NCBI RefSeq assembly: GCF_900176885.1
Contig: NZ_LT839648.1
Coordinates: forward strand, 1,019,049 to 1,083,048
Direction of reading: 5' to 3'
Length of the DNA: 64,000 nt
Origin: Oceanobacillus senegalensis
GTDB lineage: Bacteria > Bacillota > Bacilli > Bacillales > Amphibacillaceae
The position numbers were made by a program, and so were the translations under genes. Under the pieces are notes generated by a model. It did no database searches. It worked only from the letters and a program-made list of their open reading frames with translations, and was not told where the DNA came from. Below are positions 1 to 64,000 of this stretch, in pieces. Each line of letters begins with the position of its first letter. Position 1 is the stretch's first letter.

Positions 1-139
1 ATTAATCCTTGAAGCACCGAAGGAAGAATTAGATAAACTAAAAGAAATTGTGCCAGAAATGATGGAGAATACTGTGGAATTAAACGTTCCATTAAAAGTT
101 GATTATGCATATGGAGAAAGCTGGTATGATGCAAAATAA
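1..139 (+). CDS. polA: DNA polymerase I, C-terminal end (partial)
   Basis: Only the last 45 codons are inside the window, read from base 2 to the TAA at 137-139. The tail, with VPLKVDYAYGESWYDAK at its end, matches the closing segment of the family A polymerase domain, where an L-x-V-x-x-x-x-G-x-x-W-x-x-A/K pattern is typical. The position 14 bases upstream of mutM agrees with the polA-mutM order of Bacillus. Pol I fills gaps in excision repair and removes Okazaki primers. The catalytic motifs lie outside the window, so the identity rests on the tail and on synteny. Confidence 0.85.
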   Translation, partial: LILEAPKEELDKLKEIVPEMMENTVELNVPLKVDYAYGESWYDAK

Positions 140-153
140 GGAGTCCAATCGAT

Positions 154-978
154 ATGCCAGAATTACCTGAGGTAGAAACGATAAGAAAAACACTAATCCC
201 CTTAGTGACAAGTAAAACAATTAAAGAAGTGCAAGTATTTTGGCCAAAAATGATTAAGGAACCAGATGATGTCCAAGAATTTAAACAAAAATTAATCGGG
301 CAAACGATTCAAAGAATAGGAAGGAGAGGAAAATTTCTATTGTTTTATCTTGATCAATATGTTCTTGTATCCCATTTGCGAATGGAAGGGAAATATCGGG
401 TAGCGGATTCAAGTAAGCCTGTGCGGAAACATACCCATGTTATTTTCTCGTTTACAGATGGTGAGGAGCTTCGATATAACGATGTTCGTAAATTCGGTAC
501 GATGCATCTTTTCCCAATAGGAGAGGAATTCACTCATAGTCCCCTAAATAAACTTGGTCCAGAACCATTTGACGAAACATTTACTTTTGATTATATGTAC
601 AATAAGTTACAGAAAACAGAAAGATCAATAAAGGCAGTTTTACTAGATCAACGTATTGTAACGGGGCTTGGAAATATTTATGTTGACGAAACGTTATATC
701 GAGCTGGTGTTCACCCTGCGAAAAAAGCTAGTACATTAACGGAGGAAGAAATTGAATCTATTAGGAAGGAAGCTATAGAAACACTAAGGAATGCAGTAAA
801 ACAAGGTGGTACAACCATACGTTCCTATGTGAATAGCCAGGGAGAAATGGGAATGTTTCAACAGGAACTCTTTGTATATGGTCAAGAAAATAAATTATGT
901 AAGCATTGTGGTAGTCCGATTGTTAAGATAAAAGTTGCTGGACGTGGAACTCATATTTGTACGGAATGCCAAAAATGA
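154..978 (+). CDS. mutM: Formamidopyrimidine-DNA glycosylase / AP lyase
   Basis: This base-excision repair enzyme removes 8-oxoguanine and formamidopyrimidines and nicks the resulting abasic site. The 274-residue protein has the family length and starts MPELPEVET, so the N-terminal proline nucleophile and the following glutamate are present after Met removal. The conserved beta-hairpin lysine is seen as RRGK at about residue 60. A helix-two-turn-helix region follows, and a C-terminal zinc finger uses Cys249, Cys252, Cys269 and Cys272. It starts 14 bases after polA behind an AAGGAG-like site and is probably co-transcribed with it, pairing damage removal with gap filling. The ytaF gene usually found next in Bacillus is absent; 192 bases of featureless AT-rich DNA precede coaE. 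Confidence 0.97.
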   Translation: MPELPEVETIRKTLIPLVTSKTIKEVQVFWPKMIKEPDDVQEFKQKLIGQTIQRIGRRGKFLLFYLDQYVLVSHLRMEGKYRVADSSKPVRKHTHVIFSFTDGEELRYNDVRKFGTMHLFPIGEEFTHSPLNKLGPEPFDETFTFDYMYNKLQKTERSIKAVLLDQRIVTGLGNIYVDETLYRAGVHPAKKASTLTEEEIESIRKEAIETLRNAVKQGGTTIRSYVNSQGEMGMFQQELFVYGQENKLCKHCGSPIVKIKVAGRGTHICTECQK

Positions 979-1170
979 AGGTTTCCGCTAAACGATTATA
1001 ATTTAATAATTAATGATGGTTGTGCGCATAGTTGTTTTTTTATCTCGCAAGGTATTTTCCGTAGTAGTTAATTCCGCTATTTAGCATCTCAAGAATTACT
1101 GAGTATTTTTGTAACTCTGACAAAAAAGGTAACAAAACTTATAAAAAGCTAATGAAGGAGGTGATTTTGG

Positions 1171-1770
1171 GTGGCGTTGATTATTGGATTAACAGGTAGT
1201 ATAGCAAGTGGAAAAAGTACTGTTAGTTTGATGTTTGATGATTTTAATATACCAGTTATTGATGCAGATAAAATTGCCAGAGAAGTGGTAGAACCGGGAG
1301 AAGAGGCATATGAAAAGGTAATCGAAACTTTTGGCAATCAGATACTTAGGGAAGATAAAATATTAGACCGAAAGAAACTCGGTGCCATTGTGTTTGCTGA
1401 CGAGGAGAAATTAGCCACATTAAATGGAATTGTACACCCTGCTATAAGAAAAAAAATGATTGACAAAAGGGATGCTCTTGTGAAAAACGGCGCGACATGT
1501 GTTGTAATGGACATACCTTTACTTTTTGAAAGTAAGTTAACTAGCATGGTTGATAAAACAATTGTTGTTTATGTTGATGAAGAAGTTCAATTGAAACGTT
1601 TGATGGAACGGGATGAATTTTCAAAAAGTGAAGCAGAGCAACGGATTCAATCCCAAATTCCTGTGAAGGAAAAAGCAAAACTAGCAGATGCAGTTATTAA
1701 TAATAATGGTACAAAAGTAAATTCCTATGAACAGCTTGAAAAACTCTTATCAGAGTGGAATGTCGTGTAA
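1171..1770 (+). CDS. coaE: Dephospho-CoA kinase
   Basis: CoaE phosphorylates the 3'-hydroxyl of dephospho-CoA with ATP, the last step of coenzyme A synthesis. The 199-residue protein begins with a P-loop (GSIASGKST, about residues 9-17). It has the DADKIAREVVEPG segment after the first helix and a later MDIPLLFES motif, both characteristic of the family. The start is GTG at 1171, preceded by a strong GAAGGAGGTGA ribosome binding site. It stands alone between mutM and gapB, as in Bacillus. Confidence 0.96.
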   Translation: MALIIGLTGSIASGKSTVSLMFDDFNIPVIDADKIAREVVEPGEEAYEKVIETFGNQILREDKILDRKKLGAIVFADEEKLATLNGIVHPAIRKKMIDKRDALVKNGATCVVMDIPLLFESKLTSMVDKTIVVYVDEEVQLKRLMERDEFSKSEAEQRIQSQIPVKEKAKLADAVINNNGTKVNSYEQLEKLLSEWNVV

Positions 1771-1835
1771 AGCAATAACCTAATTTTTTAATTAAAACCT
1801 AATTTATTTGTCCTAACCAATTCTTTTGTTGTAAA

Positions 1836-1891
1836 AAATGTGCATAAATTTATAAAAAGTAAAGCACATTTAAAGTTTATTGTGTTATACT
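1836..1891 (+). promoter_or_regulatory. Probable gapB control region with candidate CcpN box
   Basis: An 8-base inverted repeat, AAATGTGC (1836-1843) and GCACATTT (1864-1871), brackets 20 bases. Just downstream, TGTGTTATACT (1881-1891) fits the published CcpN consensus TRTGHYATAYW and contains a -10 hexamer TATACT (1886-1891); no good -35 is present. In B. subtilis CcpN represses gapB in the presence of glucose. The regulator itself is not in this window, so the link is inferred. Confidence 0.5.
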
Positions 1892-1944
1892 AATTAATAT
1901 AGAGGGGAAATAAGTATAGCACAAACAGGAGGATGGGAAAGGAA

Positions 1945-2970
1945 ATGAATAAAACGCGTATAGCTATTAATGGATTTGGTAGAATCGGACGGATGGTATT
2001 TCGTCAAGCAATAGTAGATGATACACTTGATGTAGTAGCAATCAATGCAAGTTATCCTTCAGAAACTCTTGCACATTTAATCAAATATGATAGTGTACAC
2101 GGTCCATTTCAAGGTGAAGTTCGTGCACTGGACGATGCAATTAAGGTAGATAATAAAATTATTGAGGTTGTTAGCTCCCGTGAGCCAGAGAAGTTGCCAT
2201 GGAGTAGACTAGAAATAGATGTAGTGATTGAAGCAACAGGGAAGTTCAAAACAAAAGAAACTGCTGGATTACATATCCAAGCAGGAGCAAAAAAAGTTGT
2301 AATCACAGCACCAGGTAAACAGGTTGACAATACGATTGTTATGGGTGTTAATGATCAAACATATCAACCAGAACAAGATGATGTGATTTCCAATGCATCC
2401 TGTACTACAAATTGTTTAGCTCCAGTTGTTAAAGTGTTAGATCAAAATTTTTCAATTATAAATGGACTTATGACTACCGTACATGCTTTTACTAATGATC
2501 AAAAAAACCTGGATAATCCACATAAAGATTTACGACGTGCTCGTAGCTGTACTCAATCGATTATTCCTACATCAACTGGAGCAGCTAAAGCATTGGGAGA
2601 AGTAATGCCACATTTACAGGGAAGACTACATGGTATGGCATTACGTGTTCCAACACCGAACGTTTCGTTAGTTGATTTAGTAGTCGATGTACAAAAAGAT
2701 GTAACCATTGATGAGGTAAATGCTGCTTTTAAGAGAGCGGCAGAAAATGAATTAAAAGGTATTATACAATATAATGAAGAACCACTTGTTTCCATCGACT
2801 ATACAACATCTGAATACTCATCCATTATCGATGGTCTTTCAACTATGGTATTAGACAATAATAAAATAAAGGTACTTGCTTGGTATGATAACGAATGGGG
2901 TTATTCTAAACGTGTATTAGATCTTACAAAACTTGTTGGCCGTCATTTACAAGAACGAGTAGAAATATAA
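1945..2970 (+). CDS. gapB: Glyceraldehyde-3-phosphate dehydrogenase, GapB type (gluconeogenic)
   Basis: The 341-residue protein carries the NAD(P)-binding NGFGRIGRMVFR at its N-terminus, the catalytic SNASCTTN motif with Cys153, and the usual GAPDH C-terminal WYDNEWGYS. The segment INASYPSETLAHLIKYDS replaces the NAD-selecting Asp of glycolytic GapA, which is typical of the NADP-preferring GapB that works in gluconeogenesis. The upstream ATG at 1933 directly abuts the AGGAGG site (1927-1932), so the ATG at 1945 with normal spacing is chosen. Its place between coaE and speD is the Bacillus gapB locus. Confidence 0.95.
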   Translation: MNKTRIAINGFGRIGRMVFRQAIVDDTLDVVAINASYPSETLAHLIKYDSVHGPFQGEVRALDDAIKVDNKIIEVVSSREPEKLPWSRLEIDVVIEATGKFKTKETAGLHIQAGAKKVVITAPGKQVDNTIVMGVNDQTYQPEQDDVISNASCTTNCLAPVVKVLDQNFSIINGLMTTVHAFTNDQKNLDNPHKDLRRARSCTQSIIPTSTGAAKALGEVMPHLQGRLHGMALRVPTPNVSLVDLVVDVQKDVTIDEVNAAFKRAAENELKGIIQYNEEPLVSIDYTTSEYSSIIDGLSTMVLDNNKIKVLAWYDNEWGYSKRVLDLTKLVGRHLQERVEI

Positions 2971-2983
2971 TTAAGATTAACGG

Positions 2984-3015
2984 ACCGCCTATCTGGAATG
3001 GATAGGTGGTTTTAT
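2984..3015 (+). terminator. Rho-independent terminator after gapB
   Basis: A 10-base-pair stem (2984-2993 with 3001-3010, one G-U pair) with a 7-base loop is followed by a T-rich tract. Confidence 0.85.
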
Positions 3016-3162
3016 ATTTTACTAAAATTAAATTTCGTATAAACATTTTATGTGTGAATAAAATTAATGATAAGATAACCTTTTACAAGTTTTTAGTAAT
3101 TATATTGCAAAACCACTAAAAACGAGATATACTTCTCTTAATTGTTTAAGTTGTTGTATACT

Positions 3163-3267
3163 GTTCGCTTAAGGGTTGGGTCCTTATCGTACTAACTTTC
3201 CCCCGTGGCGTGGCAAAAAATTAAATATAGGTAATTAATACTATTTATTGATTGAGGGGGAATTAGT
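3163..3267 (+). other. GC-rich leader-like segment upstream of speD
   Basis: A TATACT hexamer at 3157-3162 could be a -10 element, although no matching -35 is seen. Between it and speD lie about 100 bases that are notably G/C rich for this genome, including GGGTTGGGTCC and CCCCCGTGGCGTGGC. They could form a folded 5' leader, but I do not recognise a known riboswitch class. Confidence 0.3.
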
Positions 3268-3651
3268 GTGAAGGATACAATTGGAAAACATGTAATTGCA
3301 GAGTTATGGGATTGCAATGTTAATAAATTGAATGATGTAGGTTTAATGGAGCGTATTTTTGTTGATGCTGCTTTAAAAGCAGGAGCAGAGATTCGTGAAG
3401 TTGCTTTCCATAAATTTGCACCATTTGGAGTTAGCGGGGTTGTGATTATTTCGGAATCTCACTTGACGATTCATAGTTTTCCAGAGCACGGATATGCAAG
3501 CGTTGATGTATATACTTGTGGTAATATTATTGATCCGAACATTGCTACAGAATACATTGCACAAGCATTAGAAAGTAAATCCTGTGATCGAGTAATATTA
3601 TCTCGTGGAATGGGTTCAATTAAAACACAGGATTCTCAAAAAGTATATTAA
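3268..3651 (+). CDS. speD: S-adenosylmethionine decarboxylase proenzyme
   Basis: SpeD decarboxylates S-adenosylmethionine to supply the aminopropyl group for spermidine. The 127-residue proenzyme is the short prokaryotic class. It contains the self-cleavage motif [17 protein letters not shown]; cleavage between Glu63 and Ser64 would turn Ser64 into the pyruvoyl cofactor. The catalytic VYTCG follows at about residues 81-85. The start is GTG at 3268 after a GAGGGGG ribosome binding site. No spermidine synthase gene is nearby; speD stands alone here as in Bacillus. Confidence 0.96.
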
Positions 3652-3668
3652 ATTTTAAAATATAAAAG

Positions 3669-3700
3669 AAGGGTTGACTTTTATTGTCAGCCCTTTTGTT
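3669..3700 (+). terminator. Rho-independent terminator after speD
   Basis: An 8-base-pair stem (3671-3678 with 3686-3693, one G-U pair) is preceded by A-rich and followed by T-rich sequence. Confidence 0.85.
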
Positions 3701-3708
3701 TATTCCAG

Positions 3709-3830
3709 GTTAAGGGGCGGTAATACCCCCACCTCAAAAATGGAGGGAAAACGAATCCTTTTAGGTGGGGGATAAACTGCTTCTAAAAGCCCCCCCATTT
3801 ATTGAAGACTTACTTTACGAAAGATAAGGT
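3709..3830. repeat. Dispersed structured repeat, copy A
   Basis: This segment is closely similar to 47219-47395. It has a nested fold: an outer stem (TTAAGGGGCGG at 3711-3720 region with CTGCTTCTAAA near 3777-3787, several G-U pairs), a perfect 9-base-pair stem CCCCCACCT/AGGTGGGGG, and an inner small hairpin with an AAACGA loop. A run of C residues and a TTACTTTA tail follow. Copy A lacks about 50 bases found in copy B. The rest of the gap to nrdR (3831-4071) is AT-rich and I see nothing else in it. Confidence 0.75.
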
Positions 3831-4071
3831 TTAACGTTATTCCATTTGGAAATCACTTTTGGTCTCTTTTGTTGATATTTGCCTATGGTATGTATAGAGG
3901 AATTAGGTGAAACATGTTACAATATAGGGAAATAGTTGTATTGTAAGTACGGATTATAGATTTAAATTGTTAATTTATAATTATTTTACTCTTTTATTAG
4001 TTATTTACCAAATGGTTAAAAATATAACATCTTTTAATTATCTAGGGTAAGTAAGGAATGGGGTTAAAAAG

Positions 4072-4539
4072 ATGAGATGTCCTAATTGCCAATATAAAAA
4101 CACCAAGGTTTTTGATTCTCGTCCAACCGATGAAGGTAAATCTATACGGAGACGAAGAGAATGTGAAAAATGCAATTATCGATTTACAACATTCGAACGG
4201 ATGGAAGAACCGCCTTTAATTGTTGTAAAAAAAGATGGTGTTAGACAAGAATTTTCAAGAGAAAAATTAGTTAGAGGACTTATAAGAGCATGTGAAAAAC
4301 GTCCAGTTCCTCTGGATAAAATAGAAGAGATTGCTTTAGAAGTGGAAAAGGACCTTCGTAACACTGGAATATCTGAAATTGACAGCAAGGAAATAGGGGA
4401 AAAAGTAATGGACCTCCTTGCTGAAGTTGACGAAGTAGCATATGTACGATTTGCATCTGTGTATCGTCAGTTTAAAGATATCAGTGTATTTTTGAATGAG
4501 CTAAAAGATTTAATCAACGTAGATAAAAAAGAATCTTAA
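4072..4539 (+). CDS. nrdR: Transcriptional repressor of ribonucleotide reductase genes
   Basis: NrdR senses ATP/dATP and represses ribonucleotide reductase operons. The 155-residue protein has the standard layout: an N-terminal zinc ribbon with Cys3, Cys6, Cys31 and Cys34 around a basic SIRRRREC stretch, then an ATP-cone domain from about residue 49 to 139 (starting PLIVVKKDG). It is followed after 27 bases by dnaB and dnaI, the arrangement seen in Bacillus. This couples nucleotide supply control to replication initiation genes. No NrdR boxes were found inside the window. Confidence 0.97.
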
Positions 4540-4566
4540 GCATTTTTAATTAATAAGGGTGATATA

Positions 4567-5922
4567 ATGCGATTTATTGGACAGATATTACCTGTAGACG
4601 GGTATTATGTCATTTTAAGAGGTCATTTACCAAATGATTATACAACATCATTGACTCATCTGTATCAGCCGCTCATTGGTGTCCATGGGGTAGTACTATA
4701 TCTAACATTGCTTCATGAAATGAAACTGCAAGGCCAATCACCACAAACCCACCATACATTAATGAATTATTTAAACCTCCCTTTAGATGAAATATATAGA
4801 GCTCGGTTAAAGCTTGAAGGAATCGGCTTATTAAAATCATTTAAAAAGATTGAGGACCAGATATCTATATATACGTATGAATTGCAAAGTCCTTTTGCAC
4901 CTATAGAATTCTTTAAGGATGCTATGTACTCGCAGTTATTATATCATCAAATCGGAGAACAAAAGTATCATTTTCTAAAGAATCGATTTTCTGATGTTTT
5001 ACATGAAAATAAAGGGGAAAATATAACTGTTTCATTTAATGATGTTTTCGAGACTATTACACCATCTATTGAAATGACGAGTTCTGGGTTAAGTGATGAT
5101 GACCCAGTAAATCACCAAGAGGATATGGCGGATTTATCATGGATTGAGCAAATGCTTAAACAGCGAATGATTCCTGTAGGGAAGGTTTTAACAAAAGAAA
5201 ATCGTAAATTGCTTTCACAAATGATGTTGCTCTATGACTTAGATAGCTACGAAATTGAAAAGTCTGTTTTATGGGCGTTAAATGAGGAAAATCGCTTGGA
5301 CAAAGAGGAATTTAAAACTGCCTGTCATGATCTATTTAAATCCAAATATAAAAATAATACCGTCCATTTAACAGAAAAAGTGAATCCTGATAAGGTTCAA
5401 GAAGAGAAACCAAAAACGAAAGAAGAAATGTTGGTACATGAATTAGAAACAATTTCTCCAAAACAATTATTAGAAGACTTATCAGGTGGAAATCAAGCTT
5501 CTGAACAGGATATGAAGGTTATTCGAGAAGTTATGACATCACAGGGCTTACCATCTCCAGTTATGAATGTTTTAATTCATTATGTCCTATTACAGTCAAA
5601 CATGAAACTTTCGAAAGCTTACTTAGAAAAAATAGCAAGCCATTGGTCACGTGCAAAAATAAAAACTGCAAAGGAAGCCATGGATTTTGCCAAAAAAGAA
5701 AAAGAAAGATTTTCAAAATCTGCGACAAAACGAAAGCAGTCGACTTATAATACTTATTATAGAAAAAGTAATAATTCAAAAGAAATTGTACCTGATTGGT
5801 TTAAGGAAAGAAAGGCAAAACAGGCAAAAACTGTACAAAGTAAACAACCTGTTATTAACTTAGAAAAGGAAAAGGCGGAGTTACAGGCATTCCTAAACCA
5901 AACGAATCAAAAAAATAATTGA
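4567..5922 (+). CDS. dnaB: Replication initiation and membrane attachment protein DnaB
   Basis: This is the Firmicutes helicase-loading protein DnaB, not the replicative helicase. It acts with DnaD and DnaI to load the helicase at oriC and at restarting forks. The 451-residue length is close to that of the B. subtilis protein. The N-terminal region opens LPVDGYYVILRGHLPNDYTTSLTHLYQPL-like in short conserved pieces (for example LTHLYQPLIG). The C-terminal DnaB/DnaD-type domain is at about residues 320-395, followed by a basic tail including DWFKERK. It sits between nrdR and dnaI with 18 bases to dnaI, indicating an operon. Confidence 0.95.
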   Translation: MRFIGQILPVDGYYVILRGHLPNDYTTSLTHLYQPLIGVHGVVLYLTLLHEMKLQGQSPQTHHTLMNYLNLPLDEIYRARLKLEGIGLLKSFKKIEDQISIYTYELQSPFAPIEFFKDAMYSQLLYHQIGEQKYHFLKNRFSDVLHENKGENITVSFNDVFETITPSIEMTSSGLSDDDPVNHQEDMADLSWIEQMLKQRMIPVGKVLTKENRKLLSQMMLLYDLDSYEIEKSVLWALNEENRLDKEEFKTACHDLFKSKYKNNTVHLTEKVNPDKVQEEKPKTKEEMLVHELETISPKQLLEDLSGGNQASEQDMKVIREVMTSQGLPSPVMNVLIHYVLLQSNMKLSKAYLEKIASHWSRAKIKTAKEAMDFAKKEKERFSKSATKRKQSTYNTYYRKSNNSKEIVPDWFKERKAKQAKTVQSKQPVINLEKEKAELQAFLNQTNQKNN

Positions 5923-5940
5923 TTTCAAGGATGATTTATT

Positions 5941-6867
5941 ATGGATCCAATTCAAACATCTCTTTCCAAATGGATGAGAGAGAATAGAAATTTCCAAGAA
6001 AACTATGCGAAAATTAGGGAAGAAGTTTTAAGGGACCCGGAAATTAATGAGTTCCTATCACTTCATTCAGAGTTGGGAAAAAGAGAGATAAACAAAAGCT
6101 TAATAAAATTATATGAATATAAAACACAATCTAAACAATGCTCAGGGTGTTCGTCATTTGAGAATTGTCAGAATATGCTACAAGGATACTCTCCTATACT
6201 TCATGTGGATAAGGGTGAAATACACTTATCGTATGAAAAATGTCATAGTCGTATGATGTATGAAAAAGATAAGAAACAGCAAAAGCTTGTACAAAGTGTT
6301 CACGTACCAAAAGAGATTTTACAAGCTTCCCTTAATGACATTGAAAGTGATGATGTTAGAGATAATGCTGTAATGGAAATGTTTCGTTTCATTAAAGAAG
6401 CAAGCAATGGACTACCGAAAAAAGGATTCTACTTCTACGGTCCATTTGGTGTTGGAAAAACATATTTATTAGGTGCATTAGCTAATGAATTGAAAAAAAT
6501 GAACTATTCTTCCATGATTATTTATATGCCAGAATTTGTTCGTGAAATAAAATCATCTTTTAAGAATGATACAACGAATGAAAAAATAGATTACTTTAAA
6601 AAAGCAGATATATTGATGCTTGATGATATTGGTGCAGAAATGCAGTCAGCGTGGTTTAGAGATGAAATATTAGGATCCGTCTTACAATATCGAATGATGG
6701 AGCAATTACCTGTTTTCTTTACATCGAATTATAGCTTAGAGCAATTAGAAGGGGTTCTTTCTACAACAAGGGATGGTATAGAAACCGTAAAAGCCGGTCG
6801 GATTATTGAGCGAATCAAACAAGTCAGCAACGAAATTGAAATTCTCGGGGAAAATAGAAGGAAATAG
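5941..6867 (+). CDS. dnaI: Primosomal helicase loader DnaI
   Basis: DnaI is an AAA+ ATPase that loads the replicative helicase. The 308-residue protein has an N-terminal helicase-binding zinc domain (Cys67, Cys70 and Cys76 with a nearby histidine). The C-terminal AAA+ domain has Walker A GPFGVGKT at about 167-174, Walker B LMLDDIGAE, and an arginine finger region near the C-terminus (AGRIIERIK). It is the last gene of the nrdR-dnaB-dnaI cluster and is followed directly by a strong terminator. The start has an AAGGATG ribosome binding site. Confidence 0.96.
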   Translation: MDPIQTSLSKWMRENRNFQENYAKIREEVLRDPEINEFLSLHSELGKREINKSLIKLYEYKTQSKQCSGCSSFENCQNMLQGYSPILHVDKGEIHLSYEKCHSRMMYEKDKKQQKLVQSVHVPKEILQASLNDIESDDVRDNAVMEMFRFIKEASNGLPKKGFYFYGPFGVGKTYLLGALANELKKMNYSSMIIYMPEFVREIKSSFKNDTTNEKIDYFKKADILMLDDIGAEMQSAWFRDEILGSVLQYRMMEQLPVFFTSNYSLEQLEGVLSTTRDGIETVKAGRIIERIKQVSNEIEILGENRRK

Positions 6868-6872
6868 AGGGA

Positions 6873-6906
6873 AAACTAGCATACCAAGTCATGCTAGTTT
6901 TTTCTT
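6873..6906 (+). terminator. Rho-independent terminator after dnaI
   Basis: A perfect 10-base-pair stem (6873-6882 with 6891-6900) runs into TTTTTTCTTTT and closes the dnaI transcription unit. Confidence 0.92.
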
Positions 6907-6933
6907 TTGGCTATTACTGCGTAAATAGAAAGA

Positions 6934-7187
6934 TGATGTGACGCAACACAGTAAATTTTGTCAATGCATGTTGATTTCCACTGCGGGCAGTCATGGAGCT
7001 TAGAGCATGGCTTTAGACATGTGCTATTCCCACAAGACATGGGAATCTTTGTGTGAAGAAATTTATGACATAAATATAAGGCGTTGTGATGATGTTTAGC
7101 ACCAACCAGTGTATTTCCGCAGCGGTATTAAACATCTCTAATAGGTTATTGCGCATTCTATATATATTGCGTCATTATCAACAATCT
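6934..7187. repeat. MITE-like nested palindromic element
   Basis: Inverted arms containing TGACGCAA (near 6938) and TTGCGTCA (near 7176) flank the segment. Inside them CCACTGCGG (near 6976) faces CCGCAGCGG (near 7118), and a central hairpin ATTCCCA/TGGGAAT lies near 7026-7048. No reading frame is present. The nested symmetry suggests a degenerate miniature element rather than a regulatory region. The rest of the 6907-7303 gap is AT-rich. Confidence 0.5.
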
Positions 7188-7240
7188 TTAAAGAAAACAC
7201 TTTTTATAAACAAAAAGAGTTACTAGATTAGGTGGTTTAA

Positions 7241-7269
7241 TCATTTTTTTGCCCTTTTGTCCATATAAT
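7241..7269 (+). promoter_or_regulatory. Candidate sigma-E-type promoter for ytxC
   Basis: TCATTTT (7241-7247), a 14-base spacer, and CATATAAT (7262-7269) resemble the sporulation sigma-E pattern (TCATATT-N14-CATACAnT) with two mismatches. The downstream gene belongs to a sporulation-annotated family, which is consistent. Confidence 0.35.
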
Positions 7270-7303
7270 GTAACAGTTTGGTTGTGGGTGAGGGTGATGG
7301 TTA

Positions 7304-8164
7304 TTGCTGGAGGCATATTTCGAATCAGATAAAGAAGTGCTAACGTTTTGTGAACATTTATTTCTTAAATCAAATCAAATTGAGTTACAATGGAAAATTC
7401 ACAAAGATTGGGGGAATCATATACAGATTAAAAGAAACATACCTCAAAAAAGTCTATTAGAGATTATCTCCAAATCATTGACAAATGTTTTTATTGCGTA
7501 TCGTTTAGGGAGCTTAATCAAATATATAATTAAAAAGAACTATTATTTTACCAATAATGAAGAAATAGAAAGAATTCATGATTTAACGATTTGGATAGTA
7601 TCAGGAAATGATGAAGGTAGTTTACAGGTGAGAAAAAGGACAGACAAAGATCCATGGGAATTACTACATTCTTTATTTTTTGATCATATCAAGGAAACAA
7701 AAACGATCCACTATGATTCCATCGTTAAATTTGGCTTAAAGGTTTTTAAGGATCAAATGATTCACTATGTTGGACTAGCTATTGATGAATATAAGCGAGA
7801 AGAAGATCATCAGGAATTTTTAAGTGTACTTCGCGATTATATTACAAAGAAGGAATCTAAAATCTCCATGGTCCATATTCTTCAAGGTGATTCTTTTACC
7901 TTTTTTAAAGAAAGTGGTAAACCATTTTCCATTATGGAATTACGAACAATGATGCAACAAGAACCTTTATATATATTTGGTTTAGAAGATGAAATGAATT
8001 TAGCTCCCCTCATTGCGATGGCACCAGAAAAAATTAAAATTTATGGGGAGGACCCTGCGGAACCAAAAACATTAACAGTTATAAATGTTTTTCAAGAAAA
8101 AGTTAAATTTGAATCAGTTCGTACCTTTCCTTTTCGTTTTCGTTCCAAAAGAGAGCAAAAATAG
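7304..8164 (+). CDS. ytxC: YtxC family protein (putative sporulation protein)
   Basis: The 286-residue protein resembles the YtxC family, which lies between dnaI and thrS in Bacillus and is annotated as sporulation-related; its molecular function is unknown. No signal peptide or transmembrane segment is evident. The sequence is mostly alpha-helical, with a conserved-looking C-terminal part around IYGEDPAEPKTLTVINVFQ and a basic tail FRFRSKREQK. The start is TTG at 7304; upstream ATG codons are out of frame. The assignment rests on length, context and family resemblance. Confidence 0.75.
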   Translation: MLEAYFESDKEVLTFCEHLFLKSNQIELQWKIHKDWGNHIQIKRNIPQKSLLEIISKSLTNVFIAYRLGSLIKYIIKKNYYFTNNEEIERIHDLTIWIVSGNDEGSLQVRKRTDKDPWELLHSLFFDHIKETKTIHYDSIVKFGLKVFKDQMIHYVGLAIDEYKREEDHQEFLSVLRDYITKKESKISMVHILQGDSFTFFKESGKPFSIMELRTMMQQEPLYIFGLEDEMNLAPLIAMAPEKIKIYGEDPAEPKTLTVINVFQEKVKFESVRTFPFRFRSKREQK

Positions 8165-8166
8165 AC

Positions 8167-8195
8167 TTGCTTTTATAATTTTATAAGGATATAAT
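8167..8195 (+). promoter_or_regulatory. Sigma-A promoter of thrS
   Basis: TTGCTT (8167-8172) and TATAAT (8190-8195) are separated by 17 bases, placing transcription start near 8202, at the head of the T-box leader. Confidence 0.75.
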
Positions 8196-8201
8196 ACGAA
8201 T

Positions 8202-8474
8202 TATAATATCAATCATAAATCGTTTAAAAGTGTTGAAGAGGACATGATTATTTGGTCACCGTATAGAAAAGAGAGGGATGTCATGGCTGAAAATATCCCC
8301 TATAACGGCAAATAATTACCACCTTTGAACTCTGCCCTGAAATAAGTAGGGAGCAGCGTGGATTCTGCGTTAAAGAAGGAATGAGCCGCTATTGATGCGG
8401 GAATGAGGGTGGAACCACGATCGTCATACGATGCTCGTCCCTTTTGCATATATGCAAAAGGGACGAGCTTTTTT
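8202..8474 (+). ncRNA. T-box leader, threonine-specific, with terminator
   Basis: The conserved T-box AGGGTGGAACCACG is at 8406-8419. A perfect 17-base-pair terminator stem (8433-8449 with 8452-8468) follows, ending in a T-run. The 5' domain contains the AGAGAGGG element typical of stem I. An ACC triplet followed by A (8318-8320) is the likely threonine specifier. Uncharged tRNA-Thr would stabilise the antiterminator and permit thrS transcription. Confidence 0.93.
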
Positions 8475-8553
8475 GTATTATTATATATAATGAACAATCG
8501 ATGGTTCCCGAATAAACGATTTTGATTTTACGACTATGAAAGGAGCAATATAT

Positions 8554-10500
8554 ATGGCAGCAGAAATTATGATTACATTCCCAGATGGTAATGAAAAAGG
8601 ATTTCCAGTTGGTATAACAGGGGAAGAGATTGCGGCTTCGATCTCACCTGGATTAAAAAAGCAAGCTATTGCTATTAAGTTGGACGGGGAACATGTTGAT
8701 TTACGTCGTGAACTAAAGCAAGGTGGAAAAATAGAGATTTTAACATATAAAAATGATGAAGGAATAGATATTCTTCGCCACTCGACAGCACATCTTATGG
8801 CACAAGCAATTAAACGCCTATATAAGGATGTTCAATTTGGAGTGGGTCCGGTTATTGAAGAGGGATTCTATTATGATTTGGATATGGAACATAAAATAAC
8901 TCCAGAAGATTTACCGAAAATTGAGAAGGAAATGAAGCGTATTATAGATGAGAACCTTGAAATTAAGCGTATTGAGGTATCTCGTGAGGAAGCGAAAGAA
9001 AGATTTAAAGAAATTAATGATGAGTTAAAATTAGAGCTCATCGATGCGATTCCAGAAGGAGAACAAGTGACTATTTATGAGCAAGGTGAATATTTTGACC
9101 TTTGTCGTGGAGTGCATGTTCCTGCAACAAGTAAAATTAAGGCATTTAAGCTTTTAAGTATTTCAGGTGCTTACTGGCGTGGAGATAGTAATAATAAACA
9201 ACTTCAACGTGTTTATGGAACGGCTTTTGAAAAGCCAGGACAATTAGAAGAGCATCTACGTATTTTAGAGGAGCGGAAAGAACGAGATCATCGTAAGTTA
9301 GGGAAGGAATTAGATATATTTACCGTTTCGCAAAAAGTGGGACAAGGTTTACCGCTTTGGCTTCCAAAGGGCGCAACAATTAGACGTACAATTGAACGAT
9401 ACATTGTTGATTTAGAGGAACGTTTAGGTTATGACCATGTTTATACACCAGTTCTAGGCAGTAAAGAATTATATGAAACAAGTGGACACTGGGATCACTA
9501 TCAAGAGGATATGTTTCCACCGATGGATATGGATAATGAAACATTAGTATTACGCCCGATGAACTGTCCACACCATATGATGGTATTTAAAAATCAATTC
9601 TGGAGTTATCGCCAATTACCGGTTCGAATTGCAGAGCTTGGAACAATGCATCGCTATGAAATGAGTGGTGCTTTAGCTGGACTTCAAAGGGTGCGAGGAA
9701 TGACATTAAATGATGCGCATATCTTTGTACGTCCTGATCAAATAAAAGAAGAATTTGTTCGTGTTGTAAATTTAATTCAACAAGTTTATAAAGATTTTGG
9801 ACTTAATGATTATTATTTCCGCCTATCTTATCGTGATCCTGAGGATAAGGAAAAATATATTGATGATGATGAAATGTGGGAATTGACTCAAAGTAAATTA
9901 AAAGAAACCATGGAAGAAATGAATTTGGAATATGTGGAAGCGGAAGGTGAGGCCGCGTTCTACGGTCCTAAACTTGATGTACAAGTAAAAACGGCGTTAG
10001 GTAAAGATGAAACTTTATCTACGGTTCAATTGGATGTTCTTTTACCTGAACGCTTTGATTTAACATATATTGGGGAGGATGGAAAAGAACATAGGCCAGT
10101 TGTTATTCACCGAGGGGTTGTTTCTACGATGGAAAGATTTGTTGCTTTCTTAATTGAGGAATACAAAGGAGCATTCCCTACATGGCTTGCACCGGTACAA
10201 GTTAAGGTTATACCTGTATCTCCACAAGTACACTTAGATTATGCGAAGGAAGTAGCAGAAAAACTTCGTTATCAGGGTGTACGGATCGAAGTAGATGAGC
10301 GTGATGAGAAAATTGGTTATAAAATTCGTGAAGCTCAAACGCAAAAAGTACCATTTATGCTAGTTTTAGGTGACAAGGAAATTGAAGATAATTCGGTCAA
10401 CGTACGTCGCTATGGAGAACAAAAATCAGAAACGTTATCATACAGTGACTTTGAGTCGTTGATTAATAAAGAAGTTTCAGAAAGAACCTTGAGAAAATAG
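8554..10500 (+). CDS. thrS: Threonyl-tRNA synthetase
   Basis: ThrS charges tRNA-Thr and edits mischarged serine. The 648-residue class II enzyme has an N-terminal TGS domain (about 1-63), the editing domain with [10 protein letters not shown] and a later Cys-Arg-Gly-x-His (LCRGVHVP), and the catalytic core. The core shows motif 2 ([16 protein letters not shown]), the zinc-site Cys in PMNCPHHM, and a motif 3 region ([13 protein letters not shown]). A C-terminal anticodon-binding domain follows. An ATG at 8536 lies before the AAAGGAG site (8539-8545), so the ATG at 8554 is chosen. The gene is controlled by the upstream T-box. No clear terminator follows; repeats fill the gap to infC. Confidence 0.97.
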
Positions 10501-10522
10501 CTATATACCAATATTACAGGTA

Positions 10523-10820
10523 AATTGAGACTGGGACAAAAGTATTTTCTCTAAGTAAAAGTCGAACATAATTGGTGGATAAAAATCGCTCCGGAAATAT
10601 ACTTCGCGCACCTTAGGGCGGCTGATGAGCCCCCTTCGTGCTAACGCACTACGTCTCACCTAGGCCTCTCATCCCGCAGGACTAGGAACGCTACGGCAGC
10701 AAGGCATCGCACGAAGAAAATTGCACTTTATTTTCGAGGAGTCTACGTATATTTCCTCCGCTAAGTAGTGTGTTATTCGTCTTTTGAGTTAAATACTTTA
10801 GTTATGTCCCAGTCTCAATT
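10523..10820. repeat. MITE-like element with perfect 16-bp terminal inverted repeats
   Basis: AATTGAGACTGGGACA (10523-10538) and TGTCCCAGTCTCAATT (10805-10820) are exact inverted repeats bounding 298 bases. A further inner pair includes GGAAATATAC (near 10593) and GTATATTTCC (near 10747). There is no open frame of note, and the G/C content is higher than the surroundings. The ends resemble a GAGACTGGGACA repeat common between genes in Bacillales; no target-site duplication is obvious. Confidence 0.75.
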
Positions 10821-10849
10821 TTTTAAAGTGATCATTAAACCCCTTGGAA

Positions 10850-11010
10850 ATAAAAATCAATTATCTAACGAAGGTGTCATACTGACGGGGGCCTTCCTTG
10901 TTCTTTGGGAATAGGAGGTATCTAAAAACTCCGAAGCGGTGGTCTTCCATTACGGAGGCTGAAGCCGTGCCCTAAGGTTCGCGAACTTAAACGTGCACCA
11001 AAAAAATTTA
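10850..11010. repeat. Degenerate GC-rich intergenic repeat remnant
   Basis: This G/C-rich stretch includes GGGGGCCTTCC and GGAGGCTGAAGCCGTGCCC, which look like the palindromic intergenic elements elsewhere in the window. No intact terminal repeats or reading frame are seen. It lies between the MITE-like element and the infC promoters. Confidence 0.35.
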
Positions 11011-11134
11011 TTGTTCAATAAGTATTAAGCCAATAAGTAAAGTTACATCGACATGCACCGATAAATTTCATCAGTTGCGTCATATCATCCTTCAAAAGTG
11101 AAGGAAAACGTGTGGTAGAATTAATAAGACATGC

Positions 11135-11163
11135 TTGGTCTTTTCTAACATCTATGTTATACT
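11135..11163 (+). promoter_or_regulatory. infC operon distal promoter P1
   Basis: TTGGTC (11135-11140) and TATACT (11158-11163) are 17 bases apart. Transcription from here would pass through the hairpin at 11179-11210. Confidence 0.6.
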
Positions 11164-11178
11164 ATTAAAAGTGAAATC

Positions 11179-11210
11179 AAAAAGGATTGTTGTTTGACAC
11201 AGTCTTTTTT
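11179..11210 (+). terminator. Terminator-like hairpin between P1 and P2
   Basis: AAAAAGGATTGT (11179-11190) pairs with ACAGTCTTTTTT (11199-11210) over 12 base pairs with two G-U pairs and an 8-base loop. The loop and 3' arm contain the -35 hexamer of promoter P2, so the element could act as an attenuator for P1 transcripts. Confidence 0.6.
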
Positions 11211-11222
11211 AGATGTTATACT
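11194..11222 (+). promoter_or_regulatory. infC operon proximal promoter P2
   Basis: TTGACA (11194-11199) and TATACT (11217-11222) with a 17-base spacer make a near-consensus sigma-A promoter, with a start near 11229. Confidence 0.85.
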
Positions 11223-11228
11223 TTAAAA

Positions 11229-11372
11229 GTTGAAAAAATAAATGATCTGTAAAGACAAGTAGAAGCACCCGCTTCTCACCTGATCGACGCCATAGTGAGC
11301 AGTTGACTGGTTCCAAAATTATCATCTTTGATTGGAAACGTGTGGGTGCATTGTGTGTACCGACACTTTTTT
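11229..11372 (+). ncRNA. L20 leader controlling infC-rpmI-rplT
   Basis: The leader has AAGCACCCGCTTCTCACC (from 11264) and ends in a terminator (11340-11350 with 11356-11366, one mismatch, then TTTTTT). The 5' strand GCACCCGC at 11265-11272 can instead pair with GTGGGTGC of the terminator arm. This is the alternative fold known for the Bacillus L20 autoregulatory leader, in which r-protein L20 promotes termination. Confidence 0.85.
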
Positions 11373-11432
11373 AATGTATGAACAAATGCTTGTCCCAATA
11401 GATCAGTGAAAAAACTTTGGAGGTGGCTGAAC

Positions 11433-11951
11433 ATTAGCAAAGAGATGAACGTCAATGAAAAGATTCGTGCTAGAGAAGTACGTCTTATCGATTCAAATGG
11501 GGATCAGCTTGGTGTGAAATCACGTCAAGAGGCATTGGAGATTGCACAAACTAGAAACTTGGACTTAGTTTTAGTTGCACCAAATGCAAAACCACCTGTT
11601 TGTCGTATCATGGACTATGGTAAATACCGTTACGAGCAACAGAAAAAGGAAAAAGAAGCTCGTAAAAAGCAAAAGGTAATTAACGTTAAAGAAGTGCGTT
11701 TTACACCTGGAATTGGCGATCATGATTTCGAAACGAAATTAAAAAATGCAAGAAAATTCCTTGCAAAAGGCGATAAATTAAAAGCATCTGTTCGTTTCCG
11801 TGGACGTGCGATTACACACAAAGAACTTGGTAAAGAGGTTTTAACCCGCTTAGCTGAAGAACTTAAAGATATCGCGACAATTGAATCCAAACCGAAAATG
11901 GAAGGTCGTAATATGTTTATGATGCTCGCTCCGGTTAATGAGAAGAACTAA
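11433..11951 (+). CDS. infC: Translation initiation factor IF-3 (AUU start)
   Basis: IF-3 keeps ribosomal subunits apart and checks start codon-anticodon pairing. An in-frame GTG at 11406 lies before the ribosome binding site. The well-placed GGAGGTG (11419-11425) points to ATT at 11433, seven bases on, giving a 172-residue protein starting [20 protein letters not shown], with initiator Met in place of Ile. An AUU start is the classic infC feature allowing IF-3 to limit its own synthesis. The N-domain, the basic linker ([18 protein letters not shown]) and the C-domain are complete. It leads the infC-rpmI-rplT operon. Confidence 0.97.
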
Positions 11952-11954
11952 TAA

Positions 11955-12179
<225 letters not shown>

Positions 12180-12234
12180 ATAAATGAGAGAATAATAAAT
12201 AGATATTTCGTGAATGTACTAGGAGGGAATTATT

Positions 12235-12591
12235 ATGCCACGTGTAAAAGGTGGAACAGTAACACGCAGACGTCGTAAACGCGTATTAAAATTAGCTAAA
12301 GGTTATTATGGTTCAAAGAGAACACTATTTAAAACAGCAAAACAACAAGTAATTAAATCAGGTCAATATGCTTACCGTGACCGTAGACAAAGAAAGCGTG
12401 ACTTCCGTAAATTATGGATTTCTCGTATTAATGCTGCTGCTCGTTTAAATGATATTTCTTACAGCAAATTAATGCACGGATTAAAAGTAGCTGGTATTGA
12501 TATCAACCGTAAAATGTTATCAGATTTAGCTGTAAATGATGAAAAAGCATTTACTCAACTTGTTGAGAAAGCAAAAGCAGCAATCAAATAA
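12235..12591 (+). CDS. rplT: 50S ribosomal protein L20
   Basis: The 118-residue protein has the L20 N-terminal basic extension ([26 protein letters not shown]) in its usual form, given here only as its opening MPRVKGGT. A globular C-terminal domain with [14 protein letters not shown] follows. It is an early-assembly large-subunit protein that binds 23S rRNA. In Bacillus it also binds the infC leader to repress this operon. The ribosome binding site is AGGAGGG and a strong terminator follows the gene. Confidence 0.98.
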
Positions 12592-12600
12592 GTTGTATAA

Positions 12601-12638
12601 AAGACCGAGTTCATTTTATGATGAATTCGGTCTTTTTA
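12601..12638 (+). terminator. Rho-independent terminator after rplT
   Basis: A 14-base-pair stem (12601-12614 with 12621-12634, one G-U pair) with a T-run ends the infC operon. Confidence 0.93.
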
Positions 12639-12660
12639 TTATAGAAGAAGGAGTATTACA

Positions 12661-12930
12661 ATGGAAAATTTACATATAATCTTACCTTATGTACTGGGGG
12701 TTAACTTGGTTGGCCTTTTACTAATGCGCGTTGATAAACAAAAAGCAATCAAGAAGAAATACCGTATCCCAGAAAGAACCTTTTGGTTAATTGCATTACT
12801 AGGTGGAGCAATGGGAACTTATATTGGTATGAGAATGTTCCGACATAAGACAAAGCATACTTCGTTTGTTGTTGGTATGCCAATAATCATCCTTATAAAT
12901 ATCATATTCTTTTATTATTTAGTGTCATAA
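12661..12930 (+). CDS. ysdA: DUF1294 family membrane protein (YsdA)
   Basis: This 89-residue protein has three hydrophobic segments (about 5-22, 38-56 and 67-87). Between them is the DUF1294 pattern with DKxxAIKKKYRIPERTFWL and the GGAMGTYIGMRMFRHKTKH core. Members are small integral membrane proteins of unknown function. The start at 12661 follows AGAAGGAG. Its position right after rplT matches ysdA of Bacillus; the terminator between them leaves only read-through or an unseen promoter for expression. Confidence 0.88.
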   Translation: MENLHIILPYVLGVNLVGLLLMRVDKQKAIKKKYRIPERTFWLIALLGGAMGTYIGMRMFRHKTKHTSFVVGMPIIILINIIFFYYLVS

Positions 12931-13092
12931 AGGCTCGTCTTATGTCATATAGATGTACAAGAGAAAAACGCTAGACCTTCTTCTTAAGCGGGGACTCAGA
13001 TGATGGATGAGAATTGTTTCATATAGGTGAATCGTAAAAACTTCCTTATTTTATTAACGCATCAGGGAACTACATGACAAAGGAGGAAGGAC

Positions 13093-13665
13093 ATGGAATA
13101 TGTCGGGAATTATATAATGGCGTTTATTGAGATGGGAGGATTGTTATCTCCTTTGTTCTTTATTTGTTTTCATTTGATTAGGCCATTATTTTTTATCCCG
13201 GTAATTTTTATTTGTGTTTCCGGTGGTATTCTATATGGCCCTATTGCAGGTACTATTTATTCTATTGTTGGAATCACGCTTTCTAGTGTTCTATTTTATG
13301 GTATTATTCATCGTATGCCGAAAAAGTTAGAGAGATTAGTCAATTTAAAACAAAAAATATTAGGTAAACATGCCGAAGTAAATACATCACAAGTGGCCTT
13401 ACTTCGACTCATTCCTTTTATTCATTTTCATTTATTATCCTTATGCTTAATCGAAATATCGGCTGGGCTAAAAGATTATACTAGATCATCTTTGTTATCA
13501 ACTATCCCACTATCAATTGTCTACACTTCAATTGGTGGATGGCTCTCGAACTTATCTCCATTTCATATCGTTATTTTTCTTATTGGTTTATTACCATTCA
13601 TTTATCTATTAAGAAGTAAGGAAATCATTATTAAATGGCAAGATTTCTTTCAAGTAAGCACATAG
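13093..13665 (+). CDS. VTT/TVP38 (SNARE-associated, DedA-like) membrane protein
   Basis: This 190-residue protein has about five hydrophobic segments. It shows the VTT-domain pattern: a re-entrant-looking SGGILYGPIAGTIYSIVGI segment at about residues 42-61 and a later LLRLIPFIHFHLLSL stretch at about 104-118. Relatives are thought to move lipids or couple to membrane homeostasis; the substrate here is unknown. It is not part of the usual Bacillus ysdA-ysdB pair, so it is a local insertion. The ribosome binding site is AAAGGAGGAAGG. A bidirectional terminator follows. Confidence 0.75.
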   Translation: MEYVGNYIMAFIEMGGLLSPLFFICFHLIRPLFFIPVIFICVSGGILYGPIAGTIYSIVGITLSSVLFYGIIHRMPKKLERLVNLKQKILGKHAEVNTSQVALLRLIPFIHFHLLSLCLIEISAGLKDYTRSSLLSTIPLSIVYTSIGGWLSNLSPFHIVIFLIGLLPFIYLLRSKEIIIKWQDFFQVST

Positions 13666-13675
13666 AATGTAAAAA

Positions 13676-13720
13676 TAAAAACTCGGCATTTTCCTTAAAT
13701 GGAATTGCCGGGTTTTTATT
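13676..13720. terminator. Bidirectional terminator between the VTT gene and ysdB
   Basis: AAAACTCGGCA (about 13677-13687) pairs with TGCCGGGTTTT (about 13706-13716) around a looser inner stem. A-rich and T-rich flanks suit termination on both strands for these convergent genes. Confidence 0.75.
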
Positions 13721-13721
13721 T

Positions 13722-14117
13722 CTATTCTTCCATTTTTGTAATCACTAAATCATCAATAGGATGGTTCCATTTTATGGTTGCGTGCGGATAACGTTGAAGA
13801 ATTTCATTTTCAAGATAATAGATATCATTGCGAGTAAATCCTTTTAATTCAAAGGGATCACGTACAGTGATATGAATATCAACTACTTCAAATGAATTTT
13901 CTGTTGTACCTAAATATTTTTCGCCATCAAAAAGACAGCCCTTATATACAAAATGTAGATTTTTTTTGCTGTCATTGGGTTCATCCAATAAGTAGAATTC
14001 CTTCAATTCTTTTGCTATACGAAGCTTTCTGTCGGGATTACGAATGTATTGAATCCAAGTATAGACCAATAAAACAATAGCCAACAAGATAAGTAACCGA
14101 AATAAAATGATAATCAT
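13722..14117 (-). CDS. ysdB: YsdB-like membrane-anchored protein
   Basis: The 131-residue protein starts with one transmembrane segment (about residues 3-23). A cytoplasmic or external domain follows, with FYLLDEPNDSKKNLHFVYKG and EKYLGTTENSFEVV, which matches my recollection of B. subtilis YsdB. In Bacillus, ysdB belongs to the sigma-W envelope-stress regulon and affects surface properties; its biochemistry is unknown. Here it is inverted relative to ysdA and has its own sigma-W-like promoter (14189-14215). The ATG at 14117 is the only good start. Confidence 0.8.
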   Translation of the reverse strand: MIIILFRLLILLAIVLLVYTWIQYIRNPDRKLRIAKELKEFYLLDEPNDSKKNLHFVYKGCLFDGEKYLGTTENSFEVVDIHITVRDPFELKGFTRNDIYYLENEILQRYPHATIKWNHPIDDLVITKMEE

Positions 14118-14188
14118 ACAAAATCGACTCCTATATACTATTTATTAGTCATTTAAAATTTATAATTATATGTATCTTTCCTTTACGT

Positions 14189-14215
14189 TACGTTTTTACA
14201 ATAGCTTTGGTTTCA
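14189..14215 (-). promoter_or_regulatory. Candidate sigma-W promoter of ysdB
   Basis: On the minus strand TGAAAC (14215-14210) is followed after 17 bases by CGTA (14192-14189), fitting the ECF sigma-W consensus TGAAAC-N16/17-CGTA. It lies about 70 bases upstream of the ysdB start. The family's known sigma-W control makes this persuasive. Confidence 0.65.
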
Positions 14216-14395
14216 CTAATTTCAAAATTTCATGATACAATCATGGAAAAAGAAGGGCATTTTTGGATATATTGTTATTCCTTGTTAGTGCGTTAATATT
14301 CAATACGTGCATAAATAGGGTTTATGTACATTCTATCTATTTAGTACCAAAACAACAATTTTTTAAAAAACAGCAAAAGAAATGAGGACGAAAAA

Positions 14396-14881
14396 ATGGA
14401 TTGGGATATTTTATTTTCAATGCAAAGTCAGTTGGATACATATATCAAGGAAAATCATAGCCTTGCAGAAAGAGACTTATTTCAGGAAAAATGTTTAGCT
14501 TTATTAGTAGAAATTGGTGAGCTGGCAAATGAAACTAGATGCTTTAAGTTTTGGAGTAACAAACCACGCAATGATGTCAATGTTATCTTAGAGGAATATG
14601 TTGATGGAATTCATTTTATTTTATCATTGGGGATTGATAAAGGGTATAGATACGAATCAAAAGGATTAAGTGCTGTTTCCAATAGTGAAACAGTGCAATT
14701 CAATCGAGTATTTACTACATGTGCTCAATTTCGAAGCAATCCATCGAAAGAGAATTATGAAACCTTATTTGACTCCTATATACAGTTAGGTAATATACTA
14801 GGATTTACAGAATCAGACATAAAGGATGCATATTATAAGAAGAATGAGATAAATTATGAAAGGCAGAATAAAGGATATTAG
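14396..14881 (+). CDS. Dimeric dUTPase (all-alpha NTP pyrophosphatase)
   Basis: This enzyme hydrolyses dUTP to dUMP and pyrophosphate, keeping uracil out of DNA. The 161-residue all-helical protein has the metal-binding pattern of the MazG-like dUTPase fold: ExxE at Glu39-Glu42 (EIGELANE) and ExxD at Glu67-Asp70 (EEYVDGIHF). The family's C-terminal KKNEINYERQNKGY is also present. It is unrelated to the trimeric beta-barrel dUTPases. It lies upstream of ysdC and may be co-transcribed with it; the 46-base gap has no terminator. Confidence 0.88.
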   Translation: MDWDILFSMQSQLDTYIKENHSLAERDLFQEKCLALLVEIGELANETRCFKFWSNKPRNDVNVILEEYVDGIHFILSLGIDKGYRYESKGLSAVSNSETVQFNRVFTTCAQFRSNPSKENYETLFDSYIQLGNILGFTESDIKDAYYKKNEINYERQNKGY

Positions 14882-14927
14882 TACCAGAAAACGGTATAAT
14901 TAGAAATAAAAAGGAGGCATTACATAT

Positions 14928-16013
14928 ATGACTAAGTTAGATGAAACATTAACGATGCTTAAAGATCTTACAGATGCAAGAGGTATTCCGGGTAATGAAA
15001 AGGAAGTACGTGGTGTATTTGAAAAATATATATCATCCTATGCAGATGAAATGACAACAGATAATTTAGGAAGTTCTATAGCTAAAAAAATAGGCGATGA
15101 TAAAGGACCGAAAATTATGATAGCCGGACACCTTGATGAAGTAGGCTTTATGGTAACACGTATTGACAAAAAAGGCTATATTTATTTTCAAACGGTCGGC
15201 GGTTGGTGGAGCCAAGTTATGCTTGCACAAAGAGTAACTATTCTTGGTTCAAAAGGGGATGTAACAGGTGTTATTGGTTCCAAGCCACCACATGTACTTC
15301 CTGCAGAGGCACGTAAAAAGCCGTATGATATTAAGGATATGTTTATAGATATTGGAGCTTCCAGTAAGGAAGAGGCGGAAGAGTTTGGTGTGAGACCAGG
15401 AGATTCTATCGTACCTTATTTTGAATTTACGCCACTAAAAAATGAAAAAATGCTATTAGCAAAAGCTTGGGATAATCGTATAGGGCTAGCAATTGCAATT
15501 GAAGTTCTAAAACAACTTAAGGATACTAATCATCCGAATGTTGTTTATGGTGTAGGTGATGTTCAAGAGGAAGTAGGTTTACGTGGTGCGAAAACAGCTA
15601 CTAATAAAATCCAACCAGACATTGGATTTGCTGTTGATGTTGGTATTGCTGGCGATACACCCGGAATTAAACCGCATGAAGCAGATAGTAAGCTAGGGGA
15701 AGGTCCTCAAATTATACTCTATGATGCTTCCATGGTTTCTCATAAAGGGCTACGTGATTTAGTTGTAGATACAGCAAATGAAAAAAATATCCCGTTCCAA
15801 TATGCATCCATTGCTGGTGGGGGAACAGATTCAGGTTCTATTCATCTATCTGGAAACGGTGTCCCGTCATTATCCATAACCATTGCCACACGTTACATTC
15901 ATTCCCATGCTGGCATACTGCATCGTGATGACTTTGAAAATGCAGTTAAATTAATAGTTGAAGTAATTAAAAAATTAGACGCAGATACAGTGAGAGAATT
16001 AATATTGGCTTAA
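14928..16013 (+). CDS. ysdC: M42 family metallo-aminopeptidase
   Basis: The 361-residue protein is a cytoplasmic peptidase of the M42 (TET/glutamyl-aminopeptidase) family, often mislabelled endoglucanase. Metal-binding residues can be seen in sequence: His68 and Asp70 in AGHLDEVGF, the bridging Asp in KAWDNRIGL, the catalytic Glu pair in [10 protein letters not shown], Asp in [10 protein letters not shown], and the last His in YIHSHAGIL. It forms large self-compartmentalised complexes in relatives. The ribosome binding site is AAAGGAGG. The location matches ysdC of Bacillus. Confidence 0.93.
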
Positions 16014-16041
16014 TAAAAACTCAGGCAGAAAATAAATGATA

Positions 16042-16099
16042 TGCTCCCCTTAAGGTAGACAGATTAAAAATAAAAATTTGTTTCTATCTTAGGGGAGGT
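16042..16099. repeat. Palindrome resembling joined insertion-sequence ends
   Basis: CTCCCCTTAAGGTAGA (from 16044) pairs with TCTATCTTAGGGGAG (to 16097), about 15 base pairs with one bulge and a roughly 23-base AT-rich loop. The arm sequence resembles the terminal repeats of IS3-family elements in Bacillaceae, an uncertain recollection. It could also terminate ysdC, though no T-run follows on the plus strand. Confidence 0.5.
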
Positions 16100-16111
16100 T
16101 TATAAGTTCTA

Positions 16112-16695
16112 TTAAGCAAAGTATTGGTTCATTACTTTCTTTACATAATTCTGAGTTTCTTTAAAAGGCGGAATTCCTTGGTATTTATCTACATTACCAG
16201 GACCTGCATTATATGCAGCAAGAGCGAGCTCGATAATCCCGTTATACTTATCAAGCATTTGTCTTAAATATTTTATCCCACCCTCAATATTTTGCTTAGG
16301 ATCAAGAGGATTGGATACTCCTAGACCGCGCGCTGTTGCTGGCATTAATTGCATAAGACCTTGTGCTCCTGCTGTACTTTTTGCTATCGAATTATAATTT
16401 GATTCTGTTTTAATAATTGCATCAATGAGCTTTTCATCAATTCCATACTTTCAGATGCGGCATTAATTTCTGATTGGAAAGATGTATTAGTAGATAAGGA
16501 TGATACATTCCCAAATGATGTTCCATTACTGATGATTGAGTTTTGTTGGATGATAGATGTATTTAGTTTTTCCTGTAGCATATGTTTAAACGTAAATTCT
16601 GCCATAGGGAATCCCCTAGATGATGGATTTCTATGTGAAGTTATAACGGACAATGCTTGTAATTGAATAAATTTCTGTAAATCCCTTATTTCCAT
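16112..16695 (-). pseudogene. Lytic transglycosylase (SLT domain), frameshifted
   Basis: Two reading frames on the minus strand together make one 195-residue transglycosylase. The first frame (from 16695) encodes an N-terminal region ending at ...INAASES. The second encodes the SLT core: [19 protein letters not shown] (with the catalytic Glu), then [19 protein letters not shown] and [18 protein letters not shown]. They join if one A is restored in the GAAAG run at about 16448-16452, so a single-base deletion is the simplest reading. The family cleaves peptidoglycan. A sequencing error cannot be excluded, so it may be functional. Confidence 0.85.
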
Positions 16696-16730
16696 ATTGT
16701 CAATTTTCCTTCATTTTCTATGACTGTATT

Positions 16731-16856
16731 CTAAAAGCTTGTTGTTTTCGATACAATAACCTTCGCTGGTTTGGTACTTACCACTCCATTAATTAAAGAG
16801 CAGCAAGATGAACAAATCATACCATTTATTTTACGGGTAATCCCGCTGATTAGCAA
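16731..16856 (-). CDS. Possible 41-residue Cys-containing ORF
   Basis: A TTG-started frame begins two bases after the ABC ATPase stop and would encode 41 residues with a CSSCC cluster at about 15-19 and a basic C-terminus ending SKTTSF. No convincing ribosome binding site precedes it. A shorter ATG start at 16820 would give 29 residues. The opposite strand also has an open frame here. I do not recognise it, and it may be noise. Confidence 0.2.
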   Translation of the reverse strand: MLISGITRKINGMICSSCCSLINGVVSTKPAKVIVSKTTSF

Positions 16857-16858
16857 AG

Positions 16859-17527
16859 TTAAAACGATAGGATTTCCTTCCCAGAATTTGCTAGTAATTG
16901 TTGATAGAAGTTATCCTCTCCTATACATACAATCCGATCACATAAACTATTTATTTCGTCCATATCATGGGAGGTGTATACAATCATAATTCCAGAATTT
17001 GCAAGTGCTTTTAAGTGGTTTCCGATTTCTATTTTTGATTTTAGGTCGATGCCAACGGTGGGTTCATCTAATAATAATAGTTTGGGATCATGAATGAGAC
17101 TGATTGCTAGATTTAATTTACGTTTCATTCCACCAGATAATACTTTCGTTGGCTCTTGCCACTTGTCTAATTTCATATTTAAGCAAAGCTGTCTTAATTG
17201 GTCTTTATCTTTCTTCACCCAGGATAGTTTTTCAAAAAATAACATATTTTCTTCCACCGTAAAATCCTCCCATAAGGCAATTTCTTGAGGGACAAAACCA
17301 ATTTGTTTGCGAATCTCTTTTTTATTTATTGGGAATTTAAGTTCATTTAGAGAAAAGGATCCCTTTGATGGGGATTGAAGTGTAGCCAGAATGGAAAGCA
17401 GAGTGGATTTCCCCGCACCATTCTCTCCAATAAGTCCAACAATTTCTCCAGGCTGAACAAAAAAAGATATATTATTGAAAATCTTCTTTTTGCCGTAAAA
17501 TTTTGTTAATGAATCAATTTTTAACAT
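16859..17527 (-). CDS. ABC transporter ATP-binding protein
   Basis: The 222-residue ATPase contains Walker A GENGAGKST (about 34-42), a Q-loop VPQE, signature LSGGMKRKL (about 130-138), Walker B LLLLDEP (150-156) and the H-loop in YTSHDMDE. It is the last main gene of a leftward operon with two ABC-2 permeases, and its ATG overlaps the end of the upstream permease by 14 bases. The layout recalls the LnrLMN-type exporters of Bacillus that give resistance to linearmycins, but the ATPase is shorter, lacking the roughly 90-residue C-terminal extension. The substrate is unknown. Confidence 0.92.
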   Translation of the reverse strand: MLKIDSLTKFYGKKKIFNNISFFVQPGEIVGLIGENGAGKSTLLSILATLQSPSKGSFSLNELKFPINKKEIRKQIGFVPQEIALWEDFTVEENMLFFEKLSWVKKDKDQLRQLCLNMKLDKWQEPTKVLSGGMKRKLNLAISLIHDPKLLLLDEPTVGIDLKSKIEIGNHLKALANSGIMIVYTSHDMDEINSLCDRIVCIGEDNFYQQLLANSGKEILSF

Positions 17528-18641
17528 AAGGTTTCCCTCCTTTTATTAGCCATATAATCATCCATATTATGAATAATATTAGCCATGGATTTCCCCAGTT
17601 TTTTTCTAAAAAGCTCTGAAATGGATTGATGGCTTCTATCCATGGAAAATGTTTTATTATCCTGTCCATGGGAAGAATAGCTCCGCTTATAATAGTAACA
17701 ATCATGGTAATAATAAAGGATACAGAATAATAGACATATAGTTTATTAAACAGTAAGGCAATCAAGAATGCTGCTAAGTTAACCATCACCCGATATAGAA
17801 ATATAAAGAACAGTAATTTCCATGTAAGGTTTTCCTGTACGAATATATAGAATAAAATGCTAGCTACTATATCGAACAAATAAAAAAGTATGGTATGTAG
17901 AAGCAGGTTTCTTAGCAAGAACCCCTTCCATGAATATTTCATAAAAGTAAATCGCAATCTTGTAGCGGATTGCTGCCCTTTAATAACCCAATCAAAAAGG
18001 AAAAAAGTAGATAAAATAGTTAGGATTGCCCAAATTCCCCAAATACTCCAGATGTTCGTAGTCGAATCTCCTTTTCCTTTACCATTTATAGAAAACGTAG
18101 TTCGTAGGAGGTTTTCTCTTAACTGAATTTCCTTTGTTTTTGTAATTATTTCTTGCAATGTCCAATTACTTTTAGCTTCTTCATTTATGGCATAAATGGC
18201 TGCGGCAGCTTTAGAACGGCCCGTATCTTCTTGTACATAGGAAACAATCATTTCTTTTACAGGTTGATAAGCAAAGGATAGGTTTGATGAGTACGCCGTT
18301 ATTAACCAATTACGATTTCCTTTTATGATTTCCTTTTCATAGTTTTCTTCAATAATAAATGCACTGTCAAGTTTGTGGTTTTGTACCATTTGCTTAGCTT
18401 CTATTTCGGTGAGTTCATCTATTCGTATGAAGGGTGTTTGCTTTATGGACTGATAAAGCTCCTCAGCAAGGTGAGACTCATCTTCCATTACTATTCCAAC
18501 AGGTATTTTGCTATCCTCCTGTAGGGTATTCAGAACTTGTAATAAAACTAATGTTCCAATGATTGGAAACAATAGCCAAAATAGTAGGCTGAATATTTGT
18601 TTTTTCCAATGGAACCAGCGTGTAGTTAAGATTTCTACCAT
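17514..18641 (-). CDS. ABC-2 type permease (second of pair)
   Basis: The 375-residue permease has one N-terminal transmembrane segment (about 15-35), a large extracytoplasmic domain of about 160 residues, and about five C-terminal hydrophobic segments, the ABC2_membrane_3 architecture. The ATG at 18641 lies two bases after the stop of the preceding permease and follows GGAAGGAG within that gene's end. An ATG at 18662 upstream precedes the ribosome binding site and is rejected. It probably pairs with the 18644-19861 permease to form a heterodimeric exporter. Confidence 0.85.
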   Translation of the reverse strand: MVEILTTRWFHWKKQIFSLLFWLLFPIIGTLVLLQVLNTLQEDSKIPVGIVMEDESHLAEELYQSIKQTPFIRIDELTEIEAKQMVQNHKLDSAFIIEENYEKEIIKGNRNWLITAYSSNLSFAYQPVKEMIVSYVQEDTGRSKAAAAIYAINEEAKSNWTLQEIITKTKEIQLRENLLRTTFSINGKGKGDSTTNIWSIWGIWAILTILSTFFLFDWVIKGQQSATRLRFTFMKYSWKGFLLRNLLLHTILFYLFDIVASILFYIFVQENLTWKLLFFIFLYRVMVNLAAFLIALLFNKLYVYYSVSFIITMIVTIISGAILPMDRIIKHFPWIEAINPFQSFLEKNWGNPWLILFIIWMIIWLIKGGKPYVKN

Positions 18642-18643
18642 AA

Positions 18644-19861
18644 CTATACACGCTCCTTCCATAATGAAATCCCAAGTAAACTAAAAAGAAATGTTAATGT
18701 TATAAAAAACAAAGTTATTAAATCAATAAAGATACGTCCCTGTAGTATAATTTGATTAATCCAGTAAAAAGCCTCATAGAAAAAGTTATAGCTTATAAGG
18801 TTTTGTAACCAGATTGGAAAATATATGACTGGAATGATAGCACCGCTTAATAATAATCCTATAAAAGCAAATAATGATTGTACGAGTAGACGTAGTTTGA
18901 ATGATGAGATGATTGTTTCTATTAATGCTAAACAAGCTAATAAAGTAAGACTGTATAATAACCAAATTAATCCAATACGTACAAAATCGGAAAACCCCCA
19001 TGTAACATGTAATAAAGTCAGGATACCAACGAATAGCAACATAGAAAGAAAGTATACGACGATAATGGTTACGACTATGTTTGCTACAATACGCTGTATC
19101 GAAGTCACACCATAAAGCTTGAGGCGGTCTTTCATTCGTTTGTGCTCTTCTACATAAAAAAAGTTATATACGACTAGAAGCCAAAGCGTTCCGATTATAA
19201 ACCAGAAACCAATACTAAAATAAGAAACTGGAGAAGATGTTGCCACATTTCTGATTTCTTTCTCATTCACGATTTGATTGGAACCTAATGTATAAAAGAC
19301 GAATTCCTTAAATTGCTCTAAAACTAAATCGGCTCTCTCATCTTCCTTCATTCCTAGCTTTTTTGCATAATGATTGATGGTTAAGATATTAGCCTGTGAA
19401 GCACGAATATGTCTCGCAATACTCTCCACGATTTCACGTATCAACAAGCTATCTATTTGTTTACGTGGATTTCCCACTATTGGCAACTCAACAGAGGTGC
19501 CTTGATATAAATTATTTGTAAACTGTTCAGGAAAAATGATGTAAGCACTTATGGTATTTTTTTTAATAGCTTCTTCTGCTTCTTCTTCCGATATGCTGTG
19601 TATTTGAATGTATTTACCAAGGTGGGTGGATTCCTCAATTAATTGGGAAACTAGTTGTGTTTCTTTTGATTGATCTAAATCCACTAACCCAACATGGATG
19701 GGATTCTTTTCCTCAGGGTAAAAAATAGATCCTATAATAAAAAGGATAGTCCCTACAATTATTAAGGGAAACATGAAAAGAAGAGGAAGTGTTAGCCACT
19801 TCCTCTTTAACCTAAGCATATTATTATGAATGAATAAAAAGATATATTTTATTGTATGCAT
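18644..19861 (-). CDS. ABC-2 type permease (first of pair)
   Basis: The 405-residue protein has the same layout as its partner: an N-terminal transmembrane helix at about 20-47, an external domain beginning around NPIHVGLVDLDQS, and five or six C-terminal helices. A start at 19876 is possible. The ATG at 19861 has a GGAAGTG-like site and is preferred, though with modest certainty. It is 40 bases downstream of the 521-residue protein gene. Relatives export hydrophobic or membrane-active compounds; no substrate can be named from sequence. Confidence 0.82.
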   Translation of the reverse strand: MHTIKYIFLFIHNNMLRLKRKWLTLPLLFMFPLIIVGTILFIIGSIFYPEEKNPIHVGLVDLDQSKETQLVSQLIEESTHLGKYIQIHSISEEEAEEAIKKNTISAYIIFPEQFTNNLYQGTSVELPIVGNPRKQIDSLLIREIVESIARHIRASQANILTINHYAKKLGMKEDERADLVLEQFKEFVFYTLGSNQIVNEKEIRNVATSSPVSYFSIGFWFIIGTLWLLVVYNFFYVEEHKRMKDRLKLYGVTSIQRIVANIVVTIIVVYFLSMLLFVGILTLLHVTWGFSDFVRIGLIWLLYSLTLLACLALIETIISSFKLRLLVQSLFAFIGLLLSGAIIPVIYFPIWLQNLISYNFFYEAFYWINQIILQGRIFIDLITLFFITLTFLFSLLGISLWKERV

Positions 19862-19901
19862 ATAGGCACTTCCCATTCAAAAATAGAATTATACGGTTAA
19901 C

Positions 19902-21467
19902 TTAAAAACCTGATCCGCCAGCCATGATTCCAAATAGCCATTGTTGAAAACGAGGAGTAAGTTCGGATTCTACATAATCCATTAGTTCTACAGCACTCAT
20001 TCCACCTAAATCTTTTACATTCTCCTCAGATGGCATTTCTACAGATTCGATGACGTTACCATCTACAAGTAATTGTAAATTTATTAAATTACCCATATCA
20101 GAGGTTTCTATAGATAGATGGTGTTCGGAATTCATTTGCTCGCTCTCAAAGGTTGATGATCCGTCCCAAATTAATTTACCATCATTGAAACCATCGTTAA
20201 AAGAGAAAGTTCTTTCAAAATTTCGTGTTCCATTTTCTAAAGTTTCAGTAGCTACATATGATAGGGTGGTTTCTCCAGCTGTTAGTTTAATAGAGTCTTC
20301 TGCATTGTTTCCATCCCATGATAGGTCGCCAGTTACATTCATTGTACCTTGATTAGCAGGATCAGCAAATTCGAAATCATAATTAAAATGTTGTGTTGTC
20401 TCAGTAAACAATTGTGTACCATTTACACTAAAGGAAATGAGATTATTCTTATCTGGTCCAAGTTCCATATTCATGTCACGTTTAGCAATCATGTCATTGT
20501 GAACCCAAATAGTAGAAGTAAAACCATTTGGTATGTGGAAGTCTTGTATTTCTTCCTTCGCCTGTCCTAATCCATCTTCAAAATCGGATAGTATTTGGTC
20601 TACATCATCATCTAATGTTGGATTACCAATTTGACTGGCAGTGAGCTGAGTTCGTAGTATTTCCTTTAATCTATCGTCGTTTTCCAATTTCTCAAAAATA
20701 GTTGTTAACAGATCTCTTACTTGTTGTTCATTTAAATGAAGTTCAATTTTTTCTGTATCAAGTGATTCACCGTTTATTTCGATTGTTTCATTTGTAGTCT
20801 CAAATGCATCATCTGGCAATTCATCGTAAATCATTTTTCCATATTCCGTTTTGAGATATTCCAAATCTTCATCACTTAGGCCACCATTTTTCTCAAACAA
20901 TGTATCTAATTCTAAGGTTTCATCGCCAGTGAATGTTACTGGATCCAATTCTTTTAGTAACGGTCCTAAATCATCATCTTTAATCTGTAAATATTCCTCA
21001 ATAAATGGTAATCCAACCATTACTTTTTCATCTGTTAGATAAGCACTCAGTCCGTCAACCTTTATTCCAGCAATATCTAAAGCAATCTCACTGGCAATTT
21101 GTTTATTCTCCATATCTGCCTGTGCTTTCAGACTAATGCTGGAATTATTAATAATCTGGGCCGGATTAATGGTTGTGTATCCTTCAGTAGCGGTTGGTCC
21201 GTTATATTCTGCAGACAGTTTTACCGATTGTTCTGTTGGATTTTCATATGACAATTCATTCCAGTCTAGTTCTGCTTGATAACGATCTTTTATCGTGTCG
21301 CCAACAAATTCCAATGTATTTTTTTCTGCTAGAAAATAAGTTTGTTTTGGAGAGGTGTTAATGATAAGCGTAAATGCTGCAACACTTCCTCCAATAACTA
21401 ATATTGCAGCTACAATAATAGCTATAAACCCTTTGTTAACCCCTTGTTTTTTGTTTGAATCTTCCAC
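19902..21467 (-). CDS. Membrane-anchored extracytoplasmic protein of the ABC operon
   Basis: This 521-residue acidic protein has a short basic N-terminus, one transmembrane anchor (about residues 15-36, no lipobox cysteine) and a long external region rich in beta-strand-like alternating sequence. The region recalls LolA/LppX-type lipid-binding sheets, but that is an impression only. It may belong to a Bacillaceae domain of unknown function. It starts with GTG at 21467 after AAAGGGG and is the first gene of the exporter operon. An accessory role in capturing or presenting the substrate, or in sensing, is plausible but unproven. Confidence 0.7.
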   Translation of the reverse strand: MEDSNKKQGVNKGFIAIIVAAILVIGGSVAAFTLIINTSPKQTYFLAEKNTLEFVGDTIKDRYQAELDWNELSYENPTEQSVKLSAEYNGPTATEGYTTINPAQIINNSSISLKAQADMENKQIASEIALDIAGIKVDGLSAYLTDEKVMVGLPFIEEYLQIKDDDLGPLLKELDPVTFTGDETLELDTLFEKNGGLSDEDLEYLKTEYGKMIYDELPDDAFETTNETIEINGESLDTEKIELHLNEQQVRDLLTTIFEKLENDDRLKEILRTQLTASQIGNPTLDDDVDQILSDFEDGLGQAKEEIQDFHIPNGFTSTIWVHNDMIAKRDMNMELGPDKNNLISFSVNGTQLFTETTQHFNYDFEFADPANQGTMNVTGDLSWDGNNAEDSIKLTAGETTLSYVATETLENGTRNFERTFSFNDGFNDGKLIWDGSSTFESEQMNSEHHLSIETSDMGNLINLQLLVDGNVIESVEMPSEENVKDLGGMSAVELMDYVESELTPRFQQWLFGIMAGGSGF

Positions 21468-21716
21468 GTAATATCCCCTTTCTCTTCAATTCTTATATAT
21501 GTATTTATAAAAACATTAAAACATACTTACAATTACTATTATACTAGACAAATAGATTATATCGCCCTATATAGGAATTGTATATACTTTCTTTGTATGA
21601 ATTTAACTAATTTACTAATAACTGGAATAATACGTGTTACTCATAGACAATGGGGGTAAAACAAAAAATAATTTGAAAGTCCTAATATAGTGGATTTTTG
21701 AACGGTATTACTTCTA

Positions 21717-21780
21717 AGTAAAGAACACCAAAAAATGTCAAAGTTGTAAGATCTTAAACATTTTTTTGGTGTTTACTTTA
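21717..21780. terminator. Long hairpin terminator downstream of sspI
   Basis: AAGTAAAGAACACC plus AAAAAATG (from about 21717) pairs with CATTTTTTTGGTGTTTACTTT (to about 21780) with small bulges. A-rich and T-rich sides allow termination in either direction. The remaining part of the gap 21468-21809 is AT-rich; no confident promoter for the ABC operon was found in it. Confidence 0.75.
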
Positions 21781-21809
21781 CTTCTAAATGATTATTTTTT
21801 AAACAATGA

Positions 21810-22028
21810 CTAACTACCTGCTTGTTTTACACCTTGCTCTAAGGCTTCAATCATTTCCTGCTTATCCTGTTCACTAGATTGATTCCAGATCAGTTCAAAT
21901 AAAACTCCTAAACCAGGTAACATTTTTTCTTCACCTGTTTGTATAGCGTCAACAATTGTTTCTTCTAATTGATCTTGATTATTATTAGAAATGTTATGCA
22001 AAATTGCTTTACGAATATTTAAATCCAT
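21810..22028 (-). CDS. sspI: Small acid-soluble spore protein I
   Basis: The 72-residue protein begins [13 protein letters not shown] and contains [17 protein letters not shown] and the end of an [10 protein letters not shown] helix, the SspI family signature. The longer open frame reaching 22232 is rejected because an AAGGAGCG site directly precedes the ATG at 22028. SspI is a minor small acid-soluble spore protein made in the forespore, in Bacillus under sigma-G. It is divergent from the rRNA methylase gene, the same arrangement as sspI-ysgA in B. subtilis. Confidence 0.95.
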
Positions 22029-22134
22029 TTTTAACGCTCCTTTCCATGCTAAATAAAAACTTAGGGATAGTTTGACCGATAGCAGTAAAAATATGTATGA
22101 TGAATAAAGAAAAATGGATAAGGATGAAAAAATA

Positions 22135-22872
22135 ATGATTACCTCATTAAAAAATGAAAAAGTGAAATCTTGGAAGAAGCTACATAAGCGTAAGGAACGT
22201 AAAAATACAGGAGTTTTTCTTATTGAAGGCATTCATCTTTTGGAAGAGGCCTGGAATAGTGATTGGCAAATAAAAGAAGTGATTATTCAAGAAGACACAA
22301 TAATTCCGGAATGGTGTAGAAGCTTACACATAACGACAATTAGTAAAAACGTATTTGAACATATTTCACAAACAAAAACACCTCAAGGGATAGCTGCTGT
22401 CGTTGAAATAAAACAGATTCATACAATCACAGGCAATCATTTATTATTAATTGATTCCATTCAGGATCCTGGTAATTTAGGAACAATGATTCGTACAGCA
22501 GATGCTGCTGGTTTTAATGGCATCATTTTAGGTGAAGGAACAGTGGATTTATTTAATGACAAAGTCATTCGGTCAACCCAAGGATCTATTTTTCACATTC
22601 CAATCTATGAAAGAAATTTGAAGGTGACGATACCTCATTTAAAACAAGATGGATTTGCTATATGGGCAACTGCTTTGGAAAATGCAGTAAAATATAATGA
22701 ATGTAAAATAGATGAAAAAGTGGCTATAATCATGGGAAATGAAGGTGCAGGAGTTAATAAGGATATTCTTGCTCAATCTGATAAAATAGTCAATATTCCA
22801 ATTTATGGTAAAGCCGAGTCTTTAAATGTAAGTATTGCTGCAGGCATTTTAATGTATTATATTAAAGGATAG
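22135..22872 (+). CDS. ysgA: TrmH/SpoU family RNA 2'-O-methyltransferase
   Basis: The 245-residue protein has an N-terminal substrate-binding domain and a C-terminal SPOUT knot domain. The three SpoU motifs are visible: [18 protein letters not shown], then [12 protein letters not shown], then [21 protein letters not shown] in parts. These bind S-adenosylmethionine for ribose methylation, probably of rRNA. The ATG at 22135, with AAGGATG upstream, gives an N-terminus ([16 protein letters not shown]) that aligns with relatives, so the ATG at 22114 is not used. The pheS promoter begins at its stop codon. Confidence 0.9.
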
Positions 22873-22901
22873 TTGCAAACTATAAATGATTTACTTATAA
22901 T
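22873..22901 (+). promoter_or_regulatory. Sigma-A promoter of the pheST T-box leader
   Basis: TTGCAA (22873-22878) and TATAAT (22896-22901) are 17 bases apart. The -35 starts at the base after the ysgA stop codon. Confidence 0.75.
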
Positions 22902-22907
22902 GTATTA

Positions 22908-23220
22908 TTATATGAAGAGAATGAATGAAATATTCAAAGAAGCGTTGAAAGAGTTAGATAGCATGATGAGCGATTCAGGGAAGAGGTGCCTTAGATTGGA
23001 AGCATTTCTATCGTATATGATGTTATCATTTCACTCTGGAGCAGGCACTTGGACCTTTTATTATGGGCGATACGTCAGGCGGTATTCATGATATAAGTAA
23101 AGGTGTCCCGGAATTATTCCGTTATCATGTTAGAGCCGGATGCTAGTAAATGCTAGTATCAATAAGGGTGGTACCGCGAATTTAGTCCTCGTCCCTTTTA
23201 TATGGGAATGAGGGCTTTTT
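22908..23220 (+). ncRNA. T-box leader, phenylalanine-specific, with terminator
   Basis: The T-box AGGGTGGTACCGCG is at 23165-23178. A terminator stem (23185-23195 with 23204-23215, one bulge) and a T-run follow. In the stem I region TTC followed by A (23030-23032) is the likely phenylalanine specifier, consistent with the downstream pheS-pheT. A spurious 72-codon frame crosses this RNA and is not a gene. Confidence 0.93.
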
Positions 23221-23303
23221 GTGTTTCGTGGAAAAGACTAATGATTGGTAAATGGAAATTCCAAATTTCATTCAAAACTTGAATTAAAGGAGGCTAATTA
23301 GTT

Positions 23304-24338
23304 ATGAAAGAGCAATTAGAAGCGATTCAGGAAGAAGCTTTAGAAAAAGTATCTCTAGTCGATAGTCCGAAAGAGCTTCAAGAAATTCGTGTTACATATT
23401 TAGGTAAAAAAGGTTCATTAACGAAAGTTTTAAAAGGGATGGGAAAACTGTCCAAAGAAGAAAGGCCTGTTATTGGACAAATTGCCAATCAAGTACGAGA
23501 TACTATAACAGGAGCATTAGATGAAAAAGCTGAAAAACTTGAAAGAGCTGCACTTGAACAAAAACTAGAGGAAGAATCTATTGATGTTACCCTACCCGGA
23601 AGACCAGTAAGGGTTGGAGGACCGCATTTATTAACAGATATTGTAGAAGAAATTGAAGATTTATTTATTGGAATGGGCTATGAAGTGAAAGAAGGACCGG
23701 AAGTAGAAACGGATTACTTTAATTTTGAAGCATTAAATTTACCTAAAAATCACCCTGCTAGAGATATGCAGGATACATTTTATATTACAAATGAATTATT
23801 ATTGCGTACACATACATCACCCGTTCAGGCGAGAACGATGCAAGAATATAAGGGTGAAAAGCCAGTTAAAATGATTTGTCCTGGAAAAGTTTATCGTCGT
23901 GATACAGATGATGCAACACATTCCCATCAATTTACGCAAATTGAAGGATTATATGTTGATAAAAATGTTCGGATGAGTGATTTAAAAGGAACATTAGATA
24001 AGTTCGCGAAGAAAATGTTTGGAGAGGAGCGTGAAATCCGTTTACGTCCTAGCTTTTTCCCATTTACGGAACCTTCTGTGGAAATGGATATCTCTTGTAA
24101 GGTTTGCCATGGAGAGGGATGCAGTGTTTGTAAAGGAACGGGATGGATTGAAATTCTTGGAGGTGGAATGGTTCATCCTAAAGTTCTGGAAATGGCAGGA
24201 TATGATCCTACTGTTTATTCTGGATTCGCATTTGGTATGGGACCAGAACGAATTGCAATGCTGAAATATGGCGTCAATGATATTCGTGGATTCTATACCA
24301 ATGATGTACGATTCTTAAAACAATATCATAAGGCTTAA
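23304..24338 (+). CDS. pheS: Phenylalanyl-tRNA synthetase alpha subunit
   Basis: PheS is the catalytic subunit of the alpha2-beta2 enzyme that charges tRNA-Phe. The 344-residue protein has an N-terminal coiled-coil arm (about 1-85) and a class II core. Motif 2 is around [20 protein letters not shown] and motif 3 is [14 protein letters not shown]. It also has the [17 protein letters not shown] insertion. The start at 23304 follows AAAGGAGG. The gene is followed after 13 bases by pheT and is under T-box control. Confidence 0.98.
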
Positions 24339-24351
24339 GGGAGGGACCGAC

Positions 24352-26781
24352 ATGTTAGTATCTTATAATTGGTTAAAAAACTATGTTGATTTAGGAGATA
24401 TAACTCCTGAAGAACTTGCGGAGAAGATTACAAAATCTGGTATTGAAGTAGAAAGTGTTGAATATTTTGCAGAAAAAAGTACAAATGTGGTAGTAGGTTA
24501 TGTTCGTTCATGTGAAAAACATCCTAATGCAGATAAATTGAATCTCTGCCAAGTTGATGTAGGTGAAGAAATATTACAAATTATCTGTGGGGCACCGAAT
24601 ATTGCAGAAGGACAAAGAGTTGCAGTTGCAAAACCTGGTGCAACGCTTACTGGAAATGTGAAAATTAAAAAGGCGAAATTACGTGGGGTAGAATCCAATG
24701 GAATGATTTGTTCCCTTCAGGAACTAGGTGTAGATGAAAAGTATATCCCAACTGATGTAGCTGATGGGATTTTCGTTTTTCCAGAGGATGCCCCTATTGG
24801 TGAAAGCATCGTACCGTTATTAAACCTTGATGATGCCATTTTAGAATTAGATATTTTAGCAAACCGTGCAGATGCAATGAGTATGCTAGGAGTTGCTTAT
24901 GAGGTGGCAGCAATTCTTGATAAGGAAGTTCATTTACCCCATGAAACGGTAGATGTCTTAGAAGATGAATCTACAGGAGATTATATTTCAGTTGAAGTAC
25001 AAGCTCCAGAATTAAACCCTTATTATGGTGCATTTGTCATTAAGGATGTTGAAATTAAAGCTTCTCCATTATGGATGCGAAATTATTTAATGGCAGCCGG
25101 GGTTCGTCCAATTAATAATGTAGTAGATATAACGAACTATGTACTAATGGAATATGGGCAACCGCTCCATGCATTTGACTATGACCGTTTCTCATCAGAT
25201 AAAATTGTTGTACGTCGAGCGGCAGATGGAGAAACAATGATTACATTAGATGATCAAGAAAGAGTATTATCTGAAGAACGTCTGGTGATTACAAATGGAA
25301 AAGTACCAACAGCCCTTGCTGGTGTAATGGGTGGAGCTAACACAGAAGTAACAGAAGAAACAACCAATGTATTATTAGAGGCAGCTTTTTTTGATGGGGG
25401 TTCTGTTCGTAAAACAGTGAAAGCTACGGGCCTTAGAAGTGAATCTAGTACAAGATTTGAAAAAGGTGTCGATCCAAATCGTGTAAAAAAAGCTGGGTTA
25501 AGAGCTAGTTATCTTCTCCAGAAATATGCGAATGGTAAAGTATTATCCGGTGTGGTGGAATTTGATGAGTTAGATAAGGAAGAGAAAATGGTGACCGTTG
25601 AAACGGATAGAATTAACGAACGATTAGGTACCAATATTACACCAGAGGAAATAGCTGGTATCCTTACACGCCTTAACTTCGCATTCGAACAGGATAATAA
25701 CACATTCATTGTGAAGGTCCCAACTCGTCGTGGTGACATTACGATTTTTGAGGATATGGTAGAAGAAATAGCAAGAATTTATGGTTATGATAAATTGCCA
25801 TATACATTGCCAGAAGGTGCAAGTCAAGCTGGTGGTTTAACAGAGCTTCAGTTACTGAAACGTAATGTGAAGCAGTTTATGCAAAGTATTGGACTATCTG
25901 AAACCCTTACATATTCTCTTACAAATGAGGAGAATGTAAATCGTTTAGTTAGTCCAGATGTAAGTGATCTGCAACCACATCCAATTTCTTTGGCAATGCC
26001 TATGAGTGAGGATCATAGATATTTACGTTTAAGTATTCTACCGGAAATGCTCCAATCTATCTCCTATAATATTGCAAGAAATCAAATGGATCTTGCATTT
26101 TTTGAAATGGGATCTGTGTTCGTTTCGAATGAAGAAGGAATTACTAAACAGCCTAATGAAATGCTACGTCTCTCTGCAGCATTAACTGGTTTATGGTTAG
26201 AACAACCCTGGCAGCAAGAGAAGAAGCAGATTGACTTCTATGTTGTCAAGGGAATCGTAGAAGGTTTATTTGGGTATTTAGATATTCCTGTAACGTTTGA
26301 AAAGGCAAAAATTAATGATATGCATCCTGGTAGAACTGCTGTTATTAAATTACAGGATAAAACAGTAGGATTTATTGGCCAGGTTCATCCAGGCACTGCA
26401 AAAGAATTGGACCTAAAAGAAACATATGTATTTGATATTAATTTAGAAGAAGTATTTTCTAACTATGAGAATGTTCCAGCATATCAAGATATTCCCAAGT
26501 ATCCATCCATAGCAAGAGATATTGCATTTATCCTTGATAAGGATGTACAAGCTGGTGAAGTTAAACAGGTTATTGAAGAAGTTGGAACACCGCTTGTTAA
26601 ACGGGTGCAAGTTTTTGATGTGTATGAAGGAGACAACATTCCAGAGGATAAGAAATCCATTGCATATAGTCTTTTATATCAAGATCCGAATAAGACGTTA
26701 AAAGATGATGAAGTAGAAGCATCTTATGAGAAGATTGTGGAAGCAGTAAAAAATAAGTTTCATGCGTATATTCGTTCATAA
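24352..26781 (+). CDS. pheT: Phenylalanyl-tRNA synthetase beta subunit
   Basis: The 809-residue subunit has the expected order: an EMAP-like tRNA-binding domain (about 40-150), a B3/B4 editing domain, a B5 domain (about 405-480), the catalytic-like core, and a C-terminal ferredoxin-fold anticodon-binding domain (about 715-808, starting around YPSIARDIAF). It edits mischarged Tyr-tRNA-Phe. It is translated from ATG at 24352 behind GGGAGGG and ends in a strong terminator. Confidence 0.98.
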   Translation: MLVSYNWLKNYVDLGDITPEELAEKITKSGIEVESVEYFAEKSTNVVVGYVRSCEKHPNADKLNLCQVDVGEEILQIICGAPNIAEGQRVAVAKPGATLTGNVKIKKAKLRGVESNGMICSLQELGVDEKYIPTDVADGIFVFPEDAPIGESIVPLLNLDDAILELDILANRADAMSMLGVAYEVAAILDKEVHLPHETVDVLEDESTGDYISVEVQAPELNPYYGAFVIKDVEIKASPLWMRNYLMAAGVRPINNVVDITNYVLMEYGQPLHAFDYDRFSSDKIVVRRAADGETMITLDDQERVLSEERLVITNGKVPTALAGVMGGANTEVTEETTNVLLEAAFFDGGSVRKTVKATGLRSESSTRFEKGVDPNRVKKAGLRASYLLQKYANGKVLSGVVEFDELDKEEKMVTVETDRINERLGTNITPEEIAGILTRLNFAFEQDNNTFIVKVPTRRGDITIFEDMVEEIARIYGYDKLPYTLPEGASQAGGLTELQLLKRNVKQFMQSIGLSETLTYSLTNEENVNRLVSPDVSDLQPHPISLAMPMSEDHRYLRLSILPEMLQSISYNIARNQMDLAFFEMGSVFVSNEEGITKQPNEMLRLSAALTGLWLEQPWQQEKKQIDFYVVKGIVEGLFGYLDIPVTFEKAKINDMHPGRTAVIKLQDKTVGFIGQVHPGTAKELDLKETYVFDINLEEVFSNYENVPAYQDIPKYPSIARDIAFILDKDVQAGEVKQVIEEVGTPLVKRVQVFDVYEGDNIPEDKKSIAYSLLYQDPNKTLKDDEVEASYEKIVEAVKNKFHAYIRS

Positions 26782-26797
26782 CGTATAAATTTTTAAT

Positions 26798-26843
26798 ACA
26801 CATAGAGGTACTGCCAAATTGGGAGTACTTCTATGTGTTTTTT
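26798..26843 (+). terminator. Rho-independent terminator after pheT
   Basis: A 15-base-pair stem (26798-26812 with 26824-26838, one G-U pair) is followed by TTTTTT. The rest of the gap to 27117 is AT-rich with no recognised signal; I looked for a WalR box and saw only half-site-like TGTAAT and TGTAAC. Confidence 0.93.
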
Positions 26844-27117
26844 GACTGTTTTCTAGAAGGTTGTTGCTTTTGGCATGAAATCTAGTAAGTATAAAAGTAT
26901 TAATGATGATTTTGAAAACCTCTTTTTATATGACAGATATGACAGGCCATAAGTGCTCTACTACATTATATGTTGGAAATATAAAAATAGAACTAATTAA
27001 ACAAAATATATTCTAATTGTAATGCTCGATATAAACACTTAACTAGGCTGTAACCACAAGTGGGTGCTTGTCATGGTACGATTGGCTTGTCAATTTGGTT
27101 ATGAGGAGGATTACATA

Positions 27118-27915
27118 GTGAAAAAATTATTTACTGCTATTATCGGAATGATTTTTTTTAGTATCTTTACAACCACTGTGTCAGCTGAAGAGTATGAGGT
27201 GAAAAAAGGAGATACACTTTGGGAAATAGCACAAACTTATAACACGTCTGTAAAAGTGTTAATGGATATAAATAAATTGAATTCCTCTTTGATAATTCCA
27301 GAACAAGTTTTAAAAATCGAGAGTGATATAGAAACATATGAAGTGCAAAAAGGTGACACCTTGAGTGGAATTAGTGATCGTTATGGTGAGGATGTAAGTA
27401 CAAAGGAATTGATGGCTTGGAATGAACTATCTTCTGATTTGATATTAGTCGGTCAGCAGTTAGTTGTTAATGGACATGAAGTGAAAGGACAATTAGCAGT
27501 GAAATCATCAGATAATACGGAAAAGCAAGCTTCCGTTTCCATTGCTAGTCACAATGTAAGTGGTACTGAAAAGAAACAGAAACCAGAACAAGTGTCTAAT
27601 AGCGAAGACCCAAAAGTGGAAGGGAAAACATTTTCTGTGGAAGCTACTGCTTATACAGCATATTGTTCAGGGTGTTCAGGCATCACTGCCACTGGTATGA
27701 ATTTAAAAGCAAATCCAAATGCAAAAGTGATTGCTGTAGACCCTAATGTTATTCCACTCGGTACAGAAGTCTATGTGGAAGGTTATGGTCAAGCTATTGC
27801 TGCCGATACGGGTGGTGCTATTAAAGGCAACAAAATTGATGTCCATGTTCCCACGAAAGACGAAGCATATAGCTGGGGAAGAAAAAATGTAGAAGTGACA
27901 ATTTTAGAAGAATAA
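27118..27915 (+). CDS. Secreted LysM and 3D-domain cell wall protein
   Basis: The 265-residue precursor has a signal peptide (about 1-24, cleaved after VSA) and two LysM peptidoglycan-binding repeats (YEVKKGDTLWEIAQTYN and YEVQKGDTLSGISDRYG openings). A polar linker follows, and then a C-terminal 3D domain with the conserved aspartates (VDPNVIPLGTEV, AADTGGAIKG, KIDVHV). This is the YocH/Rpf-Sps-like architecture of autolysins that remodel the wall. The GTG at 27118 follows GAGGAGG; the open frame extends upstream to 27064 but has no site there. It is not part of the conserved Bacillus synteny and may be a local insertion. Confidence 0.9.
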   Translation: MKKLFTAIIGMIFFSIFTTTVSAEEYEVKKGDTLWEIAQTYNTSVKVLMDINKLNSSLIIPEQVLKIESDIETYEVQKGDTLSGISDRYGEDVSTKELMAWNELSSDLILVGQQLVVNGHEVKGQLAVKSSDNTEKQASVSIASHNVSGTEKKQKPEQVSNSEDPKVEGKTFSVEATAYTAYCSGCSGITATGMNLKANPNAKVIAVDPNVIPLGTEVYVEGYGQAIAADTGGAIKGNKIDVHVPTKDEAYSWGRKNVEVTILEE

Positions 27916-27933
27916 CCAATTAAAACCTAAATT

Positions 27934-27989
27934 AAAAGCATTACCAAATGTTCATGATACACACAAGAAGCGTTTGGTAATGCTTTTTG
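27934..27989. terminator. Bidirectional terminator between the LysM gene and rnhC
   Basis: A 17-base-pair stem (27934-27950 with 27971-27987, one G-U pair) starts with AAAA and ends with TTTT, suiting both convergent genes. Confidence 0.88.
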
Positions 27990-28005
27990 CTATTGTCTAT
28001 TCCAT

Positions 28006-28950
28006 TTATAAATAACGTTTCGCTTTTTGTGAATTGGCGAAATGCACTTTAGCACACGATGGTAGAACGCTTTCTCCTTTATAACGTATAACTTTTGCTA
28101 TAGTTTGGTCCACTTTACTTGATGCCCCTTTTGGTAGTTCAATTTCCAGTTTGGCTGATAATTTATCCATTTCCTTGACAAAACTGGTTCTAGCTATAAT
28201 AGAACCGGCAGCTACAGCAATCGAGTAGCTTTCCGCTTTCGTCATAAAGAAGGTTTTCTCAGGTAATTTCCTTTTTTCGGATGATAAATAATTAATGTAC
28301 ACGTTTGGTTCACAAAATTGGTCAATTAATATACCTTCATATTCTGATCCATCTATTTTTCGCTTTAAATGATTAATGGCAGAGTGGTGCAGCATTGCCT
28401 TCATCTTTCCTTGTGACCAGCCTTTTTTTTGCAACTTGTTATACTTTTCGTTATGTAGAATGACTAGAGAGTAAGGTATATTTAACTTTACAATCTCCTT
28501 TGACAAGTCTTTAATAACATCATCCGTTAAGTTTTTGGAGTCCCTAATTCCTAATTCTTTTAATTGTTTTATTTGCTGTTTTTCTACGTATACTGCACCA
28601 ACCGTAATGGGTCCAAAATAATCACCAGTACCTGCTTCATCCGAACCGATATGACTGCCTGTAAATAAGGTTTTTGGTGGTGAATATAAATTAGACTTCT
28701 TTGGTGGTTTATTAGAATACGATCGTTTTGTAGAGTTATTTTCAATGATTTCGTTTTCCCATTTTCCTGCCTCTACTTCTGGTGAACTTCCTTGAAAGAG
28801 TACTTTTCCAGACGTATAGGATGTAATCACAGCATGTTGGGTCTTTGCACGAAAGATTGCTCCTTGAGGAGGGGAGGTAAGCGATTCTTGATAGTAAGTT
28901 TTCATTTTATGGATTGTTTGTAATGTATATTTATTGACAATTTGTCCCAA
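28006..28950 (-). CDS. rnhC: Ribonuclease HIII
   Basis: RNase HIII degrades RNA in RNA-DNA hybrids. The 314-residue protein has the HIII-specific N-terminal TBP-like substrate-binding domain (about 1-85). The RNase H core carries GSDEAGTGDYFGP, with catalytic Asp104 and Glu105 in the Asp-Glu-Gly/Ala pattern, plus DQFCEPN and the ITAK-like KAESYSIAVAAGSIIAR region. The start is TTG at 28950 with AAGGAG nine bases upstream. It is divergent from zapA, as in Bacillus. Confidence 0.96.
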   Translation of the reverse strand: MGQIVNKYTLQTIHKMKTYYQESLTSPPQGAIFRAKTQHAVITSYTSGKVLFQGSSPEVEAGKWENEIIENNSTKRSYSNKPPKKSNLYSPPKTLFTGSHIGSDEAGTGDYFGPITVGAVYVEKQQIKQLKELGIRDSKNLTDDVIKDLSKEIVKLNIPYSLVILHNEKYNKLQKKGWSQGKMKAMLHHSAINHLKRKIDGSEYEGILIDQFCEPNVYINYLSSEKRKLPEKTFFMTKAESYSIAVAAGSIIARTSFVKEMDKLSAKLEIELPKGASSKVDQTIAKVIRYKGESVLPSCAKVHFANSQKAKRYL

Positions 28951-29170
28951 ATTTTACTCTCCTTCTTGTACCAGTTTGAACAATAGTGTAATAATATTCA
29001 TGTATGACCAATTCACATCATATATAAAACTATAGCAAATAGAGTGTGTTGTGAAAAGCCGAATCACTTCATTTTCGGTTGTTTTAAAGACCCGTTTTAA
29101 ATACTTCTTTTTAAAAAACAAACTTCATGTTAATATAAAGTGTAGAATTCTTGAGCGGGGGGCTATTCAC

Positions 29171-29434
29171 GTGACAGAAAAAAAGGAACGTGTATCCGTA
29201 GAAATACATAATCGATCATATACTGTTGTTCCAGATGATGAATCGGCAACACATGTTCGTTTGGTCGCCAGTTTAGTTGATCAAAAGATGAAAGAGATTC
29301 AACATTCTAATAGACATCTTGATACGGCAAGTCTTGCTGTATTGACGGCACTTAATACGATGAATGATTACTTGAAACTGAAAGAAGAATATGCTAGATT
29401 GCTAGGTTCAAAGAAAAGAAAAGAGGAAAATTAA
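29171..29434 (+). CDS. zapA: Cell division protein ZapA
   Basis: ZapA binds FtsZ and bundles its filaments at the division site. The 87-residue protein begins VTEKKERVSVEIHNRSYTVV and ends in a coiled-coil helix (LTALNTMNDYLKLKEEYARLL), the usual layout. The open frame extends upstream to 29051 in an implausible basic, aromatic sequence. The GTG at 29171 after a GCGGGGGG site gives the family length. The gene is followed after two bases by the CvpA-family gene. Confidence 0.93.
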   Translation: MTEKKERVSVEIHNRSYTVVPDDESATHVRLVASLVDQKMKEIQHSNRHLDTASLAVLTALNTMNDYLKLKEEYARLLGSKKRKEEN

Positions 29435-29436
29435 GT

Positions 29437-29991
29437 ATGTTTACTCTTATTTTAATGATGATTTTGATATTTGGATTTTTAATGGGCCTAAAACGTGGCT
29501 TTGTTTTGCAATTTTTGCATTTAATTGGATTTGTAGTAGCATTTATTGTTGCTGCTATGTATTATGACACTATTGGAAGTAGAATAGCGTTATGGGTTCC
29601 ATATCCTGAATTACAGGATGATAGTATTTTGGCAAATTTCTTACAGACCTTACCTGTCGAGGGAGCCTTTTATAATGCTATTGCATTTGCACTCATATTC
29701 TTTGTTGTAAAAATCATATTGCAGATTATAGCATCTATGTTGGATTTTGTAGCTTCTATACCTATTCTCAATTCTGTTAATAAGTTGCTAGGTGCCATTC
29801 TTGGATTTTTAGAGGTTTATTTATTAGCATTTATTATTTTATACATATTAGCATTAACACCAGTAGGAACGGTTCAGGAATGGATAAATGGCTCATCTCT
29901 CGCTTTGTTTATTTTAGAACAAACCCCGTACTTTTCTGAAAAAGTCCTTGAATTATGGTTTTCCTACATTGGGGAGGAGCAAGGAAAATAA
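29437..29991 (+). CDS. yshB: CvpA family membrane protein (YshB)
   Basis: The 184-residue protein has four hydrophobic segments (about 2-36, 64-84, 97-115 and 118-142) with the CvpA-like N-terminus LILMMILIFGFLMGLKRG and a DFVASIPILNSVNKLLGAILGF motif. CvpA proteins are linked to colicin V production in E. coli and to envelope functions; the exact role is unknown. Tight coupling to zapA (two bases) suggests co-translation. Confidence 0.88.
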   Translation: MFTLILMMILIFGFLMGLKRGFVLQFLHLIGFVVAFIVAAMYYDTIGSRIALWVPYPELQDDSILANFLQTLPVEGAFYNAIAFALIFFVVKIILQIIASMLDFVASIPILNSVNKLLGAILGFLEVYLLAFIILYILALTPVGTVQEWINGSSLALFILEQTPYFSEKVLELWFSYIGEEQGK

Positions 29992-30001
29992 CTTTACCTT
30001 T

Positions 30002-30077
30002 AGACTGATTCATCTTATTAGTGATACGATTGTATGTCATGTACAATAGTATTAAAATAAGGAATCAGTCTTTTTAG
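30002..30077 (+). terminator. Long imperfect hairpin terminator after yshB
   Basis: AGACTGATTC (30002-30011) pairs with GAATCAGTCT (30062-30071). Inner pairings (CTTATT/AATAAG and ATTGTA/TACAAT) make a stem of about 70 bases ending in TTTTT. Confidence 0.8.
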
Positions 30078-30330
30078 AGGTTGTTCAAAAAGTCGACTAA
30101 GTACCGTCACGTTCTGTGACGAACGTCGAAGTCACCAATCCTGTGGAAGCTCGCTGGCTTGCTTTTCCGCTCCTGGTGTTCTTCTTAGTGTACACCAACG
30201 TCTTCAAAGCTACGCCGCTTCGAACTTTCGACACACAGGACGTGCTAGTGTCGGCGTTGCAATAAATGGTTTTGGTAGTACAACTAATCGCAGTCCCAAG
30301 AAGTCGCGAACTTAGTTTGACCGGTCCTTT
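30076..30330. repeat. Palindrome-rich intergenic element (GAGGTTGTTCAAAAAGT type)
   Basis: The left border GAGGTTGTTCAAAAAGT is a common start of intergenic elements in Bacillaceae (recollection). Inside, GTCACGTTCTGTGAC forms a small hairpin, and TCCTGTG (near 30140) faces CACAGGA (near 30234). The right end is degenerate. Base composition is richer in G/C than neighbours and no gene is visible. Confidence 0.55.
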
Positions 30331-30372
30331 TTATTCTCCCTTTAAATTTGAATCATATGAAAGGTGAAAAAA

Positions 30373-32091
30373 ATGTCAGTTAATAAAAAAGATGTTATTA
30401 AGTTATTGGAAAAAATAGCAGTTTTATTAGAGTTAAAAGGCGAAAATCCTTTTAAGATATCGGCATATCGAAAAGCAGCACAAGCGCTTGAACGCGATGA
30501 GCGATCATTAGGAGATATTGAGGATTTTACGAAAATAAAAGGAATTGGTAAGGGAACAAGTACCGTAATTGTAGAATATATAAAAACAGAACAGTCAGAA
30601 GTACTTCAAAAATTAGAGAAAGAAGTTCCAGAAGGTTTGGTTCCATTATTAAACTTACCGGGGCTTGGTGGTAAAAAATTAGCCAAGCTTTATCAGGAAC
30701 TTGGAGTAACCGATGCAGACTCATTAAAATTAGCTTGCGAAAATGGAGATGTTGAAAGATTAGCAGGTTTTGGTAAAAAATCAGCAGAAAAGATTTTAGC
30801 GGCGATAGAAGAAGCGGGAAATAGACCAGAAAGATTACCAATTTCTAATGTCGTTCCAGTTGCTGAAAAAATTGAAGCCTACATCGAAAAAATGAGTGAT
30901 GTAGAGACTTTCTCCCTAGCAGGAAGTTTACGGAGGATGAGGGAAACGATTAGAGATATTGATTTTATCATTGCAACACCTAATCCTAGTTCGGTTAGGG
31001 ATCAATTACTACAAATTCCGAGCATAAAAGAGGTTATTGCTAAAGGAGAAACAAAGGTTTCTGTAACGATTGATGATATTTATGATATCAATGTCGATTT
31101 TCGAATGGTAAAGAAAGAAGAATTTCCTACAACATTACATCATTTTACCGGTTCAAAGGACCATAATGTAGCGATGAGACAGTTAGCTAAATCTCGCGGA
31201 GAGAAGATAAGTGAATATGGTGTTGAATTAGAAGAAACACAGGAAATTTTGACATTCTCGAGCGAGCAAGCATTTTTTAAACATTTTAATTTAACCTATA
31301 TTCCACCAGAAGTAAGGGAAAATACTGGTGAAATAGAATCTTTCCGGGAAAATTATCCACTAATTAAGTTGGAAGATATCAAAGGTGATTTACATATGCA
31401 CACGACTTTTAGTGATGGTGCTCAGTCTATAGAGGAAATGGTTAACCAAGTAAGAAAAAAAGGTTACTCCTATATAGCTATTACAGATCATTCAAAGTAT
31501 TTACGTGTGGCAAATGGTTTAGATGAGACACGTTTACGGCAGCAACGAGAGGTTATCCATGAATTAAATGAGAAATATGAGGACATTCATATTTTTGCTG
31601 GCGTAGAAATGGATATTTTACCTGATGGAAGTCTTGATTTTTCTAATGAATTCTTGAAGGAAATGGATTTTGTGATTGGTGCAATTCACTCTAGTTTTAA
31701 TCAAACGGAAGAGCAAATTATGAATCGTTTATTTAATGCATTAGAAAATCCATTCGTAAATATAATTGCTCATCCAACTGGGAGATTAATTGGAAAAAGA
31801 GATGGTTATAAGGTAGATGTTGAGAAATTGATTGACAAGGCAAAAGAAATGAATACAGCATTAGAAATTAATGCTAATCCTAATCGATTAGATTTATCTG
31901 CTGAATGGGCTAGAAAAGCTCAAGAAGCGGGAGTTAATTTGGCAATCAATACAGATGCACATAGTTATCAGATGCTAGAGCATATGAAATATGGAGTAGG
32001 AACAGCTAGACGGGGCTGGATTCGTAAGGATATGGTCTTGAATACGTGGGATAAGGATAAATTAATCGATTATTTTAATCAGAACAAATAG
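30373..32091 (+). CDS. polX: DNA polymerase/3'-5' exonuclease PolX
   Basis: The 572-residue protein joins a family X polymerase (about 1-315, with helix-hairpin-helix motifs such as [13 protein letters not shown] and the catalytic segment [17 protein letters not shown]) to a PHP exonuclease domain (about 335-572, starting [13 protein letters not shown], then HSSFNQ and NTDAHS). It fills short gaps and processes abasic sites in base-excision repair. The frame begins at GTG 30364, but AAAGGTG at 30359-30365 makes ATG 30373 the better start. mutS2 follows after 20 bases. Confidence 0.95.
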
Positions 32092-32111
32092 CTTTAAAAG
32101 GAGTAAGATGC

Positions 32112-34451
32112 ATGAACGAACGGATTTTTCGTGTATTAGAATTTCAAAAAATAATTGAACAATTAATAAAACATGCAGCAACATCTATTGGTAAAGATTA
32201 TGCTTCAAAATTAAGACCAGTATCAAATATTGATGACGTCGTACGATTACAAGATGAAACAGATGAAGCAGCACAAATTCTTCGGTTAAATAAGACGATT
32301 CCCTTTGGTGGGATAACAGATATACGTATGAGTCTGAAACGAAGTACAATTGGTGGTGTATTATCTCCAGAAGAATGCTTAAATGTTGCAGATACGATTT
32401 ATGGTGGACGGCAAGTAAAAAGCTTCATTCAAAACTTAGAGGAGAACGTACCTATTTTAAAGGGGTTTGTTGAACGAATTACTCCTCTTAAAGAATTAGA
32501 AAGAAAGATTAAGAACTGTATTGATGATCACGGTCAAATGATGGATAGTGCGTCACAGGCACTACGGAGTATTCGTACATCCATTCGTACCTTTGAATCA
32601 AGGGTACGTGAAAAGTTGGAGGGTTATACAAGAACAAATAGTAAAATGCTATCCGATGTGATAGTAACGATTAGAAATGACCGTTATGTACTACCAGTTA
32701 AACAAGAATATCGTGGTTCCATCGGTGGCATTGTACATGACCAGTCATCGTCAGGACAAACATTATTTATGGAACCAAAAGCAGTAGTGGATTTAAATAA
32801 TCAACTACAGGCTGCATATAGCAAAGAGAAACAGGAGATTGATCGGATTTTGAAGGAGCTTAGTGCTAAAATAGCGGAACATAATGAATTTTTATCTGAG
32901 AATGTTTCGGTTTTAGCGGAAATGGATTTTATTAATGCAAGGGCTTTGTTAGGGAGCCATATGAAAGCAGCTAAACCAAAGATGAATAATAAAGGCGTTA
33001 TTAAAATGAAGCAAGCGAGGCATCCGCTAATTTCAATGGATGAAGTTGTTGCGAATGATGTGGAAATAGGTGATACCTACACAACAATTGTAATAACTGG
33101 ACCCAATACTGGAGGAAAAACGGTAACATTAAAAATGGTCGGCTTATGTACGTTAATGGCCCAGGCTGGTTTACAGGTTCCGGCTTTAGATGGTTGTGAA
33201 CTCGCTGTTTTTAAAGATGTATTTGCTGATATAGGTGACGAACAATCCATTGAGCAGAACTTAAGTACATTTTCTTCTCATATGACAAATATTGTTGAGA
33301 TTATAAAGCATGTGGATCGTGACTCGTTAGTATTATTTGATGAATTAGGTTCAGGAACTGATCCGGGTGAAGGGGCTGCACTAGCTATGTCTATTTTAGA
33401 TGAAGTCATTGCTAGAGATGCAAGAGTCATTGCAACGACCCATTACCCAGAGCTAAAGGCATATGGATATAATCGTGATAATGTGATTAATGCATCTGTT
33501 GAATTTAATGTGGAAACATTGCAGCCTACATACCGATTATTAATTGGCGTACCAGGAAGAAGCAATGCATTTGAAATATCAAGACGACTTGGATTAAATG
33601 AAGAAATAATAAACCGTGCAAAAGGTCTAATTGGAGTTGACTCTAAGAGTGTAGAAAATATGATTGCTTCTCTTGAAAAATCACAGCTGTCTGCTGAAAA
33701 GGATTATGAAAAAGCTCACGAAATTTTACTTGAAAGTGAACAGCTCCGAGACCAGTTAAATAGGGAATGGAATCAGTTCCAAAGTAAACGAGAAAAATTG
33801 TTTAAGAGAGCTGAGGAGAAAGCGGAAAAAGCAATTAAGCAAGCACAGGAAGAAGCGGAAATAATTGTAAAAGAAATTAGAAACATGAAATCCAATGTTG
33901 AGTTAAAAGAGCATGAATGGATTGAAGCCAAGAAAATGCTCGAGGATGCTACACCTAATTTAACAACGAAAAAACCAAAAAGTAAGACTGTGTCTAACGA
34001 AAGTAAAGAACTTCAACCTGGGGATGAAATTAAACTTCTGACTGTAAATCAAAAAGGTGAGGTATTGGATAAAGTAAGTGAAAATGAATATCTCGTGCAA
34101 GTAGGTATTATGAAAGTTAAGGTTAAGCGAAATGATTTACAGTTCCTAGGTAAACCAAAACAAACGTACGAGAAGCCAATTGCAACGATCAAAGGAAACA
34201 ATTACCATGTGAAAACAGAACTTGATTTACGTGGTGAGCGTTATGAGGACGCATTGCTTAAATTAGAAAAATATATTGATGATAGTTTACTTGCAGGTTA
34301 TCCAAGGGTATCGATTATTCATGGGAAAGGAACTGGTGCACTTCGTAAAGGTGTACAAGAGTTTGTCAAAAGCCATCCAGGTATTGCTAACTCAAGGCCA
34401 GGTTCAAGTGGAGAAGGAGGTAGTGGGGTAACAGTAATTGAGTTTAAGTAG
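32112..34451 (+). CDS. mutS2: MutS2 family endonuclease/ribosome rescue ATPase
   Basis: The 779-residue protein has a core like MutS without the mismatch-reading domain, an ABC-type ATPase with Walker [11 protein letters not shown] (near residue 330) and Walker [16 protein letters not shown] long coiled-coil region (about 515-620) and a C-terminal Smr endonuclease domain (from about 703, [12 protein letters not shown], with HGKGTGALR) follow. In B. subtilis the protein splits collided ribosomes; in other bacteria it suppresses recombination. It is in an operon with polX. Confidence 0.96.
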
Positions 34452-34467
34452 AGGTAAATAATTTATT

Positions 34468-34508
34468 AAAATCACGCTCATTAATAGGGATGGGCGTGAT
34501 TTTACCAA
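34468..34508 (+). terminator. Hairpin after mutS2
   Basis: TAAAATCACGCTCAT (34468-34482) pairs with ATGGGCGTGATTTTA (34491-34505). The T-run is short, so termination may be partial. The hairpin rules out the upstream start of the next frame at 34490. Confidence 0.7.
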
Positions 34509-34543
34509 AAGAAATGATAAGGGGAAAGGTGGGTAGAAAAGGA

Positions 34544-34951
34544 ATGGAACATTTTTGGGAAAACATTATGGTTATTACAGCGGCAAGGTACAGTGTGGTT
34601 GTTCTATGTACAGTTGTGTTCCTTGCAGTTTTTGAACTGGTAACTTCATATAAAAATTGGAAGGAAATTAAAAATGGAAATTTCTCCGTAGCTATGGCGA
34701 CTGGTGGAAAGCTTTTTGGAATTGCAACTATTTTCCGTTATTCTATAGAACATAATGATACAATCCTCCAAAGTATTGGATGGGGAGCATTTGGATTTAT
34801 TTTACTTTTATTTGGATATTTCATTTTTGAATTTTTAACACCCACCATTCGAGTCGATGAAGAGATTGGTAAAGGGAATCTTGCTGTTGGTTTCATCTCC
34901 ATGATGATTTCCATCGGACTTGCTTTTGTAATTGGGGCAAGTATTTTATAG
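34544..34951 (+). CDS. yshE: DUF350 family membrane protein (YshE)
   Basis: The 135-residue protein has four hydrophobic segments, with the DUF350 hallmarks KNGNFSVAMATGGKLFGIATIFRYSI and a repeat-like GKGNLAVGFISMMISIGLAFVIG at the C-terminus. Each half has a G-N-x-x-V/A-A pattern typical of the family's internal duplication. The function is unknown. The ATG at 34544 after AAAAGG is preferred over 34490, which lies in the terminator hairpin. It occupies the yshE position between mutS2 and lcfA. Confidence 0.85.
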   Translation: MEHFWENIMVITAARYSVVVLCTVVFLAVFELVTSYKNWKEIKNGNFSVAMATGGKLFGIATIFRYSIEHNDTILQSIGWGAFGFILLLFGYFIFEFLTPTIRVDEEIGKGNLAVGFISMMISIGLAFVIGASIL

Positions 34952-34963
34952 AGGAGGGGTAAT

Positions 34964-35044
34964 ATGGTGTTTGAAAGGCTAGCAAAAATTTTAATTGTTG
35001 TTGCTATAGTGTTTATTATTACCGGTATTTTTTACTTTTTATAA
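34964..35044 (+). CDS. Small single-pass membrane protein, 26 residues
   Basis: An ATG at 34964, five bases after a very strong GAGGAGGGG site (34951-34959), opens a 26-codon frame, MVFERLAKILIVVAIVFIIT followed by GIFYFL. Nearly all of it is one hydrophobic helix with a charged N-terminal face (Glu, Arg, Lys). It starts 13 bases after the yshE stop and is surely co-transcribed. I do not recognise a family. Its function may be to modulate a membrane partner such as YshE, but this is a guess. Confidence 0.65.
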   Translation: MVFERLAKILIVVAIVFIITGIFYFL

Positions 35045-35073
35045 TATTGTTTCAATAAAAAATAAAATAAAGT

Positions 35074-35102
35074 TTCTAAAAGCAGAAAATTATCGGTATA
35101 AT
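35074..35102 (+). promoter_or_regulatory. Possible promoter of lcfA
   Basis: TTCTAA (35074-35079), 17 bases, TATAAT (35097-35102). The -35 match is weak. No FadR-like palindrome is found here. Confidence 0.45.
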
Positions 35103-35133
35103 GGTTATAAGTAAGAATTTAGGAGGAATGCAA

Positions 35134-36813
35134 ATGGAAAGCAAGTGTTGGTATAATCATTATCCGAATGAAATCCCGACAAGTATTAGTTATGATGAGA
35201 AAGCTTTACATGCATTTCTAGAAGATACTGCAGATAAAAATGGTAACCGAGTTGCACTTCATTTTATGGGAAAAGAAATGAACTATGCTAATCTCTACTA
35301 TCGATGTACACAAATAGCTCATTACCTACAATCACTTGGATTAAACAAGGGTGATAAGGTTGCTATTATGTTACCCAACTGCCCACAGGCTGTGATTGGT
35401 TATTATGGAGTGTTGATGGCTGGTGGAGTAGTAGTGCAAACCAATCCACTATACACAGAAAGAGAATTAGAATTTCAATTAATGGACTCAGAGTCAAAAT
35501 TTATTATTTGCTTGGATATTCTCCTTCCAAAAGTAGCGAAAGCACGCGAAAAAACAGACCTCGAACACACAGTTGTTACAGGGATTAAAGATTATTTACC
35601 ATTCCCTAAAAATATAATTTATCCATTTATTCAAAAGAGGGAATATAATATAGTTGTCAAACCTAAACAATCAGAGGGCATTCATATTTGGAAAAATATA
35701 ATGGAAACTGCTACATCAGATTATTTGGAAGTGGATATTAATCCCAAGAAGGACTTAGCTCTACTTCAGTACACAGGAGGAACAACGGGAAATCCAAAGG
35801 GTGTAATGTTAACCCATTATAATTTAGTGGCAAATGTTCAAATGTGTGAGGCTTGGTTATACAAATTGAAGTCAAAATCTCAGACGGTTTTAGCAGTTTT
35901 ACCATTTTTTCATGTATATGGTATGACAACAGTAATGAATTATTCAATTATGCAGGCTTCTAAAATGATTTTGATGCCTAAATTTAATTCTACTGATGTT
36001 TTGAAAACGATTTCAAAACAAAAACCTTCCCTTTTCCCAGGAGCACCGACAATTTATATCGGTTTGTTAAACCATCCAGAAATTCATAAGTATGACCTTT
36101 CATCTATAGAAGCGTGTATAAGCGGATCGGCTCCCCTCCCTTTAGAGGTTCAAGAGCAATTTGAGAAAATAACTAGAGGAAGATTAGTAGAGGGTTATGG
36201 ACTTACAGAATCTTCACCAGTCACACATTCTAACTTTGTTTGGGGGAGAAGGATAAATGGATCAATTGGAGTTCCATGGCCTGATACGGATGCCAAAATT
36301 TTACGTTTACATTCAGATATGGAAGAAGCTGAAATTGGTGAGGTGGGAGAAATTGTTGTAAAAGGACCACAAATTATGCAGGGGTATTGGAAAAATCCTG
36401 TAGAAACAGAGAAAGTATTAAAGGATGGGTGGTTATTCACTGGTGACCTAGGTTACATGGATGAAGAAGGATATTTTTATATTGTTGACAGAAAAAAAGA
36501 TATGATTATTGCGGGTGGGTTTAATGTATATCCAAGGGAAGTGGAAGAAATATTATACGAACATGAGGCAATCCAAGAAGCAGTCGTTGCAGGCATTCCT
36601 GATCCATACCGCGGTGAAACGGTGAAGGCCTACGTTGTACTAAAGCAAGGGTATTTTGTAACGGAAGCGGAGTTAAATTCATATGCAAGAAAAAATTTAG
36701 CCGCCTATAAAGTTCCTAGAGTTTACGATTTCCGTGATGAATTACCAAAGACTACGGTTGGAAAGATATTAAGAAGGAAATTAGTAGAGGAAGAGAAAGA
36801 AAAAATGTTATAA
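35134..36813 (+). CDS. lcfA: Long-chain fatty acyl-CoA synthetase
   Basis: LcfA activates long-chain fatty acids with ATP and CoA at the membrane face for beta-oxidation. The 559-residue AMP-forming enzyme has the P-loop YTGGTTGNPKGVMLTH, the GYGLTESSP motif, the TGDLGYMDEEGYFYIVDRKKD hinge region and a C-terminal catalytic lysine in PKTTVGKILRR. AGGAGG at 35121-35126 fits ATG 35134 best; 35128 is also possible. It heads the fatty-acid degradation cluster as in B. subtilis, but I found no FadR box in front of it. Confidence 0.95.
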   Translation: MESKCWYNHYPNEIPTSISYDEKALHAFLEDTADKNGNRVALHFMGKEMNYANLYYRCTQIAHYLQSLGLNKGDKVAIMLPNCPQAVIGYYGVLMAGGVVVQTNPLYTERELEFQLMDSESKFIICLDILLPKVAKAREKTDLEHTVVTGIKDYLPFPKNIIYPFIQKREYNIVVKPKQSEGIHIWKNIMETATSDYLEVDINPKKDLALLQYTGGTTGNPKGVMLTHYNLVANVQMCEAWLYKLKSKSQTVLAVLPFFHVYGMTTVMNYSIMQASKMILMPKFNSTDVLKTISKQKPSLFPGAPTIYIGLLNHPEIHKYDLSSIEACISGSAPLPLEVQEQFEKITRGRLVEGYGLTESSPVTHSNFVWGRRINGSIGVPWPDTDAKILRLHSDMEEAEIGEVGEIVVKGPQIMQGYWKNPVETEKVLKDGWLFTGDLGYMDEEGYFYIVDRKKDMIIAGGFNVYPREVEEILYEHEAIQEAVVAGIPDPYRGETVKAYVVLKQGYFVTEAELNSYARKNLAAYKVPRVYDFRDELPKTTVGKILRRKLVEEEKEKML

Positions 36814-36854
36814 CTTAGCCTTCTTTTTTTACTCTGTTTTTGGACTGGCATTAA

Positions 36855-36883
36855 TTGACAATTATGATGTATATAGTTACTAT
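36855..36883 (+). promoter_or_regulatory. fadR operon promoter
   Basis: TTGACA (36855-36860), a 17-base spacer and TACTAT (36878-36883) form a good sigma-A promoter with the start near 36890, right at the FadR operator. Confidence 0.82.
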
Positions 36884-36890
36884 GTTCATA

Positions 36891-36908
36891 TGAATGACTA
36901 TTCATTCA
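36891..36908 (+). promoter_or_regulatory. FadR operator
   Basis: TGAATGACTATTCATTCA is an 18-base palindrome matching the B. subtilis FadR consensus TGAATGAMTANTCATTCA exactly. It overlaps the predicted transcription start of fadR, so FadR would repress its own operon until long-chain acyl-CoA releases it. Confidence 0.92.
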
Positions 36909-36937
36909 TTTTACCATAGAATAAGGAGAAATAAGAT

Positions 36938-37528
36938 ATGAAGACAAATAAGCCGAAGTATCACCAAATAATTGATGCCGCAGTTGAGGTTATAGCTAAA
37001 AATGGTTTTCATGGTTCACAAGTATCTAAAATAGCAAAAGCAGCAGGTGTTGCTGATGGTACCATTTATTTATATTTTAAGAACAAAGAAGACATATTAG
37101 TGACAATGTTTAAGGAGAAGATGGGACAATTTATTGAAAAAATTGTAGATAATATTAGTCAAAAACAATGTGCAGATGAAAAATTATACAAGTTAATAGA
37201 GATGCATTTCTTACAACTGTCAGAAAACCATCATTTAGCAATTGTTACTCAATTGGAATTAAGACAGTCTAACTATGATTTACGGTTGGAAATAAATAAA
37301 GTCTTAAAACCTTATTTATTGGTTATAGATGACATTATCAAAGAAGGTATCGAAACTGGTATATTCCAAGAGAACTTGAAGATTCCGATGGTGAGACAGA
37401 TGATTTTCGGTACGATAGATGAAATGGTAACTAATTGGGTGATGAAAGAGTGTAAATACGATTTGCTCGAGGATATCCCTGTTGTACATGAATTATTATT
37501 GGGAGGAATTTCAAAAGAAAAAAAATAG
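36938..37528 (+). CDS. fadR: TetR-family repressor of fatty-acid degradation FadR
   Basis: The 196-residue protein has a TetR helix-turn-helix (about 10-58, including GFHGSQVSKIAKAAGVADGTIYLYF) and an all-helical ligand domain that in relatives binds long-chain acyl-CoA. The self-operator directly upstream supports autoregulation. It sits between lcfA and fadB exactly as in B. subtilis. The start at 36938 follows AAGGAG. Confidence 0.95.
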   Translation: MKTNKPKYHQIIDAAVEVIAKNGFHGSQVSKIAKAAGVADGTIYLYFKNKEDILVTMFKEKMGQFIEKIVDNISQKQCADEKLYKLIEMHFLQLSENHHLAIVTQLELRQSNYDLRLEINKVLKPYLLVIDDIIKEGIETGIFQENLKIPMVRQMIFGTIDEMVTNWVMKECKYDLLEDIPVVHELLLGGISKEKK

Positions 37529-37577
37529 TTTAAATTTTTCCTTAATTATATTACAATAGAAGTGAGGGGGGGAGAAA

Positions 37578-38348
37578 TTGGGACACATACAATTAGAAGT
37601 AGCAAAACATATCGCTTACTTAACGATTAAAAGTCCGCCAGCAAATGCATTGTCCAGTAATTTATTGGATGATTTAGAAAGCCAATTAAACACGATTGAA
37701 GAGGATGGTTCAATAAAGGTAATCGTTCTTCATGGAGAAGGGAAATTCTTTTCTGCGGGAGCGGATATAAAGGAGTTCACCTCTTTAAATGATCCATCGG
37801 CTTATAAGTTTGCTGAACGAGGACAGAAATTATTCGATAGGCTTGAAAATTCCTCTATACCTGTTATCGCCGCTATCCATGGTGCTGCACTCGGTGGAGG
37901 GCTAGAGCTCGCTATGGCATGCCATATGCGCATAGTTACGGAAACCGCAAAATTAGGTTTGCCAGAAATAACGCTTGGTATTATCCCTGGTTATGCTGGT
38001 ACGCAGCGGCTTCCGAGATATGTAGGTACTTCAAAAGCATATGAAATGATATTGACTGGAAAACCTATTTCTGGTCAGGAAACCTTATCATTAGGTTTAG
38101 CAAATAAGGTTGTTAAAGAAGATGACTTAATGAAAGAGGTCAATGAACTGGCAAAATCAATTTCTTCAATGAGTAAACCATCAATTAACGAAATTATGCG
38201 TTTGTTGTCCTTTCAAAAGTCTGAACATTTTGAACAGAATGTTAATGAAGAAGCACTTTCGTTCCAAAGGGTTTTTGGAACAGAAGATGCGAAAGAAGGG
38301 ATTCAAGCGTTTTTAGAAAAGCGTAAACCAAAATTTCAGGATAAATAA
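37578..38348 (+). CDS. fadB: Enoyl-CoA hydratase
   Basis: The 256-residue crotonase-fold protein hydrates trans-2-enoyl-CoA in beta-oxidation. Oxyanion-hole segments are FSAGADIKEF and HGAALGGGLELAMA, and the catalytic glutamates lie in the LGLPEITLGIIPGYAGTQRLPR region. The start is TTG at 37578 behind GAGGGGGGGAG. It follows fadR by 49 bases in the same operon. Confidence 0.93.
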   Translation: MGHIQLEVAKHIAYLTIKSPPANALSSNLLDDLESQLNTIEEDGSIKVIVLHGEGKFFSAGADIKEFTSLNDPSAYKFAERGQKLFDRLENSSIPVIAAIHGAALGGGLELAMACHMRIVTETAKLGLPEITLGIIPGYAGTQRLPRYVGTSKAYEMILTGKPISGQETLSLGLANKVVKEDDLMKEVNELAKSISSMSKPSINEIMRLLSFQKSEHFEQNVNEEALSFQRVFGTEDAKEGIQAFLEKRKPKFQDK

Positions 38349-38398
38349 TAAAAAATAGTGTGAATAACATATAATCGTTGTACAAGGAGGAAATCTAG

Positions 38399-39172
38399 AT
38401 GAATATTTACGTACTATTAAAAAGAACTTTTGATACAGAAGAAAAAATTGCTGTATCAAATGGGACAATTGAAGAAGATGGTGCAGAATTCATTATTAAT
38501 CCATATGATGAATATGCTGTGGAGGAAGCAATAAACCAACGTGATGAACATGGTGGAGAAGTAACCGTTGTCACTATTGGAGATGAAGAATCTGAAAAAC
38601 AATTACGTACTGCTTTAGCAATGGGAGCTGACAAAGCAGTATTAATTAATACTGAAGAGGATCTTGAAGAAGGGGATCAATATACGACTGCCAAAATTTT
38701 AGAAGCATTCTTTGAGGACAAAGAACCAGATTTGATTCTTGCAGGTAATGTTGCTATCGATGAAGCTAGTGGACAAGTAGGACCAAGAGTTGCCGAACTT
38801 ATAGATATACCTTACGTAACAACTATCACAGATTTATCTATTGATGGTGATAAGGTTAAAATTAATAAAGACGTTGAGGGTGATGTTGAAGTTATAGAAA
38901 CATCTCTACCATTACTTGTTACGTGTCAACAAGGATTAAATGAACCACGGTATCCATCCCTTCCAGGTATTATGAAAGCAAAGAAAAAACCATTGGATGA
39001 AATCGAACTAGATGATTTAGATTTAGAAGAGGATGACGTTGAAGCGAAAACCAAAACAATTGATATCTTCTTACCTCCAGAAAAAGAGGCAGGAAAAATT
39101 TTAGAGGGAGAAATTAAGGAACAGGTTCAAGAATTAGTTGAATTACTAAAAAATGAGGCAAAAGTAGTTTAA
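38399..39172 (+). CDS. etfB: Electron transfer flavoprotein beta subunit
   Basis: EtfB, with EtfA, takes electrons from acyl-CoA dehydrogenase. The 257-residue protein has the N-terminal MNIYVLLKRTFDTEEKI, nucleotide-binding TIGDEESEKQLRTALAMGAD and the ETF-beta signature VDEASGQVGPRVAELIDIPYVT in its variant form. It is 28 bases upstream of etfA. It is translated from ATG 38399 after AAGGAGG. Confidence 0.95.
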   Translation: MNIYVLLKRTFDTEEKIAVSNGTIEEDGAEFIINPYDEYAVEEAINQRDEHGGEVTVVTIGDEESEKQLRTALAMGADKAVLINTEEDLEEGDQYTTAKILEAFFEDKEPDLILAGNVAIDEASGQVGPRVAELIDIPYVTTITDLSIDGDKVKINKDVEGDVEVIETSLPLLVTCQQGLNEPRYPSLPGIMKAKKKPLDEIELDDLDLEEDDVEAKTKTIDIFLPPEKEAGKILEGEIKEQVQELVELLKNEAKVV

Positions 39173-39200
39173 TAGGTGAAGAGAGAAAGGGGAGCGCAAA

Positions 39201-40178
39201 ATGAGTGAAAAAATTTTAGTAATTGCAGAAGTAAAAGAAGGGGAACTGAGAAACGTATCTTTTGAGGCAATTGCTGCTGCCAAAGAAATAAACCAAGAAA
39301 GTGAAATTGTTGGAGTTGTATGTGCTGACGATGATCTAGAAAACTTAGCTCAAGAATTAATATATTATGGTGCTGATCGGGCGGTAACTGTAAAACATGA
39401 TAATTTGAAGTCTTATACATCCGAAGGGTTTGGTCAAGCTGTATTAGCTGTAATCGACGAAGAGTCTCCAGATGCTATTGTGATGGGTCATACATCTATA
39501 GGTAAAGATTTAACTCCGAAACTAGCAAGTAAATTGGATACAGGATTAATCTCAGATGTTGTCGGTATTGATGTGGATGGAAGCCAAACTGTATATACAA
39601 GACCAATTTACTCTGGAAAAGCATTTGAAAAGAAAGTTGTCTCTAGTGGATTACCATTTGTTACTGTAAGGCCAAATAATATAGAAAAACTAGATCGTGA
39701 TGCCTCTCGTTCAGGCGACATTCGTAATATTGATGTAGATATTAAAGATTTACGTACAGTAGTAAAAGAGGTCGTTCGTAAAGCTTCAGAAGGAGTAGAC
39801 TTATCAGAAGCAAAAGTTATTGTTGCTGGTGGTCGTGGAGTGAAAAGTGAAGATGGGTTTAAACCATTGTATCAACTTGCTGATCTCCTAGGTGGAGCTG
39901 TTGGTGCTTCCCGTGGTGCATGTGATGCAGATTACTGTGATTACTCCTTACAAATCGGTCAAACAGGTAAAGTTGTTACACCGGACTTATATATTGCGGT
40001 TGGTATCTCTGGTGCCATTCAACACTTAGCTGGTATGTCAAACTCAAAAGTTATTGTCGCTATTAATAAGGACCCAGAGGCAAATATTTTTAACGTAGCT
40101 GATTATGGTATTGTTGGTGATTTATTTGAAGTAATACCATTATTAATTGAGGAATTCAAAAATGTAAAAGTAAGCTAA
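39201..40178 (+). CDS. etfA: Electron transfer flavoprotein alpha subunit
   Basis: The 325-residue subunit carries the C-terminal FAD-binding domain: VAGGRGVKSEDGF, then GAVGASRGACDADY and the alpha signature IGQTGKVVTPDLYIAVGISGAIQH in parts. The N-terminal domain is the usual Rossmann-like fold. It pairs with EtfB to pass electrons from acyl-CoA dehydrogenases to the quinone pool. It is followed by a terminator separating it from trxA. Confidence 0.96.
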   Translation: MSEKILVIAEVKEGELRNVSFEAIAAAKEINQESEIVGVVCADDDLENLAQELIYYGADRAVTVKHDNLKSYTSEGFGQAVLAVIDEESPDAIVMGHTSIGKDLTPKLASKLDTGLISDVVGIDVDGSQTVYTRPIYSGKAFEKKVVSSGLPFVTVRPNNIEKLDRDASRSGDIRNIDVDIKDLRTVVKEVVRKASEGVDLSEAKVIVAGGRGVKSEDGFKPLYQLADLLGGAVGASRGACDADYCDYSLQIGQTGKVVTPDLYIAVGISGAIQHLAGMSNSKVIVAINKDPEANIFNVADYGIVGDLFEVIPLLIEEFKNVKVS

Positions 40179-40189
40179 TTTTTAAAGAT

Positions 40190-40222
40190 AAAGAGTCTAG
40201 TCATTTTGATTAGGCTCTTTTC
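40190..40222 (+). terminator. Terminator after etfA
   Basis: A 14-base-pair stem (40190-40203 with 40207-40220, including G-U pairs), tight loop and moderate T-run close the fad/etf operon. Confidence 0.8.
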
Positions 40223-40367
40223 GTATACCTTTCATAGCGGATTCTTTATAAGTAACAGGAGTTAGAACCACTTTTTTTATGCTTGAATAAGCAAAGTATT
40301 AGGAAGAGAATACTAACGATGATATACTCTACCTAAGTGGTTAATGTAATGAAAGGGAGGAAATAAA

Positions 40368-40682
40368 ATGGCAATAGAACATGTAACTGATCAAAATTTT
40401 GCTGAACAAACTTCTAAAGGGTTAGTTTTAGCTGATTTTTGGGCACCTTGGTGTGGACCTTGTAAAATGATTGCCCCAGTTTTAGAAGAAATTGATGGCG
40501 AAATGAACGAAAAAGTTCAGATTGTTAAATTAGATGTAGATGAAAACCAAGAAACAGCTAGTAAATTTGGTGTTATGAGTATTCCAACTTTACTTTTATT
40601 TAAAGATGGAAATGTCGTAGATCAAGTAGTTGGTTATCAACCAAAAGAAGCTCTAGTTGATTTAATTAATAAACATGCATAA
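40368..40682 (+). CDS. trxA: Thioredoxin
   Basis: The 104-residue protein has the active-site WCGPC at residues 28-32 and the cis-proline in MSIPTLLLF. It reduces protein disulfides in the cytoplasm. The ribosome binding site is AAAGGGAGG. It sits between etfA and uvrC as in B. subtilis, with terminators on both sides, so it is probably its own transcription unit. A TATACT at 40323-40328 may be its -10 but no good -35 is seen. Confidence 0.98.
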
Positions 40683-40697
40683 TTTTTAACCACATTT

Positions 40698-40729
40698 ATC
40701 CCTTGTTGCTTAGGTAACAAGGGATTTTC
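40698..40729 (+). terminator. Terminator after trxA
   Basis: ATCCCTTGTT (40698-40707) and AACAAGGGAT (40716-40725) form a perfect 10-base-pair stem followed by TTTT. Confidence 0.88.
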
Positions 40730-40820
40730 TAAGAATTGAATGTATAAACATTGTCATTTATCCCTAATGTTAAATGTTCAAATTATAATAGATTGGCTAA
40801 ACAGAAGGAATGGAATGAAG

Positions 40821-42602
40821 ATGAATCGAAATATAAGTGAGAAATTAGCTGTTTTACCTGCCCAGCCAGGGTGTTACTTGATGAAGGATAGGCAGGGGAC
40901 AGTTATTTATGTTGGAAAGTCAAAAACATTAAGAAACCGTGTCCGTTCTTATTTTACCGGTGCACATGACAAGAAAACACAGAGACTTGTACAGGAAATA
41001 GTAGACTTTGAATACGTTGTGACAACTTCTGAAATGGAAGCTTTAATCTTAGAAATGAACTTAATTAAAAAATATGATCCCAAATATAATGTGATGTTAA
41101 AGGATGATAAGTCATATCCGTATCTAAAGATTACTTCCGAAAGACATCCTCGATTATTGATAACTCGAAAGGTGAAGAAAGATAACGGAAAATATTTTGG
41201 GCCTTATCCCAACGTTCTTGCTGCTAGAGAAACGAAGAAATTGTTAGACCGTTTATATCCTCTTAAAAAATGTAAAAATCCTCCTGGAAGACCTTGTCTT
41301 TATTATCATATGGGTCAGTGTCTTGCATGTAGTAAAACCCCACCAACTTCAGAGGAATATCGTCAAATTGTACAAGAGATAACTTCTTTTTTGCATGGTG
41401 GATTTAAAGATATTAAAAATAACCTTACAGACAAAATGTTAGAAGCTAGTGAACAGTTGAATTTTGAACGGGCTAAAGAATTCCGTGATCAAATTCAACA
41501 TATAGAATCGGTAATGGAGCGTCAGAAAATGACATTAAACGATCAAGTAGATCGTGATATATTTGGATATAGCTATGATAAAGGTTGGATGTGTATTCAA
41601 GTCTTCTTTGTGAGACAAGGAAAGTTAATGGAAAGAGATGTGTCGATTTTTCCATTTTTTGATTCCCCGGAGGATGCTTTTTTAAGCTTTATCGGTCGCT
41701 TTTATCTACACAAACAGCATATTAAACCTAAACAGATCCTTGTACCAATTGGAACAGATACAAATATATTAAGTGAACTTTTAGCAGTGGATGTTCATAC
41801 ACCTTTCAGAGGAAGAAAGAAAGAGTTAGTCGAATTGGCCATTAAAAATGCTAAAATTGCAATACAAGAGAAATTCACTTTAATTGAAAGAGATGAAGAA
41901 CGAACCATAGTGGCTGTCGAAAAGCTTGGTGATATATTGAGTATTGAAACACCTCATCGAATTGAGGCTTTTGATAATTCGAATATACAGGGTACTGATC
42001 CTGTTTCTGCTATGGTTGTATTCATTGATGGTAGACCTAGTAAAAAAGATTACAGGAAATATAAGATAAAAGACGTAGAAGGTCCTGATGACTATGAAAC
42101 AATGCGTGAAGTAATTCGTCGAAGATATACCAGAGTATTAAAGGAAGAACTACCTTTACCAGACTTAATAGTTGTTGATGGTGGAAAAGGACAGATGAAT
42201 GCAGCATTAGATGTATTAGAAAATGAATTAGGATTGGATATTCCTTTAGGTGGATTAGCGAAAGATGATCGACACCACACGAGTGAACTTCTTTATGGAA
42301 ATCCCCCAAGTATCGTTCCATTATCTAGAAAATCACAGGAATTTTATCTCGTTCAACGTATCCAGGATGAGGTACATCGGTTTGCTATTTCTTTCCATAG
42401 GCAATTACGTGGGAAAAATTTGTTTCAGTCTGAATTAGATAATATACCAGGTGTTGGCGAGAAACGTCGTAAACGATTACTTCAGCATTTTAAATCAGTT
42501 GATGAAATTAAAAGAGCGAATTTAGGTGATATTACTAAGCTAGGTATACCGAGCAATGTTGCCGAGGATATTATAGATTATTTAAATAGTAATAAAAAAT
42601 AA
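40821..42602 (+). CDS. uvrC: Excinuclease ABC subunit C
   Basis: UvrC makes both incisions in nucleotide-excision repair. The 593-residue protein has a GIY-YIG domain (about 12-90, [23 protein letters not shown] in parts), a cysteine cluster [12 protein letters not shown], a UVR domain (about 195-230), the RNase H-like nuclease (with [15 protein letters not shown] and VDGGKGQ) and C-terminal HhH motifs ([13 protein letters not shown]). The frame extends to 40740, but ATG 40821 aligns with homologues and has AAGGAA upstream. Confidence 0.97.
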
Positions 42603-42638
42603 AGCTGCGCTCAAATATTAAGCTGCAGCTTTATTTTA
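42600..42638. terminator. Bidirectional terminator between uvrC and yslB
   Basis: AAAGCTGC (42601-42608) pairs with GCAGCTTT (42625-42632). It has A-rich and T-rich flanks on each side and separates two convergent genes. Confidence 0.78.
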
Positions 42639-42643
42639 TCTAA

Positions 42644-43081
42644 TTAATTTGTAATAACGACAGTAAAGGTAATTACATGTATTTTTTTATTAATCTCTTC
42701 TTTACATTCACATTCTTTTCCTAATATTTGCTGAACTCCTTCTGCTAGAAAACCTGATTCTAGACGAAATTCAGTTTTAAATGGTGCCTGTAAGCGTAAT
42801 ACAACAGAATCTGCCATCAATTGGAATGTCAGTTCGTTTTTCTTTTCTTTTACCATCTCAAGCTTTCCCCAACCTAATTGGTCAATAATTGTAATAAGAT
42901 CTTCAAATGAAGCCATTTTAAATTTTCTTGCAAGGTTCTTCCCCATAAAATATAGAATGGTATCCGATTCTACTCCAAGCATTTCAGGTAAGCTTATGTA
43001 TCGTAAAATATCGTAACCGGCACCAGATGTATATAAGTTATTAAGCTGTGAAATCGTAAGTTGCTCCAACTTCTTTGACAA
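42644..43081 (-). CDS. yslB: DUF2507 family protein (YslB)
   Basis: The 145-residue protein shows the DUF2507 pattern (GAGYDILRYISLPEMLG, then ILYFMGKNLARKF, then GFLAEGVQQILG with following Cys residues). It is a soluble V4R-like fold with unknown function. It sits upstream of sdhC as in B. subtilis, but lysC, usually beside it, is absent. It is read from ATG 43081 with AAGGATG upstream. Confidence 0.88.
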   Translation of the reverse strand: MSKKLEQLTISQLNNLYTSGAGYDILRYISLPEMLGVESDTILYFMGKNLARKFKMASFEDLITIIDQLGWGKLEMVKEKKNELTFQLMADSVVLRLQAPFKTEFRLESGFLAEGVQQILGKECECKEEINKKIHVITFTVVITN

Positions 43082-43273
43082 TGGATGTCATCCTTTCTTC
43101 ACCCGGTATATCTCCTATATAGGATTTCTTAAATAAGAATTAGAATACTGCGACTTAGATTCAATAACAAAGATTATTATCTATTTAATTTGATGATTTA
43201 TCAAGTGTGTTCGATAATTATCGCCAATTTTGTTGTTTTTTCCTTTAATTTATAAATTTTCCGTTTGGTTTTC

Positions 43274-43302
43274 TTGACGCTTTCAGATGTTAGAAGTACA
43301 AT
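43274..43302 (+). promoter_or_regulatory. sdhCAB promoter
   Basis: TTGACG (43274-43279) and TACAAT (43297-43302) are 17 bases apart. The start near 43309 leaves a leader of about 105 bases before sdhC. Confidence 0.82.
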
Positions 43303-43328
43303 AAAATTGTTTAAGAATTGTACAATTT

Positions 43329-43370
43329 AAAAAAGTAATGAAAGTCGTAATAAAAGCGCTTTACTTTTTT
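43329..43370 (+). promoter_or_regulatory. Hairpin with cre-like core in the sdh leader
   Basis: AAAAAAGTAA (43329-43338) and TTACTTTTTT (43361-43370) are perfect inverted repeats. The palindrome AAAGCGCTTT (43353-43362) overlaps the right arm and resembles the centre of a CcpA cre site, with mismatches in the outer positions. The element could act as attenuator, operator or both. The sdh operon is catabolite-repressed in B. subtilis. Confidence 0.45.
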
Positions 43371-43414
43371 AATGTACACAACTAGACTATTAATCTACTA
43401 AGGGGGGAGAAACC

Positions 43415-44038
43415 ATGGCAGATCAACATCGTGAATTTTTTTACAGAAGGTTGCATTCACTACTAGGTGTGGTACCGATAGGGATATTCTTGGTACAGCA
43501 TTTAGTTGTGAACCATTTTGCTGTGTATGGTGAGGAGAGCTTTAATAGGGCTGCAGGATTTATGGCAAATCTACCATTTGTAATCGTATTGGAGATTTTT
43601 ATTATTTTTCTACCAATCTTGTATCATGCGGTACTAGGGGTATACATTGCATTTACCGCAAAAAACAATACGAGTAGATTTGGATTCTTCAGAAACTGGA
43701 TGTTTAAATTGCAACGCATTACAGGTATTATTACACTTATTTTTATTGTTTGGCATGTGTGGGAAACACGTGTACAAGTAGGCTTAGGTAATGCAGAAGT
43801 AAACTATAGCCTTATGGAAGGTATACTAACGAACCCGTTTATGTTCTGGTTTTATATCGTTGGTATTATATCCACAGTATTCCATTTTGCTAACGGTCTT
43901 TGGAGCTTTTTGGTATCATGGGGTATTACACAAACTCCAAAGTCACAAAAAATTGCAACATACGCTGTTATAGTAGTATTCTTGGTAGTTAGTTACATTG
44001 GAGTAAGAACATTAATTCAATTTGCTTACGGAGTTTAA
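43415..44038 (+). CDS. sdhC: Succinate dehydrogenase cytochrome b558 subunit
   Basis: The 207-residue protein is the dihaem membrane anchor of complex II. It has five hydrophobic segments and the expected histidines (for example YRRLHSLLG, QHLVVNHF, YHAVLGVYI, FIVWHVWETR). It passes electrons from SdhA/SdhB to menaquinone. The start at 43415 follows a GGGGGGAG site. It leads the sdhCAB operon. Confidence 0.96.
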   Translation: MADQHREFFYRRLHSLLGVVPIGIFLVQHLVVNHFAVYGEESFNRAAGFMANLPFVIVLEIFIIFLPILYHAVLGVYIAFTAKNNTSRFGFFRNWMFKLQRITGIITLIFIVWHVWETRVQVGLGNAEVNYSLMEGILTNPFMFWFYIVGIISTVFHFANGLWSFLVSWGITQTPKSQKIATYAVIVVFLVVSYIGVRTLIQFAYGV

Positions 44039-44067
44039 GATAGAGACAAGGGAGAGTGAGTATTATT

Positions 44068-45819
44068 ATGAGTAATCGCAAAATCGCTGTTGTAGGCGGT
44101 GGCTTAGCAGGCCTAATGGCCACTATAAAAGCTGCTGAAGCAGGTGTCAACGTAGATTTGTTCTCCATCGTACCTGTTAAACGCTCTCACTCAGTATGTG
44201 CGCAAGGTGGTATAAATGGTGCAGTTAATACAAAAGGTGAAGGGGATTCACCATGGATTCACTTTGATGATACCGTTTATGGTGGGGACTTTTTAGCAAA
44301 TCAGCCACAAGTTAAAGCGATGTGTGATGCAGCACCAGGCATTATACATATGTTCGACCGCATGGGGGTTATGTTTAACCGTACACCAGAAGGGCTTCTT
44401 GATTTCCGTCGTTTCGGTGGTACTCAGCATCACCGTACAGCCTATGCTGGTGCTACGACAGGGCAGCAATTATTATATGCTTTAGATGAACAGGTTCGTC
44501 GTTATGAAGTAGAAGGACTAGTTACGAAATTTGAAGGATGGGAATTCCTTGGTGCAGTGTTAGATGAAGATGGTGTTGCAAGGGGAATTGTAGCTCAAGA
44601 CATTAAGACTCATGAAATTAAATCATTCCGCTCCGATGCAACTATTTTCGCAACAGGTGGCCCTGGGATTATCTTTGGTAAATCAACCAATTCTATGATT
44701 AATACTGGATCTGCTGCAAGTATTTTATACCAGCAAGGTGTTAAATACGCGAATGGTGAATTTATCCAAATTCATCCAACAGCAATTCCTGGTGATGATA
44801 AGCTTCGTTTAATGAGTGAGTCAGCACGTGGAGAAGGTGGGCGTATTTGGACATATAAAGATGGTGAACCATGGTATTTCTTAGAGGAGAAGTATCCTGC
44901 CTATGGTAACCTAGTTCCACGTGATATTGCAACGCGTGAAATCTTTGATGTTTGCGTAAACCAAAAATTAGGTATTAATGGTGAGAATATGGTTTACCTT
45001 GATTTATCTCATAAAGATCCAAAAGAATTAGATATCAAACTTGGTGGAATTATTGAAATTTATGAGAAATTCGTTGGTGAAGATCCTCGTAAAGTACCGA
45101 TGAAAATTTTCCCAGCGGTCCACTATTCTATGGGTGGTATGTGGGTCGATATAAATCAAATGACGAATATCCCTGGTATCTTTGCAGCTGGAGAATGTGA
45201 TTATTCTCAGCACGGTGCAAACCGACTAGGTGCTAACTCTTTATTATCTGCCGTATTTGGTGGTTCAGTTGCAGGTCCTAAAGCAATTGAATATATCGAA
45301 GGACTTGAGAAACATTCAGAAGATTTATCCTCAGAATTATTCGATACAAAAGTAAGAGAAGAAGAAGAGAAATTTAAGGAACTATTGAGCATGGATGGGG
45401 AAGAAAATGCTTATCAACTTCACCAAGAGCTAGGCGAATGGATGACGGATAATGTTACCGTGGTACGAGAAAATGCTAAACTATTAAAAACTGACGAGAA
45501 AATCCAAGAATTAATTCAACGTTTTGAAAATATCAATATCAATGATACGTCAAAATGGAGTAACCAAGGAGTTATGTTTACTCGTCAACTTAAAAACATG
45601 CTTCAATTAGCTCGTGTTATTACACTTGGTGCTTATAATCGTAATGAAAGTCGTGGAGCGCATTTCAAACCAGAATTCCCAGAACGTAATGATGAGGAAT
45701 TCTTAAAAACTACCATTGCTAAATTTGATGAGAAAAATCAAAAACCAATCTTAAGTTATGAAGAGGTTGATATTTCATTAATAGAACCACGTAAACGAGA
45801 CTATACAACAAAACATTAA
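44068..45819 (+). CDS. sdhA: Succinate dehydrogenase flavoprotein subunit
   Basis: The 583-residue subunit oxidises succinate with covalent FAD. Visible features are the FAD-binding VVGGGLAGLMATIKAAEAG, the flavin-linking histidine in RSHSVCAQGGINGA, and the active-site segment SARGEGGRIW. The ATG at 44068 is used; GTG 44056 lies too close to the GGGAG site. It follows sdhC by 29 bases. Confidence 0.97.
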   Translation: MSNRKIAVVGGGLAGLMATIKAAEAGVNVDLFSIVPVKRSHSVCAQGGINGAVNTKGEGDSPWIHFDDTVYGGDFLANQPQVKAMCDAAPGIIHMFDRMGVMFNRTPEGLLDFRRFGGTQHHRTAYAGATTGQQLLYALDEQVRRYEVEGLVTKFEGWEFLGAVLDEDGVARGIVAQDIKTHEIKSFRSDATIFATGGPGIIFGKSTNSMINTGSAASILYQQGVKYANGEFIQIHPTAIPGDDKLRLMSESARGEGGRIWTYKDGEPWYFLEEKYPAYGNLVPRDIATREIFDVCVNQKLGINGENMVYLDLSHKDPKELDIKLGGIIEIYEKFVGEDPRKVPMKIFPAVHYSMGGMWVDINQMTNIPGIFAAGECDYSQHGANRLGANSLLSAVFGGSVAGPKAIEYIEGLEKHSEDLSSELFDTKVREEEEKFKELLSMDGEENAYQLHQELGEWMTDNVTVVRENAKLLKTDEKIQELIQRFENININDTSKWSNQGVMFTRQLKNMLQLARVITLGAYNRNESRGAHFKPEFPERNDEEFLKTTIAKFDEKNQKPILSYEEVDISLIEPRKRDYTTKH

Positions 45820-45837
45820 AATAGGGGGAGAAATATA

Positions 45838-46602
45838 ATGGCTGAACAAAAGACGGTAAAATTTATCATTACACGGCAAGACGGCCCGGATTCTGCTCCT
45901 TACGAGGAAACCTTTGAGGTCCCTTACCGGAAGAATATGAATGTTATTTCAGGGTTAATGGAAATAAGGAAGAACCCAGTTAATTCAAAAGGTGAAAAGA
46001 CGACACCTGTACAATGGGATATGAACTGTTTAGAGGAAGTGTGTGGTGCCTGTTCTATGGTAATAAATGGCACCCCTAGACAATCATGTGCGGCATTGGT
46101 AGACGAATTAGAGCAACCGGTTCGTCTAGCTCCGATGGCTACATTCCCAGTTGTCCGTGATTTAATTGTTGATAGAGAGCGTATGTTTGATGCGTTAAAA
46201 CAAGTAAAAGCATGGATTCCAATTGATGGTACTCATGACTTAGGTCCTGGACCGCGTATGCCTGAGAAAAAACGTCAATGGGCTTATGAATTATCAAAAT
46301 GTATGACATGTGGTGTTTGTCTGGAAGCATGTCCTAATGTCAATGATAAAACTAACTTTATTGGTCCAGCAGCACTTTCACAAGCACGACTATTCAATGC
46401 ACATCCTACTGGTGAAATGAATAAGAGTGAGCGTTTGGGTGGATTGATGGAAGAAGGCGGAATTAGTGGTTGCGGTAATTCCCAAAACTGTGTACAGGTG
46501 TGTCCGAAAGGCATTCCTTTAACCACTTCTATTGCTGCTATGAACCGTGCAACTAATATTCAAGCATTTAAAAACTTCTTTGGTAGTGATAACGCACATT
46601 AA
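45838..46602 (+). CDS. sdhB: Succinate dehydrogenase iron-sulfur subunit
   Basis: The 254-residue subunit carries three iron-sulfur clusters: [2Fe-2S] with Cys64, Cys69, Cys72 and Cys84, then CMTCGVCLEACP and CVQVCPKGIP motifs for the [4Fe-4S] and [3Fe-4S] centres. It bridges SdhA and SdhC. The gene follows sdhA by 18 bases, and a terminator follows. Confidence 0.97.
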   Translation: MAEQKTVKFIITRQDGPDSAPYEETFEVPYRKNMNVISGLMEIRKNPVNSKGEKTTPVQWDMNCLEEVCGACSMVINGTPRQSCAALVDELEQPVRLAPMATFPVVRDLIVDRERMFDALKQVKAWIPIDGTHDLGPGPRMPEKKRQWAYELSKCMTCGVCLEACPNVNDKTNFIGPAALSQARLFNAHPTGEMNKSERLGGLMEEGGISGCGNSQNCVQVCPKGIPLTTSIAAMNRATNIQAFKNFFGSDNAH

Positions 46603-46611
46603 TAAATATTT

Positions 46612-46650
46612 AAAATGACCCTTTCAGTAATGTTAGGGTCATTTTTTATA
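46612..46650 (+). terminator. Terminator after sdhB
   Basis: AAAATGACCCT (46612-46622) and AGGGTCATTTT (46635-46645) form a perfect stem followed by a T-run. Confidence 0.92.
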
Positions 46651-46736
46651 AGTAGTAAAGTACTTCACTTATGATGTATGGTAGTTAGCAGTCTATCAAA
46701 GGGGATATCACTTTCTTATTTAATCATGACAAAAAG

Positions 46737-46771
46737 CAAAAACCGACTCGTGTTAGCAAGTCGGTTTTTGT
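46737..46771. terminator. Second, bidirectional hairpin between sdhB and gerE
   Basis: CAAAAACCGACT (46737-46748) and AGTCGGTTTTTG (46759-46770) form a perfect 12-base-pair stem, with A- and T-tracts on either side. It may terminate gerE transcription on the minus strand. Confidence 0.8.
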
Positions 46772-46859
46772 TATTTTACTAGCTATATGCCAGTAAATGT
46801 AAAGATTAATAACTTACCACCCGATAGTCTTGCGTTTAGGGGGTGAGTTCCAGAAATCT

Positions 46860-47084
46860 TTAGAGTTTTAATTCCCCCATACGAAGTAGTTCGACTACGG
46901 CTTGAGATCGCCCCTTGACTCCTAACTTCTGCATTGCATTTGAAATGTGGTTTCGGACAGTTTTTTCTGATATAAACAATTCCTGGGCAATTTCTTTTGT
47001 TGTTTTGTCTTGAACTAACAATTCGAATACTTCTTTTTCACGTTTGGTTAATAATTGCTTCGGCTTATACTCGTTGTCCTTCAA
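46860..47084 (-). CDS. gerE: Spore coat gene regulator GerE
   Basis: The 74-residue LuxR-type helix-turn-helix protein has LLTKREKEVFELLVQDKTTKEIA and SEKTVRNHISNAMQKLGVKG, essentially the family's invariant sequence (given in parts). GerE acts late in the mother cell, tuning sigma-K coat genes. The start is TTG at 47084 with AAGGAGGGG upstream. It is on the strand opposite to sdhCAB. A sigma-K-like promoter precedes it. Confidence 0.97.
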   Translation of the reverse strand: MKDNEYKPKQLLTKREKEVFELLVQDKTTKEIAQELFISEKTVRNHISNAMQKLGVKGRSQAVVELLRMGELKL

Positions 47085-47144
47085 ATGTTAACCCCTCCTT
47101 GCTCTCATAGAGCTGCATGCTGAAGGGAAATTATTTAGTCACTA

Positions 47145-47171
47145 TAGCTTATGTTCACATCAAAATTTAGT
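47145..47171 (-). promoter_or_regulatory. Candidate sigma-K promoter of gerE
   Basis: On the minus strand AC (47171-47170), a 16-base spacer and CATAAGCTA (47153-47145) match the sigma-K consensus AC-N16/17-CATANNNTA. Transcription would begin about 55 bases before the TTG start. Confidence 0.65.
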
Positions 47172-47218
47172 GAGTATAACTGCAGTGAAAAGCAAATAAT
47201 CTTTAAATATTTTCGCTG

Positions 47219-47395
47219 GTTAAGGGGCAGTAATCCCCCCACATCAAAAATGGAGGAAAAACGATTCCTTTAGGTGGTGGATAAACCTGTCCCTTAAAGC
47301 CCATCGGACGTTGCGACTTTATCTTTTGTTCCTTTGTTTTAGTGGGGAATGAAAAGACCCCCCCACTAATTGAAAATTCACTTTATAAAAAAGGA
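47219..47395. repeat. Dispersed structured repeat, copy B (longer)
   Basis: This copy shares GGTTAAGGGGC, CAAAAATGGAGG, AAACGA and GGATAAAC blocks with copy A at 3709-3830. Outer arms TTAAGGGGCAG (47221 region) and CTGTCCCTTAA (47287-47297) pair with a G-U. An added hairpin, TTAGTGGGG/CCCCACTAA (near 47339-47369), and a TTCACTTT tail close it. No frame is present. Confidence 0.75.
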
Positions 47396-47518
47396 ATCTT
47401 TTTTTATAGACAAGTATTAGACTTGTTGAGTGCTATGTTAATATCAACGCACTAGCCATCTGCAATACGTTAAATAAAAGGAAAGGATATCCATAAAAAA
47501 ATTAATAGACGAAACACC

Positions 47519-47818
47519 ATGTACAAAAGTGAATATGATAAACTATTAGTTAGGGTTAACCAGGAAGAACCTCATTGGATTCGATAATGGATGTAAATGA
47601 AAGAATAGAAATGATTACGTTATTTATCCGGAATGCTTAGCATAATGGACGAGGATTTTAATTAACTAACCGGTTGTTCATTTATTAAAAAAGCTATTCA
47701 TTTACAAGGTTATAGAAATGCGTTATGTTTTTTAGGGGAAGTGATTGAGCGTTTTTTTGCTAATGAAAAGGAAGATTTAATTAGATAATTAGATAAACTT
47801 GTGACAAATTTAAAATAA
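47519..47818 (+). pseudogene. Decayed gene with six in-frame stops
   Basis: One uninterrupted 100-codon frame runs from ATG 47519 to TAA 47816-47818, with internal stops at codons 23, 26, 30, 32, 49 and 90. Between the stops the translation is protein-like (for example KSEYDKLLVRVNQEEPHWIR, LRYLSGMLSIMDEDFN and LQGYRNALCFLGEVIERFF). Every stop is one C-to-T change from Gln (CAA/CAG) or Arg (CGA). It lies where the MarR-type ysmB sits in B. subtilis, but I do not recognise it as MarR and cannot name the family. Confidence 0.55.
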
Positions 47819-47841
47819 CATCTTAGAAGAGGAGATTTTTT

Positions 47842-48669
47842 TTGGAAAGGGCTATAGGAGTAATTGACTCAGGTGTAGGTGGATTAACCGTTGCACATGA
47901 ATTAATGCGACAACTACCGAAGGAAAAATTATTATATTTAGGCGATACAGCTCGATGTCCGTATGGGCATAGAACGCCGAAAGAAATAAAAATGTTTACG
48001 TGGGAAATGGTTAAATTCTTATTGGATAAAGATATTAAGATGCTTGTTATCGCATGTAATACCGCAACAGCATTTACGTTAGAGGAATTACAAAGAGAGT
48101 TAGATATACCCGTGATTGGTGTCATACAACCAGGTGCTAGAGCAGCCATTAAGTTTACGCAAAGCAATCATGTTGGAGTAATTGGTACACAAGGAACTAT
48201 TTATAGTGAAGCTTATACGAAGGCTTTGAAAACAATAAAAGCGGAAATTCGGATAAGTCCATTAGCCTGTCCCTCATTTGTTCCTATGGTTGAGCAAGGG
48301 ATTCTTTCGGGACCGGATGCAAAAGCAGAGGTGAGAAAAACTTTGTTCCCATTACAAAATAAGGAATATATGGATACTTTAATTTTAGGTTGTACTCACT
48401 ATCCTTTGTTAAAAGATACCATACAGTCTGTGATGGGGGAAAATGTAACGATTATCTCATCCAGTGAAGAAACAGCAAGTGAAACCAGTACAATATTGGA
48501 AGTTCATGGACTGTTAAATCATGAGGATACTCATCCTAGTCATCAATTTTACACAACTGGAGAGTTAAAAGTGTTTAACCAAATAGCTAGAACTGTTTTT
48601 AAGGAGCCTAGCTATAGTAAGTTAACTATTCAAAAGGCTAGTTTAAATACAAATCAGGATGCTTCTTAA
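47842..48669 (+). CDS. racE: Glutamate racemase
   Basis: The enzyme makes D-glutamate for peptidoglycan. The 275-residue protein has GVIDSGVGGLTVAHEL at the N-terminus and the catalytic cysteine pair Cys72 (VIACNTATA) and Cys184 (ILGCTHYPLL, with His186). The start is TTG at 47842 after AGAGGAGA. It is followed by gerM as in Bacillus. The terminator stem overlaps its last codons. Confidence 0.97.
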   Translation: MERAIGVIDSGVGGLTVAHELMRQLPKEKLLYLGDTARCPYGHRTPKEIKMFTWEMVKFLLDKDIKMLVIACNTATAFTLEELQRELDIPVIGVIQPGARAAIKFTQSNHVGVIGTQGTIYSEAYTKALKTIKAEIRISPLACPSFVPMVEQGILSGPDAKAEVRKTLFPLQNKEYMDTLILGCTHYPLLKDTIQSVMGENVTIISSSEETASETSTILEVHGLLNHEDTHPSHQFYTTGELKVFNQIARTVFKEPSYSKLTIQKASLNTNQDAS

Positions 48670-48687
48670 CAGCTCCTGATTTTTTTA
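48651..48687 (+). terminator. Terminator overlapping the end of racE
   Basis: AAATCAGGA (48651-48659) and TCCTGATTT (48674-48682) pair, followed by a T-run. The stem begins inside the racE coding sequence. Confidence 0.82.
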
Positions 48688-48765
48688 TCGATTTTCCTAT
48701 GATTGGTCTATTTTTAATGATAGCTCGTATACATAATAGTACAAACCATCGTAGGAGGTATGGGC

Positions 48766-49851
48766 ATGAATAAGAAAGGGATTCTTGTTACTGGTGCGAT
48801 AACACTAACGTTTATTTTATCAGGTTGTTTTCAAGGAGAACAATCAATGGAACAGGAAATTGATCCACCACAGAATGCAGAAGCTGTCGATAATTTGGAA
48901 ACAGATACTTCCAAGGAAGATTCCGAGCCAGTTAATGATGTAAGCGAAGATAAGCAAGAGGTAGTAACGGAATATGTACCCCGGGAATTATATTTACTTG
49001 ATAAAAATGGAATGGTTGCTGCTCAAACTATTGAATTACCTCAACTAGAATCGAATGAAATAGCCGAACAAGTTCTGAAACATCTAGTTAAAGGTGGGCC
49101 TGTCACTTCTTTACTACCAAATGGATTTCAGGCTGTATTGCCAGAAGGTACAGAGATTTTAGGGCTTGATTTAAAAGAGGACGGAACAATGGTGGTAGAT
49201 GTTTCTGAAGAATTTACAAACTATGAACCTAATGAAGAAATAAAAATCTTAGAATCTATGACATTTACGTTGACACAATTTGAAAATGTAGAGAAGGTTC
49301 AATTATGGATTAATGGACATCCACAACAGACTATGCCTGTGAATGGAACACCTATTGGAGATGGCTATTCTAGAGAAAATGGAATCAATGTTGTTCAGTC
49401 GGATACGGTGGACCTTCTAACTAGTAAAGCAGTAACTATGTATTATCCAGCAGAGCATAATGAGAATCGTTATTATGTGCCTGTGACTCAATATGTTGAG
49501 AATAATGAAGGGGACATGTTCCAATCTATTATTCAATCCTTAATTAATGGTCCTGGTTATAACACGAATGTTCTTCATGTTTTTAATACGAACACAATGT
49601 TGACGAGTGAACCAACTATGGAGGACGGGGTACTGAACTTGACATTTAATGAAGAAATCTTAAAAGATACTGAACAATCCGTTATTGCAGATGAGGTAAT
49701 GGAGACTTTAGTAAGAACTTTAACAGAACAAGAAGGTGTTGAAGCTGTAGATATTAAAGTAGAAAACGTTGAACAATTAGTTAGCGAAAGTGGCCAAACT
49801 TATGATGAACCAGTAACTAAGGAAGCATTCTCACCAACTGAAAAGCTTTAA
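48766..49851 (+). CDS. gerM: GerM family sporulation/germination lipoprotein
   Basis: The 361-residue lipoprotein has a signal peptide with lipobox ILSGC (Cys21), a polar acidic linker (about 25-70) and two GerMN domains (about 85-210 and 225-345), each with an LPEG/N-x-x-S-like strand pattern. GerM is needed for normal sporulation septum events and germination in B. subtilis. ATG 48766 is seven bases after AGGAGG (48753-48758); 48760 is too close. GTCTATTT and TATACATA upstream (48706-48735) weakly resemble a sigma-E promoter. Confidence 0.92.
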   Translation: MNKKGILVTGAITLTFILSGCFQGEQSMEQEIDPPQNAEAVDNLETDTSKEDSEPVNDVSEDKQEVVTEYVPRELYLLDKNGMVAAQTIELPQLESNEIAEQVLKHLVKGGPVTSLLPNGFQAVLPEGTEILGLDLKEDGTMVVDVSEEFTNYEPNEEIKILESMTFTLTQFENVEKVQLWINGHPQQTMPVNGTPIGDGYSRENGINVVQSDTVDLLTSKAVTMYYPAEHNENRYYVPVTQYVENNEGDMFQSIIQSLINGPGYNTNVLHVFNTNTMLTSEPTMEDGVLNLTFNEEILKDTEQSVIADEVMETLVRTLTEQEGVEAVDIKVENVEQLVSESGQTYDEPVTKEAFSPTEKL

Positions 49852-49853
49852 AT

Positions 49854-49888
49854 GAAAGGGGTTCATACCGAACCTCTTTCTTTGTTTT
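49854..49888 (+). terminator. Terminator after gerM
   Basis: GAAAGGGGTTC (49854-49864) pairs with GAACCTCTTTC (49870-49880, one G-U) ahead of a T-rich tract. Confidence 0.85.
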
Positions 49889-49983
49889 ATTCAATGTTTT
49901 ACAGTTTCTCATTTAAATGAATTCAAATGATACTTTTGTATAAAATATGTTAAGCTAATGGTTGAATAAGGAGGAGTATACAT

Positions 49984-50739
49984 ATGCGAAATGACCAACG
50001 AGAAAATAATCAACTAAGGCCAATAAAAATTGTTCCTAATTACATAACCCATCCGGAGGGATCCGTATTAATTGAATTTGGGGACACGAAAGTGATTTGT
50101 AATGCAAGTATAGAGGATCGTGTTCCCCCATTTATGAGAGGTCAAGGTAAGGGGTGGATTACAGCTGAATATGCTATGTTGCCTCGTGCAACAGCACAGC
50201 GGAATATTAGAGAATCTTCCAAAGGGAAGGTAAGTGGTAGAACGATGGAAATTCAACGATTGATTGGTAGGGCGCTTCGATCCGTTGTTGATTTAGAAAA
50301 AATTGGAGAACGCACAGTATGGGTGGATTGCGATGTTATTCAAGCTGACGGAGGTACCAGAACAGCTTCCATCACAGGTGCATTTGTAGCGGTTGTACTT
50401 GCTTTTGGTAACCTATTAAAAAATAAAGGGATTAAAGTAATGCCAGTTACAGATTATTTGTCTGCAGTATCTGTTGGGGTATTATCAGATGGCAGGGAAA
50501 TATTAGATTTGAATTACGAGGAAGATTCACAGGCTGATGTTGATATGAATATTGTCATGACAGGGGCTGGAGAATTTGTAGAGATTCAAGGTACAGGTGA
50601 AGAGGCAACATTTTCTATAGGCCAGCTACAGACAATGTTAAAGCTAGCTAGTGAGGGGTTGGAAGAGATTATATCTATTCAAAAGGATACGATAGGTGAA
50701 TTAGCAGATCGAATTGGTGAAACGAAAAATAATCAATAA
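49984..50739 (+). CDS. rph: Ribonuclease PH
   Basis: RNase PH trims the 3' ends of tRNA precursors using phosphate. The 251-residue protein has the RNase PH core, including [14 protein letters not shown], the [13 protein letters not shown] helix and the conserved [18 protein letters not shown] stretch (given in parts). It is the first of rph-rdgB-ysnB. The start at 49984 follows AAGGAGG. Confidence 0.97.
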
Positions 50740-50755
50740 TTTTAAGGGGATTATT

Positions 50756-51349
50756 ATGAAACAAATAGTAATTGCGACAAGGAATAATGGAAAAGCAAAA
50801 GAATTTAAATCCTTCTTTTTAAAGTATGAGGTGGAAGCAATATCCCTTTTAGATATAAATGATGATTTGCCAGATGTCGAGGAAACCGGGGATTCTTTTG
50901 AAGAAAATGCAGCGCTTAAGGCAGAAGAAATAAGCCGAATTTTAGATTTGCCTGTTGTTGCAGATGATTCGGGTCTAGAAATTGATGCCTTGGATGGTAG
51001 ACCAGGAATCTATTCAGCAAGATATGCTGGGGAAAAGAAAGATGACAAAGCAAATATGTATAAAGTATTAGAAGAAATGAGAATTGTATCTGAAACTAAA
51101 CGTACAGCTAGATTTGTATGTGTTTTGGCAATTGCTATACCTAGAAATAAAACGGTTTTTAAGAGAGGTATATGTGAAGGGACGATAGCTTTTTCTGAGG
51201 CAGGAAAGAATGGTTTTGGTTATGATCCAATTTTTATTCCGAATGGATATGAAAAGACAATGGCAGAAATAGATCCAGAAGAAAAGAATAAAATCAGTCA
51301 TCGAAAAAAGGCGATGGATCAGTTAGAGAAATGGCTGGGTAATTTGTGA
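50756..51349 (+). CDS. rdgB: XTP/dITP pyrophosphatase (HAM1/RdgB)
   Basis: This house-cleaning enzyme hydrolyses XTP and dITP to monophosphates, preventing hypoxanthine incorporation. The 197-residue protein begins with the nucleotide-binding IVIATRNNGKAKEF. It has VVADDSGLEIDALDGRPGIYSARYAG and GFGYDPIFIP motifs. ATG 50756 after AAGGGG is chosen; the frame start at 50714 would overlap rph. It is 16 bases after the rph stop. Confidence 0.96.
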   Translation: MKQIVIATRNNGKAKEFKSFFLKYEVEAISLLDINDDLPDVEETGDSFEENAALKAEEISRILDLPVVADDSGLEIDALDGRPGIYSARYAGEKKDDKANMYKVLEEMRIVSETKRTARFVCVLAIAIPRNKTVFKRGICEGTIAFSEAGKNGFGYDPIFIPNGYEKTMAEIDPEEKNKISHRKKAMDQLEKWLGNL

Positions 51350-51368
51350 TTGGTGAAGGTGGTAAATA

Positions 51369-51884
51369 GTGAAGAAAATATTGTTAATAAGCGATAGTCA
51401 TGGACTCCAACAAGAGATCTTAGATATTAAAAAGAGACACCAGGTGGATAGGATAATCCATTGTGGTGATTCAGAATTGGACTTTGATGCTAACGAACTT
51501 ACTGGTATGGATAAGGTAGCTGGAAATTGTGATACTGATGCACGTTTTCCTAATGAAACGGTGATTACAATCGGTGAATTGACTTTCTTTGTAACGCATG
51601 GTCATCTTTATAACGTGAAGTCAAACTTATTGCCGCTTTCTTATCGAGCGGAAGAATTGAAAGCTAATGTTATCTGTTTTGGACATACCCATATTGCAGG
51701 TGCAGAGAAGATGGATAAGCTGTTATTTATTAACCCTGGAAGCATTCGAATGCCTAGAAATAGAATAGAAAAGACTTATGCCATCTTAGAATGGGAGACG
51801 ACTAAAAATATTAGAGTGCGTTTTTATACGGTAGATGGAGAACTAGTTTCTAAAATGTCATATGAGACTACATTAGAGGATTAA
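51369..51884 (+). CDS. ysnB: YfcE/MJ0936-family metallophosphoesterase (YsnB)
   Basis: The 171-residue phosphoesterase has metal ligands visible in SDSHG, HCGDSE, GNCD, THGH and FGHTHIAG. Relatives act on phosphodiester substrates, but the physiological substrate is unknown. GTG 51369 follows GAAGGTGG. It is co-directional and 19 bases after rdgB, matching Bacillus ysnB. Confidence 0.93.
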   Translation: MKKILLISDSHGLQQEILDIKKRHQVDRIIHCGDSELDFDANELTGMDKVAGNCDTDARFPNETVITIGELTFFVTHGHLYNVKSNLLPLSYRAEELKANVICFGHTHIAGAEKMDKLLFINPGSIRMPRNRIEKTYAILEWETTKNIRVRFYTVDGELVSKMSYETTLED

Positions 51885-51895
51885 TGAACGTCTGT

Positions 51896-51936
51896 ATTCA
51901 TTTAGTGGAGGTTTACCCTCCTCTGAATGAAATTTA
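51896..51936 (+). terminator. Weak hairpin after ysnB
   Basis: TTCATTTAGTGGAGG pairs with CCTCCTCTGAATGAA with mismatches, and an AT-rich tail follows. It may close the rph operon. Confidence 0.55.
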
Positions 51937-51945
51937 ATAAAAGTA

Positions 51946-51974
51946 TTGACAAAAATATATATCAATTTTATAAT
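51946..51974 (+). promoter_or_regulatory. Promoter of the tRNA pair
   Basis: TTGACA (51946-51951) and TATAAT (51969-51974) with 17 bases between them are a perfect sigma-A consensus. Confidence 0.92.
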
Positions 51975-52018
51975 GTAAATTGTTCGCAAAAAGTCCATTA
52001 CCATTTAATGGTAGTAAT

Positions 52019-52092
52019 GCGGGTGTAGTTTAGTGGTAAAACCTCAGCCTTCCAAGCTGATGTCGAGGGTTCGATTCCCTTCACCCGCTCCA
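52019..52092 (+). tRNA. tRNA-Gly (anticodon TCC)
   Basis: Acceptor arm GCGGGTG (52019-52025) pairs with CACCCGC (52082-52088). The anticodon TCC is at 52051-52053, the T arm holds GGTTCGATTCC, and a CCA end is encoded (52090-52092). It reads GGA glycine codons. Confidence 0.96.
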
Positions 52093-52096
52093 TTAT

Positions 52097-52170
52097 GTCC
52101 CAGTAGCTCAGCTGGATAGAGCAACAGCCTTCTAAGCTGTGGGTCGCAGGTTCGAATCCTGCCTGGGACG
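52097..52170 (+). tRNA. tRNA-Arg (anticodon TCT)
   Basis: Acceptor GTCCCAG (52097-52103) pairs with CTGGGAC (52163-52169). The anticodon TCT is at 52131-52133 and the T arm holds GGTTCGAATCC. No CCA is encoded, unlike the adjacent tRNA-Gly, so it must be added after transcription. Confidence 0.96.
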
Positions 52171-52208
52171 TATTTATTTTATTTCAGTTAACTCCAATAA
52201 TTACATCA

Positions 52209-52244
52209 AAAGAGACCTAACTTACATAGGTTTCTTTTTTTATG
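52209..52244 (+). terminator. Terminator after the tRNAs
   Basis: AAAGAGACCTA (52209-52219) pairs with TAGGTTTCTTT (52227-52237, one G-U), then a T-run. Confidence 0.85.
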
Positions 52245-52320
52245 TTTAAAAATATTTTTATAGGGTATGTATAGCTATTATCTAAAATAATATACTATAC
52301 TTAAGAGAAAGGGTGAATAT

Positions 52321-53295
52321 ATGCAGACGCACCATGAAAAGGTGATTCTCTTTCCTAAGTGGAAGAAATCGCTAGAAGAAGAAAGCTTGATTGCTTTAAA
52401 GGAAAAACAATACGAGAAAGCATTAGTAAAATTAAATAAACTATTAATGCATCACGTTGATAGTTACGAAATTATAACAGGAAAACTGATTTGCTTAATG
52501 GAATTAGGGAGATTTAATGAAGCACAGGACTTATGTGAGGATTTACTTAAAAGTCGTGATGAAAACTATTATCATTATTTACATATTTATTTAACTATTT
52601 TATTTCAAACAAACCAGTATGAGCTCTTGATGGAGCAAGTAGAAGAGATTCTTTTAGATAAAGAGATTCCGAAACCACAAAAGGACCAATTTATACAGCT
52701 CTACGAAATAAGTGAAAAAATGCAACTGGATGTCATAACAGAGAGAAAAAAACAAGTATTTGATGAATTGTTTCAGGCAGTGAAGGAGAAAAAATTCGAG
52801 GAGCAATGGCGACAAGTAGATAGCTTGAGAAGTTTAAAGACAGATCCAACAGAAGAGATAATAGAATTGTTGGTTCATGAAAATGTTCACCCATTAACCA
52901 AATCAGCAATAGTACTGTGGTTAAAAGAAAAAGAAGTATCACAGCAAGTAGAAATATCTAAATTTGGTATTTGCTTTTCTTTTAATCCAATTACAATTGA
53001 AGGATTAGAGCAAAGTGAGTTTATAATAGAAACGAAAAAATTGCTTCGACCTATAGAAGAGAAAAATCCTACACTGTATTATTTGTTAGCAAAATTACTT
53101 TCAAACTATGCATATGTAATCTATCCAATATTACCGCAAAAAGAAGATTACTTACATATAGCAAAAGCACTGGAAATAATAGGGGATGAATATTTTAATT
53201 TAGGAACTACGCAGGAGGACCTATCAGATAAAGTAGAAAATTATATAGAGAATATTAAAATGAGTGAATCACTTTATTTAAGTATAATGGAATGA
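52321..53295 (+). CDS. ysoA: TPR-repeat protein (YsoA)
   Basis: The 324-residue soluble helical protein has tetratricopeptide-like units at its N-terminus (about 20-115: EKQYEKALVKLNKLLM, then GRFNEAQDLCEDLL, then NQYELLMEQVEEILL). An extended region without recognised motifs follows. It is the YsoA homologue by position between the tRNAs and tig. The binding partner is unknown. It is read from ATG 52321 after AAAGGGTG. Confidence 0.82.
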   Translation: MQTHHEKVILFPKWKKSLEEESLIALKEKQYEKALVKLNKLLMHHVDSYEIITGKLICLMELGRFNEAQDLCEDLLKSRDENYYHYLHIYLTILFQTNQYELLMEQVEEILLDKEIPKPQKDQFIQLYEISEKMQLDVITERKKQVFDELFQAVKEKKFEEQWRQVDSLRSLKTDPTEEIIELLVHENVHPLTKSAIVLWLKEKEVSQQVEISKFGICFSFNPITIEGLEQSEFIIETKKLLRPIEEKNPTLYYLLAKLLSNYAYVIYPILPQKEDYLHIAKALEIIGDEYFNLGTTQEDLSDKVENYIENIKMSESLYLSIME

Positions 53296-53315
53296 TTGTG
53301 TTATAAGAGAAATGC

Positions 53316-53343
53316 TTGAAAGCCATATGAATTATGTTATAAT
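53316..53343 (+). promoter_or_regulatory. Promoter of tig
   Basis: TTGAAA (53316-53321), 16 bases, TATAAT (53338-53343). The start near 53350 lies about 83 bases before the ATG. Confidence 0.75.
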
Positions 53344-53432
53344 AAGGTGGTTGCAAAATTACTTAGTAGATAATAATTATCGTAATTTACATAATTATGA
53401 GATGGTATAATAGATTTTGGAGGGAAAAAATT

Positions 53433-54719
53433 ATGTCAGCTAAATGGGAAAAACAAGAAGGAAATAAAGGGGTACTTACTTTTGAAGTGCCTTCAGATGA
53501 ATTTGATCAAGCGTTAGATCAAGCATTTAAAAAAGTAGTAAAAGATGTTCAAATTCCTGGATTCCGTAAAGGGAAAATTCCTCGTGGACTCTTTGAAAAA
53601 CGTTTTGGTGTAGAAGCGTTATACCAGGATGCAGTGGATATTGTTCTTCCAGAGGCTTATCGTAAAGCAATTGATGAAACAGATATCTTTCCTATTGCAC
53701 AGCCAGAGGTGGACATTGAACAAATTGAAAAAGGTAAAGATTTAATTTTTACTGCTAATGTTGAAGTGAAACCAGAAGTTACACTAGGTGAATATAAAGG
53801 CTTAGAAGTAGAAGAGCAATCTGTTGAAGTAACAGATGAAGATGTGGAAGAGGAAATCAACCGTATTCGTGATCGCCATGCAGAATTAGTTGTAAAAGAA
53901 GAAGGCGAAATCGAAGAAGGGGATACTGCAGTAATTGACTTTGAAGGTTTCTTGGATGGTGAAGCTTTTGAAGGCGGAAAAGGTGAAAATCATTCATTAG
54001 AAATTGGTTCAGGTCAATTTATTCCTGGATTTGAGGAACAGTTAATTGGTAAAAAAGCTGGAGATGATACAGAAGTGAAAGTAACATTCCCAGAAGATTA
54101 TCATGCGGAAGAATTAGCTGGAAAAGAAGCAACATTTAAAGTGAAAATTCATGAAGTGAAATATAAAGAATTACCAGAACTTGACGATGAATTTGCAAAA
54201 GATGTCGATGATGAAGCCGAAACACTTGACGAATTAAAGAATAAGAAGAGAGAACAGCTTGAAGAAGAAAGAAAACAACAAGCTGATAACGAAAAACGTC
54301 AACAACTAGTTGAGAAAGCATCTGAGAACGCTCAAATTGATGTTCCTGAAGCAATGATTGAGACTGAATTAGAACAAATGGTTAGAGAATTTGAACAAAA
54401 CCTTCAAATGCAAGGTATGACATTAGAAATGTACACTCAATTCTCTGGGCAAGATGAGACTGCATTAAAAGAGCAAATGAAAGAAGATGCAGAAAAACGC
54501 GTAAGAACGAACTTAACTCTTGAAGCTATTGCAAAAGAAGAGAACATCGAAGCGACAGAAGAAGACATCAACGAAGAATTAGAGAAAATGGCATCTATGT
54601 ATGGCATTGAAGCAGATCAGCTACTACCTTTACTAGGTGGTAATACTGATACTATTAAAAATGATGTACAACTTAGAAAAGCTATTGAATACCTAGTTGA
54701 TCAAAGTAAAGCAGTATAA
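53433..54719 (+). CDS. tig: Trigger factor chaperone
   Basis: Trigger factor binds the ribosome exit and folds nascent chains. The 428-residue protein has the N-terminal ribosome-binding signature GFRKGKIPR, a central FKBP-type peptidyl-prolyl isomerase domain (about 150-240, with [19 protein letters not shown] in parts) and a helical C-terminal domain. The frame opens at 53397, but ATG 53433 follows TTTGGAGGG. A terminator ends the unit before clpX. Confidence 0.97.
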
Positions 54720-54764
54720 ACAAGAAAAAGATAAGTTTCATTCTAGCTAGAAAAGTGTAAAAAC

Positions 54765-54798
54765 AACAAGGTGCGAAACATATCGCACCTTGTTTTAT
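54765..54798 (+). terminator. Terminator after tig
   Basis: AACAAGGTGCGA (54765-54776) and TCGCACCTTGTT (54783-54794) form a perfect 12-base-pair stem with a TTTT tail. Confidence 0.93.
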
Positions 54799-54839
54799 AT
54801 TATTTAAAAGAAAGAACGACTTAATTTTAAAATCTGTCA

Positions 54840-54955
54840 TATAGTATAAGTAATATATAGTTGATTATTCTAATGAATAGCGTAATTTTGCTTTTGAAGG
54901 TGGATGGGAAGAAGCAAAGGCTTACTTACTTTATCTTACTAAAAAAGAATTTTAA
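54840..54955 (+). pseudogene. Possible gene remnant upstream of clpX
   Basis: One frame ends FAFEGGWEEAKAYLLYLTKK then EF and a TAA at 54953-54955. Upstream in the same frame are stops at 54878-54880, 54851-54853 and 54842-54844, and no start codon. The last 20 residues look like real protein but the family is not recognised. It may be chance in AT-rich DNA. Confidence 0.25.
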
Positions 54956-54993
54956 GAAATTATTAAGTCATCTAGTTGTTTTTATTTTGTTTT

Positions 54994-55023
54994 TTGATAT
55001 TCTTCTGATATGATGACTATAAA
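54994..55023 (+). promoter_or_regulatory. Possible promoter of clpX
   Basis: TTGATA (54994-54999) and TATAAA (55018-55023) with 18 bases between, about 40 bases before the ATG. It is a plausible sigma-A promoter. Confidence 0.5.
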
Positions 55024-55062
55024 TTGAAACCTAGATTCTAGGATATTTAGGGGTGAAAATGA

Positions 55063-56340
55063 ATGTTTAAGTTTAATGAAGAAAAAGGACAATTAAAATG
55101 CTCGTTCTGTGGAAAAAGTCAAGATCAAGTACGTAAATTAGTAGCCGGACCAGGCGTTTATATATGTGATGAATGTATTGAATTATGTACTGAAATTGTG
55201 GAAGAAGAACTTGGTACGGAAGAGGAGATGGAATTAAAGGAAATTCCAAAGCCAAAGGAAATTTGTGAAATTCTGGATGATTATGTTATTGGGCAAGATA
55301 AGGCAAAGAAAAATTTGTCTGTCGCCGTTTATAATCATTATAAACGTATTAACACACCTAAGAATAATGATGATGTTGAAATAGCGAAGAGTAATATCGC
55401 AATGATTGGGCCAACGGGAAGTGGTAAGACATTATTAGCACAGACATTAGCACGTATTATTAATGTTCCGTTTGCAATGGCAGATGCAACATCTTTAACA
55501 GAGGCAGGTTATGTTGGGGAAGATGTTGAAAACATTCTTCTAAAACTTATACAGGCAGCAGATTACGATGTTGAAAAAGCAGAAAAAGGAATTATTTATA
55601 TTGATGAGATTGATAAAGTAGCAAGAAAATCAGAGAATCCTTCGATTACACGGGATGTATCTGGTGAGGGAGTACAGCAGGCCTTGCTTAAAATATTAGA
55701 AGGTACGGTAGCAAGTGTTCCTCCACAAGGCGGAAGAAAGCACCCGCATCAAGAATTCATTCAAATTGATACAACAAATATTTTGTTTATTGTAGGTGGA
55801 GCTTTCGATGGAATAGACCAAGTCATCAAGCGACGTCTAGGTAAAAAAGTAATTGGTTTTGGTGCAAATTCTAAGCAGGAAGATATGGATATGGGTCAAT
55901 TGCTACAAAAAGTATTACCGGAAGACCTATTACGTTATGGATTAATCCCAGAATTCATTGGGAGAATTCCGGTAATTGGTGCATTAGAACCATTAGATGA
56001 AGGAGCACTAGTGGAAATATTAACAAAACCTAAAAATGCTTTAGTTAAACAATATCAGAAACTATTTGAGATGGATGATGTAGAGTTGGAAATAAAAGAA
56101 GAGGCACTTGTTGAAATTGCTAAAAAGGCAATTGAAAGAAAAACGGGTGCTCGTGGCTTACGCTCCATCATTGAAGGGCTTATGCTAGATGTTATGTTTG
56201 AATTACCATCAAGAGATGATATCGATCAATGCGTCATCACAAAAGAGACAGTGAAGAATGAAGATGGAAGTCCAACCCTTGTCTTTAGTGATGGAACAGT
56301 ACAAGAAGGGATTAAAAAGCATCCGAAAGAAAGTGCATAA
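55063..56340 (+). CDS. clpX: ATP-dependent Clp protease ATP-binding subunit ClpX
   Basis: ClpX unfolds tagged proteins for the ClpP protease. The 425-residue AAA+ protein has an N-terminal zinc domain with Cys13, Cys16, Cys35 and Cys38, Walker A GPTGSGKT, Walker [10 protein letters not shown], the pore loop GYVGEDVE and the IGF-type ClpP-binding loop VIGFGAN. The start at 55063 follows AGGGGTG. It is upstream of lonA; the lonB gene found between them in B. subtilis is absent. Confidence 0.97.
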
Positions 56341-56372
56341 TCACATATAGGTCTAAAATAAATTATAAATGT

Positions 56373-56436
56373 GAGACTAACTTGGCTAAATAGTTCTTAT
56401 AATAAAGAGCTGCTGCTTTTAGTTAGTCTCTTTTTA
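56373..56436 (+). terminator. Terminator after clpX
   Basis: GAGACTAACT (56373-56382) pairs with AGTTAGTCTC (56421-56430). A secondary stem TAGTTCTT/AAGAGCT lies inside, and TTTTT follows. Confidence 0.85.
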
Positions 56437-56607
56437 ACCCTTGTTAAAATATCAGATACATAGTTGTAAAAAATTATTAGGTTTAGGAATAGAAGTTTTG
56501 CAAATACTAAAATGGAAAATGCTTTAGTTTACAAATGTAAAATTTTTCTATAAACTTTAAGAATGTGTAAGTATAATTAATTCATATTTTATGGAGGTTA
56601 CATATTA

Positions 56608-58923
56608 ATGTCTAAAGAACTTATTAAAATCCCCCTCCTACCATTACGAGGACTACTCGTATATCCATCCATGGTATTACATCTAGATGTAGGTAGAGAT
56701 AAATCTGTCTCTGCTTTAGAAAAGGCCATGATGGATGATCAGACGATATTCTTAGCTGCACAAAAAAAGGTTAGCTTAGATGAACCTGAAACGAAAGACA
56801 TATACGAAATTGGTACATTGGCTAAAGTTAATCAAATGCTAAAATTACCAAATGGTACCATTCGTGTGTTGGTTGAGGGGTTATATCGCGGGGAAATAGT
56901 ACGTTATGTTGAATCCGACGATGAGTTTATCGTAGAAATTGAAAAGTTGGAAGACATACATGGTGATAAGCATGAGGAAGAAGCATTAATGCGTTCTCTT
57001 CTAGACCAATTTGAACAATACATAAAAGTATCAAGAAAAATTACGGAAGAAACTTATGCGACCGTATCGGATATCGATGAACCAGGACGATTAGCTGATA
57101 TAATCGCATCTCATTTGTCATTAAAAATAAAAGAAAAGCAAGAAATTCTGGAGATACAAAATGTTAAAGAGAGAATTAAAAAGCTAATTCATCTTATTTC
57201 CAATGAGAAAAAAGTTCTTGACTTGGAAAAGAAAATTGGACAGCGTGTCAAATCTTCCATGGAAAAGACTCAAAAGGAATATTATTTACGCGAGCAATTA
57301 AAAGCTATTCAAAAAGAACTTGGGGATAAAGATGGGAAAACAGGGGAGGTCAGTCAGCTACGAGAAAAAATAGAGAGTTCAGATATGCCCGAGCACGTTA
57401 TGAAAGTAGCATTAAAAGAACTGGACAGATATGAAAAGGTTCCACAAAGCTCAGCTGAAAGCTCTGTTATTCGAAATTATTTAGAATGGCTAACCGCTCT
57501 CCCATGGACAAATAAGACACAAGATACAATAGAAATAGATAAAGCGGAAAAGGTCTTAAATGAGGAGCATTATGGTCTTGAAAAAGTAAAAGAACGAATC
57601 ATAGAATATCTTGCTGTGCAAAAGCTTACAAATTCTATAAAGGGTCCCATTCTTTGTTTAGTAGGACCGCCGGGTGTAGGGAAAACATCATTAGCAAAAT
57701 CTATTGCAACGGCAGTAAATCGGAATTTTGTTAGGATTTCCTTAGGGGGTGTCCGAGACGAAGCAGAAATCAGGGGACATCGGAGAACATATATTGGTGC
57801 AATGCCAGGAAGAATCATTCAAGGAATGAAAAAGGCGGGAACAATAAATCCTGTTTTCCTTCTAGATGAGGTTGATAAAATGTCTAATGATTTCCGTGGC
57901 GATCCATCTTCTGCCATGCTAGAGGTTCTTGACCCAGAGCAAAACTCTAGTTTTAGTGATCATTTTATTGAGGAAACGTATGATTTATCTAATGTACTAT
58001 TTATTGCAACAGCCAATAGTGTAAGTACTATACCAGGACCATTGTTAGATAGGATGGAGCTTATTTCACTTGCAGGTTATACCGAAGTTGAAAAGGTCCA
58101 TATTGCAAGGGAACATCTCATTCCTAAGCAATTAAAGGAAAATGGTTTGAAAAAAGGAATTATGCAAATACGTGATGATGCTCTATTAAAATTAATTCGA
58201 ACATATACACGTGAGGCGGGTGTACGAGGATTAGAAAGACAACTTGCTAAGTTATGTAGGAAGACCGCTAAAATTATTTTATCTGAAGAGAAAAAGCGAG
58301 TTATTATTACCGAAAAAAGCTTAGAAGATTTATTAGGCAAACCAATATTTCGCTATGGTTTAATGGAAACAGAAAATCAGGTTGGTGCTGCAACTGGATT
58401 GGCATATACCACAGTAGGTGGAGATATATTATCTATAGAAGTAAGTCATTATCCTGGTAAAGGAAAATTAACATTAACTGGTAAACTAGGGGATGTTATG
58501 CAAGAATCGGCACAGGCAGCATTTAGTTATATTCGCTCTCGTGCAGAAGAACTGAATATAGATCCGGATTTTTATGAAAAATATGATATTCATATCCATG
58601 TTCCTGAAGGTGCGACACCGAAAGATGGACCTTCTGCTGGTATAACCATGGCTACAGCATTAGTATCTGCTTTTTCAGGTAAAGCTGTTAAAAAAGAAGT
58701 AGGTATGACTGGTGAAATTACACTAAGAGGAAGGGTTTTACCAATTGGTGGACTGAAAGAAAAATCCTTAGGTGCTCATCGTGCAGGACTCACAACCATT
58801 ATTATTCCTGAAGATAATAAGAAAGATATTGAAGATATTCCTGAAAGTGTACGTGAAGGGTTAACATTTATTCCTGTTGCACATCTAGATGAAGTACTGA
58901 AATATGCACTAGTGGAGGAATAA
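56608..58923 (+). CDS. lonA: ATP-dependent protease Lon
   Basis: Lon is a soluble AAA+ serine protease that removes damaged and regulatory proteins. The 771-residue LonA-type protein has the N-terminal substrate domain (about 5-200), Walker [10 protein letters not shown], Walker [12 protein letters not shown], and a C-terminal protease domain with the Ser-Lys dyad ([10 protein letters not shown] near 676 and [11 protein letters not shown] near 719). ATG 56608 follows TGGAGGT. The next gene starts two bases after its stop. Confidence 0.97.
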
Positions 58924-58925
58924 TG

Positions 58926-59507
58926 ATGAAAGTGACAGAGGCAGAGATAGTAATTAGCGCAGTCAGTAAAAAACAATACCCTAATGATGGTTTACCTGAA
59001 ATTGCATTAGCTGGTCGATCTAATGTTGGAAAATCATCCTTTATTAATAAATTAATTAATAGAAAGAACCTTGCAAGGACGTCCTCTAAACCTGGAAAAA
59101 CGCAGACATTAAATTTTTATAAAATAAACGAGGCTTTTTATTTTGTTGACGTTCCCGGGTATGGTTATGCGAAGGTATCTAAGAAGGAACGAGAAAAATG
59201 GGGAGTCATGATGGAGGAGTATTTCGAACTACGGGAAACATTGAAGGCTGTGCTGTTAATTACAGACGTTCGTCATGAACCAACAAGAGATGATATTCAG
59301 ATGTATGATTTTCTTAAATACTTTGAACTTCCAGTAATTGTTGTAGCAACTAAACTAGATAAAGTCCCGAAAAGTAAAAGAGCCAAGCATATCATGCGGA
59401 CAAAGGAAACGTTAAATATAGATTCAGAAGACATCCTTTTGCCATTCTCTTCAGAAACTGGAGAAGGGAAAGATGAAGCATGGAGATATCTGAGGCAGTT
59501 TCTATAA
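58926..59507 (+). CDS. engB: Ribosome-assembly GTPase EngB (YsxC)
   Basis: EngB is an essential GTPase for 50S assembly. The 193-residue protein has G1 [10 protein letters not shown]3 DVPGYG and G4 TKLDK motifs, and the conserved [15 protein letters not shown] switch. Two starts are possible: ATG 58923 overlapping the lonA stop, and ATG 58926, which matches homologues ([11 protein letters not shown]). It shares the lonA ribosome binding region and is presumably translationally coupled to it. Confidence 0.95.
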
Positions 59508-59574
59508 GAGGCTCATTGCAAAAATAACAAAATAAATGGATGAGTTATTTGAATTTAAAAAGGGAATAAAAAGA

Positions 59575-59618
59575 AAAAGAAATAATCCTCCGATTATAGG
59601 GATTATTTCTTTTTTATT
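59575..59618. terminator. Bidirectional terminator between engB and the LiaI-like gene
   Basis: AAAAGAAATAATCC (59575-59588) and GGATTATTTCTTTT (59600-59613) form a perfect 14-base-pair stem with A and T tracts. The stop codon of the minus-strand gene lies in its right arm. Confidence 0.88.
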
Positions 59619-60085
59619 AATAGAACAACTCCTATGATAATTAGTATGATTGGCCAGAACAGTTCTATATAATTTTTTACATCATGAACCCAATAAAAAT
59701 AGTGGGAAAGCTGATTTGAAAAGATCATAAAAATACTAACAGCAGTTAATGCGGTTCCTAATAAAAAGCCTCTCTTGGTTTTAGAGGCACGGACAAGAAA
59801 AGCAATACCCACTATTAAGACATAAACTGCCCAATGACTTATCCAAAACTGATAGTGGTTCATCCCATGGAAATGTATCCCCAACCCTAAAACTATGGAA
59901 CCGTTGAATAACTGATCATAATTTTTCGAAGTATAACTATAAAATAATAGGATAATACCTATAATAATAAGGATTGTTTGCCAAGAATAGAAGTTTGTTA
60001 TAATTGGAATCTTTAAATGTCTTAAAAGAAAGAATAAACCAAGCCCTATAAAGATATATGCGATGAGTGAATTTTGTTTTTTCAA
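59603..60085 (-). CDS. LiaI/LiaF-like transmembrane protein (DUF5668 type)
   Basis: The 160-residue protein is almost entirely transmembrane, with about six hydrophobic segments. The GLGLFFLLRHLKIP and WQTILIIIGIILLFYSY features and the repeated FWPIILIIIGVVLLIKKK end are typical of the LiaI-LiaF transmembrane region. Such proteins sit in envelope-stress modules, but no histidine kinase or response regulator is adjacent. It is on the minus strand, convergent with engB. Confidence 0.75.
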   Translation of the reverse strand: MKKQNSLIAYIFIGLGLFFLLRHLKIPIITNFYSWQTILIIIGIILLFYSYTSKNYDQLFNGSIVLGLGIHFHGMNHYQFWISHWAVYVLIVGIAFLVRASKTKRGFLLGTALTAVSIFMIFSNQLSHYFYWVHDVKNYIELFWPIILIIIGVVLLIKKK

Positions 60086-60341
60086 CTATATTCCGTTCCC
60101 TTCAACTATAGCGATTTCTTGCTTCTATACATATTGTATGATAAAGTACATTCGAGTTAAACTAATTACGTTTATTATTATATTACTGTTTCAAACTCTG
60201 TTCACAATTTAAAAAATAGAAAGTCTCGTTATGTGTTATAATAAAGAATAAATATGTTTTTATTGTTTCTTTATATTTATATTTATATTTATTTTTAATA
60301 AGCCATTCAATTACGTACTGTATTAGTTGGGGGTAGACAAA
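60086..60341. other. AT-rich divergent region before hemA
   Basis: This 256-base stretch lies between the divergent LiaI-like gene and hemA. A TATAAT at 60237-60242 is the likely -10 of hemA, without a clear -35. TTATAAT and related AT-rich repeats near it recall PerR/Fur boxes, but only the left half fits, so no operator is claimed. Confidence 0.35.
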
Positions 60342-61718
60342 GTGCATATTATTAAAGTTGGTTTAAATTATCGAACAGCCCCTGTAGAAATTAGGGAGAA
60401 ACTCACCTTCTCAGATATTAATATAGAAGAAGCAAGTAGTGAGTTAAAGAAACAAAAGAGTATCTTAGAAAATGTAATAATATCAACATGCAATCGAACG
60501 GAAATATATGCAGTGGTTGATCAAGTACACACAGGCCGTTATTATATTAAAAATTTCTTATCCAAATGGTTTAATATTGAAAAAGAACTGTTCACTCCAT
60601 ATTTGCAAATTATGGAAAATGATGGAGCATTGGAGCATTTATTTCGAGTTTCTACGGGTTTAGATTCCATGGTATTAGGAGAAACACAGATACTTGGTCA
60701 GGTGAAGGGCGCCTTTTTAACATCACAAAAAATAAATACTACGGGTACTATTTTTAATGAGTTATTTAAACAAGCCATTACTTTTGGGAAACGAGCTCAT
60801 AAAGAAACAACAATCGGTGAACATGCTGTTTCCATTAGTTATGCTGCAGTAGAATTAGCCAAAAAAATATTGGGAGACCTTCAAAATAAGCATATTGCTA
60901 TATTAGGTGCTGGAAAAATGGGTGAATTAGCTGCTAAGAATCTACAAGGTTCGGGTGCTACAGAAATAACAGTTGTGAACCGTTCAGTGGAAAAGGCCCA
61001 AGAGTTAGCAGATAACTTCCAGGCTAAAGCTAAATCTCTTGACCATTTAGAGTCCGTAATAGAAGAAGCAGATATTCTAATAAGTTCGACTGGTTCAAAA
61101 TCTGTTATCGTAACGAAAGAAATGGTGGAACAAGCTCAAAAAAATCGAAAGAAAAGTCCACTTATTTTAGTTGATATTGCAGTTCCAAGGGATATCGATC
61201 CAGAAATTAATGAGTTGAATCAAGTATTCCTGTACGATATAGATGATTTGCAAGGTATTGTCGATAATAATTTGGAAGCAAGAAAAATGGCAGCGGAACA
61301 AATTGAAATCATGATTGAACAAGAGATTGTCTCATTTAAGGAATGGTTAAAAACCCTAGGAGTTGTACCAGTAATTTCGGCTTTACGAAAAAAAGCCCAA
61401 TCCATACAGCAGGAGACCATGAGAAGTATTGAAAGAAAAATGCCTGATTTAACAGAAAGAGAGAAAAAAGTTTTAAACAAACATACGAAGAGTATCATCA
61501 ATCAGCTATTGAAAGAGCCCATCACACAGGCAAAAGAGATGGCAGGTGGAGAGCATGCTGAACATGCATTAGAATTATTTGTGGATATTTTTGGCATAGA
61601 AGATGAGGTAAGGGCAGAATTTAAAAAACAAGCCAAAAAAGATGACACATTAATGTCATTACAAAAAAATGAATATATAACTTTTCCACATTTAGAACAA
61701 ATTTCATCTGTTCAGTAA
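60342..61718 (+). CDS. hemA: Glutamyl-tRNA reductase
   Basis: HemA reduces glutamyl-tRNA to glutamate-1-semialdehyde, the first step of haem synthesis by the C5 route. The 458-residue protein has the nucleophilic Cys50 in [12 protein letters not shown], the NADPH-binding [15 protein letters not shown] and a C-terminal dimerisation helix. GTG 60342 is used; TTG 60327 would put the GGGGG site inside the gene. A terminator follows, and hemX, usual in Bacillus, is missing. Confidence 0.97.
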
Positions 61719-61739
61719 TCTATTTAAGATTAAACAAAT

Positions 61740-61770
61740 AACCAGAAGGCATTTTAGCTTTCTGGTTTTT
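61740..61770 (+). terminator. Terminator between hemA and hemC
   Basis: AACCAGAA (61740-61747) and TTCTGGTT (61760-61767) form a stem with a 12-base loop and a TTTTT tail. It would separate hemA from hemCDB. Confidence 0.75.
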
Positions 61771-61887
61771 AACTTGTAACCCTTTTTCTTTTCTTATCTA
61801 TTTAAAAAAGGTTAAAATAAAGGTGATAAAATTTTAATATATTTTGTTCAATGAATTATAGCAATGATGATTTAGGAGGATAATTAG

Positions 61888-62817
61888 ATGCGTAAAATAG
61901 TGGTCGGTTCCCGTCGAAGTAATTTAGCTATGACTCAAACGAAATGGGTTATTAACGAGTTAAAAGAAGCTGGCGTCGCAAATGATTTTGAAATAAAAGA
62001 AATCATGACAAAGGGTGACCGTATATTAGACGTTACCTTATCAAAGGTTGGTGGGAAAGGTTTGTTTGTCAAAGAGATTGAACAGGCCATGTATAATAAA
62101 GAAATCGATATAGCTGTACATAGCATGAAAGATATGCCGTCTGTAATGCCGGAGGGGTTAGTTATTTCATCTATCCCTGTAAGAGAAGATCCACGTGATG
62201 CATTCCTTTCTAAAAATAATGTACCACTTATGGATCTTCCGGAGGGATCTATTGTAGGAACTAGTAGTTTACGTCGTGCTGCACAAATCCTAGCAGCAAG
62301 ACCAGATGTGTCGATTAAGTGGATTCGTGGAAATATTGAGACTAGAATTCGTAAATTAAAAGAAGAAGACTATGATGCAATTGTACTAGCAGCTTCCGGT
62401 TTAAAACGCGCAGGACTAAATGATGATATAGTTACAGAATATTTAGGGGCTGATATAGTAGTACCAGCTGTTGGACAAGGTGCACTTGCTATTGAATGTA
62501 GAGAAGATGACAAAGAGGTTCGTGACATGTTAGCGAAAATAAACGATGATTACACAACCAAAACAGTTACAGCAGAGAGAACGTTCTTGCATCTTTTAGA
62601 AGGTGGCTGTCAAGTGCCAATTGGTGGTTTTGCTTATCTAGAGAAAGAAGATATTGTGTTATCTGCCTTAGTCGGGACACCAGATGGTAAGACTATACTA
62701 AAAGAGATGGTTCGAGGTACTGATCCAGTAGAAGTTGGAAAAGAAGCAGCAAATAAATTAATTAGTCAAGGTGCAAAAGATATAGTTGAAGGAGTTAAAG
62801 AGGAGCTTGACAAATAA
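61888..62817 (+). CDS. hemC: Porphobilinogen deaminase
   Basis: HemC joins four porphobilinogens into hydroxymethylbilane. The 309-residue protein has [14 protein letters not shown] at the start, the KGDRILD segment and the dipyrromethane-cofactor Cys241 in [12 protein letters not shown]. The start at 61888 follows AGGAGG. Its stop overlaps the hemD start (TAATG), indicating translational coupling. Confidence 0.97.
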
Positions 62818-63614
62818 TGTCTGGTCCTTTAGAAGCAAAAAAGATTATAGTTACAAGGGAAGAAATAAACAATAGATATTTTGCTAAAAAAATACTGCAA
62901 TATGGTGGAACTCCAATTGAAGTACCACTTTTATCGATAACTTGCGAGGATCGTAAAGAAAATAAAACCATCTTAAATGATTTAGATCAATATGAATGGA
63001 TATTTTTCACCAGTGCAAATGGTGTAGAATGTTTTTTTCAGCTTGTGGAAATGTATCATATTCCGTTTAGTAATATTAATAACAAAAAAATAGCTGCGGT
63101 TGGTCGAAAAACGAAAGATAAATTGAATAATTTTGGGATTAAAGTAGATTTTATTCCAACAACATTTAATGCAGAAACAATGGCAAAGGAGTTTTTGTCA
63201 TCCTATTCGGTAACTAAACAAGTATTATTTGTACGAGGTAACCTTTCTAGACCAGTCTTAATCGAGGAATTTGAAAAGGCCGGTGTATCATATCGAACAA
63301 TTGAGGTTTATAAAACAACGATTAAAGAAGAAAATAAGCAATTATTGAATAAAGCAGTTGAAGGACCATATGATTTTATTACCTTTACGAGCCCGTCTGC
63401 TATTGATGCTTTTAATAAATTAACGGAGTATGTAATTACCAAACCATGTGTATGTATTGGTACCACTACCAAACAACGAGCATTGGAAAGAGGGATCACC
63501 AATATATTAATGCCAATGGAAGAGTTCACAATCGATGCAATGATTGAATGTATGGTAAATTACATAAAAGAAAGGCAGGAAGAACAATGGAATTTAAACG
63601 ACATAGAAGATTAA
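62817..63614 (+). CDS. hemD: Uroporphyrinogen-III synthase
   Basis: HemD closes hydroxymethylbilane with inversion of ring D. The 265-residue protein is divergent in sequence, as usual, but keeps the bilobed fold signs: [40 protein letters not shown] and [15 protein letters not shown]. It shares one base with hemC and overlaps hemB by 28 bases. Confidence 0.93.
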
Positions 63615-64000
63615 GAACTTCAAGCTCTATGCGTGCTTTAGTTCGAGAAAATCATCTACGTGTAGAGGACTTTATTTATCCTATGTTTGTTATTGAAGGG
63701 GAACATACTAAAAATGAAGTACCTTCTATGCCAGGTGTATACCAGGTTTCCATGGATTTACTGTTGGATGAAGTAAGAGAAGTGTATAATTTAGGAATTA
63801 AATCTATTATGTTCTTTGGTGTTATTTCAGCTAAAGATGAAATTGGCACAGGAGCATTTGTTGATGATGGAATCGTTCAGACAGCTATTCGTTTAGTAAA
63901 GAATGAGTTTCCTGATCTATTGATTATAGCGGATACATGTCTTTGTGAATATACCGATCATGGGCATTGTGGTGTTATTCATGACCATGACGTAGACAAT
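63587..64000 (+). CDS. hemB: Delta-aminolevulinic acid dehydratase, N-terminal part
   Basis: HemB condenses two aminolevulinic acids into porphobilinogen. The 138 codons present, starting [21 protein letters not shown], cover the N-terminal arm and first part of the barrel, including the zinc-ligand motif [14 protein letters not shown] with three cysteines. The gene is cut by the window end. The start at 63587 follows AAGGCAGGAAG and lies within hemD. Confidence 0.96.

Follow-up and report, generated by a model that had tools for sequence, protein, structure and literature searches.

The window, the whole stretch of 64,000 nucleotides analysed here (Oceanobacillus senegalensis, contig NZ_LT839648.1, positions 1,019,049 to 1,083,048), carries two copies of a short structured element on its forward strand, copy A at 3699..3818 and copy B at 47209..47386. 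Copy A lies between two genes that we take, from their sequences, to be speH-like and nrdR-like, and copy B lies beside a presumably gerE-like gene. A covariance model of the element, R1, matches copy A with 76.1 bits (E 3e-14) and copy B with 52.9 bits (E 2.8e-9), and sets their limits about 10 bases to the left of the starts given for these two related segments in a preliminary description of the sequence. No open reading frame of 80 or more amino acids overlaps either copy, and a coding remnant was rejected on that ground. In three genomes of the same genus (G005, G017 and G018) the corresponding gap is shorter and diverged and lacks the copy A element; no empty site was seen for copy B, the matches within the genus ending inside the gerE-like gene or shortly beyond it. 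Rfam also places a ribosomal protein L20 leader and two tRNA genes in the window (11251-11378 and 52019-52170), all of them ordinary. Another interspersed repeat, unrelated to the element, occupies 10522-10821; it is about 300 nt long and has inverted arms (GAGACTGGGACAAAAGTATTT ... ATGTCCCAGTCTCAATTT), and similar starts were seen in five further loci, four in the host (L028, L189, L198 and L203) and one in Bacillus sp. SD088 (L047).

Copy A begins with TTTAT (3699..3703), followed by a two-tier left hairpin (3710..3787), supported by folding and by covariation in the family, with outer stem arms read from the sequence at 3710-3720 and 3777-3787, an inner stem CCCCCACCT / AGGTGGGGG and an apical hairpin with the loop AAACGA. 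Its right hairpin is damaged, having lost the 5' arm, and it closes with the pentamer TTTAC (3814-3818). Copy B, a long form that includes a middle segment, starts with the pentamer ATTTT (47209-47213), and its left hairpin (47220..47297, by sequence and fold) has an outer stem at 47220-47230 / 47287-47297. Its right-end hairpin (47339..47369), supported by sequence, fold and covariation of the right hairpin, has 9-bp arms TTAGTGGGG (47339-47347) and CCCCACTAA (47361-47369), and the conserved right end consists of TTCAC (47377-47381) and TTTAT, together 47377..47386. The AAACGA loop is retained in both copies, and copy B has the additional 9-bp hairpin and TTCAC, all as first described. The outer-stem differences had also been read as preserving pairing; the stems are present, but the changes between the copies are mostly one-sided (a G-C pair becoming G-T), with an A-A mismatch in copy A. 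Folded alone, copies A and B give modest z-scores against shuffled sequences of -2.67 and -1.72, and the intact relative L051 folds at z = -7.37. With one-sided changes and modest z-scores, covariation was weakly founded on two copies, yet the idea was right for the family, across the whole of which selection on the fold is borne out by covariation.

Elements of the family are about 110 to 430 nt long (the longest 432 nt), with an intact form of about 155-160 nt that contains, in order, TTTAT, about 10 nt, a two-tier left hairpin, a linker, a right hairpin, about 9 nt ending in TTTCAC, and TTTAT. The left hairpin has an outer stem of about 9 bp, an inner stem CCCCCACYT/ARGTGGGGG and a variable apical hairpin, and the arms of the right hairpin are CAATCAGTGGGGG/CCCCCACTGATTG. 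The element contains no gene and, by inspection, has no terminal inverted repeats, the ends TTTATCCCGCATTAAC... and ...GAAGTTTCACTTTAT not being inverted copies of each other; it has instead one hairpin near either end on a single strand. Long forms, up to 432 nt, have their extra sequence in the middle of the element, and those of about 110 nt seem to have arisen by deletion between two GTGGGGGAT direct repeats. A single G-run in such short forms (e.g. L006, L016 and L028 of the host) could thus take part in either of two hairpins. Simple open reading frame calling placed 72 of 73 copies from four genomes outside reading frames.

DNA and RNA folding parameters gave the same main hairpins. In an alignment of 16 sequences that had not been fitted to the model, 13 of 35 pairs were changed on both sides; among 68 distinct rows the figure was 25 of 35, with 95.5% of cells paired and 227 cells with two-sided changes, compared to a mean of 52 for shuffles and 9-43 with the partners slid, although this larger alignment leans towards structure because it was fitted to the model. 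The right hairpin (helix 4) has changes on both sides in nine of 13 pairs. The sense strand has 161 G.T pairs vs 76 A.C mismatches in two alignments that have some copies in common, an excess that fits selection on the sense strand, whether as RNA or as single-stranded DNA. The pairing does not call for a small RNA family in its own right, though it may be one, since the same is expected of a single-stranded DNA hairpin. Rfam gave no relevant match in the window (gathering scores) or at four loci with copies (E up to 1), so a known RNA family was rejected and the earlier suggestion of an omega-RNA-like guide scaffold found no support; where Rfam families gave no match, covariance model R1 is now supplied.

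The preliminary description took the element for a two-copy repeat. In the host genome (G000), all 40 scored places among 116 blastn candidates match copy A, so that at least 40 places are occupied, and R1 finds 55 matches among 150 scored. Building the model from genome-wide copies, as had been proposed, yielded covarying stems and many copies with TTTAT as the flanking motif; a pair of copies alone, a lack of covariation and a coding remnant, the outcomes that would have spoken against a selected fold, did not occur. By blastn, the element was found in 35 of 58 genomes (host included) and 10 of 31 genera, and by R1 in 139 of 397 Bacillales genomes and 69 of 135 genera; a class-wide draw gave R1 matches in 38 of 299 genomes, 29 of the 38 outside Bacillales. 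Weak copies are missed in both R1 surveys owing to strict filters. One exact pattern searched over GTDB contigs returned 25 stretches, from Bacillus sp. SD088, Oceanobacillus, Cytobacillus, Aquibacillus, Lederbergia and an unclassified Bacillaceae. Copies within a genome are up to 99.4% identical (G384 and G073), which indicates recent movement in some hosts. A phage or plasmid vehicle was rejected: phage records had no element match at E 0.01, viral contigs had none to two exact patterns, and matches in plasmid records were few. A degenerate copy lies at 3973-4064 of L086, from the Klebsiella grimontii plasmid pNY3A (CP079755), with DUF262 and restriction endonuclease genes within about 4 kb; it may stem from transfer or from a mixed assembly.

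TTTAT is present at the left end of 110 and at the right end of 120 of 133 distinct sequences, counts that lean upwards because TTTAT is part of the model from which the limits were taken. These 133 are the distinct rows of at least 100 nt among 150 aligned, and one of them (L168, 359-513) is an antisense match. The pentamer deviates on the left only in 19 sequences and on the right only in nine, and L231 and L275 have the same variant on both sides. Where copies stand in tandem, the overlap is exactly 5 bp (G337:C2, G126, G669 and G685). Empty-site junctions were examined in 30 loci. For L260, a copy in G384, the joined flanks match without the element in seven of 13 other genomes of the genus at 80-86% identity, with CTTAT at the site in six and TTTAT in one; element-free junctions also match for L257 (five loci) and L263 (four loci), without a clear TTTAT. 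The foot of the left hairpin has TAAC or TAAG in 64 of 72 copies and that of the right hairpin has TAAC in 68 of 72. The second TTTAT could be borne by the element or be a target duplication; the duplication is suggested by the matching variants of L231 and L275, which are not predicted by an IS200/IS605 mode of insertion. The two-sided TTTAT, the tandems sharing 5 bp and the two copies with matching variant pentamers would also suit site-specific recombination, in which a tyrosine or serine recombinase would join a circle with a TTTAT core to a chromosomal TTTAT and any orientation bias would come from folded single strands, as in integrons. We consider this unlikely, as it leaves the end hairpins and the common motif at their feet unexplained.

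The orientation of the element follows replication. With the origin placed from dnaA and the terminus opposite, the element points with the fork in 147 of the 180 copies counted in seven genomes, each of a different genus (p = 2e-18, copies taken as independent): 34 of 40 in the host, 39 of 55 in G112, 19 of 23 in G384, 8 of 12 in G337, 14 of 15 in G274, 13 of 14 in G202 and 20 of 21 in G367, the bias in G337 alone not being significant. The 180 copies are the best-scoring subset of the 624 matches that the seven genomes total, and comprise 140 of the 150 best R1 rows (four host rows and six rows on secondary contigs were dropped) and 40 host blastn copies. Exact chromosome lengths for G202, G274 and G367 left the counts unchanged relative to rounded ones. 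In the host, orientation switches at about 1.35 and 3.5 Mb, points that were noted before dnaA was located at 3.53 Mb, and on the fork strand GC skew was positive in all 21 samples taken. Host open frames also tend to point with the fork (306 of 401), and neighbouring genes were controlled for in 103 copies from five genomes (30 of the 40 host copies and 73 from G202, G274, G367 and G384). Elements pointed with the fork in 13 of 13 cases where both flanking genes ran against it, in 35 of 40 where the flanking genes were mixed and in 43 of 50 where both ran with it. The bias thus persists whatever the neighbouring genes do, and gene-driven orientation was rejected. A skewed supply of sites was rejected for the host, where TTTAT counts by strand are nearly equal (1756 vs 1705 overall, 470 vs 483 in intergenic sequence). 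Fork-following orientation means that, in roughly four of every five copies counted, the lagging-strand template carries the top strand of the element, which reads 5' TTTAT-left hairpin-right hairpin-TTTAT 3'.

These counts bear on two RNA-level readings. A cis-acting RNA retained for a regulatory role, be it as terminator, stabiliser or small RNA, and spread by ordinary duplication would account for the strong covariation and for the near-absence of copies from reading frames, and roughly half of the bcr copies of two strains of B. cereus are described as transcribed within mRNAs (PMC3446304). It is nonetheless barely plausible, given that orientation goes with the fork rather than with adjacent genes, that the right hairpin is not followed by a T-run, and that copy A is absent from the matching gap in the three relatives. 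An RNA-level retroelement, whose structured RNA would be copied into lagging-strand gaps by a reverse transcriptase acting in trans, would fit the excess of G.T over A.C on the sense strand; group II introns can retrotranspose by way of lagging-strand gaps, with a preference for the lagging template. This too appears decidedly improbable, since G.T is milder than A.C in DNA as well, no relevant Rfam match was found in the window or at the four copy loci, and TTTAT on both sides with tandems sharing 5 bp is unlike intron insertion.

On balance, we favour the reading that this short Bacillales element is mobile but non-autonomous and travels at the replication fork as single-stranded DNA. Members of the IS200/IS605 family are described as inserting into the lagging template in single-stranded form, with an orientation that recapitulates the direction of replication (PMC5371812, PMC6006769), and as having site-choosing guides at the 5' base of their end hairpins, no inverted repeats and no target duplications (PMC7290912). 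The family shares many of these features, with hairpin ends, a fixed TTTAT site and TAAC-type motifs at the hairpin feet; its fork-following orientation is what an IS200/IS605 mode of movement predicts, and the family is read here as a non-autonomous element working in that way. A Y1 HUH transposase acting in trans would bind the folded ends, the putative guide that pairs with the flanking TTTAT would be the TAAC-type motif found 5' at the base of both hairpins, and the enzyme would cut the element out of the lagging template as a single strand that would then be pasted 3' of another TTTAT. An IS200/IS605-type end was the nearest of the suggestions in the preliminary description: geometry, site and fork orientation fit it, but a matching autonomous element was not found.

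A search for Y1 transposase genes (PF01797) found none in the host or in G023, G088, G337, G356 and G367, each of which has at least seven element matches, and the host copies are probably relics, as the host genome is now without a detectable Y1 transposase. The genomes with the most similar copies (G384, G073, G371 and G106) do have Y1 genes, a point in favour of a Y1 helper. In 66 stretches around Y1 genes, some of them around the same gene, no Y1 gene lay between a left and a right end of the element, and three of the stretches held a copy to one side. Presence of the IS605 TnpA clade of G384, scored at E of 1e-40 or better in 43 genomes, is weakly associated with the family, which occurs in 22 of the 43 genomes with the clade vs 117 of 354 without (p = 0.027). 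The IS605 of G202 and G384 appears to use TTTAAC and that of G112 TTGAT. A resident Y1 transposase as mobiliser was rejected on the six copy-bearing genomes that lack Y1, the differing IS605 sites and the weak clade association. The element therefore works like an IS200/IS605 derivative but is not filed as a member, given these six genomes, the lack of a Y1 gene between its ends and the weak association with the TnpA clade.

At L316, L317, L318, L319 and L327 the IS605 of G202 and G384 follows TTTAAC, ends in GTTCAC and has a right hairpin CCCCCACTTCAA...AAGTGGTGGG, which resembles the inner left stem of the element, just as GTTCAC resembles TTTCAC; both likenesses were seen post hoc. It differs from the element in its left site, TTTAAC instead of TTTAT, and in carrying a Y1 gene, which is followed by a gene that we take to be tnpB. 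This IS605 is a possible ancestor or helper of the element.

Many relatives have weak Y1 matches in frames of about 170-310 aa, which we presume to be RAYT-like. A REP/REPIN element served by a RAYT (a domesticated Y1) would suit the presence of such frames, and REP sequences are described as possible non-autonomous clients of TnpAREP (PMC8266576). We regard this as very unlikely: G000, G023, G088, G337, G356 and G367 carry copies and have no Y1 match, and RAYT-like frames occur also in genomes without a family match (e.g. G043 and G051). The unit, moreover, is 110-430 nt long with unlike ends, compared to a palindrome of 20-40 nt. The element resembles REP/REPIN sequences in being palindromic, dispersed, intergenic and gene-less, and differs from them in its larger size, its asymmetric ends and its occurrence in genomes without any Y1 gene.

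The single-strand reading supplies a testable mechanism for the TTTAT-flanked repeats of Bacillus-like bacteria, the pasting of folded single strands into the lagging-strand template, for a repeat present in half of the sampled Bacillales genera. It also raises the sharp question of which enzyme moves an element in several hosts that have no Y1 gene. A more speculative extension, which we hold only tentatively and think rather doubtful, is that the family is an order-wide parasite of single-stranded DNA that has outlived a dedicated autonomous partner or never had one, and that it is helped by an HUH enzyme that has escaped recognition or by some other enzyme associated with the fork, which might move bcr1 of the Bacillus cereus group as well.

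PATE-like derivatives of IS200/IS605 share with the element the lack of genes and of terminal inverted repeats, two end hairpins, insertion at a fixed motif and lagging-template orientation; in contrast to them, the element has ends that no examined Y1 insertion sequence has, TTTAT as both end motifs, and several hosts without Y1. A further likeness is to bcr1 of the Bacillus cereus group (group A, bcr1-bcr3), compared by description only, in its size of about 150 nt, its stem-loop, its tens of copies and its TTTAT. A 2004 study of bcr1 reportedly gave TTTAT at each end. Published texts list bcr1 at 147 and 167 bp (table in PMC2267715), mention a TTTAT motif (PMC6542083) and call it MITE-like (PMC3446304, PMC3733652). 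In one of these bcr1 is ranked with MITEs that have terminal inverted repeats (PMC3733652), whereas the present element has none, and in a 2019 paper the first BCR is given as restricted to the B. cereus group (PMC6542083), whereas the present family was found in 69 of 135 sampled Bacillales genera. PapR, a marker of the B. cereus group, had no match among the 397 Bacillales genomes, which does not prove the group absent from them, and none of the plasmid and phage matches was a B. cereus group record. Six short stretches of the element returned nothing relevant from published text, and no report of a fork-directed orientation of bcr1 was found in the open-licence literature. If bcr1 belongs to the family, what is new here is the spread of the family and its fork-directed orientation.
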